32,364 nt of DNA. It comes from an uncultured Chromatiales bacterium. Lineage in GTDB: Bacteria; Pseudomonadota; Gammaproteobacteria; Steroidobacterales; BM003. The notes beneath the pieces are model-generated. The model had not been told where the DNA came from, did no database searches, and saw only the letters and a program-made list of their open reading frames with translations. Numbering within the stretch: position 1 is the stretch's first letter; the number at the start of each line of letters is the position of its first letter. Made by a program: the position numbers and the translations under genes. Shown piece after piece: positions 1 through 32,364 of the stretch. The stretch lies in contig CAKZML010000221.1 of assembly GCA_937128475.1 (NCBI GenBank), positions 1-32,364 on the forward strand. Direction: 5' to 3'.

Positions 1-650
1 TGGCTGGTATTGACCTGTCCAGGTTCGCCATTGTTGCCGGTGCACTGGGTGTGGGTATTGGTTTCGGTTTGCAGAATGTCGTGAACAATTTTGTTTCAGG
101 ACTGATTCTGATGTTCGAAAGACCGATACAGGTGGGGGACACCATTGAAGTGGGTGTGCTGGTAGGACATGTTCTCAGGATTGGTTTCCGCTCCAGCACA
201 GTTCGCACCTATGACGGCGCCGAGGTGATCGTGCCTAATGGCAATCTGATCTCCTCGGAAGTTGTCAACTGGACCCTGTCCGACCGTACTCGTCGGCTGG
301 ATATACCTGTAGGCGTCGCTTATGGCTCGGATCCGCAAAAGGTCCTGGACGTGTTGACTGCCACAGCCCATGCTCACAAGGATATCCTTTCCTACCCGGC
401 GCCCTCGATAATTTTCAAGGGCTTTGGAGAGAGCTCACTGGATTTTTCAGTTCGGGTCTGGATCAAGGATTTTGAGGAGCTTTACCGGGTATCCAGCGAA
501 CTGTCCGTGAACATATACGCGGCGCTGAGTGAGGCCGGTTTCGAGATTCCGTTCCCGCAACGGGATTTGCACCTCCGGTCGGTTTCTCCCGGGATAACCT
601 TGTCCGGGCCACAGCCAGGCGGCGTACAAGACAAGGAACAAAAATCCTGA
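1..650 (+). CDS. MscS family mechanosensitive ion channel (C-terminal part, 5' end outside window)
   Basis: Inner-membrane channel that opens under membrane tension to release solutes on hypo-osmotic shock. The reading frame is open from the window edge (first whole codon at base 3) to a TGA at 648-650. The first visible residues are the Gly/Ala-rich pore helix typical of MscS (AGALGVGIGFGLQNVVNN), followed by FVSGLILMFERPIQVGD, which marks the start of the beta domain. The middle (VRTYDGAEVIVPNGNLIS) is the standard MscS beta-domain sequence, and the alpha/beta C-terminal domain ends near PQRDLHLRS. About 215 residues are visible; the N-terminal membrane helices lie upstream, so it cannot be decided whether this is a short MscS or a long MscK/YbdG-like protein. 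The tail after residue 190 is low-complexity and probably not conserved. Family assignment is secure. Confidence 0.93.
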   Translation, partial: AGIDLSRFAIVAGALGVGIGFGLQNVVNNFVSGLILMFERPIQVGDTIEVGVLVGHVLRIGFRSSTVRTYDGAEVIVPNGNLISSEVVNWTLSDRTRRLDIPVGVAYGSDPQKVLDVLTATAHAHKDILSYPAPSIIFKGFGESSLDFSVRVWIKDFEELYRVSSELSVNIYAALSEAGFEIPFPQRDLHLRSVSPGITLSGPQPGGVQDKEQKS

Positions 651-721
651 TGGCTCAGTTTGCAACGAGGTTCTGCTATAGTTTCGGTAGACGTGTTTAA
701 TAATTTCCCAGGTGAAAAAGC

Positions 722-1291
722 ATGAAGCGATATAAAGCGTTGGCATTGGTTTCGATTCTGGGTCTGGGTGCTTGTGCAGTAAGCGAGACCAGCACGGGCT
801 GGGATCCCAGTCGCAGTGCGACGCCCTCGGAACAGAATGCGAATAGTAGATCGGTGGCCGAGGCGGTGGCGAACTTCAAGAATTCAGACCCGGGCATTTC
901 GCGTTTCTTCGATAACGCACAGGGCTACGCCATTTTCCCAACGGTAGGCAAAGGTGGGGTGGGTGTCGGCGGCGCCTATGGGAAAGGTGAAGTATATGAG
1001 CGTGGACGCCTGGTGGGTTACAGCTCAATTACCCAGTTGACGATTGGCCTGCAGTTGGGTGGCCAGGCGTATAGCGAGATCATCTTTTTCCGGGATCGGT
1101 CGGACCTGGACGATTTCCGTAACGGCAATTTTGAATTTGGTGCACAGGCTTCTGCCGTGGCAATCACCGCCGGGGCCTCAGCCAACGCCGGTTACAGTAA
1201 TGGCGTCGCGGTATTTACCCTGGTCAAGGGCGGGCTGATGTATGAAGCAACAGTGGCCGGACAGAAATTCAACTTCACACCACTGAACTGA
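722..1291 (+). CDS. SYLF/YSC84 domain lipoprotein
   Basis: A 189-residue protein with a lipoprotein signal: MKRYK, a hydrophobic stretch and a lipobox LGAC with the acylated Cys near residue 18. It is therefore predicted to be membrane-anchored and facing the periplasm. Residues about 45-187 form a SYLF (YSC84-like, formerly DUF500) domain, recognisable from GYAIFPTVGKGGVGVGGAYG, the Gly/Ala-rich repeats and the ending FTLVKGGLMYEATVAGQKF. Eukaryotic SYLF proteins bind phosphoinositides; the bacterial role is not established. A Shine-Dalgarno-like AGGTG lies 7-8 bases before the ATG. It follows the MscS gene by 71 bp and precedes the PEBP gene by 26 bp on the same strand, so co-transcription with the latter is likely. 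No terminator is visible on either side. Confidence 0.88.
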   Translation: MKRYKALALVSILGLGACAVSETSTGWDPSRSATPSEQNANSRSVAEAVANFKNSDPGISRFFDNAQGYAIFPTVGKGGVGVGGAYGKGEVYERGRLVGYSSITQLTIGLQLGGQAYSEIIFFRDRSDLDDFRNGNFEFGAQASAVAITAGASANAGYSNGVAVFTLVKGGLMYEATVAGQKFNFTPLN

Positions 1292-1317
1292 AGTAGGTAC
1301 GCCCCAAGGATGTAGCA

Positions 1318-1794
1318 ATGCTTGAGTTACGTTCACAAGGATTTGAACACGGGTGCGAGATACCCGCCGTGTATACCTGTGAAGGCGATAATTTTTCACC
1401 GCCATTATTCTGGGCGGGGGTTCCCGATGAGGCAAAGAGCCTGGCGCTTGTTGTCTGTGATCCGGATGTGCCGGACCCCAATGCCCCCACCCGGGAGTGG
1501 GTTCACTGGTTGTTGTACAACATTCCTCCGGGTGTCCAGGCGCTGCCCGAGGCGGTAGCCATTGCAGAACTTCCCGATGGCACGTTGCAGGGTAAGAACG
1601 ATTGGCATGAGGTTGGCTATGGCGGTCCGTGCCCACCCATCGGGCGACATCGTTATTTCCATACCCTTTTTGCCCTGGACGTTGAACTGCCGGATCTTTC
1701 TTTTCCAGATAAAGCAACGTTGATGCAGGCGATAGAGGGGCACGTGCTGGCCCGGGCTGAATTGGTAGGCACCTACTGTAAAGTCACTGCTTGA
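1318..1794 (+). CDS. YbhB/YbcL family PEBP (Raf kinase inhibitor-like) protein
   Basis: A 158-residue cytosolic protein (no signal peptide) of the phosphatidylethanolamine-binding protein fold, the size of E. coli YbhB. Conserved ligand-pocket elements are visible: DPDVPDPNAPTREWVHWLLYNIPP (residues about 49-72, the D-P-D-x-P and HW motifs) and GYGGPCPPIGRHRYFHTLFALD (about 100-121, the CPP...H-x-Y motif). The start is supported by AAGGA about 7 bases upstream. It converges with the radical SAM gene, with only 5 bp between the two stop codons. Bacterial members have no agreed substrate; kinase inhibition is known only for eukaryotic relatives and should not be transferred. Confidence 0.9.
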   Translation: MLELRSQGFEHGCEIPAVYTCEGDNFSPPLFWAGVPDEAKSLALVVCDPDVPDPNAPTREWVHWLLYNIPPGVQALPEAVAIAELPDGTLQGKNDWHEVGYGGPCPPIGRHRYFHTLFALDVELPDLSFPDKATLMQAIEGHVLARAELVGTYCKVTA

Positions 1795-1799
1795 GTTGT

Positions 1800-2885
1800 T
1801 TAGCTGGCAAGCCTGATGGGCTCCCGCCGGTTGCCCCAGTGTCCGGGACGCGGTTCGAACACCCCCGGTAGAGGCGTGCTGCAATTACTGCAGCACCCGT
1901 TTTCGTCCAGACCCCAACCTTCCAGCCAGTAACCGTTGCGCGCTATCAGCGTTTCCTCGCAATGATGGCAGTAAGTACTTTGACCCTTTGGATCATGGAC
2001 GTTTCCGGTGTAGGCGTACCGAACGCCGTTTGCCATGGCCAGTTCGCGGGCCCGGGTCAGGGTTTCGGGTGGGGTAGCCGGATGATCCATCATTTTCCAA
2101 TCTGGATGGAACGCAGTGAAGTGCATGGGAACGTCTGGACCCAGTTCGGCTACCACCCAGCGAGTCATTTTTTCCAACTCCGCGTCCGAGTCGTTTTCAC
2201 CGGGGATCAACAGGGTGGTCAGCTCCAGCCAGGTATCGGTTGAGTGCCGGACATACACCAGGGTTTCAAGCACGTCTTTCAAATGCGCGCCGCAAATCTT
2301 GTGATAGAAGTCCTCGGTAAATGCCTTCAGGTCAATATTCGCCGCATCGATGTGTTGGAAGAAGTCCTTGCGGGGTTCGGGACAAATATACCCGGCGGTA
2401 ACCGCGACACTCTTGATGTCCTTCAGGTGGGCGGCCTTGGCCACGTCTATTGCGTACTCGGTAAATATTACCGGGTCATTGTAGGTATAGGCGATGCTCT
2501 TGCACCCGTGCTCCAGGGCGGCGCTCACCAGCATCTCAGGCGAGGCCTCGTCCGCCAGGGTATCCATCTCCCGGGACTTGCTCATGTCCCAGTTCTGACA
2601 AAATTTGCAGGCCAGGTTACAGCCGGCCGTGCCGAAGGACAGTACCGGGGTGCCGGGTAAAAAATGATTGAGAGGTTTTTTCTCTATCGGGTCAATGCAA
2701 AAGCCGCTGGACCGCCCATAGCTGAAAAGTTTGATCTGGTCTTGTTCGCGACCGCGAACAAAGCACAAGCCACGCTGCCCTTCCCCTAACTTGCAAAAGC
2801 GGGGACACAAGTCGCACTGAACTTTGCCGTTATCCAGTAAGTGCCAGTAGCGCGTTGTAACGACAGTGTGGATTCCGATAGACAT
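1800..2885 (-). CDS. amrS: AmmeMemoRadiSam system radical SAM enzyme
   Basis: Radical S-adenosylmethionine enzyme of the AmmeMemoRadiSam set, 361 residues from the chosen ATG. The N-terminus carries the family's Cys pattern CDLCPRFCKLGEGQRGLC (Cys 24, 27, 31, 41). The radical SAM cluster motif CxxxCxxC is at Cys 89, 93 and 96 (CNLACKFC), followed by QNWDMSKSR. The C-terminus has two CxxC pairs (CHHC and CSNC), a likely zinc or extra iron-sulfur site. A TTG start at 2894 would add three residues; neither start has a clear ribosome-binding site. The gene is transcribed divergently from the Memo-like gene across about 100 bp, so a shared regulatory region is likely. The radical chemistry and substrate are unknown; the name comes from co-occurrence with Memo and AMMECR1 proteins. 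Confidence 0.92.
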   Translation of the reverse strand: MSIGIHTVVTTRYWHLLDNGKVQCDLCPRFCKLGEGQRGLCFVRGREQDQIKLFSYGRSSGFCIDPIEKKPLNHFLPGTPVLSFGTAGCNLACKFCQNWDMSKSREMDTLADEASPEMLVSAALEHGCKSIAYTYNDPVIFTEYAIDVAKAAHLKDIKSVAVTAGYICPEPRKDFFQHIDAANIDLKAFTEDFYHKICGAHLKDVLETLVYVRHSTDTWLELTTLLIPGENDSDAELEKMTRWVVAELGPDVPMHFTAFHPDWKMMDHPATPPETLTRARELAMANGVRYAYTGNVHDPKGQSTYCHHCEETLIARNGYWLEGWGLDENGCCSNCSTPLPGVFEPRPGHWGNRREPIRLAS

Positions 2886-2986
2886 ATTCCACAATTGATC
2901 ACGCAGCCATAAAGCTTAATCTTGATTATAAGCTCACTGTACAGGGACCTGTAAATCGTGGCTGACCGCAACGGAGGTGCGATGAG

Positions 2987-3784
2987 ATGTTGTCCAATGA
3001 TGTAAGGCCGGCCGCCGTAGCAGGGATGTTTTACCCGGGACAGCCAGGCGAACTTACCGCCCAGGTTGATAGCCTCCTATCCAGTGCCTTGCCTGTATCA
3101 ACAACCTGCCCAAAGGTGCTGATTGTTCCTCATGCTGGCTATATTTATTCAGGCCAGGTTGCCGCCTCGGCTTATGGCTTGCTCGACAATTATCGCGGCC
3201 TCATTGAACGAGTGGTACTGCTTGGGCCATCGCACCAGGTGCCTCTGCACGGCATGGCAGTGCCTGGTTCGAGAAGCTTTGAGACGCCGCTGGGTCTAAT
3301 CCCGATTGATGAGGAGGGAGTGAAACGGGTATCGGAGCTTAAGAATGTTGTCCTTCGAGATGATGCTCACAGGCAGGAACATAGTCTCGAGGTTCAGTTG
3401 CCGTTTCTGCAACGCAGCCTGGATGGGTTCACATTGCTGCCCGTGGTGGTGGGTCTATGTGACCCCGGCGATGTGGCGGCCCTGATCGAGAGTGAATGGG
3501 GCGATGAAAAAACGCTGTTGGTAATCAGCACGGACTTGAGTCACTACCTTCCCTATGGATCTGCCCGGACCCAGGATCAGTCCACCGCCGAGAAGATACT
3601 GTCCATGCGTGCAGACTTACGAGGCGACCAGGCTTGTGGATGTCATCCACTGAACGGCATGTTGCTTGCAGCCAATCGGCGCGGAATGAAAATTGACGCG
3701 CTGGACCTTCGTAATTCAGGTGACACGGCCGGTTCCCGGGACAGGGTGGTTGGTTATGGAGCTTTCGCCTTGTATGAAATTTGA
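2987..3784 (+). CDS. amrB: AmmeMemoRadiSam system protein B (MEMO1 family)
   Basis: A 265-residue soluble protein of the Memo family, which is related in fold to class III extradiol dioxygenases. Visible family motifs are PHAGYIYSGQVAASAY (residues about 48-63, with the metal-site His 49), LLGPSHQVPLHGMAVPG (about 78-94), EHSLEVQLPFLQ (mid-protein) and STDLSHYLPY (about residues 181-190). The start has GGAGG about 9 bases upstream. The 3' end overlaps the AMMECR1-like gene by 11 bp, so the two are probably translationally coupled. Copper-linked redox and oestrogen-related roles have been reported for human MEMO1; the bacterial reaction is not known. Assignment to the family is secure. Confidence 0.93.
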   Translation: MLSNDVRPAAVAGMFYPGQPGELTAQVDSLLSSALPVSTTCPKVLIVPHAGYIYSGQVAASAYGLLDNYRGLIERVVLLGPSHQVPLHGMAVPGSRSFETPLGLIPIDEEGVKRVSELKNVVLRDDAHRQEHSLEVQLPFLQRSLDGFTLLPVVVGLCDPGDVAALIESEWGDEKTLLVISTDLSHYLPYGSARTQDQSTAEKILSMRADLRGDQACGCHPLNGMLLAANRRGMKIDALDLRNSGDTAGSRDRVVGYGAFALYEI

Positions 3785-4331
3785 TAAAGAGCAACAGGAC
3801 GCTTTACTCCAGATTGCGCTGAAAAGTCTGCGCCATGGCTTGCAGTATGGTCGTCCGCTGCAGCCTGGCCCTGACGATCTGCGAGACGCGTTTTCCGAAC
3901 CTGCGGCGTGTTTCGTCACCCTGCACAAGGATGGCTTGCTGCGTGGTTGTATCGGATCGATGGAGGCCACTGAGCCCTTGGCGAAAGCCGTGGCATGGGC
4001 GGCATTTTCCGCCGGGTTTCGGGACCCCAGATTTCCTTCTCTGAAGTCTGAGGAGATGGAAAATCTGGCGCTGGAAATTTCTATCCTGACTCCCATGCAA
4101 GAGATTGCGGTTTCCAGTGAACAGGATCTGCTCGACACCCTGCGCCCGGGCATTGATGGCCTGCTATTGGAGGAGCAATGGCGTCATGCGGTGTACCTGC
4201 CATCGGTCTGGCAACAACTGCCAGAGCCCTCGGACTTCGTTCGACAGCTGAAAATGAAGGCTGGATGGCCGGCAGACTATTGGTCTGACGAGATGCGCGC
4301 CAGGCGCTTTCAGAGCCAGACAATTTCCTGA
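3774..4331 (+). CDS. amrA: AmmeMemoRadiSam system protein A (AMMECR1 domain)
   Basis: A 185-residue AMMECR1-domain protein. The diagnostic segment GLLRGCIGSMEATEPLAKAV (family core LRGCIG) is at about residues 60-79, followed by AAFRDPRFP-like AGFRDPRFPSL and the ending RFQSQ after KAGWPADYW. The frame is open upstream to 3693, but the ATG at 3774 gives the normal N-terminus (MKFDKEQQDALLQIA). An in-frame ATG at 3756 is the alternative. The start lies inside the last codons of the Memo-like gene, which argues for coupling. The function of the domain is unknown; the human homologue is deleted in a contiguous-gene syndrome. No terminator is obvious in the 92 bp that follow. Confidence 0.92.
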   Translation: MKFDKEQQDALLQIALKSLRHGLQYGRPLQPGPDDLRDAFSEPAACFVTLHKDGLLRGCIGSMEATEPLAKAVAWAAFSAGFRDPRFPSLKSEEMENLALEISILTPMQEIAVSSEQDLLDTLRPGIDGLLLEEQWRHAVYLPSVWQQLPEPSDFVRQLKMKAGWPADYWSDEMRARRFQSQTIS

Positions 4332-4423
4332 GCCCAGGGGCGCACTGCCTTGCAGCGGGCGGGTTCGCCGCGCATCATCCTTGATAAGCGTTTTTCGAGA
4401 ACCCCGGCCATTGGAGGCCAGTC

Positions 4424-4825
4424 GTGAAAGAGCAGCAGTTTGAAGGTGGCTGTCTGTGCGGAGCCCTGAGATTTAGTGTTCAGGGTGAAACCAGCTGGTC
4501 GGCGCACTGTCACTGCAGGATGTGCCAGAAGGCCCACGGAACGGGTTACGTGACCTGGGTCGGTGTCGCCAACGACAAATTCAGGCTTACAGAGGGCGAG
4601 AACGAACTGGCCTGGTTTGATTCTTCCGAGGCTGCCCAGCGAGGTTTTTGCCGCCGATGTGGCAGCAGCTTGTTTTTTCGCTCAACCCGATGGCCGGGAG
4701 AGACCCACATTACCCTGGCGAATTTCGATGGACCCATTGATAGACAGCCACAGGCAAACGTTTTCTATGACAGCCATGTAGAATGGATGCCAGTGGATAA
4801 AGATCTACCGATAATGGATGTCTAG
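4424..4825 (+). CDS. GFA family zinc protein (glutathione-dependent formaldehyde-activating enzyme/CENP-V like)
   Basis: A 133-residue protein of the GFA (CENP-V/GFA) family. The expected zinc ligands are present: C10 and C12 (GGCLCGALRF), C29, C31 and C34 (HCHCRMCQ) and C76/C79 (FCRRCGSSLFF). Most bacterial members are small proteins annotated as formaldehyde-adduct enzymes by analogy to Paracoccus Gfa, but few have been tested. No other formaldehyde gene is visible nearby, so that substrate is not supported by context. It lies 92 bp after the AMMECR1-like gene and a few bases before the next gene, with which it may share a transcript. Confidence 0.9.
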   Translation: MKEQQFEGGCLCGALRFSVQGETSWSAHCHCRMCQKAHGTGYVTWVGVANDKFRLTEGENELAWFDSSEAAQRGFCRRCGSSLFFRSTRWPGETHITLANFDGPIDRQPQANVFYDSHVEWMPVDKDLPIMDV

Positions 4826-4840
4826 CCGATGGGGAAGTTC

Positions 4841-5470
4841 ATGAATGTTGGGATTTGGGGCAGACCTGCGTCGGCCTTATTCGGATTTGCCGCCTGTAGC
4901 CTGATGGCCGGGCCTGCCTGGTCGGTTCAGCCTGAGCAGTCCTACCTGGGGCTGGCATTTGGGGCGTCTGAATTCTCCCAGATGAGTGAGTTGACGAGCA
5001 GTTGGCCGGATACCTCCCTTGATACGGTGGAGGAGTCCGATCTGGCCTGGAAGCTGTATACCGGACACCAGTTTTCCAACTGGTTGGCGGTGGAAACCGG
5101 CTGGGTAGATTTTGGCGCTGTCCGGGCCTCTGCGGTACATATCGGCGGTGACTCGGTCTCGATGAAAATTACCCCGTCGGGGTTTGAATTCAGTGCCCTG
5201 GCTACCGCTTCGATTGGTGATTCGGTGCAGGTGTTTGCCCGGGGCGGCGCGCTGGCCTGGAGAAGCAGCCAGAAGATTGAAGCTGGCGGTGCGCTGGCAG
5301 CAGAAGATTTTTCCGGGCCTGACAAAAGCGGTTTTGCCGCGGCATTTGGCCTGGGTGTGCATTGGGACCTGGGTGCCCGGAATTCCCTGAGAGTGGAATG
5401 GCAAAAGTACCTGGATGTTGCTGGCGGTGATCCGGAAACCTGGTTGCTGTCCGTGGCAAGAAGATACTGA
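4841..5470 (+). CDS. Outer membrane beta-barrel protein (OmpA-like/porin-family fold)
   Basis: A 209-residue exported protein with a signal peptide (hydrophobic residues about 10-26, possible cleavage after GPAWS). The mature part alternates short amphipathic strands rich in Gly, Ser and aromatics: SYLGLAFGASEF, DLAWKLYTGHQF, LAVETGWVDFG, EFSALATASIG, VQVFARGGALAW, GFAAAFGLGVHWDLG and SLRVEWQKYL. It ends in an aromatic residue (ARRY), the pattern of an eight-stranded barrel. I chose the ATG at 4841 because GGGGAAG sits 4-6 bases before it; an in-frame ATG at 4829 has no ribosome-binding site. The ligand or role is unknown. It follows the GFA gene closely. Confidence 0.8.
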   Translation: MNVGIWGRPASALFGFAACSLMAGPAWSVQPEQSYLGLAFGASEFSQMSELTSSWPDTSLDTVEESDLAWKLYTGHQFSNWLAVETGWVDFGAVRASAVHIGGDSVSMKITPSGFEFSALATASIGDSVQVFARGGALAWRSSQKIEAGGALAAEDFSGPDKSGFAAAFGLGVHWDLGARNSLRVEWQKYLDVAGGDPETWLLSVARRY

Positions 5471-5483
5471 GCAGAAAAAGACG

Positions 5484-5696
5484 GTGACAAGTGGAGCCAC
5501 GGTTGGCCCCGAGCATGACAAACTGCCTCACGCAGTGCGTTGGTTTTCAGATCATGGGCCGGCCACCGCCGGATTAATTGACCAAACGCCTCTGCGTTTT
5601 AACTTGTCACCGGTAGACGCGGAGTCTTTACGAACCAGTTTTATGCCTGGTCCGGGCCTCCTTTCCGAAGAGCTGATTACGAGAATATCTGAATGA
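5484..5696 (+). CDS. Short doubtful ORF ahead of fieF, possibly a degraded transposase fragment
   Basis: An open frame of about 70 codons from a GTG at 5484 (the frame is also open back to 5415, inside the barrel gene) fills the gap between the barrel gene and fieF. It ends with an ATGA overlap onto the fieF start, which is typical of translational coupling. No Shine-Dalgarno sequence is clear. Residues from LPHAVRWFSDHGP through FNLSPVDAES loosely resemble the DDE-region segment (LPH..W.SDNG) of IS3-family OrfB transposases, but without the downstream SPQSNG motif. That resemblance is from memory and weak. It could be a real small protein, a fossil of an insertion sequence, or chance. Confidence 0.28.
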   Translation: MTSGATVGPEHDKLPHAVRWFSDHGPATAGLIDQTPLRFNLSPVDAESLRTSFMPGPGLLSEELITRISE

Positions 5697-6595
5697 ATAC
5701 CCACGTCAGTCATCATGAATCGGTACGCCTGCTGAAGCTGGCAACAGGCGCCTCGGTACTAACGGCCGCAGGCCTGGTGGTTGTGAAGGTTATAGCCTGG
5801 TTGATGACTGGTTCGGTCAGCTTGCTGGCAAGCCTCATCGATTCGCTGATGGACGGCCTTGCCTCATTGATTAACCTGATTGCCGTAAGGTACGCCCTGG
5901 TGCCGGCTGACAAGGAACATCCATTTGGTCACGGCAAGGCAGAGTTCCTGGCCGGACTCGGACAATCCTTGTTGATTGCCGGTAGCGCCGCGTTCCTGTT
6001 TTTCCATGCCTATCAACGACTGCTGGAGCCCAGGCCTGTGGATCAGCCGGAGATAGGTGTGGCTGTCAGTATTGTGGCAATTGTTGCTACCGTGTTGCTG
6101 CTGTCCATTCAGTGGAAAGTGATCAAGCGGACCGGTTCGGTGGCCATCAAGGCCGACTCTCTGCACTACGTGGGAGACCTGTTCACCAACCTGGCGGTAC
6201 TTGTGGCCATGGCCGCCTCCTATGCCGGTTGGTATTACGTAGATCCAATACTCGCTGTGGTGATCGGCATGGTGATCCTCTACAGCGCGGTGCATATTGG
6301 TCACGAAGCGGTGCAGTTGCTGATGGACCGGGAATTACCGGCGGATATGCAACAGCAGATAAGAGAGATCGCCATGGCCCATCCCGAAGTGTCTGGCCTG
6401 CATGAATTGCGAACCCGGCAATCCGGTCGCGTGCTGTTCATCCAGTTGCACCTGGAAATGGACGGCAACATGCCGCTTTCCGTGGCCCACGACATTGGCC
6501 AGCAGGTCGAAGATGAAATCGAGGATGCATTCCCGCTTGCCGACGTGTTGATTCACCACGATCCGGCGGATCCGGAGTCTGCCGGAAAAGAATAA
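5693..6595 (+). CDS. fieF: Cation diffusion facilitator, FieF-type efflux pump
   Basis: A 300-residue inner-membrane divalent cation/proton antiporter, the length of E. coli FieF (YiiP). Six membrane segments span residues about 15-200. The transport-site ligands are visible: D50 and D54 in LLASLIDSLMDGLASL (TM2) and the HxxxD pair in SLHYVGDLFTNLAV (TM5). The loop HPFGHGKAEFLAGLGQS is the family's TM2-TM3 signature. The cytosolic C-terminal domain (about residues 205-295) holds the His-containing metal-sensing region (LHLEMDGNMPLSVAH, VLIHHDP). The substrate is likely Zn2+, Fe2+ or Cd2+; the sequence alone does not separate these. The gene ends directly before a strong terminator. Confidence 0.93.
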   Translation: MNTHVSHHESVRLLKLATGASVLTAAGLVVVKVIAWLMTGSVSLLASLIDSLMDGLASLINLIAVRYALVPADKEHPFGHGKAEFLAGLGQSLLIAGSAAFLFFHAYQRLLEPRPVDQPEIGVAVSIVAIVATVLLLSIQWKVIKRTGSVAIKADSLHYVGDLFTNLAVLVAMAASYAGWYYVDPILAVVIGMVILYSAVHIGHEAVQLLMDRELPADMQQQIREIAMAHPEVSGLHELRTRQSGRVLFIQLHLEMDGNMPLSVAHDIGQQVEDEIEDAFPLADVLIHHDPADPESAGKE

Positions 6596-6596
6596 A

Positions 6597-6622
6597 AAAC
6601 GGGGCGCCGAAGCGCCCCGTTT
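6597..6622. terminator. Bidirectional rho-independent terminator between fieF and the M2 peptidase gene
   Basis: Perfect 11-bp stem AAACGGGGCGC / GCGCCCCGTTT with a CGAA tetraloop. T-rich flanks are present on both strands (AAAAAA before the stem, TTT after). It sits between the convergent ends of fieF (+) and the M2 peptidase gene (-) and probably serves both. Confidence 0.9.
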
Positions 6623-6641
6623 CTCGTCTGGGTCTTATCGA

Positions 6642-8468
6642 CTACCAGCCGCAGGTCTTACCCTTGTTTTCTTCTTCCAACCATCCCATCAGGGGCTGGA
6701 AATATTCAATCAGCGCAGTGGCGTCAATTTCAGGGCTGCCGGTAAGTGCTTCCAGGGCCTCGGGCCAGGGCTTGCTTTGGCCCATTGCCAGCATGGCTGC
6801 CAGTTTCTCGCCCGCTTCCTTGCTGCCATAGATGGAGCACTGGTATAGCGGACCTTCAAAGCCGGCCGTGTCACACATGGCCTTGTGGAACTGGAACTGG
6901 AGAATCCTGGCCAGGAAGTACCGGGTGTAAGGCGTGTTGGCCGGGATGTGGTACTTGGCACCCGGATCGAAATCCGCTTCGCTGCGGGCAACCGGCGGTG
7001 CAATACCCTGGAACTCGGTACGCAGGTCCCACCAGCTCTGGTTGTACTGCTCTGGGCTTATTTTTCCGGCAAATACGTCCCAGCGCCACTGGTCGATCAG
7101 CTTGCCAAAGGGCAGGAAGGCAATCTTGTCCAGTGCTTCCTTCATCTGGTAGTTGATCAGGGCATTGGCGTCTTCCTGGTAATCACCCAGCAGGCCTACC
7201 GCCTGGTAGTAACCGGGGGTCATGGACAGGGTCAGCGCATCACCGATGGCCTCGTGGAAACCGTCGTTGGCGCCACGCCTGAAGATGGGCGGCAGCTCGC
7301 TGTAGTACAGGTAGTAATAGATGTGGCCCAGTTCGTGATAGATGGTGACCAGGTCTTCCTCGGTGGGATCGGTGCACATCTTGATGCGCACATCGTTCAC
7401 CTTGGGGTCCATGTCCCAGGCGCTGGGGTGACAGACCACTTCCCGGTCACGGGGCTTCACCAGCATGGATTTTTCCCAGAAACTTTCCGGCAGGGTTTTC
7501 AGGCCCATGGAGGTATAGAAGGACTCGGCAGACTTGAACATCCGGGTCGCATCGTAGCCTTGAGATTGCAGGCTGGCGGAGATATCCACCTGCTGACCAC
7601 TGTCGCTGGGATAAGGCTCTACCAGGGAATAAATGTTGCCCCATTCCTGGGCCCACATATTGCCCAGCAGGTGGGCAGGGATGGGCTTGTCGGCGGGCAC
7701 CTTGTCACGGCCATATACTTCACCAAGCTGGTCTCTGACATAGCACTGCAGCTGTTCGTAAAGGGGTTTCACCTGGTCCCAGAGGCGGTTGGCCTCACCT
7801 TCAAACTCGTCGGAACTCATGTCGTAGCCGGCTTTCCAAAGATCACCGGTATCCTTGTAGCCAAGCTCCCGTGCGCCTTCGTTCATCAGCTCGGCGAATG
7901 CCTGGTAGTCGGCCCGCATGGGTGGGGAAATCGTACGCCACCCGGTCCAGGCATCCAGCAGCTCATCGTAGTCATGGCTCTTGGCCATGATTTCCATCAA
8001 CTCTTCCAGACCCTTGCACTGGCCGGCGGCATTACAGTATTTGCCCTGGCCATACATGGAGCTGAGCTTGCTTGCGATGGCCGCCAGCTCGGCAACCTTT
8101 TCCGTTGCCCTTGGGGCCGGCAATGCCTGGGAGGAGGTCAGGATATGCAGACCGCGGGCCACGTCTTCATCCAGCGCCAGGCCCTGGAACCGCTTGGCGT
8201 TTTCCAGCACCTGGTTGGTGAAATTCAGGGCCCGCTCGGAGGCCTTGGCTGACAGGTACTCGGTATCCGAGGTGATATAGGTCTGCATCACCCATTCGGC
8301 ACGGCCCTGGTCCAGGTCGACCTGGTATTGCTGTTCGTTAAAGCGGTCAAAAAATGCCCGGGCCTCGGCGGCGGTTGCAGGTGTCTCGGTGACGGGTTCC
8401 GTGCCGGATTGGCCACAGGCGCTCAGTGCCAGGGCAGCCAAAATCAGGGGTGTATAGCGATGTTTCAT
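6642..8468 (-). CDS. Peptidase M2 family (ACE-like) dipeptidyl carboxypeptidase, lipoprotein
   Basis: A 608-residue zinc metallopeptidase related to angiotensin-converting enzyme, which removes C-terminal dipeptides from peptides. The signal peptide has a lipobox LSAC with acylated Cys18, so the enzyme should be anchored to a membrane and act outside the cytoplasm. The active site is visible: HELGH at residues 378-382 and the third zinc ligand E406 in HEAIGD, with the usual family spacing. The start at 8468 is supported by GAGGGA about 3-8 bases upstream; an open frame continues to 8528 but would hide the signal peptide. A peptide transporter gene lies just upstream on the same strand, separated by a terminator. 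Together they suggest extracellular peptide use. Confidence 0.94.
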   Translation of the reverse strand: MKHRYTPLILAALALSACGQSGTEPVTETPATAAEARAFFDRFNEQQYQVDLDQGRAEWVMQTYITSDTEYLSAKASERALNFTNQVLENAKRFQGLALDEDVARGLHILTSSQALPAPRATEKVAELAAIASKLSSMYGQGKYCNAAGQCKGLEELMEIMAKSHDYDELLDAWTGWRTISPPMRADYQAFAELMNEGARELGYKDTGDLWKAGYDMSSDEFEGEANRLWDQVKPLYEQLQCYVRDQLGEVYGRDKVPADKPIPAHLLGNMWAQEWGNIYSLVEPYPSDSGQQVDISASLQSQGYDATRMFKSAESFYTSMGLKTLPESFWEKSMLVKPRDREVVCHPSAWDMDPKVNDVRIKMCTDPTEEDLVTIYHELGHIYYYLYYSELPPIFRRGANDGFHEAIGDALTLSMTPGYYQAVGLLGDYQEDANALINYQMKEALDKIAFLPFGKLIDQWRWDVFAGKISPEQYNQSWWDLRTEFQGIAPPVARSEADFDPGAKYHIPANTPYTRYFLARILQFQFHKAMCDTAGFEGPLYQCSIYGSKEAGEKLAAMLAMGQSKPWPEALEALTGSPEIDATALIEYFQPLMGWLEEENKGKTCGW

Positions 8469-8540
8469 AAATCCCTCGTGATATTCAAAAACTAAGCGCA
8501 GTGTGCAGCAACGGGGCTCGCTTGCCAAATGTGAGAGGCA

Positions 8541-8569
8541 AAAAAAAGCCGGGGAAAACCCCGGCTTTT
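8541..8569 (-). terminator. Rho-independent terminator of the POT transporter gene
   Basis: On the minus strand, an 11-bp perfect stem (AAAAGCCGGGG / CCCCGGCTTTT) with a 4-base loop is followed by a run of T. It lies 20-48 bp after the transporter stop codon. It separates the transporter from the M2 peptidase gene, so the latter needs its own promoter within about 70 bp. Confidence 0.9.
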
Positions 8570-8588
8570 CAGTGCTACTCAGTGCAAA

Positions 8589-10079
8589 TTACATGTGGTC
8601 TTTTGCCGCACCCTCGTGAGTGCCGGTCACATCGATTTCTTCTTCGGTGGCCGCCAGGGCGCCTCGATGGCCCTGGTCACTGCCAGTTCTGCCCTCGGCA
8701 CCATGCATCCAGTACACCAGCTTGTTAGCCATGAAGAACAAGATGGCTGCGGCGGTAACCGCAGTGATTGCGATGCCGCCGAAGATCGACAGGGCGTTAT
8801 CCACCATGTTTGCTTCGTCGCCGTGGCCGATAAACGAGCCGATGAATCCGGCCAGGTAGTTCGCCAGGGCGGTAAAGCCGAACCAGGCTCCCATCATCAA
8901 TGACGCCAGGCGCAGCGGAGCCAGCTTGGTAACCATGGACAGTCCGATGGGTGACAGGCAAAGCTCACCCATGGTGTGGAAGAAGTAGGCGAGCACCAGC
9001 CAGTACATTCCTGTCTTCACGGTCACATCACCGCCCTGGGACAGGGTGGCGCCGATCATGAACAGGAAGCCTACGGCCAGCAGTACCAGGCCCAACGAGA
9101 ACTTCACCGGTGAGGTGGGTTCGTGATCACCCATTTTCACCCACACGGCAGCGAACAGCGGCGCGAAGACAAAGATGAAGAAGGGGTTCAGGGACTGGAA
9201 CCAGGTGGTGGGGACTTCGAAGCCGCCAATGACGCGATCAGTGAATTGGTTGGCGTACAGGTTCATCAAGCCGCCAGCCTGCTCGAAACCGGCCCAGAAG
9301 ATAATGGTGAATACGCCCATGATCATGATGACCTTGATGCGATCGAACTCTTGCTTGGTCAGGGGCTCTGTCTTGCTCACGTCTTTCTGGGCAGCCCGGG
9401 AAAGCTTGGCGGCGGGAACGACGCCTATGTCACCCAGGTATTTCTGTGCGAAGCCCAGTTGAACGACCATTGACAGCAGCATGCCGATACCGGCGGCCAC
9501 GAAGCCTGCCTGCCAGCTGCCGCCGAAGGCGTTGACTACCGAGCCAACAATGATGCCGGACAGGAATGCGCCCAGGTTGATGCCCATGTAGAAGATGGTG
9601 AAGGCGCCATCACGACGGTGATCACCCTCGTGATACAGGTCACCTACCATGGTGGAGATATTCGGCTTGAACAGGCCGTTACCCGCGATCAACAGGGCCA
9701 GGCCCAGGTAGAACGCCTGGTTTTCCATGCCCGGGATCCAGGCGTGGGGGGTGCCCAGCATGAACTGGCCGGCTGCCATCAAGGCGCCACCCATTATGAT
9801 GGACTTGCGTTGACCGAGAACGTTATCGGCCAGCCAGCCGCCCAGCAGGGGCGTAATGTAAACCAGGCCGGTGAACCAGCCGTACAGCTGCAGCGCACTG
9901 GCGTTATCCCAACCAAGACCGTGACCACCATCGGCCCGCATCCGGTCTACCAGGTAGAGAACCAGGATGGCGCGCATGGCGTAATAGCTGAACCGCTCCC
10001 ACATTTCTGTGGTGAAAAGCAGAAACAGCCCCTTTGGATGGCCGAGAAAGTCTCCGGCTGAGGCGGGTGCCTTGGACAT
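8589..10079 (-). CDS. POT (PTR2) family proton-coupled di/tripeptide transporter
   Basis: A 496-residue inner-membrane transporter of the major facilitator superfamily, POT branch, which imports di- and tripeptides with protons. The diagnostic ExxER motif is in TEMWERFSYYAMRA (E25, E28, R29), followed by LGGWLADNVLGQRKSIIMGG in the TM2-TM3 loop and the PTR2 signature-like FTIFYMGINLGAFLSG. About 14 membrane segments can be counted. The C-terminus ends in an acidic, charged tail. The start is supported by AAGGAG 6 bases upstream. The neighbouring M2 peptidase releases dipeptides, the transporter's expected substrates. The two genes have separate transcription signals. Confidence 0.94.
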   Translation of the reverse strand: MSKAPASAGDFLGHPKGLFLLFTTEMWERFSYYAMRAILVLYLVDRMRADGGHGLGWDNASALQLYGWFTGLVYITPLLGGWLADNVLGQRKSIIMGGALMAAGQFMLGTPHAWIPGMENQAFYLGLALLIAGNGLFKPNISTMVGDLYHEGDHRRDGAFTIFYMGINLGAFLSGIIVGSVVNAFGGSWQAGFVAAGIGMLLSMVVQLGFAQKYLGDIGVVPAAKLSRAAQKDVSKTEPLTKQEFDRIKVIMIMGVFTIIFWAGFEQAGGLMNLYANQFTDRVIGGFEVPTTWFQSLNPFFIFVFAPLFAAVWVKMGDHEPTSPVKFSLGLVLLAVGFLFMIGATLSQGGDVTVKTGMYWLVLAYFFHTMGELCLSPIGLSMVTKLAPLRLASLMMGAWFGFTALANYLAGFIGSFIGHGDEANMVDNALSIFGGIAITAVTAAAILFFMANKLVYWMHGAEGRTGSDQGHRGALAATEEEIDVTGTHEGAAKDHM

Positions 10080-10169
10080 GGATTAACTCCTTACCAGTCG
10101 TCGAGTTCTACGCCAGCGTTGCGGTACGAGCCGCATCTGCCAGCGCCTGATTTATAAAATAAAGCGGGC

Positions 10170-10175
10170 ATTATA
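10170..10175 (-). promoter_or_regulatory. Candidate -10 element for the POT transporter gene
   Basis: On the minus strand the sequence reads TATAAT, an exact sigma70 -10 match, about 90 bases upstream of the transporter ATG. A -35 is less clear: TGGACA lies about 19 bases further upstream. The region lies just past the tatC stop codon. No terminator for tatC was found here. Confidence 0.45.
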
Positions 10176-10231
10176 TGCCTCAAATGCCTTTAGTTGTCCA
10201 AAAGTGGTCGCCGACCACATGCTTGAACAAC

Positions 10232-11023
10232 TCAGGACTTTTCTGCGTCGGCCTTTCTCTGCGCCTCAACCTCTTTGTATCCCGGAACCATCACGCGGGA
10301 CATCACGATGCCAACTTCATACAGGACATACACGGGCAGGGCCAGCAAGGTTTGGGAAATCACATCCGGTGGGGTCAGCAACATTCCCAAGACAAAGGCG
10401 CCGAGAAACACGTAGGCGCGCTTTTCAGTCAGATCCTTGGGTGTGACGAGTCCGGCCCGGACCATCAACACCGTGGCTACCGGGACTTCAAAGGCAATTC
10501 CAAAGGCAAAGAACAGCGTCAGCACGAAGTCCAGGTACGAGGTGATATCGGTCATTACCGCTACGCCCTCTGGAGCGACAGCGGTGAAAAAGCCGAACAT
10601 CAGGGGAAAGACCACGTAGTAGGCGAAGGCCACACCGATGTAGAACAAGGCAATGCTGGAGATCAACAGGGGCATGACGAAGCGTCTTTCCTGTTGATAC
10701 AGACCGGGAGCCACGAACGCCCAGGCCTGGCTGAGGATCACCGGTATTGCCAGGAAAATCGCCAATATGAAGGTCAGCTTGAAGGGTGTGAGAAACGGCG
10801 ATGCCACCTGGGTGGCAATCATGGTGGCGCCTTCCGGCAGCTTCTCCATCAGGGGCAGGGCGACCAGGTTGAATAGGATTTCTGAAAACGGCGCCAGGCA
10901 TGCGAAGAGAATCAACACGGCGATGACCATTTTCATCAATCGACCGCGTAGCTCCAGCAAATGGGAGAGCAGGGTTCCTTCCGCCAGGGGTTCTTCTTTC
11001 TTGGAATTTGGAGAAGAGGTCAT
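10232..11023 (-). CDS. tatC: Sec-independent protein translocase subunit TatC
   Basis: A 263-residue inner-membrane protein with six membrane helices that binds twin-arginine signal peptides. The N-terminus holds the conserved LLSHLLELRGRLMK (residues about 18-31). Later family motifs are SPFLTPFKL, QAWAFVAPGLYQQERRF and the FAFGIAFEVPV/LTPPDVISQTLLALP segments near the end. Its length is close to E. coli TatC (258). It starts 10 bp after tatB in the order tatA-tatB-tatC. The Tat-dependent solute receptor gene about 1.4 kb away is a likely client. Confidence 0.96.
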   Translation of the reverse strand: MTSSPNSKKEEPLAEGTLLSHLLELRGRLMKMVIAVLILFACLAPFSEILFNLVALPLMEKLPEGATMIATQVASPFLTPFKLTFILAIFLAIPVILSQAWAFVAPGLYQQERRFVMPLLISSIALFYIGVAFAYYVVFPLMFGFFTAVAPEGVAVMTDITSYLDFVLTLFFAFGIAFEVPVATVLMVRAGLVTPKDLTEKRAYVFLGAFVLGMLLTPPDVISQTLLALPVYVLYEVGIVMSRVMVPGYKEVEAQRKADAEKS

Positions 11024-11033
11024 TGGGAACGGC

Positions 11034-11324
11034 CTAGTCTTCAGCAGTAGATTTGGATTTTTCGTCTGCCGCTGGCGCTTCAGGGGTTTCCGGCTTGGCC
11101 GTGGGATCGGCGTTCATGGATTCCTTGAATACCTCGGCCTGCTTTTTCAGCTCGGATAGTTCCATCTCTGATTCGAGTTGCGTGCGCAGGCTGCGAGCCA
11201 TGGCCTTGGCCTGGCCGGTCCAGCGACCCAGTCGTCTGGCGACCTTGGGCAGGCGTTCCGGTCCCAGGACCATCAGGCCCAAGGTTCCGATTAGCAGGAG
11301 TTCCCAGAATCCAACGTCAAACAT
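11034..11324 (-). CDS. tatB: Sec-independent protein translocase subunit TatB
   Basis: A 96-residue membrane-anchored Tat receptor partner. The N-terminal helix and hinge MFDVGFWELLLIGTLGLMVLGPERLPKVA match the TatB signature (LGPxRLP), followed by an amphipathic helix and a charged tail. It is much shorter than E. coli TatB (171), because the variable C-terminal tail is short; the conserved part is complete. It lies 9 bp after tatA and 10 bp before tatC. Confidence 0.94.
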   Translation of the reverse strand: MFDVGFWELLLIGTLGLMVLGPERLPKVARRLGRWTGQAKAMARSLRTQLESEMELSELKKQAEVFKESMNADPTAKPETPEAPAADEKSKSTAED

Positions 11325-11333
11325 GGAAGGTGC

Positions 11334-11570
11334 TCAGGAGTGATTTTCCTTGGCCTTCTCAGTCTCAGAGGAATCGAAGCTGGCGTCCTCGCGTTTCTCG
11401 CTGACCTTTTTGGTGTCTTCTTTCTCCACATCACTCATGGAGTTGCGAAAGCCTTTTACGGCGCCGCCAAGATCAGAGCCCAGGCCCTTGAGTTTTTTGG
11501 TGCCGAAGACCATTACAACGATCAGCAGAACGATCAACAGCTGCCATATACTGATACCACCTAGTCCCAT
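11334..11570 (-). CDS. tatA: Sec-independent protein translocase subunit TatA
   Basis: A 78-residue pore-forming Tat subunit. The short N-terminal helix is [19 protein letters not shown], followed by the [21 protein letters not shown] amphipathic helix typical of TatA and a highly charged tail. GGAG lies about 5 bases before the ATG. It is first of the tatABC genes; dtd lies 85 bp upstream on the same strand and may be co-transcribed or separate. Confidence 0.95.
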
Positions 11571-11655
11571 GTCTACTCCGGCCTTGGCTGATTAATGAAT
11601 CCCAATGATACTGCAAAAAGAGCGAAAGCGAGCCAACCTTCTTCGCCGCCTCGTT

Positions 11656-12105
11656 TTAGCCCGCCGGCGGGGTCTGTAGCCAGAAGGTCACCGGCCCGTC
11701 GTTAACCAGGTGGACCTGCATGTCAGCGCCGAATACACCCGCCTCAACTATCTTGTGCGATTCTCGGGCCTGTTCCAGTAAATAGGTAAACAGGGATTGG
11801 GCCTCATCAGGGGCCGCAGCGGGGGTAAAGCTGGCCCGGGTGCCCTTGCGGGTGTCGGCGGCGAGGGTGAACTGGGGTACCAGCAGCAGGCCGCCATGGA
11901 TATCCTTCAGGCTCAGGTTCATCCGCTGTTCGGCGTCCGGGAACACCCGGTAACCGAGAATCTTGTCCAGCAATCGCCGGGCGCTGGCCTGGTTGTCGCC
12001 ACGCTGCACCCCAACCAGGGTAAGCAGGCCGGGGCCGATTTCCCCGGTAATCTCCCCCGCCACCATGACTTTTGCCTGTTTTACCCGCTGAATTAGTCCG
12101 ATCAT
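11656..12105 (-). CDS. dtd: D-aminoacyl-tRNA deacylase
   Basis: A 149-residue cytosolic enzyme that hydrolyses D-amino acids (and glycine mischarged on tRNA-Ala) from tRNA, close to the 145 residues of E. coli Dtd. Conserved active-site motifs are visible: [17 protein letters not shown] (the SQxTL-like motif) and NDGPVTFWL (the Gly-cisPro motif). The open frame extends upstream to 12174, but the ATG at 12105 gives the normal start [13 protein letters not shown]. The next gene upstream is divergent, so the promoter must lie within the AT-rich gap 12106-12483. Confidence 0.95.
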
Positions 12106-12483
12106 TTCCAGGGACCCAAGTGAAGACGCGACCATTGTACTGGCTTTGTTCGGCAAAACACTGTCCCAGGTCAAATATCCCCGGGGCCGGGACTCTGAAT
12201 ATCCACTCGATATCCCACAAATTATTCAAAATACGGGCATATCCGTCTATGGAATACAAAGTCATAGTAATTTAACAATAATCTCAAGCCGCCGATTACA
12301 ATTTTAATAAAGTGGTTTTTACCGTCACATTTTTTCTCTTTAACGGGTTTAATGTGGGATTTTTATGATTATCGGGCCAAAATCAGCATAGGCTGGTAAA
12401 GCGGCGCGTCTTTGTAGCATTATTTGTCTACGCGACTAAATTAAATAATAGCGATGGGCGCTCGGACCCAATGGGGGAGAGGG
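12106..12483. other. AT-rich divergent intergenic region between dtd and dctP
   Basis: 378 bp without a credible gene, markedly richer in A/T than its surroundings from about 12230 to 12450. It must carry the promoters of both dtd (-) and dctP (+). The plus-strand segment TTGTAG (12413) followed about 18 bases later by CTAAAT/TAAATAAT is a weak promoter candidate for dctP. An interrupted inverted repeat, CGCGT...TAG (12405-12417) against CTACGCG (12428-12434), sits over that candidate and could be an operator. The strong ribosome-binding site GGGGGAGAGGG ends immediately before the dctP ATG. Confidence 0.5.
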
Positions 12484-13587
12484 ATGAAACGTAGAGATTT
12501 AATCAAGGGTATTGGCGGTGGTCTCGCAGTGGCGGGAATATCTGCTTGCTCGGGGGCTGATCCGTCGGGAGAGGTCAAAAAATCAGCGGAAGCCAAAACT
12601 CACAAATGGACCATGGTAACCACCTGGCCAAAGAATTTTCCCGGTGTCGGCGTAGGGGCCGAAAGAATCGCCAAGCTGATCACCCAGAATTCCGGGGGAC
12701 GGATCACTGTGCAGGTCTACGCCTCGGGTGAGTTGGTCCCGGCCATGGAGGTCATGACTGCGGTGTCCGACGGAAGTGCCCAGATGGGACACGGGGCATC
12801 ATATTACTGGAAGGGTAAGGCGCCAGCGGCCCAATTCTTTGCCGCGGTGCCATTCGGGATGAACGCCCAGGAAATGAACGCATGGCTGTACTACGGTGGT
12901 GGGCTTGAGTTGTGGCGTGAGGTTTACGAGCCGTTTGGCGTACTGCCCAACCCCGGTGGAAATACCGGCACCCAGATGGGTGGCTGGTTTAACAAAGAGA
13001 TTAATAGCCTGGAAGATCTGAAAGGCTTGAAGATGCGTATACCCGGACTGGGCGGCGAAATTCTCAAGCGTGCAGGAGGCATCCCCGTGCTGTTACCCGG
13101 AGGGGAGATTTTTACCGCCCTGCAGACAGGCACCATTGACGCCACAGAGTGGATTGGTCCGTACAACGACCTGGCATTTGGTTTGCACCAGGCTGCCAAG
13201 TATTACTACTACCCGGGTTGGCATGAGCCGGGCACGGTACTGGAGTGCATGGTGAACAAGGCCGCTTACGAGGAATTGTCCGAGGACTTGCAGGGTATTG
13301 TGGACACGGCTATTTCAAGCGTTAACAGTGAAATGCTTGCCGAGTACACTGCGCGAAACGCCGAAGCACTGCGTTCGCTGAAGGCGGAGCACAACATTGT
13401 TCCACGCCCCTATCCCGAGGATGTACTGAAACGCCTGAAGGAATTGCGTGAAGATGTGCTCGCCGAAACTATTGCCGCTGATCCCATGTCCGCAAGAGTT
13501 TACGAGAGCTTTAACAAATTCCAGCAGGATGTTGCTGCGTATCACGATGTGTCGGAGAGGGCCTTCTACAAGACCCGAGATTTGTAG
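12484..13587 (+). CDS. dctP: TRAP transporter solute-binding protein (DctP family), Tat-exported lipoprotein
   Basis: A 367-residue extracytoplasmic receptor of a TRAP transporter. The N-terminus MKRRDLIKGIGGGLAVAGISAC combines a twin-arginine motif (R3-R4) with a lipobox ending at Cys22, so it should be folded in the cytoplasm, exported by Tat and lipid-anchored. The body (TTWPKNFPGVGVGAERIAKLI, DATEWIGPYNDLAFGLHQAAKYYYYPGWHEPG) resembles the TakP subgroup that binds 2-oxo acids or lactate. The exact ligand is an inference. The Arg expected to hold the ligand carboxylate is probably that in LKGLKMRIPGLGG. The start has GGGGGAGAGGG just upstream. The membrane genes dctQM face it on the other strand, which is unusual. 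Confidence 0.93.
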   Translation: MKRRDLIKGIGGGLAVAGISACSGADPSGEVKKSAEAKTHKWTMVTTWPKNFPGVGVGAERIAKLITQNSGGRITVQVYASGELVPAMEVMTAVSDGSAQMGHGASYYWKGKAPAAQFFAAVPFGMNAQEMNAWLYYGGGLELWREVYEPFGVLPNPGGNTGTQMGGWFNKEINSLEDLKGLKMRIPGLGGEILKRAGGIPVLLPGGEIFTALQTGTIDATEWIGPYNDLAFGLHQAAKYYYYPGWHEPGTVLECMVNKAAYEELSEDLQGIVDTAISSVNSEMLAEYTARNAEALRSLKAEHNIVPRPYPEDVLKRLKELREDVLAETIAADPMSARVYESFNKFQQDVAAYHDVSERAFYKTRDL

Positions 13588-13605
13588 ACATCACCATTAG
13601 CAAAG

Positions 13606-13633
13606 AAGCCCGGGTTTTCCCGGGCTTTTTTTT
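13606..13633. terminator. Rho-independent terminator between convergent dctP and dctM
   Basis: Stem AAGCCCGGG / CCCGGGCTT (9 bp) with a TTTT loop, followed on the plus strand by eight T. It is strong for dctP. On the minus strand it is followed by a weaker TTCTTT run and may also end the dctM transcript, whose stop codon is 30 bp away. Confidence 0.88.
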
Positions 13634-13662
13634 GCATGGCCATCCAAGCTGACTGAGCGGGG

Positions 13663-15048
13663 TCAGTTTCCGTAAATTTGTTCTGGCAGCCAGGTTGCCA
13701 GTTCCGGCCAGATTGCGATCAGGCATAGTGCGAGCAATTGAATTGCCACGAAAGGTATGGCGCCAATGTAAATGTCCGATGTCTTGACCTGGGGTGGCGC
13801 AACGCCACGCAGGTAAAACAGGGCAAAGCCAAAGGGTGGCGTAAGGAAAGAAGTTTGTAGATTGATAGCAATCATCACGCCCAGCCAAACCGGGTCCAGT
13901 CCCATGGAGAGCAGGACCGGGCCGACGATAGGCACCACCACGAATGTGATCTCGATGAAGTCCAGCACAAAACCCAGCAAGAACATGACCAGCATGACGG
14001 CAACCATCGCACCCAGTGCACCGCCGGGAATTTGCAGCAACATGTGGCGAACCGCTTCATCACCGCCGAAGCCCCTGAAGACCAGGGAAAACACCGATGC
14101 ACCGATCAGGATCAGGAACACCATGCTGCTAACGGAGGTTGTGCCACGCATGACATCCCGCAACCGTTCCAGGCTGAGTTGCCGACGGGACACCGCGAGC
14201 AAGGTGGCGCCCAGCGCGCCTACCGCTGCCGCCTCGGTAGGCGTTGCTACGCCGGCAATGATGGATCCAAGTACGGCGAGAATCAGTGACAGCGGTGGTA
14301 GCAGTACCAGGAAGACGCGCTTTCCAAGTTGCCATCCCGATAGTCCCTGGCGAAGTTCCGGGCTGGCCGCGGGCATGGACTCCGGCTTTAACAGGGCGTA
14401 AATCACGATAAACAGGATGTACAGGCTGACCAGCAGCAGACCCGGTATCAGCGCACCGACAAAAAGATCTCCCACCGTCACCGTCTTGGGATTGAAAATT
14501 CCGCGACTGATTTGTGACTGTTGGTAGGCAGAGGAAAGCACATCCCCGAGCAACACCAGGATGATGGACGGTGGAATGATTTGTCCCAGGGTGCCGGATG
14601 CGCAAATCGTTCCGGTCGCAAGACGCGGGTCGTAACCTCGCTTCAACATGGTCGGCAGGGAAAGCAGGCCCATGGTGACCACGGTGGCGCCAACAATGCC
14701 GGTGCTGGCCGCAAGTAACATTCCAACCAGGGTCACCGCAATGCCAAGACCGCCACGCAGTGTTCCGAATAATAGCGACAAAGTATCCAGCAAGGTCTCT
14801 GCTATCTGGGAGCGCTCAAGCATGATCCCCATGAACACGAACAAGGGAACAGCCATCAGGGTGTCGTTGGTCATCACCCCGAACAGGCGGCTGGGAAGCG
14901 TGAACAGGAAATTAGGATCAAATACACCCAGCAGAATGCCGCCAAATGCGAAAATCAGGGCGGTACCTGCCAGGCTAAAGGCTACCGGGAATCCAGCCAT
15001 CAATACGACTATCACCCCGAGGAACAGTAGCAGCGCGGCGTAGCTCAT
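13663..15048 (-). CDS. dctM: TRAP transporter large permease DctM
   Basis: A 461-residue inner-membrane protein of the DctM family, the ion-coupled transport subunit of a TRAP system (usually Na+ driven). About 12 membrane segments are visible. Family sequence includes PVAFSLAGTALIF near residue 25, MGIMLERSQIAETLL, and the conserved GTLGQIIPPSIILVLLGDVL. The C-terminal half has FLLGFVLDFIEITFVVVPIVGPVL and TSFLTPPFGFALFYLRGVAP. It is longer than the classical 425-435 residues because of an internal loop after about residue 210. Its start overlaps the dctQ stop by 4 bp (ATGA). Confidence 0.94.
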   Translation of the reverse strand: MSYAALLLFLGVIVVLMAGFPVAFSLAGTALIFAFGGILLGVFDPNFLFTLPSRLFGVMTNDTLMAVPLFVFMGIMLERSQIAETLLDTLSLLFGTLRGGLGIAVTLVGMLLAASTGIVGATVVTMGLLSLPTMLKRGYDPRLATGTICASGTLGQIIPPSIILVLLGDVLSSAYQQSQISRGIFNPKTVTVGDLFVGALIPGLLLVSLYILFIVIYALLKPESMPAASPELRQGLSGWQLGKRVFLVLLPPLSLILAVLGSIIAGVATPTEAAAVGALGATLLAVSRRQLSLERLRDVMRGTTSVSSMVFLILIGASVFSLVFRGFGGDEAVRHMLLQIPGGALGAMVAVMLVMFLLGFVLDFIEITFVVVPIVGPVLLSMGLDPVWLGVMIAINLQTSFLTPPFGFALFYLRGVAPPQVKTSDIYIGAIPFVAIQLLALCLIAIWPELATWLPEQIYGN

Positions 15049-15614
15049 GGCAGCACCCGCTCAGATGTCCCGGCCGACTCTTCGCTGGGCGTTATGCCCA
15101 TCAGTACCAGCACACTGCGAAGAGCCAGGGAGAGTCCCTGGAGTGTCAGCAGGGTCGCAGCAAGCGGAATGACGGCCTTGAGAATATAAAGCGCCTGCAG
15201 GCCGCCGGCTTCCTGGGAAACCTCCTTGTAGCCCCAGGAGTCATGAACATAGCCGAGGCTGGAGAACAGGATCAGCAAGGTGGTGGGAAACAGCAGGAAA
15301 AGTGTACCCAGGAGATTTACCCAGGCCTGCTTCTTGATGGTCATTCCCCGGTAAAGAATATCAACCCGAACGTGGTCTTCTCGCTGCATGGTAAACGCCG
15401 CACCGATCATGAATACCATCGCATGCATCCAGGTCACGGATTCCTGCAGCCAGATCCACCCCAGGTCGAACACGTAACGCAACAACACTACCAGGCAGGT
15501 GATTATCACCATCAGCAGGGTCAGCCAGGAGATAGCTTCGCCGGAGCGCTGGCTGATCGTATCCAGGAGCTTGGCAAGGCGCAGCATACCGCCGGTAATG
15601 TTGGCAATCTTCAA
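15045..15614 (-). CDS. dctQ: TRAP transporter small permease DctQ
   Basis: A 189-residue four-helix membrane protein of the DctQ family. Characteristic sequence is LLRYVFDLGWIWLQESVTWMHAMVFMIGAAF (residues about 44-74) and REDHVRVDILYRGMT, which follows it. The frame begins at a TTG that overlaps the preceding LOG-family stop codon by 4 bp (TTGA), with GGA a few bases before. The first ATG in frame is at 15587 and would remove nine residues; both are possible. Its stop overlaps dctM by 4 bp. DctQ and DctM together form the membrane part used by the receptor encoded at 12484. Confidence 0.9.
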   Translation of the reverse strand: MKIANITGGMLRLAKLLDTISQRSGEAISWLTLLMVIITCLVVLLRYVFDLGWIWLQESVTWMHAMVFMIGAAFTMQREDHVRVDILYRGMTIKKQAWVNLLGTLFLLFPTTLLILFSSLGYVHDSWGYKEVSQEAGGLQALYILKAVIPLAATLLTLQGLSLALRSVLVLMGITPSEESAGTSERVLP

Positions 15615-16336
15615 AGTTCCAGCATCACTTGTTGGTCCTCGACAGAGGGTTCGAAACTTCGGCCCCGATAGTGGTCAAAGATGATCTCCAGTACTTGCTT
15701 TGAATCTTCCGCTATCGACAGCAATTCAAGGTCCTTTTCGGCCAGGGTGTTGTTTGCAATCAACTGGGCCCGGATCCACTCCAGCAGCCCGCCCCAGAAG
15801 CCCTTGTTCACCAGGATAATGGGAATCCTTCGTGATTTCCCTGTCTGTACCAGGGTAAGAATTTCCAGCAATTCATCCAGGGTGCCGAATCCCCCGGGCA
15901 ATACGACGTAGGCTGATGCAAATTTAACAAACATCACTTTGCGAGCAAAAAAATGCCGATAGCTAAGGGACAGGTCCTGGTAGGCGTTCGGAGTTTGTTC
16001 TTTCGGCAGCTTGATGTTCAAGCCAACACTGGGGGATTTCCCGTAGAACGCGCCGCGATTGGCCGCCTCCATTAATCCCGGTCCGCCGCCGGTGACCACT
16101 GCGAAGCCGGCATTGGACAGTTGTTCGGAAATATCCCGTGTCAGTTCATACCAGGGATGTCCTTCCTTGAGGCGAGCGGAACCAAATACACTGACCGACG
16201 GTGGGATGGCGGAGAGTTGCTCAAAGCCTTCAACAAATTCCGCCATGATCGTGAACACCCGCCAGGACTCTCGCGTGAGATATGCCCCGTCAGGACCCTT
16301 CTGGGATCTTCCTGAATTATCGAGCTTTTTGTTCAT
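15611..16336 (-). CDS. LOG family (TIGR00730) nucleotide phosphoribohydrolase-like protein
   Basis: A 241-residue Rossmann-fold protein. The two family motifs are present: GGGPGLMEAANRGA (residues 83-96) and PGGFGTLDE (147-155), which in characterised LOG proteins cleave the N-glycosidic bond of cytokinin or purine nucleoside 5'-monophosphates. The preceding VSVFGSAR is the usual first beta strand. The physiological substrate here is unknown; bacterial relatives were once misnamed lysine decarboxylases. It overlaps the TPR gene upstream by 4 bp (ATGA) and dctQ downstream by 4 bp, so it is very likely part of a single transcript with them. Confidence 0.9.
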   Translation of the reverse strand: MNKKLDNSGRSQKGPDGAYLTRESWRVFTIMAEFVEGFEQLSAIPPSVSVFGSARLKEGHPWYELTRDISEQLSNAGFAVVTGGGPGLMEAANRGAFYGKSPSVGLNIKLPKEQTPNAYQDLSLSYRHFFARKVMFVKFASAYVVLPGGFGTLDELLEILTLVQTGKSRRIPIILVNKGFWGGLLEWIRAQLIANNTLAEKDLELLSIAEDSKQVLEIIFDHYRGRSFEPSVEDQQVMLEL

Positions 16337-16650
16337 GTGTCCCTCTGAAGTCGCTTGAGGAAAACGCGCATCTCCTTGGCTGCCTGCTTGTCGCCGCGGG
16401 CTTCGGATACGTCAATGCCCTGGCTGTACGCTGCAATCGCCCGTGCCGAATCATTGGCTGCCACGCATGCCTTTCCCAGCAGTTTCCAGGCAGCTGAATA
16501 ATCGGGCTGCATTTCCACCGCCTTCTGCGCATGCTCTATGGCTTCTGCAATATCGCCATCCTTGAGCATCTCCCCAGCCAGCGAAAATCGCAACATGGCT
16601 GAATCGTTTCCTCGCTCAAGCATTGCCAGCAGATTTGCCCTTATTCCCAT
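16333..16650 (-). CDS. Small tetratricopeptide-repeat protein
   Basis: A 105-residue cytosolic protein with no signal peptide. Two TPR units are visible at residues about 19-51 (LRFSLAGEMLKDGDIAEAIEHAQKAVEMQPD) and 53-86 (AAWKLLGKACVAANDSARAIAAYSQGI), followed by a basic helix. TPRs mediate protein-protein contacts, so the protein probably acts as an adaptor; no partner can be named. The ATG at 16650 has AGGAG 7 bases upstream and follows the trkH stop by only 10 bp. The open frame continues upstream into trkH but without TPR character. The 3' end overlaps the LOG gene by 4 bp. Confidence 0.82.
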   Translation of the reverse strand: MGIRANLLAMLERGNDSAMLRFSLAGEMLKDGDIAEAIEHAQKAVEMQPDYSAAWKLLGKACVAANDSARAIAAYSQGIDVSEARGDKQAAKEMRVFLKRLQRDT

Positions 16651-16660
16651 GGGCGGGCTC

Positions 16661-18112
16661 CTAGCGGCGCCAGAATGTTGGCGTAAACAATACCAGCAGT
16701 GTGAATATCTCAAGTCGGCCGAGAAGCATGGCGAAAATGCCGACCCATTTGGCCGCATCATTCACACCCCTGAAATTCGCTGCCACGTCACCCAGTCCAG
16801 GACCCAGGTTGTTCAGGGTCGCGCTGATTGCCGCAAACGCCGTGACCTGGTTGAGGCCGGTGGCCATCAGGAACAGCATCATGATTGCGAACAACACCAC
16901 GTACACCGAGAAGAAGCCCCAGACCGCATCAATGATTCGAACCGGTACCGCCTTTTGTCCAAGCTTTACCGGAATCTCGGCACTGGGATGAACCAGGCGG
17001 AAGACCTCACGTACGCCCTGCTTGTAAATCAACAACCAGCGAACCACCTTCATGCCGCCGCCGGTGGATCCGGCGCAACCGCCAACGAAGCTGGACAGCA
17101 ACAACAATACCGGCAGACCGTTGGGCCAATGGATATATTCGGTGGTGGTAAAGCCGGTGGTGGTAGAGATGGATACCGCCTGGAAAAGACCGTGGACGAT
17201 TGTGTCAGACAGGCTGTCGTATTCCTTGCCCCAGATCAGGACCACCACAGTGATCAGAATAAGAACTGTCTGGAATACCAGGTAAGCGCGGAACTCCGGG
17301 TCCAGAAAATAGTGCTTTATCGTTTTGCGCTGCCAGGCGAAAAAGTGCAGAGCAAAATTAGCCCCGGACAGGAACATGAACAGCACGGCTATCAAGTGGA
17401 TAGTATGGCTGTCGTAATAGCCCATGCTTGCGTCGTGAGTCGAAAATCCGCCGATTGCTACCGTGCTGAAGCTATGACCAATGGCATCAAATAACTCCAT
17501 CCCGGCGGCCCAGTAGGCAAGCGCACAGACCACGGTGAAGGCGAAATAGATCATCCACAATCGATTGGCGGTCTGGCTTATGCGTGGGGCTATCCGGGTG
17601 TCTTTTGCAGGGCCGGGGGTCTCGGCCTTGTACAACTGCATGCCGCCAACACCCAACATGGGCAGCACGGCCACCGCCAACACGATGATGCCCATGCCGC
17701 CGAGCCACTGTAGCTGCTGGCGATAATAGAGAATCGACCGTGGCAGGTAATCCAGGTTGATCAGCACGGTGGCGCCGGTGGTGGTCAGGCCGGCGACGGA
17801 TTCGAAGACGGCATCCACCAGGGACATCTCAAGCACACCTGCACTTAGCAGGGGCGCGGCGCCGGCGAAGCCCAGCGCTACCCAGAACAAGGCCACTACG
17901 AGGAAACCGTCACGCAATCTTAGCGTTACGCGATAGTCCTTGAGGGGAAGGTAGATCAGAGCGCCGATCACAAACAATATGCCGGCCGAGGTCAGGAAGT
18001 TCGCCGTCTGACCGTCGCCATAATAGGTGGCGACGCCGGCTGGTGGCAGCATAAAGATGCTGAATACCATCAACAGGCGTCCGAAAATTCTTGTGACCGC
18101 TCCTACGTGCAT
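16661..18112 (-). CDS. trkH: Trk potassium uptake channel subunit TrkH
   Basis: A 483-residue inner-membrane K+ channel subunit, the same length as E. coli TrkH. The four selectivity-filter loops are visible: LTTTGATVLINLDYLP (about residue 108), FSTVAIGGFSTHD, STTTGFTTTEYIHWP and GGCAGSTGGGMKVVRW. Its regulator trkA lies upstream on the same strand, 71 bp away. Na+- or H+-coupled Trk uptake maintains cell turgor. The 3' end leads directly into a TPR gene (10 bp). Confidence 0.95.
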   Translation of the reverse strand: MHVGAVTRIFGRLLMVFSIFMLPPAGVATYYGDGQTANFLTSAGILFVIGALIYLPLKDYRVTLRLRDGFLVVALFWVALGFAGAAPLLSAGVLEMSLVDAVFESVAGLTTTGATVLINLDYLPRSILYYRQQLQWLGGMGIIVLAVAVLPMLGVGGMQLYKAETPGPAKDTRIAPRISQTANRLWMIYFAFTVVCALAYWAAGMELFDAIGHSFSTVAIGGFSTHDASMGYYDSHTIHLIAVLFMFLSGANFALHFFAWQRKTIKHYFLDPEFRAYLVFQTVLILITVVVLIWGKEYDSLSDTIVHGLFQAVSISTTTGFTTTEYIHWPNGLPVLLLLSSFVGGCAGSTGGGMKVVRWLLIYKQGVREVFRLVHPSAEIPVKLGQKAVPVRIIDAVWGFFSVYVVLFAIMMLFLMATGLNQVTAFAAISATLNNLGPGLGDVAANFRGVNDAAKWVGIFAMLLGRLEIFTLLVLFTPTFWRR

Positions 18113-18183
18113 TGGTGGTTAAAAATCTCCGTCTTGACAGTTATCTATTAAGAACGGTGGAGTCAGGCCACCCTGGATCGGGC

Positions 18184-19563
18184 TTACAGGTAACCTACGC
18201 TTACCTGGAAGAGCTGTTCCACCTTCTTCAGCGCGCGCTTGCGCTCTGTGATAAACAGAATGACGTGATCATCTGCCTGTATCACCGTGTCATGGTGAGC
18301 CATCAGGACCTGGTCGCCACGGACAATCGCCGCAATGTCGGCGCCCCGCGGCAGCTTGATGTCTTCGATGGCACGACCCACGACCTTGGAGGTTTTTTCA
18401 TCGCCGTGTGCGATGGCTTCAATCGCCTCGGCGCTGCCGGTGCGCAGCGAGTGAACCCGCACGACGTCGCCGCGTCGGAGGTGAGTTAGCAGGGCGCCGA
18501 TGGTGATTTCCTGGGGAGAGATCGCGATGTCGATGCTTCCCTGTTCCACCAAAGCTGCATAGGAGGGCCGATTGATCAGCGCCATGACCTTGTGCGCGCC
18601 CAGGCTCTTTGCCAGCATGGCCGAGAGTATGTTGGCTTCTTCAGCATTGGTCAGCGCGACAAACACATCGGCGTTGTCGATATTTTCTTCCAGCAGCAGT
18701 TCCTCATCTGCCGCATCACCGCATAGCACGACGGCGCGATTAAGCTGTTCGGAGATTTTCTTGGCACGTTCCGGATTACGCTCGATGATGCGCACGTGAT
18801 TGGTCTGTTCCAGTGCCTTGGCCAACTGGAAGCCGATATTACCGCCGCCGGCGATGAACACCCGCCTGACCGGGTCTTCGAGTTTTCGCATTTCGCTCAT
18901 TACTGCGCGAATGTCTTTGCGTGCCGCGATAAAGAACACTTCATCACCGTCTTCGATAATGGTGTCCCCGGTGGGGGGTACAGCCTTGCCAGAGCGGTAG
19001 ATGGCGGCAACCCGGCTGTCCACATCGGGGATGTGCTGACGCAGGGCGCGAATCTTCTGTCCCACCAGCAAACCACCCTGGCGGGCTTTTACGCCGATCA
19101 GGCGAACCCGCCCGTTAGCGAATTCCAGGGCCTGCATGGCGCCCGGATACTTGATCAGTTGTTCCACGTATTCGCACACCAGCTGCTCCGGAGAGATGCG
19201 TACATCCACCGGCATGGAGTCTCGCGAGAAGAGTTCCTTGTGGTTGATGTAGGCCGCCGATCGGATGCGGGCGATCTTTGTGGGGGTGTGGAACAGGCTG
19301 TAACACACCTGGCAGGCAACGATGTTTACCTCGTCACTATCTGTCAGCGCGATAACCATATCGCAATCACTGGCACCGGCGCGTTCGAGTACGTCCGGAT
19401 GGGAAGCCTCTCCCTGCACAGTACGAATATCCAGGCGGTCCTGCAGTTCCCTGAGCACATCGCCGTCGATATCCACGACCGTGACGTCGTTGGATTCATC
19501 TTTGGCGAGATTGTATGCAGCAGTTGAACCGACCTGGCCGGCTCCTAGGATGAGTATGTTCAT
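18184..19563 (-). CDS. trkA: Trk potassium transporter regulatory subunit TrkA
   Basis: A 459-residue peripheral membrane protein that gates TrkH by binding NAD(H) or ATP. It has two RCK (KTN plus TrkA-C) repeats, beginning with MNILILGAGQVGSTAAYNLA (residues 1-20) and RRVFIAGGGNIGFQLAKALE (about residue 232); each Gly-rich loop is followed by an acidic end of beta-2. The length matches E. coli TrkA (458). In many gammaproteobacteria trkA follows rsmB/fmt; here it is paired with trkH instead and preceded by uvrD. Confidence 0.96.
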   Translation of the reverse strand: MNILILGAGQVGSTAAYNLAKDESNDVTVVDIDGDVLRELQDRLDIRTVQGEASHPDVLERAGASDCDMVIALTDSDEVNIVACQVCYSLFHTPTKIARIRSAAYINHKELFSRDSMPVDVRISPEQLVCEYVEQLIKYPGAMQALEFANGRVRLIGVKARQGGLLVGQKIRALRQHIPDVDSRVAAIYRSGKAVPPTGDTIIEDGDEVFFIAARKDIRAVMSEMRKLEDPVRRVFIAGGGNIGFQLAKALEQTNHVRIIERNPERAKKISEQLNRAVVLCGDAADEELLLEENIDNADVFVALTNAEEANILSAMLAKSLGAHKVMALINRPSYAALVEQGSIDIAISPQEITIGALLTHLRRGDVVRVHSLRTGSAEAIEAIAHGDEKTSKVVGRAIEDIKLPRGADIAAIVRGDQVLMAHHDTVIQADDHVILFITERKRALKKVEQLFQVSVGYL

Positions 19564-19687
19564 AGTGTTGTCTCGGCCAGTAAGCTGGCGTCATCCAATC
19601 TGGTCCCCCAGGGGCACCGCACGATATTGTTCCGCCGGGTGAAAACATCCCGGGCCTCTTCCAGCATAGGCGCTTTAACTATTGTTA

Positions 19688-19717
19688 TTAATACCTTTGT
19701 CGCAGATTGTACCCCAA
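19688..19717 (-). promoter_or_regulatory. Candidate sigma70 promoter for trkA
   Basis: On the minus strand TTGGGG (19717-19712), an 18-base spacer and TATTAA (19693-19688) resemble a weak sigma70 promoter. It would give a leader of about 120 bases to the trkA ATG and lies past the uvrD stop codon. The matches are imperfect; the transcript could instead read through from uvrD, since no terminator is visible. Confidence 0.3.
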
Positions 19718-19749
19718 CTGTGTGAGGGCGAAATCCGCTGCTGCAGATT

Positions 19750-21909
19750 CTATAGTTCCTGCAGGTTGGCGTAGGCCATTACCAGCCACTTGGTTCCGGC
19801 ACGTTCGAAATTCACCTGCACCCTGGCATGACTGCCCTGGCCCTCGTAATTGAGTATCACCCCGTCGCCAAACTTGTTGTGCCGAACCCGCTGGCCAAGC
19901 CGCACTCCAGAGGGTGCGGGTTCAGTAATGGCGAAGCGCCCTGAGGCCATTGGCCGGGATACCTTGACCTGGGGCCGGACCTCCTCGATCAGGTCCTGGG
20001 GGAATTCGTGCAGGAAGCGAGAGGGGATGCCGAAGGTATCCACGCCATGCAGGCGGCGCTGCTCTGCATAGGTCAGGTAGAGAGTCTGCATGGCCCGGGT
20101 GGTGCCCACGTAGCAAAGACGCCGTTCTTCTTCCAGGCCGTTAATGTCGTTAATCGAGCGCTGGTGAGGGAACAGGCCGTCTTCCATGCCGCAAATAAAC
20201 ACCATCGGGAATTCCAGGCCCTTGGCTGAATGCATGGTCATCATCTGCACGCAGTCTTCCCAGGCATCGGCCTGGCCCTCGCCGGCTTCCAGGGCCGCGT
20301 GGGAGAGAAACGCCGCCATGGGCGACATCTCGACTTCGGGGTCGACCTCGGGGTCAAAGCCCCTGGCCGCGCTGACCAGTTCCTCAAGGTTCTCGATACG
20401 GGCTTCGCCGCGCTCGCCTTTTTCTTTCTTGAAATGCTCGATCAGGCCGGTGACCTGGATTACCCGGTCAATCTGTTCGTGCAGTTCCAGGTTTTCCAGT
20501 TGCTCATCCAGTTTCTCAATAATCTGCATGAAGGCATGTACTGCCTTGGCTGCGCGGCCGCTGAGCCCGTCGCTGATACAGGCCGCCGCCGCTTCCCACA
20601 TGCTGCATGCATTGGCGCGTGCATAGTCCCGAATAATGTCCACGGTGCGCGAGCCGATGCCCCGTGTCGGGGTGTTGATAACGCGCTCGATAGACGGATC
20701 GTCTGCGCGGTTTTCAATCAACCGCAGGTAGGCCAGCGCATCCTTGATTTCCGCCCGTTCGAAGAATCGCAGACCCCCATAGACCCGGTAGGGAATCCGG
20801 GCATTCAGGAAGGCCTCTTCCAGCACCCGGGACTGGGCGTTGGAACGGTACAGCACGGCGACTTCGCTGCGAGTGTTTCCCTGGGAGACCCAGTCCTTGA
20901 TGCGGCCCACCACGAAATCCGCCTCGTCACGTTCATTGAATGCGGAGTACACGCGTATCGGGTCCCCGTCCCCGTCACTGGTCCACAGGTTTTTGCCCAT
21001 GCGGGTGCTGTTATTGGCGATCAGCGCATTGGCCGCGGCCAGGATATTTCCGGTGGAACGATAATTCTGTTCCAGGCGTACGGTGCGGGTTCCGGGGAAG
21101 TCTCTTTCAAACTGGTGAATATGCTCGATCCGGGCGCCGCGCCAACCATAGATGGACTGGTCGTCATCGCCCACCACAAACGGCTTGCCGTTCTTGCCGG
21201 CCAGCAGTCGCAACCAGGCATATTGAATCCGGTTAGTGTCCTGGAACTCGTCAACCAACACGTGCTGGAAGCGGTGCTGGTAGTGGGCCAGCAGGGCTTC
21301 ATCCTTGAGCCATAATTCGTGGGCGCGCAGCAGCAGTTCGGCGAAGTCCACCACACCGGCCCGGTCGCAGGCTTTTTGATAAGCGGAATACAAATCCACC
21401 AACTGGCTGCGCATGGGGTCGCCATCGGTATCAATGTGCTCCGGTCTTAGTCCCTCGTCTTTTTGTCCATTGATGAACCACTGGACTTCGCGTGGCGGCC
21501 AGCGTGACTCGTCCACCTCAAGGCTCTTGAGCAAACGACGAATCATTCGGTACTGGTCTTCCGAGTCCAGGATCTGGAAGCTCTGGGGCAAGCCTGCCTC
21601 ACGCCAGTGAATCCGCAGCAGTCGATGGGCCAGGCCATGGAAGGTGCCTATCCACATGGCGGAGGCCGGCACGTCCAGCAGGGTTTCTATGCGCGAACGC
21701 ATTTCCTTGGCAGCCTTGTTGGTGAAGGTGACCGCCAGGATGCCGTAGGGAGAAATGTTCTCGACCTGTACCAGCCATGCAATGCGGTGCACCAGCACGC
21801 GGGTCTTGCCGCTGCCGGCACCGGCTAATACCAGGCAGGATTCGGCGGGCGCAGTGACCGCCTCACGTTGGGCGTCATTGAGGCCATCAATGATCGGAGT
21901 TACGTCCAT
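19750..21909 (-). CDS. uvrD: DNA helicase II UvrD
   Basis: A 719-residue superfamily 1A 3'-5' helicase for nucleotide excision and mismatch repair; E. coli UvrD has 720. Motifs in order: LNDAQREAV (Q motif, about 10), Walker A AGAGSGKT (29-36), VDEFQDTN (II), VGDDDQSIYGWRGA (III), LEQNYRST (IV), MTMHSAKGLEFP (V) and EEERRLCYVGTTRA (VI). The C-terminal Tudor-like segment VRHNKFGDGVILNYEGQGS, which binds RNA polymerase in UvrD/PcrA, is present. UvrD rather than Rep is favoured by that tail and the length. No clear LexA box is visible in the 73 bp upstream. Confidence 0.95.
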   Translation of the reverse strand: MDVTPIIDGLNDAQREAVTAPAESCLVLAGAGSGKTRVLVHRIAWLVQVENISPYGILAVTFTNKAAKEMRSRIETLLDVPASAMWIGTFHGLAHRLLRIHWREAGLPQSFQILDSEDQYRMIRRLLKSLEVDESRWPPREVQWFINGQKDEGLRPEHIDTDGDPMRSQLVDLYSAYQKACDRAGVVDFAELLLRAHELWLKDEALLAHYQHRFQHVLVDEFQDTNRIQYAWLRLLAGKNGKPFVVGDDDQSIYGWRGARIEHIHQFERDFPGTRTVRLEQNYRSTGNILAAANALIANNSTRMGKNLWTSDGDGDPIRVYSAFNERDEADFVVGRIKDWVSQGNTRSEVAVLYRSNAQSRVLEEAFLNARIPYRVYGGLRFFERAEIKDALAYLRLIENRADDPSIERVINTPTRGIGSRTVDIIRDYARANACSMWEAAAACISDGLSGRAAKAVHAFMQIIEKLDEQLENLELHEQIDRVIQVTGLIEHFKKEKGERGEARIENLEELVSAARGFDPEVDPEVEMSPMAAFLSHAALEAGEGQADAWEDCVQMMTMHSAKGLEFPMVFICGMEDGLFPHQRSINDINGLEEERRLCYVGTTRAMQTLYLTYAEQRRLHGVDTFGIPSRFLHEFPQDLIEEVRPQVKVSRPMASGRFAITEPAPSGVRLGQRVRHNKFGDGVILNYEGQGSHARVQVNFERAGTKWLVMAYANLQEL

Positions 21910-21982
21910 AATTTGCGGGTAGCTGTTCTGATTTCCGGGAGACCTAGAATGCCAGATTACGCTGGCTTGTGCCGAACCTTGC

Positions 21983-22864
21983 CTACAGGGTGATCAGGAT
22001 GTAGTGATCCACCAGCAGGACGGCGAAGAGCACCATCAGGTAGGTGATGGAATAGGCGAAGGTTTTCATCGGCAGTTCCGGCCGATCGCTGACTTTCAGG
22101 GCGATGGCGTAATACAGGAAGCCGAAGCCCAGTATCAGTGCTCCGGCCAGGTAGATCAGCCCGCTCATACCAGTGAGGTAGGGCAGGATGGATACCAGTA
22201 GCAGCAAGATCGTATACAGCAGGATATGCAGACGGGTGAAACGATTGCCGTGGGTCACCGGCAGCATGGGAATGCCTACCCGGGCATAGTCATCCCGGCG
22301 TGCGATAGCCAGGGCCCAGAAGTGAGGCGGGGTCCAGATAAAGATGATCAGCACCAGCAGCAGGGCGTGGGGATCCACGCTGCCTGTCACCGCGGTCCAG
22401 CCCAGTAAGGGGGGCGCGGCACCTGAAACGCCGCCAATCACGATGTTTTGTGGGGAGGCGTGCTTCAGCCACAGGGTGTAAATGAATGCGTAGCCGATTA
22501 GCGAGGCAAAGGTCAGTACCGCGGTCAGCGGGTTAATGGCCAGCCAAAGCAGCAGCACCGAGGCCAGCCCAAGCACAAAGGCCAGCGCAATGGCTTCGCG
22601 TACCGTGACCTTGCCGGTGGGCAATGGGCGGCGCTTGGTGCGACCCATGCGTGCGTCCAGGTGATACTCCAGCAACTGGTTGATGGCCGCCGCGGAGGCT
22701 GCCGCCAGTCCAATGCCCAGGGTTCCCAGGATCAGTATGTCCAGCGGGACCATGCCCGGTGTCGCCAGGAACATGCCGACCACGGCGGTGAAAACGATCA
22801 GCGCCACGACCTTGGGTTTGGTCAGTTCGTAGTAGTCCCGGATACGGTTGGAGCTTGCAGACAT
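21983..22864 (-). CDS. cyoE: Protohaem IX farnesyltransferase (haem O synthase)
   Basis: A 293-residue UbiA-family membrane enzyme that adds a farnesyl group to haem B to make haem O. The first Asp-rich site is [21 protein letters not shown] (residues 62-82), matching the CyoE/CtaB signature. The second lies in the loop [20 protein letters not shown]. About eight to nine membrane helices follow the family pattern. It lies at the downstream end of the cytochrome oxidase cluster on the same strand; haem A for that oxidase would need a further step by CtaA, whose gene is not in this window. Confidence 0.96.
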
Positions 22865-22943
22865 AGTTAACTCTATATTCTCTCCACGGGACCTGTGTTC
22901 AGTACCGTGCTTTACGCGTTTTGGCCGTCAATATGGCGGTCAG

Positions 22944-22972
22944 ATGGGCTTGCATTGTGTCCGCTAGCCCAT
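22944..22972. repeat. Inverted repeat upstream of cyoE
   Basis: Perfect 7-bp arms ATGGGCT (22944-22950) and AGCCCAT (22966-22972) with a 15-base spacer, in the 131-bp gap between the SCO-like gene and cyoE. There is no T-run, so it is more likely an operator or a leader hairpin than a terminator, or chance. Confidence 0.35.
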
Positions 22973-22995
22973 CCCATTGGCAAGTCGCCGGGTAG

Positions 22996-23601
22996 TTAGC
23001 CGATATGTGAAAGCTTGAGGAGCTTCTTCATGTCGGAAAGTATCCCCTTGGGTTCGCTGCGAGAACCGTAGCTCATCATCAGGTTTCCCAGGGGATCGAT
23101 CAGGTAAATTCGACCTGACAACAGCGGGTCCACGTTGTCGTGTTGGGGCAGGACCTGGCTGATCGCTTCCTTGTCCGGGCCGTCCAGCCAGGCAATTTTA
23201 AGGTCCGGATGTTCCTCTCCCAGGTCGCGCATTTCACAGCATGGCCCGTTCACCAGGAATACTCTCTGGACCCGATCCATTTCCTTTCCAAGGGCGAGGC
23301 GAATCTGGCGGGTGTTGTAGAGCGCATCTACACAGCCCGTATCGCAGTCCCAGCCATCGATATAAACCAGGGTCCACTTGCCGTCGAGATCTTCCAGCCC
23401 AAATTTTTCGCCATCGCGCTGGGGCAGGGTAAAGGCGGGCATGGGATGCGCCGGCCGTACCAGGTCGCCATGTTCGGTTTGACCCACCGGCCGCCAGCCA
23501 TCAGAAAAATAGTAGCCCCACATGGCCACGCCAACAGGGCCGAAAAAGATCAGGGCCAGGAGCAGAAATTTTGCCCGTGAACGGGGTTCTCTATCAGTCA
23601 T
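22996..23601 (-). CDS. SCO-like/thioredoxin-fold membrane protein of the cytochrome oxidase cluster
   Basis: A 201-residue protein with one N-terminal membrane helix (about residues 11-30) and a periplasmic domain of thioredoxin fold. The core reads FTLPQRDG...GKWTLVYIDGWDCDTGCVDALYNTRQ, with a CxxxC pair at C86/C90 in the place of the SCO1 copper-binding CxxxC, and SGRIYLIDPLGNLMMSY where SCO proteins have the beta strand preceded by a copper-ligand His. Here that His is not at the usual place; H154 is a few residues earlier. An extra CC pair is at 121-122. Similar genes stand between SURF1 and haem synthesis genes in Pseudomonas-type cox clusters and are usually left unnamed. A thiol-reductase or copper-delivery role in CuA assembly is an inference. 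It overlaps SURF1 by 8 bp. Confidence 0.8.
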   Translation of the reverse strand: MTDREPRSRAKFLLLALIFFGPVGVAMWGYYFSDGWRPVGQTEHGDLVRPAHPMPAFTLPQRDGEKFGLEDLDGKWTLVYIDGWDCDTGCVDALYNTRQIRLALGKEMDRVQRVFLVNGPCCEMRDLGEEHPDLKIAWLDGPDKEAISQVLPQHDNVDPLLSGRIYLIDPLGNLMMSYGSRSEPKGILSDMKKLLKLSHIG

Positions 23602-24331
23602 CGCTTTCTTCCTCAGGACGACGCAGGTTTACCACGACGTAAATCACTATCAAAGCCAGGGCTATGGCGAACCACTGCGCGGCGTAGCCCAGGTGTTTGT
23701 CCGGCGACAGCAGTTGTGGGCGCCAGGCCCGCAAGTAGCCGTCTGATTCGCTTTCGTTCATCAGTATTACGGTATCCGCCACAGGATATCCGAGCATGTT
23801 TTCCAAATCGGTCCGGGTCGGATACAGGGCGACCCGAGGCCAGGCTGAGGGTGCATCCTGCGCCTCGCCAAGACGCATCCCGGGTTCCGGGAGGTGGCCC
23901 TTGAACCCGCTAATCCGTCTTTGCTCCCCGGAAACCTCTATCCCCGGTAGTTGCTGGCGATCCCCGGTTGCCGGAACCCAGCCCCGGTTAACAAGCACCG
24001 CCGTCTTGCCGTCCCGCAGTAGCGGGGTTAGCACCTGGTAGCCGGCGTGGCCCTCGTTCAGCATTGCATCCAGGAATACCTGGTGGTCGCTGTCGAAGTG
24101 ACCGAAGGCGGTAACCGGGGTGAACGGCGGGCTATTTTCTTTCAACAAATCCAGCGGTACCACACCGTCAGTCACGCCCGCTGCTTCATAGCTAGCGAAC
24201 AGTGCTTTCTTTTCCGCGGCCCGCTCCAGTTGCCAGTTACCCAGGCTGCAGGTAAGCGCCACCAACGCCACGGTCGCCACGCTGGGCCACAGCCCAGGGC
24301 GAAAACGTCGATTGCCGAACCTAACTGCCAC
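23594..24331 (-). CDS. SURF1 family cytochrome oxidase biogenesis protein
   Basis: A 245-residue SURF1/Shy1 family protein that assists haem A insertion into cytochrome oxidase subunit I. It has two membrane helices, residues about 12-30 (GLWPSVATVALVALTCSLGNWQLERA; the GNWQLERA is the family signature) and about 212-232, preceded by HLGYAAQWFAIA. The periplasmic part contains LVNRGWVPA. The start is GTG at 24331 with GGGAGG about 11 bases upstream. The next gene upstream (DUF2909) is divergent, so a promoter must lie between 24332 and 24434. Confidence 0.93.
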   Translation of the reverse strand: MAVRFGNRRFRPGLWPSVATVALVALTCSLGNWQLERAAEKKALFASYEAAGVTDGVVPLDLLKENSPPFTPVTAFGHFDSDHQVFLDAMLNEGHAGYQVLTPLLRDGKTAVLVNRGWVPATGDRQQLPGIEVSGEQRRISGFKGHLPEPGMRLGEAQDAPSAWPRVALYPTRTDLENMLGYPVADTVILMNESESDGYLRAWRPQLLSPDKHLGYAAQWFAIALALIVIYVVVNLRRPEEESDD

Positions 24332-24434
24332 GGTATACTCAGCCTCCCAGGCTCGCTTTCGTCAAGAATCGAATTACGATCCCCCACGGAAACGCTGCCC
24401 GTTATTTATTCGTTAATGCGACAGGATATGCGCA

Positions 24435-24647
24435 ATGTTCAAGCTCGTCGTCCTGGCCTTGTTGGCCGCGATCATAATTAGCCTGGGTTCAGGTCTGGTG
24501 TACCTCTACAAGGACCAGGGTCCATCCAGGCGCCTGGTCAAGGCACTGACCTTGCGCATCGGCTTTTCCCTGGCGCTGTTCCTGCTGCTGTTCCTGGCCT
24601 GGGCCATGGGCTGGATACAGCCCCATGGCGTCCTGCCACCCGGGTAA
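24435..24647 (+). CDS. DUF2909 twin-transmembrane protein
   Basis: A 70-residue protein made of two membrane helices, at residues about 3-24 and 39-60, joined by the loop YKDQGPSRRLVKALTLR. It matches the small DUF2909 proteins found within cox clusters of pseudomonads and relatives. The function is unknown; position suggests oxidase assembly or stability. It is on the opposite strand to all other cox genes. AGGA lies about 8 bases before the ATG, and a terminator follows directly. Confidence 0.85.
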   Translation: MFKLVVLALLAAIIISLGSGLVYLYKDQGPSRRLVKALTLRIGFSLALFLLLFLAWAMGWIQPHGVLPPG

Positions 24648-24650
24648 ATA

Positions 24651-24680
24651 AAAAAGGCGCTGCAAAAGCAGCGCCCTTTT
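24651..24680. terminator. Bidirectional terminator between DUF2909 gene and coxC
   Basis: Stem GGCGCTGC / GCAGCGCC with an AAAA loop, flanked by AAAAA on one side and CTTTT on the other, so it can end transcription from both strands. It separates coxC (-) from SURF1 (-), so the cox cluster has at least two minus-strand transcription units. Confidence 0.88.
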
Positions 24681-24709
24681 CATTCACGCCGAGGCGTGAT
24701 TATGGCTGC

Positions 24710-25579
24710 TTACAGCCAGTATACAAATATAAACAGCAGCAGCCAGACCACGTCCACAAAGTGCCAGTACCAGGCGACAGCTTCGAAACCGAAGTGGTGC
24801 TCAGGCAGGAAATGGCCTTTCATGGTGCGGAACCAGATCACCGTCAGCATGATCGCACCCACGGTCACGTGCATGCCGTGGAAACCGGTGATCATGAAGA
24901 AGGTTGAACCGTAGACGCCGCTGGCCATGGTCAGATTCAGATCATTGTAGGCGTGGTAGTACTCGTAGCCCTGCAAACCGACGAACAGGAAGCCCAGCGC
25001 GAAGGTCAGGAACAGGAAGATGTTCAGCAGACGGCGGTTGCCTTCCTTGATCGCATGGTGAGCAACCGTGATGGTGGCACCCGAGGTCAACAGGATCAGG
25101 GTATTGATCGCAGGCAGGCCCCAGGGACTCATGGTCTCGTAGTCTCCGCCAACATTGGCCGGACCGTTGGTCGGCCAGGCTGCCTGGAATGTCTCCCAGT
25201 TCAGCAAGTTGGTGAAGAAGTTATTGCCGGCGCCGCCCAGCCACGGTACCGACAGGTTCCGTACATAGAACAGCGCGCCAAAAAACGCGGCAAAGAACAT
25301 GACTTCCGAGAAAATGAACCAGCTCATTCCCATCCGAAAAGACTTGTCCACCTGCAGGTTGTAGGCGCCGCTTTCACTTTCCGCGATCACGTTGCCGAAC
25401 CAGCCGGCCATCATGGTCACCAGGATGGCAACGCCAACCAGGAAAAGGTATTTGCCAAAGGCGGCTTCGTTAAGCCAGGAAGAGGCGCCAATCATCAGCG
25501 AGAAAAGTCCGACTGAACCTACGATAGGCCAGTGACTTCCATGCGGGACGTAGTACGCGGTACCTTGTTTTGCCAGCAT
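24710..25579 (-). CDS. coxC: Cytochrome c oxidase subunit III
   Basis: A 289-residue inner-membrane subunit of aa3-type cytochrome c oxidase with seven helices. Family sequence is visible in YYVPHGSHWPIVGSVGLF (N-terminus), RMGMSWFIFSEVMFFAAFFGALFY, TSGATITVAHHAIKEGNRR and GFHGMHVTVGAIMLTVIW, ending in HFGFEAVAWYWHFVDVVWLLLFIFVYW. The VDVVWL ending with the preceding His is diagnostic. The gene follows cox11 by 30 bp. Confidence 0.96.
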   Translation of the reverse strand: MLAKQGTAYYVPHGSHWPIVGSVGLFSLMIGASSWLNEAAFGKYLFLVGVAILVTMMAGWFGNVIAESESGAYNLQVDKSFRMGMSWFIFSEVMFFAAFFGALFYVRNLSVPWLGGAGNNFFTNLLNWETFQAAWPTNGPANVGGDYETMSPWGLPAINTLILLTSGATITVAHHAIKEGNRRLLNIFLFLTFALGFLFVGLQGYEYYHAYNDLNLTMASGVYGSTFFMITGFHGMHVTVGAIMLTVIWFRTMKGHFLPEHHFGFEAVAWYWHFVDVVWLLLFIFVYWL

Positions 25580-25609
25580 CTTTGTTTCCGTATCTCGTGT
25601 GTGTAAGTT

Positions 25610-26158
25610 TTATCGAGCAGCCGAAGCCAACTCGGTTTGCGAATAAAAAGTATAGGACAGTGTCACCGTGTCCACGTGCTCGGGCAGTTCGGGATCAATA
25701 ATGAACCGCACAGGCATATCACGCGATTCACTTGCGCCGAATTTCTGTTCGGTGAAGCAAAAGCACTCGGTCTTCTGAAAATACTTGTTGGCAGCCGCCG
25801 GCTTGATATCCGGAGTCGCCAGTCCAGTAATGGGACGATCTAAAAGGTTGCGAGCAAAGAAGGTCGTGGAATAAAGCTTGCCGGGGTGCACTTTCATCTT
25901 CGTCACACTGGGCTCGAACTCCCATGCGGCACCGGCAATCCGGTTGGCCACGAATTCAATCGTGACTTCCCGGTCAATATCAGGTGTCTCAATTACCTGG
26001 CTGGCATCGGTTTCCACAATCGCGCTACGGATCCCGGTTATTTCACAAAACACCGAATACAAGGGCACCAGAGCAAACCCGAAGCCAAACATGGCGAGGG
26101 TCATCACCACCAGCTTCAGTGTCAGGGCCTTGTTATCTTGCGGTGTGTTCTGCGTCAT
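25610..26158 (-). CDS. ctaG: Cytochrome c oxidase assembly protein Cox11 (CtaG)
   Basis: A 182-residue copper chaperone for the CuB site of subunit I. One N-terminal membrane helix (about 11-32) is followed by VPLYSVFCEITG with C38, and the periplasmic domain carries the copper motif CFC at 132-134 in KTECFCFTEQKF. The latter half contains MPVRFIIDPELPEHVDTVTLSYTF, typical of the family. It lies 5 bp after the 36-codon small gene and 30 bp before coxC. Confidence 0.96.
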   Translation of the reverse strand: MTQNTPQDNKALTLKLVVMTLAMFGFGFALVPLYSVFCEITGIRSAIVETDASQVIETPDIDREVTIEFVANRIAGAAWEFEPSVTKMKVHPGKLYSTTFFARNLLDRPITGLATPDIKPAAANKYFQKTECFCFTEQKFGASESRDMPVRFIIDPELPEHVDTVTLSYTFYSQTELASAAR

Positions 26159-26163
26159 TACCG

Positions 26164-26274
26164 TTACCCGCGCAAAGACATCGAGGCGATGAATGCCACG
26201 TAGAACGCCACCGCCAGCAATGCCAGGTAAATGGCATTGCGGCGGGCTTTAGGAGTGAGTTTCTTGTTGCTCAT
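26164..26274 (-). CDS. Small single-helix protein of the cox cluster (36 aa)
   Basis: A 36-residue ORF (MSNKKLTPKARRN, then a hydrophobic helix IYLALLAVAFYVAFIAS) between coxA and cox11, with gaps of only 7 and 5 bp. The basic N-terminus and single helix put it in the membrane, N-terminus inside. Small membrane proteins of this form occur at this position in many proteobacterial cox clusters (annotated as small oxidase assembly or membrane proteins). The open frame extends to 26361 inside coxA, but the ATG at 26274 is the sensible start. Function unproven. Confidence 0.75.
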   Translation of the reverse strand: MSNKKLTPKARRNAIYLALLAVAFYVAFIASMSLRG

Positions 26275-26281
26275 GATCGGA

Positions 26282-27877
26282 TTACTTGATTTCCGGCGCA
26301 ACGCTGAAGCTGTGATACGGCGGCGGTGAGGACAGGGTCCACTCCAGGCCGCGCGGCTCATCCCACACCTTGTCAGTGGCTTTCACGCCGCCCTTGGCGC
26401 ACTTGATGACCACATAGATGAACAGCAACTGCGACAGGCCGAAACCGAAACCACCAATCGACGAGATCATGTTGAAATCAGCGAACTGGGTGGCGTAATC
26501 GGGGATCCGTCGCGGCATACCGGCCAGGCCCAGGAAATGCTGGGGGAAGAACAACACGTTGACGAAAATGGTGGACATCCAGAAGTGCACCTTGCCCAGG
26601 GTTTCGTCGTACATGTTGCCGGTCCACTTGGGCAGCCAGTAATACACGCCGGCCATGATCGCGAACACCGCACCAGGCACCAGCACGTAATGGAAGTGGG
26701 CCACCACGAAGTAGGTGTCGTGGTACTGGAAGTCAGCCGGTGCGATGGCCAGCATCAGACCCGAGAAGCCACCGATGGTGAACAGGAACACGAAGGCCAG
26801 CGAGAACAGCATCGGTGTCTCGAAGGTCATTGCGCCACGCCACATGGTGGAAATCCAGTTGAACACTTTCACGCCGGTGGGCACAGCAATCATCATGGTG
26901 GAGAACATGAAGAACAGCTGGCCTGCGATGGGCATACCAACCGTGAACATGTGATGGGCCCACACGATGAATGACAGGAAGGCGATACTTGCGGTTGCAT
27001 ACACCATCGACTCGTAGCCAAACAGGGGCTTGCGAGAGAAGGTCGGAATGATTTCCGAGATAATGCCGAAGGCCGGCAGAATCATGATGTACACCTCGGG
27101 ATGACCGAAGAACCAGAAGATGTGCTGGAACATGACCGGATCACCGCCGCCAGCGGCGTTGAAGAAAGTGGTGCCAAAGTACTGGTCTGTTAGCAGCATG
27201 GTCACGCCACCGGCTAACACCGGCATAACTGCTACCAGCAGGTAGGCAGTGATCAGCCAGGTCCATACGAACAGCGGCATCTTCAGCAGGGTCATGCCGG
27301 GTGCACGCATGTTCATGATGGTTACAACAATGTTGATGGCGCCCATGATCGAGGAGACACCCATCATGTGTATCGCGAAAATCAGGAACGGCAATGCGAC
27401 ACCGGTCTGCTGAATAAGCGGGGGATACATGGTCCAGCCGCCGGCAGGTCCGCCGCCGGGCATGATCAGGGTGGACAGCAGCATGGTGAAAGCAAACGGA
27501 AGAATCCAGAAGCTCCAGTTATTCATGCGAGGCAGTGCCATGTCCGGCGCGCCGATCATGATCGGGATCATCCAGTTAGCCAGGCCCACGGTGGCGGGCA
27601 TCACTGCGCCAAACACCATGATAAGTGCGTGCATGGTGGTCATCTGGTTGAAGAAACCAGGCTCAACCAACTGCAGACCAGGCTGGAACAATTCAGCACG
27701 GATGACCATGGCCATGGCGCCGCCGGTCATGAACATGACCAGGGAGAAGATCAGGTACATGGTACCGATGTCTTTATGGTTGGTCGTAAACAGCCAACGC
27801 TTCAGGCCTTTTGCAGGACCGTGATCGTGGTGATCGTCGTGGTGATCGGTATGGCTGTGGGTGTCAACTTGACTCAT
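26282..27877 (-). CDS. coxA: Cytochrome c oxidase subunit I
   Basis: A 531-residue catalytic subunit of an aa3-type haem-copper oxidase with 12 helices. Ligands visible: H83 (low-spin haem) in TTMHALIMVFG; CuB ligand H259 and the cross-linked Tyr in WFFGHPEVY (259-263), with the E typical of A1-type D-channel oxidases; H308-H309 in VWAHHMFTVGM; and the high-spin and low-spin haem histidines in VVAHFHYVL. The N-terminus has seven His within residues 7-19. It lies 15 bp after coxB. Haem A is expected in this type but cannot be confirmed from sequence. Confidence 0.97.
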   Translation of the reverse strand: MSQVDTHSHTDHHDDHHDHGPAKGLKRWLFTTNHKDIGTMYLIFSLVMFMTGGAMAMVIRAELFQPGLQLVEPGFFNQMTTMHALIMVFGAVMPATVGLANWMIPIMIGAPDMALPRMNNWSFWILPFAFTMLLSTLIMPGGGPAGGWTMYPPLIQQTGVALPFLIFAIHMMGVSSIMGAINIVVTIMNMRAPGMTLLKMPLFVWTWLITAYLLVAVMPVLAGGVTMLLTDQYFGTTFFNAAGGGDPVMFQHIFWFFGHPEVYIMILPAFGIISEIIPTFSRKPLFGYESMVYATASIAFLSFIVWAHHMFTVGMPIAGQLFFMFSTMMIAVPTGVKVFNWISTMWRGAMTFETPMLFSLAFVFLFTIGGFSGLMLAIAPADFQYHDTYFVVAHFHYVLVPGAVFAIMAGVYYWLPKWTGNMYDETLGKVHFWMSTIFVNVLFFPQHFLGLAGMPRRIPDYATQFADFNMISSIGGFGFGLSQLLFIYVVIKCAKGGVKATDKVWDEPRGLEWTLSSPPPYHSFSVAPEIK

Positions 27878-27892
27878 TACTTTCGTCTCCGC

Positions 27893-28738
27893 TTAAAGCT
27901 TGCGCGTAGCTGCAACGTTTTCGGGGGAAGCCACTTTGTCGGTGGTTTGTTCCACCAACCAGGCATCGTATTCATCACGTTCCAGCACGTGAACAACAAC
28001 CGGCATGAAGCCGTGATCGCGTCCACACAGTTCTGCACACTGGCCACGGTAGATACCGGGCACGTCTGCCTTGAACCAGGCTTCGTTGATATAGCCGGGG
28101 ATGGCGTCTTTCTTGACCGCGAGGTCCGGCACCCACCAGGCGTGCAGGACATCAGCGGCAGTCAGCAACAACCTGACCTTGGCGCCAACCGGAACCACCA
28201 GCGGGTGGTCTACTTCCAGCAAATAGTTTTCGACAGAAAACGGATCGGTTCCTGAATTCACCCGGCGAGCCTGGTTGCTTTCGCGATCCAGGGTGCTGTA
28301 GAAGCCGATGTCATGATCCAGGTAGTCATAGCGCCAGCGCCACTGGTACCCGGTGACTTTGACGGTCATGTCGGCATTGCGAGTGTCTTCAACCTTGATC
28401 AGTCCTTCAGCAGCGGGGACGGCCATGGCGATGAGAATGATGATCGGGATCACGGTCCAGATAATCTCTGCCTTGGTGCTGTGATAGAACTGCGCCGGTT
28501 CTACGCCGCGGGATTTACGGTGAAGAAAGATGGATACGATCATCACGCCGAACACTACGATGGCGATGGCGACGCATACCCCAAGGATTAGCATATGTAA
28601 TCCGTATACTTCCTTACTGACTTCCGTGACGCCTACGGGCATATTCAACGCCCAGTCGGCGAGGGCGGCAGGTGCGAAAGCGCTTGCGAACAAAGCCAGC
28701 GCTGCGCTGTGCAGCCGATTCAAGATGGTGCGGGACAT
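27893..28738 (-). CDS. coxB: Cytochrome c oxidase subunit II
   Basis: A 281-residue subunit carrying the CuA electron-entry site. A cleaved signal peptide (about residues 1-28, ending PAALA) is followed by two membrane helices (about 48-72 and 92-112) and a cupredoxin domain. CuA ligands: H199 in VLHAWWVPDL and CAELCGRDHGFM with C234, C238, H242 and M245. The aromatic patch YQWRWRYDY (131-139) for cytochrome c electron entry is present. There is no C-terminal cytochrome c domain. The ATG at 28738 has AGGAG about 9 bases upstream; a TTG at 28747 sits on top of that site and is rejected. First gene of the cox series. Confidence 0.96.
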   Translation of the reverse strand: MSRTILNRLHSAALALFASAFAPAALADWALNMPVGVTEVSKEVYGLHMLILGVCVAIAIVVFGVMIVSIFLHRKSRGVEPAQFYHSTKAEIIWTVIPIIILIAMAVPAAEGLIKVEDTRNADMTVKVTGYQWRWRYDYLDHDIGFYSTLDRESNQARRVNSGTDPFSVENYLLEVDHPLVVPVGAKVRLLLTAADVLHAWWVPDLAVKKDAIPGYINEAWFKADVPGIYRGQCAELCGRDHGFMPVVVHVLERDEYDAWLVEQTTDKVASPENVAATRKL

Positions 28739-29406
28739 CAAACCCAACTCCTGTGTTTTACGAATTCAGAACTACCTGTCCTCACTGGCAACGCAGCAAA
28801 GACGCTTTTTGCCGACCAGGTTCAGCAGGAACTGAATCTGGATGACAGAGTGTCTCGTCGATCTTCCGTTGCCGGGGTCGTAGCGCTAACTGTCTGCATC
28901 ACCGTGGCCAGTAGCGGGCAACATATCTGCCCTGACGCTGGCGGAATTCCTGACGACAGATCGTGTCATCACGACTGTTTCAGGCACGGCCCGCTATTAC
29001 TCCGGATTCTTCTGTTTATCCCGTGATGAACAGCGCGATCCACTGATTAGATGGACGGTGCTTGCGGCCGGTTTCGCGTATAAACCCAGCCAATTCACAC
29101 CCGAAATCCGGTAGGGATTTGTCTCCCTATTAGTACCCGAACGCCTGCCGCTCATCGACGAAAGCGGAAATGGTACTAGAAGGAGTCTAGTCACGCAATC
29201 AAGCCGAATCAGGGTGTGCCGCCCTAGGGCCTTGAATTTTCTACCAGAATTTAGACTGGGAAGCGGGAAATTCAGGATTCTCGTCAGGCTTTTTAGACTG
29301 GGAAGCGGAAAATTCGGATTTTCGGGGGTCACAGGGGCTTCGGGAAGGTGCCCGATAGAACCAGCTGGTTGGGAATTTTTCCCGCAGAGATGCCGCGAAT
29401 AAAGGC
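28739..29406. other. Long structured intergenic region upstream of coxB
   Basis: 668 bp between bioC and coxB, both on the minus strand. I find no convincing gene: open frames of up to 111 codons exist but lack start signals and recognisable domains. The region contains a tandem imperfect direct repeat (29250-29324) and several short hairpins: ACAG(A)TCGTG/CACGACTGT at 28956-28978, TAGGGA/TCCCTA at 29112-29129, ACTAGA/TCTAGT at 29175-29191, the palindrome GCCCTAGGGC at 29221-29230, and GGGAATTTTTCCC at 29371-29383. It must contain the coxB promoter and 5' leader. It may also be a dispersed intergenic element or a relic. Confidence 0.55.
29250..29324. repeat. Two-copy imperfect tandem direct repeat (about 33 bp, 42-bp period)
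   Basis: Copy 1 at 29250-29283 and copy 2 at 29292-29324. Both begin with the identical 17-base TTTAGACTGGGAAGCGG and continue (G/A)AAATTC(A)GGATT(C/T)TCG; one indel and two substitutions separate them, with an 8-base spacer (TCAGGCTT). Too few copies and too short a spacer for CRISPR. Confidence 0.8.
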
Positions 29407-30297
29407 TCAGCGGTCCAGTTGCCGTGTCCGTAACCCGTCCATGGGTACCAGGGTTTCTCCGTCCCGGGTTTGCCGTTGGCGGGGCACCGCGGCCCAGGCG
29501 TGGCCGTAAACCACTTCGTAAGTGGCGGGCAAGCCGTCGGCGTTGCGGTTCGATTCGTAGGCATCGGCCAGGATCTTGAGTTGCCTGGGGGTAATCAAAC
29601 CCGGTGGCCGCCCGGAGGTGACGTTGCTTTCCCCGGTGGCCTTGAGGTCTCGCAGCAGTTCGTCAAGGCTGCCGTAGGTGACGGTGACGTGCTCCACGTC
29701 AAGCACCGGATCGGAGAATCCTGCTCGTATCAAGGCGTCTCCGATGTCATGCATGTCGACGAACAGGTTCACGTGGTTGTGGCTGTCCACCGTGGCCCAC
29801 GCGGCGCGTAATTCCCCAAGGGTGTCGGGTCCGAAGGTGCTGAAGCTCAGCAGTCCGCCCGGGCGCAGCACCCTGGCAAATTCTGAAATGGCCTGGTCCA
29901 GGTCGTCTGACCAGTGCAGGGCCAGGTTGGAGATCACCAGTTCCTGGGAGTCCCGGGCAAGGGGCAGGCAGGCCAGGTCGCCACACACTCGCTGGAACTT
30001 GCGAAACAGCCTCTGCTTCCGTCCGGCCTGGGCCAGCATGGCCTCGGACAGGTCCAGGGCCGTGACCCGGGCGCCACGGTAACGCGTGAGCAACTCCGCC
30101 GAGGCGCTTCCCGTCCCGCAGCCCGCATCCAGTATCGCCTTGGGCTTCAGCTTAACCAGGTCCAGGCGCTCCAGGAGGCGAGTGCTGATCTCTGCGTGCA
30201 AGATGCTGGCGTTGTCGTAGCTGGCGGCTGCACGGTCCAGGTTACGCCGGAGCTGCCTGCGGCTGATCAGAAACGGATTTTTGGCGTCGGCTGTCAT
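29407..30297 (-). CDS. bioC: Malonyl-ACP O-methyltransferase
   Basis: A 296-residue SAM-dependent methyltransferase that methylates malonyl-ACP to start pimelate assembly for biotin. The SAM site AILDAGCGTGSASAELL (residues about 54-70) is followed by VTALDLSEAMLAQA and CGDLACLPL. The BioC-specific NLALHWSDDLDQAISEFARVLRPGGLLSFSTFGPDTLGELR and the C-terminal domain MHDIGDALIRAGFSDPVLDVE then TYGSLDELLRDLKATG are present. It is longer than E. coli BioC (251), with extra residues at the C-terminus. No other biotin gene (bioB, F, H, D) is adjacent, although they commonly are. The start lacks a good ribosome-binding site. Confidence 0.93.
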   Translation of the reverse strand: MTADAKNPFLISRRQLRRNLDRAAASYDNASILHAEISTRLLERLDLVKLKPKAILDAGCGTGSASAELLTRYRGARVTALDLSEAMLAQAGRKQRLFRKFQRVCGDLACLPLARDSQELVISNLALHWSDDLDQAISEFARVLRPGGLLSFSTFGPDTLGELRAAWATVDSHNHVNLFVDMHDIGDALIRAGFSDPVLDVEHVTVTYGSLDELLRDLKATGESNVTSGRPPGLITPRQLKILADAYESNRNADGLPATYEVVYGHAWAAVPRQRQTRDGETLVPMDGLRTRQLDR

Positions 30298-30606
30298 GGG
30301 GAGGGGATTCTACTACTGACCGGGCCCAGTCCCACACCCCCAGGGACAAATCGACCTCCCGGCTGCCCGCAGCTTGCCGGCGCTCATCTGTCTTTTCGAT
30401 GATTGTCGCGCTAAATGCGTTAAAACGGATCTTAAAAGTCATTAAAATCTTTAAAAAAGCAGGATTCTTCCTGAAACCATCCTCAATTGGGAGTTTGGCA
30501 TTAACGCGATTTCTCTGCCAATCTGCGAATTATCGGAGTTGTTTTGGCGAAATTAGAAGAAGATGCTGAAACATAGGCTCAAAAGCACTCGATTATGGAG
30601 ACTGGT
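30298..30606. other. Divergent intergenic region between bioC and the ComF-family gene
   Basis: 309 bp, AT-rich from about 30405 to 30560, with no credible gene. It must carry promoters for both flanking genes. A small inverted repeat CAGGA-TTCT-TCCTG lies at 30460-30473. I searched by eye for a BirA-type operator (TTGTAAACC with a matching inverted half) and did not see one. Confidence 0.5.
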
Positions 30607-31317
30607 ATGGGATTGGCAGGCTTGCTGGCCTGGCTACAGGGGCCTCCCCGTTGCTACTTGTGCCTTGGGCGCTGCGGCAAGGGAATGTTGTGCCCGGTGT
30701 GCCGGGACTCCCTGCCCGGCCCCCGAGTTGCCTGCCAGCGCTGCGGTCGACCCCTGGCGCGACCGGCGCCGGCCTGTGGCACCTGTCTTTCCCGGCCACC
30801 GCCTTACGACTCCCTGTGCTGTCCCATGGAATATCGTTTTCCGGTGGACCAATTGATCCAGGCGCTGAAATTTAACGCTGACCTGGTGGCGGGTGGATTA
30901 CTGGCGAGTTTGCTGGTGGAACCTCTGGTGGATCGGAACGGCCCGCTGCCCCAGGCGATTCTGCCCATACCCCTGCATCCCAGGCGCCAGCGGTCCAGGG
31001 GGTTTAACCAGTCCAGTGAGATTGCCCGGCACCTGGGGAAGGCCTTGTGCCTGCCGGTGCTGGAAGATTGCCTTGAGCGCTGGCGACATGACCCACCCCA
31101 AAGCAGCCTGACGGCGCTGCAAAGACGCCGAAACGTAAATGGCGCATATCGATTGCGAACCCGGAAAGGGCGATTGCCGGAGAGTGTTGCCTTGGTGGAT
31201 GACGTGGTGACCACCGGGTCCACCGTGGATGCCGCGACCAGGGTGTTGAAATCTGCGGGGGTTAGGCGGGTGGAGGTGTGGGCGGTGGCAAGGGCGATGG
31301 GGGCCCCAGGGACCTGA
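30607..31317 (+). CDS. ComF/GntX family phosphoribosyltransferase-like protein
   Basis: A 236-residue protein with an N-terminal zinc-binding region (CxxC pairs C16/C19, C29/C32, C43/C46 and C57/C60) and a C-terminal type I phosphoribosyltransferase fold. The PRPP-loop motif is SVALVDDVVTTGSTVDAATRVL, and PIPLHPRRQRSRGFNQSSEIA is the family's conserved middle. E. coli GntX/YhgH supports use of DNA as nutrient, and ComF of naturally competent bacteria supports transformation. The enzymatic substrate, if any, is unknown. I chose the ATG at 30607 because GGAG lies about 6 bases upstream; an ATG at 30595 in frame is possible. In gammaproteobacteria this gene often borders the bio operon, and here it borders bioC divergently. 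Confidence 0.9.
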   Translation: MGLAGLLAWLQGPPRCYLCLGRCGKGMLCPVCRDSLPGPRVACQRCGRPLARPAPACGTCLSRPPPYDSLCCPMEYRFPVDQLIQALKFNADLVAGGLLASLLVEPLVDRNGPLPQAILPIPLHPRRQRSRGFNQSSEIARHLGKALCLPVLEDCLERWRHDPPQSSLTALQRRRNVNGAYRLRTRKGRLPESVALVDDVVTTGSTVDAATRVLKSAGVRRVEVWAVARAMGAPGT

Positions 31318-31378
31318 CTTGTGTTCCGCAGGAGAATGTTCTACCAATAGGTTGCAGTGCAACAAAGAGACCCTGAAA

Positions 31379-32364
31379 ATGGAATTTCACTACATCGTGG
31401 TAGGCGCGGGATCGGCAGGCTGTGTTCTGGCCAATCGATTAACAGAGGATCCGGGGACCCGGGTCCTGTTGCTGGAGGCCGGAGGTGCTGACCGGAATCC
31501 GCTGATACACATGCCCGCCGGCATAGGCCGGCTGGCAGGCAATAAGCGCATCAACTGGTGTTACAACACTGAACCCCAGGCCGAGTTGAATAATCGCTCC
31601 CTGTGGTGGCCCCGGGGTCGGGTGCTCGGTGGCAGCAGTTCTATCAATGCCATGTGCTATGTGCGCGCCCAACCCGAGGACTACGATCACTGGGAAAGCC
31701 TGGGTAATCCCGGCTGGGGCTGGAAAGATGTATTTCCATTGTTCAAGCGCTCCCAGAATCAAGAGCGCGGCGCCTCGGAGTTCCACGGTGCCGGGGGATA
31801 CTTGAACGTGAAGGACCTGGACAGTGTTAACCCCCTGTCTGACGTGTTCCTCAAGGCTGGTGTCGCAGCCGGCTACCCGCCGAATGATGATTTCAATGGT
31901 CCCTCCCAGGAGGGTGTTGGCTTCTACCAGGTCACCCAGAAAAACGGCAGGCGCTGCAGCGTGGCCAGCTCATTTCTCGCGGTGGCCCGTTCGCGGCCTA
32001 ACCTCACGGTCATTACCCGCGCCCAGGTGACCCGGGTGCTGATCGAGTCCTCGCGCGCGGTGGGCGTGGAGTACCTCAAGGGTGGTCGGCTGCAGACGGC
32101 CCGGGCCAGCGAAGAGGTCTTGCTCAGTGGCGGTGCGATCAATTCGCCGCAGTTGTTGTTGTTATCCGGGATTGGCCCTGCTGCCGAGCTTGAAGCGGTT
32201 GGCGTGAAGCCGGTGCATTCTCTTCCCGGGGTGGGAAAGAATCTCCAGGACCACCTGGACATCTGCACCCTGGTACGCAGCAAGCAATCCAACACCTATG
32301 ATTTCAATCTGTTTCAGGAAGCAGCGGTTGCGCTGCGCTACCTGTTTACGCGATCGGGACCGGG
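31379..32364 (+). CDS. GMC family FAD-dependent oxidoreductase (choline/alcohol dehydrogenase type), 3' end outside window
   Basis: The frame runs from ATG 31379 to the window edge (328 codons). The FAD-binding Rossmann motif is at residues 7-21 (VVGAGSAGCVLANRL), followed by LLLEAGG. GMC signature 1 is WPRGRVLGGSSSINAMCYVRA (about 78-98) and signature 2 is GGAINSPQLLLLSGIGPA (about 260-277). Family members oxidise choline, long-chain or aromatic alcohols, and others. The substrate cannot be fixed without the C-terminal active-site His/Asn region, which lies beyond the window. GAGA lies about 10 bases before the ATG. It follows the ComF gene by 61 bp, which contain the short hairpin GTTGC-AGT-GCAAC (31351-31363). 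Confidence 0.92.
   Translation, partial: MEFHYIVVGAGSAGCVLANRLTEDPGTRVLLLEAGGADRNPLIHMPAGIGRLAGNKRINWCYNTEPQAELNNRSLWWPRGRVLGGSSSINAMCYVRAQPEDYDHWESLGNPGWGWKDVFPLFKRSQNQERGASEFHGAGGYLNVKDLDSVNPLSDVFLKAGVAAGYPPNDDFNGPSQEGVGFYQVTQKNGRRCSVASSFLAVARSRPNLTVITRAQVTRVLIESSRAVGVEYLKGGRLQTARASEEVLLSGGAINSPQLLLLSGIGPAAELEAVGVKPVHSLPGVGKNLQDHLDICTLVRSKQSNTYDFNLFQEAAVALRYLFTRSGP

What the first reader, a model, noticed from the sequence alone, without database searches (positions are those of the whole stretch)
28739..29406. Structured 668-bp gap with tandem repeat and hairpins upstream of coxB
The region is long for this tightly packed segment and holds a 2 x 33-bp imperfect repeat, five short hairpins or palindromes and no credible gene. 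It could be a long coxB 5' leader with regulatory structure, a non-coding RNA locus, or a copy of a dispersed intergenic repeat. The repeat units are 17/17 identical at their 5' ends and diverge after, as expected of a repeated element with a conserved core.
Basis: partly seen in the sequence, partly recalled or inferred. Interest (0 to 1): 0.55.

Follow-up and report, generated by a model that had tools for sequence, protein, structure and literature searches.

The report
Non-coding seam left by lost DUF2244
The gap upstream of the cytochrome oxidase gene coxB is ordinary non-coding DNA sitting where close relatives carry a small membrane-protein gene (DUF2244) that this genus lacks; it probably now serves as a long promoter and leader region for coxB, and its short repeat is local, not a mobile or genome-wide element.

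Summary
The gap is real: 668 nt (28739-29406), no gene, a 17/17-identical local repeat, slightly more short hairpins than chance. It is one of a kind in its genome and shows no Rfam family. Its only near full-length relative is the syntenic gap of one congener (82% identical, no codon periodicity). A second congener shares islands only.

The explanation lies outside the coordinates. In relatives the order is bioC-(bioD)-DUF2244-coxB. DUF2244 was found in 28 of 59 related genomes and coxB lies beside it in 28 of 28. It is absent from all three genomes of this genus. In 15 of 17 relatives without a detected bioD the bioC-to-coxB interval that holds DUF2244 is 641-855 nt. The gap therefore fills the DUF2244 slot, although no DUF2244 sequence can be recognised in it.

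A promoter-like block (TTGCGT-17-TACCAT, minus strand, 29170-29198) is kept in all three congeners and resembles the block before DUF2244 in the sister genus, so the likeliest present role is an upstream coxB promoter with a leader of about 425 nt. A dispersed repeat is excluded; a structured RNA is not supported. Interest is low.

The parts
27893..28738 (-). coxB, cytochrome c oxidase subunit II, ATG at 28738
   Evidence: TIGR02866 5e-59; PF00116, PF02790
28739..29406 (.). non-coding gap occupying the position of DUF2244 in relatives
   Evidence: flat codon phase; coxB beside DUF2244 in 28 of 28 DUF2244 loci; DUF2244 absent in G000-G002; slot length 641-855 nt in 15 of 17 relatives
28739..28779 (-). 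coxB-proximal leader with Shine-Dalgarno AGGAG (28748-28752)
   Evidence: 41 of 41 identical to G001; the part next to the ATG also kept in G002; GGAGTYGGGTTTGATGTCC kept in G003
29170..29198 (-). promoter-like block: -35 TTGCGT (29193-29198), 17 nt, -10 TACCAT (29170-29175); predicted start near 29163
   Evidence: same spacing in G001 and G002, TTGCGC-17-TAGTAT upstream of DUF2244 in G003; G002-G003 alignment score 45, 0 of 1000 shuffles and 0 of 1127 control segments reach it. Not found by the strict promoter scan
29072..29100 (-). conserved island GTGTGAA-N8/9-GTTTATACGCGAAA, possible hairpin or second promoter
   Evidence: kept in three congeners; searched in the genomes
29223..29243 (-). 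conserved island TAGAAAATTCAA...CTAGG just upstream of the promoter-like block
29250..29273 (+). repeat copy 1
29292..29315 (+). repeat copy 2, 42 nt from copy 1
   Evidence: both copies with the 10-mer TTTAGACTGG and the same spacing also in G001; not in G002
29407..30297 (-). bioC, malonyl-ACP O-methyltransferase
   Evidence: TIGR02072 2e-64, over cut-off
30595..31317 (+). comF-like gene, outer landmark of the biotin cluster in the sister genus
   Evidence: TIGR00201 5.8e-32, below its cut-off; neighbour order in G003

Best explanation
The gap is the seam left where the genus lost the DUF2244 gene (and, if it was there, bioD) from the conserved run bioC-(bioD)-DUF2244-coxB. The DNA has drifted so far that no gene remnant is recognisable, or was replaced by unrelated DNA. 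What is kept is a promoter-like block that stood before DUF2244 and the ribosome-binding region of coxB. It most likely works today as an upstream promoter region of the coxB-coxA-ctaG-coxC operon with an untranslated leader of about 425 nt. The tandem repeat is a local duplication upstream of that promoter. Shown: slot, absence of DUF2244, non-coding evolution, homology of the gap within the genus. Inferred: the direction (loss), promoter activity, start site, leader.
For: DUF2244 in 28 of 59 genomes, in none of G000, G001, G002 but in sister genus G003; coxB in 28 of 28 DUF2244 loci; a BioC relative upstream in 23 of 28; bioC-to-coxB interval 641-855 nt in 15 of 17 loci without a detected bioD, window 668. 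G003 order comF|bioB-bioF-bioH-bioC-bioD-DUF2244-coxB-coxA. bioD absent in G000-G002. Not coding now. Gap homologous to that of G002: local score 92 against a maximum of 34 in 200 shuffles. Promoter-like block shared by four genomes.
Against: No DUF2244 or bioD remnant: profile scores of the gap lie within the shuffle range in all three genomes; by simulation a remnant would be visible up to about 30% substitutions. So the gap could equally be unrelated DNA. 59 of 89 coxB loci held had no DUF2244 in the DNA held (some genomes counted twice, some held short), so its absence is common and the loss is inferred from the nearest relatives only. The promoter block was significant for G002 against G003 only (G000 22, G001 24, within the null), and the control maximum, 43, is close to 45. 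No strict sigma-70 match.
Confidence: 0.65

Rival explanations
1. A long coxB leader with a conserved cis-acting RNA structure (riboswitch or thermosensor type) controls oxidase synthesis.
For: The 120-nt window just downstream of the promoter-like block has folding z -2.3 (G000) and -2.8 (G001) on the coxB strand; invariant potential stem at 29072-29100.
Against: Covariation term +2.6 kcal/mol, many broken pairs in G002; no Rfam match; islands look conserved as sequence, not as pairs; the plus strand shows z values as low.
Confidence: 0.1
2. coxB is transcribed from a promoter close to its ATG and the rest of the gap is neutral filler.
For: 28739-28779 is 41 of 41 identical to G001 and 28780-28899 107 of 120; a near-match TTGCCA-17-TGAATT starts 53 nt upstream (8 of 12); the gap as a whole differs by 18%, between third codon positions of coxB (38 of 282) and bioC (72 of 297).
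Against: The near-match is not among the best eight in G002, where the islands 330-500 nt upstream are kept.
Confidence: 0.2
3. A copy of a dispersed intergenic repeat or small mobile element.
For: 17-mer identical repeat.
Against: Single copy in the genome; 17-mer matches no more frequent than its reversed control; none in plasmids or phages; syntenic in a congener over nearly its whole length.
Confidence: 0.02
4. An unrecognised small protein gene.
For: Open frames of 101-111 aa touch the gap.
Against: No Pfam match for the three scanned; even codon phase against the congener.
Confidence: 0.02

Closest known systems
DUF2244 (PF10003) gene before coxB
   Same: Same place between bioC and coxB, similar length of the interval
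   Different: No DUF2244 sequence is recognisable in the gap
Operon seam after gene loss (general phenomenon)
   Same: Flanking gene order kept, gene missing from the genome, non-coding drift
   Different: Sequence remnant not demonstrated; replacement by other DNA not excluded
Long 5' leader of a respiratory operon
   Same: Promoter-like block far upstream, conserved ribosome-binding region
   Different: No transcript evidence, no covarying structure

Membership tests
DUF2244 pseudogene | Syntenic position between bioC and coxB | tested here: met
DUF2244 pseudogene | Recognisable DUF2244 sequence, frame breaks allowed | tested here: not met
   scores within the shuffle range in G000, G001, G002. 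So it is filed as a seam in the slot, not as a pseudogene
Dispersed intergenic repeat | Several copies in the genome | tested here: not met
Structured regulatory RNA | Match to a known family | tested here: not met
Structured regulatory RNA | Compensatory changes in the relatives | tested here: inconclusive
   three sequences only, covariation term +2.6
sigma-70-type promoter region of coxB | Hexamers and 17-nt spacing kept among relatives | tested here: inconclusive
   spacing kept in 4 of 4, hexamers weak; one search finds none by strict rules
sigma-70-type promoter region of coxB | Transcription start | not testable with these tools
   no RNA data

The most novel reading that the evidence does not exclude
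After losing DUF2244 the genus turned the seam into a regulatory leader of the oxidase operon: the kept promoter, the conserved island at 29072-29100 and two repeat copies set exactly 42 nt (four helical turns) apart upstream of it would be sites of a regulator of the oxidase.
Probability: 0.08. Interest if true: 0.4.

Novelty: new member of a known kind. Interest (0 to 1): 0.18.

Why it matters
It shows that an odd-looking gap can be explained by reading the gene order of relatives. It also exposes a conserved link between DUF2244, a family without assigned function, and coxB, and three related genomes in which that link is broken.

Tried and rejected
Dispersed repeat: rejected. Known RNA: none. 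Coding gene: rejected. DUF2244 remnant by profile on six frames with X at stops and by a frame-tolerant profile alignment with shuffles and a decay simulation: none; bioD likewise. Spacers of 28 DUF2244 loci against the three gaps: only G003 against G002 stands out (45, z 9.1); the next, L134 against G000 (33, z 5.3), was not pursued. Islands searched in four genomes for a regulon: AATGGTACTAGAAGG shows no excess over its reversed control; TTTCGCGTATAAACC is somewhat above it (17 matches against 8 over four genomes, most of the surplus with 2 mismatches, in G002 and the sister genus), which I did not follow up. A 27-nt match in G020 lies inside a kinase-like open frame and was taken as chance. 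Papers: DUF2244 with cytochrome c oxidase 0 papers, DUF2244 alone 2, coxB leader terms 0.

Full report
Observation. The 668-nt gap between the bioC stop (29407) and the coxB ATG (28738) is as described. The exact 17-mer exceeds the longest repeat of all 500 shuffles (12), and five 6-bp hairpins stand against 1.8 expected (18 of 500 shuffles reach five). The repeat is therefore real, the hairpins only a mild excess.

Not a dispersed element, not a gene, not a known RNA. The gap has one place in its own genome. The 17-mer with up to 3 mismatches gives 5 places, its reversed control 6. Plasmid and phage collections give nothing, nor does Rfam. Three open frames touching the gap match no Pfam family. 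Against congener G001 the gap is 82% identical with 119 substitutions spread 37/41/41 over codon phases; coxB gives 11/38/2 and bioC 72/19/28.

Conservation. In 59 related genomes (own included) four had a match at E up to 0.001: itself, G001 over positions 1-663, G002 over the first 30 bases and G020 over 27 bases. The two other congeners held, G001 and G002, have the gap at the same place. G000 and G002 gaps are homologous (local score 92; maximum of 200 shuffles 34), through islands at 29072-29100, around 29150-29185 and 29223-29243. As a whole the gap differs from G001 by about 18%, between third codon positions of coxB (38 of 282) and of bioC (72 of 297), so most of it drifts freely. The stretch next to coxB is stricter: 0 of 41 and 13 of 120 changes.

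What relatives have there. In sister genus G003 a 184-aa open frame sits directly before coxB and matches PF10003, DUF2244, at 9.2e-39. PF10003 was found in 28 of 59 genomes, in none of G000, G001, G002. A coxB gene lies within the fetched flank of 28 of 28 DUF2244 loci, a BioC relative in 23 of 28 and a relative of the G003 BioD in 7 of 28. Where BioC was found without BioD, the bioC-to-coxB interval is 641-855 nt in 15 of 17, two being over 1500. The window's 668 nt fits. G003 carries comF, then bioB, bioF, bioH, bioC, bioD, DUF2244, coxB, coxA (bioH is named by me from its place and its open frame, not by a family search). bioD is absent from G000-G002; bioB is absent from G000 and G001 and only a weak sub-threshold match exists in G002; bioF-like matches in the three stay below the cut-off. 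The genomes are 96, 96 and 90% complete in many contigs, so the absences agree over three assemblies but each alone could be a gap of assembly. G001, G002 and G003 appear to be JAOTSW010000034 (Chromatiales MAG), JAPHSC010000418 and PKUM01000316, by equal contig lengths.

Is the gap the decayed gene? Position says yes, sequence is silent. A DUF2244 profile from the 28 proteins scores no frame of the three gaps, and a frame-tolerant alignment stays within the shuffle range for DUF2244 and bioD, whereas simulated decay of a real gene remained visible up to about 30% substitutions. So it is called a seam in the DUF2244 slot, not a pseudogene. Of 89 coxB loci held, 30 had DUF2244 in the held DNA, so lacking it is common in the wider group.

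Likely present role. The gap of G002 aligns on the coxB strand with the G003 spacer before DUF2244 at score 45: 0 of 1000 shuffles and 0 of 1127 other segments reach it, though the best of those has 43. The G000 and G001 gaps do not reach significance against G003 on their own. The shared block reads TTGC(N)2-17-TA(N)2AT in four of four genomes, starting 460, 460, 514 and about 669 nt before coxB. I read it as the kept promoter of the former DUF2244-coxB unit, which would now give coxB a leader of about 425 nt. The strict promoter scan does not see it. Consensus folding of three congeners has a covariation term of +2.6 kcal/mol, no support for a conserved RNA structure.

The repeat. Both copies, with the shared 10-mer TTTAGACTGG and the 42-nt spacing, exist in G001 (17 of 24 identical to each other there) but not in G002; in G000 the copies are more alike (23) than either is to its G001 counterpart (18 and 20). 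This fits a local duplication with later homogenisation, or sites of a regulator; there is no evidence to choose.

DUF2244 in print. Passages of PMC2817789 suggest that it may belong to the bacterial PH-domain group and has two N-terminal membrane helices. Of the second paper, PMC8815115, I saw only the listing. No held paper joins DUF2244 with cytochrome c oxidase in that search.

Noticed in passing
29407-30297 and 30298-30594: bioC stands alone here although bioB, bioD and an over-cut-off bioF were not found in the three congeners; in the sister genus bioB-bioF-bioH lie between comF and bioC. The genus seems to have lost biotin synthesis but kept bioC under coding constraint.
   Followed up: partly
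L129 and the other DUF2244 loci L120-L147: DUF2244, a family without assigned function, lies beside coxB in 28 of 28 loci where it was found among 59 related genomes: a hint at a role in cytochrome oxidase assembly.
   Followed up: partly
21983-27877: An ordinary oxidase operon follows: coxA, ctaG/Cox11, coxC, SURF1, a weak SCO1/SenC match, and a UbiA-type prenyltransferase.
   Followed up: no
window 27800-27850: G001 lacks 12 nt of the repetitive His-Asp-rich start of coxA.
   Followed up: no
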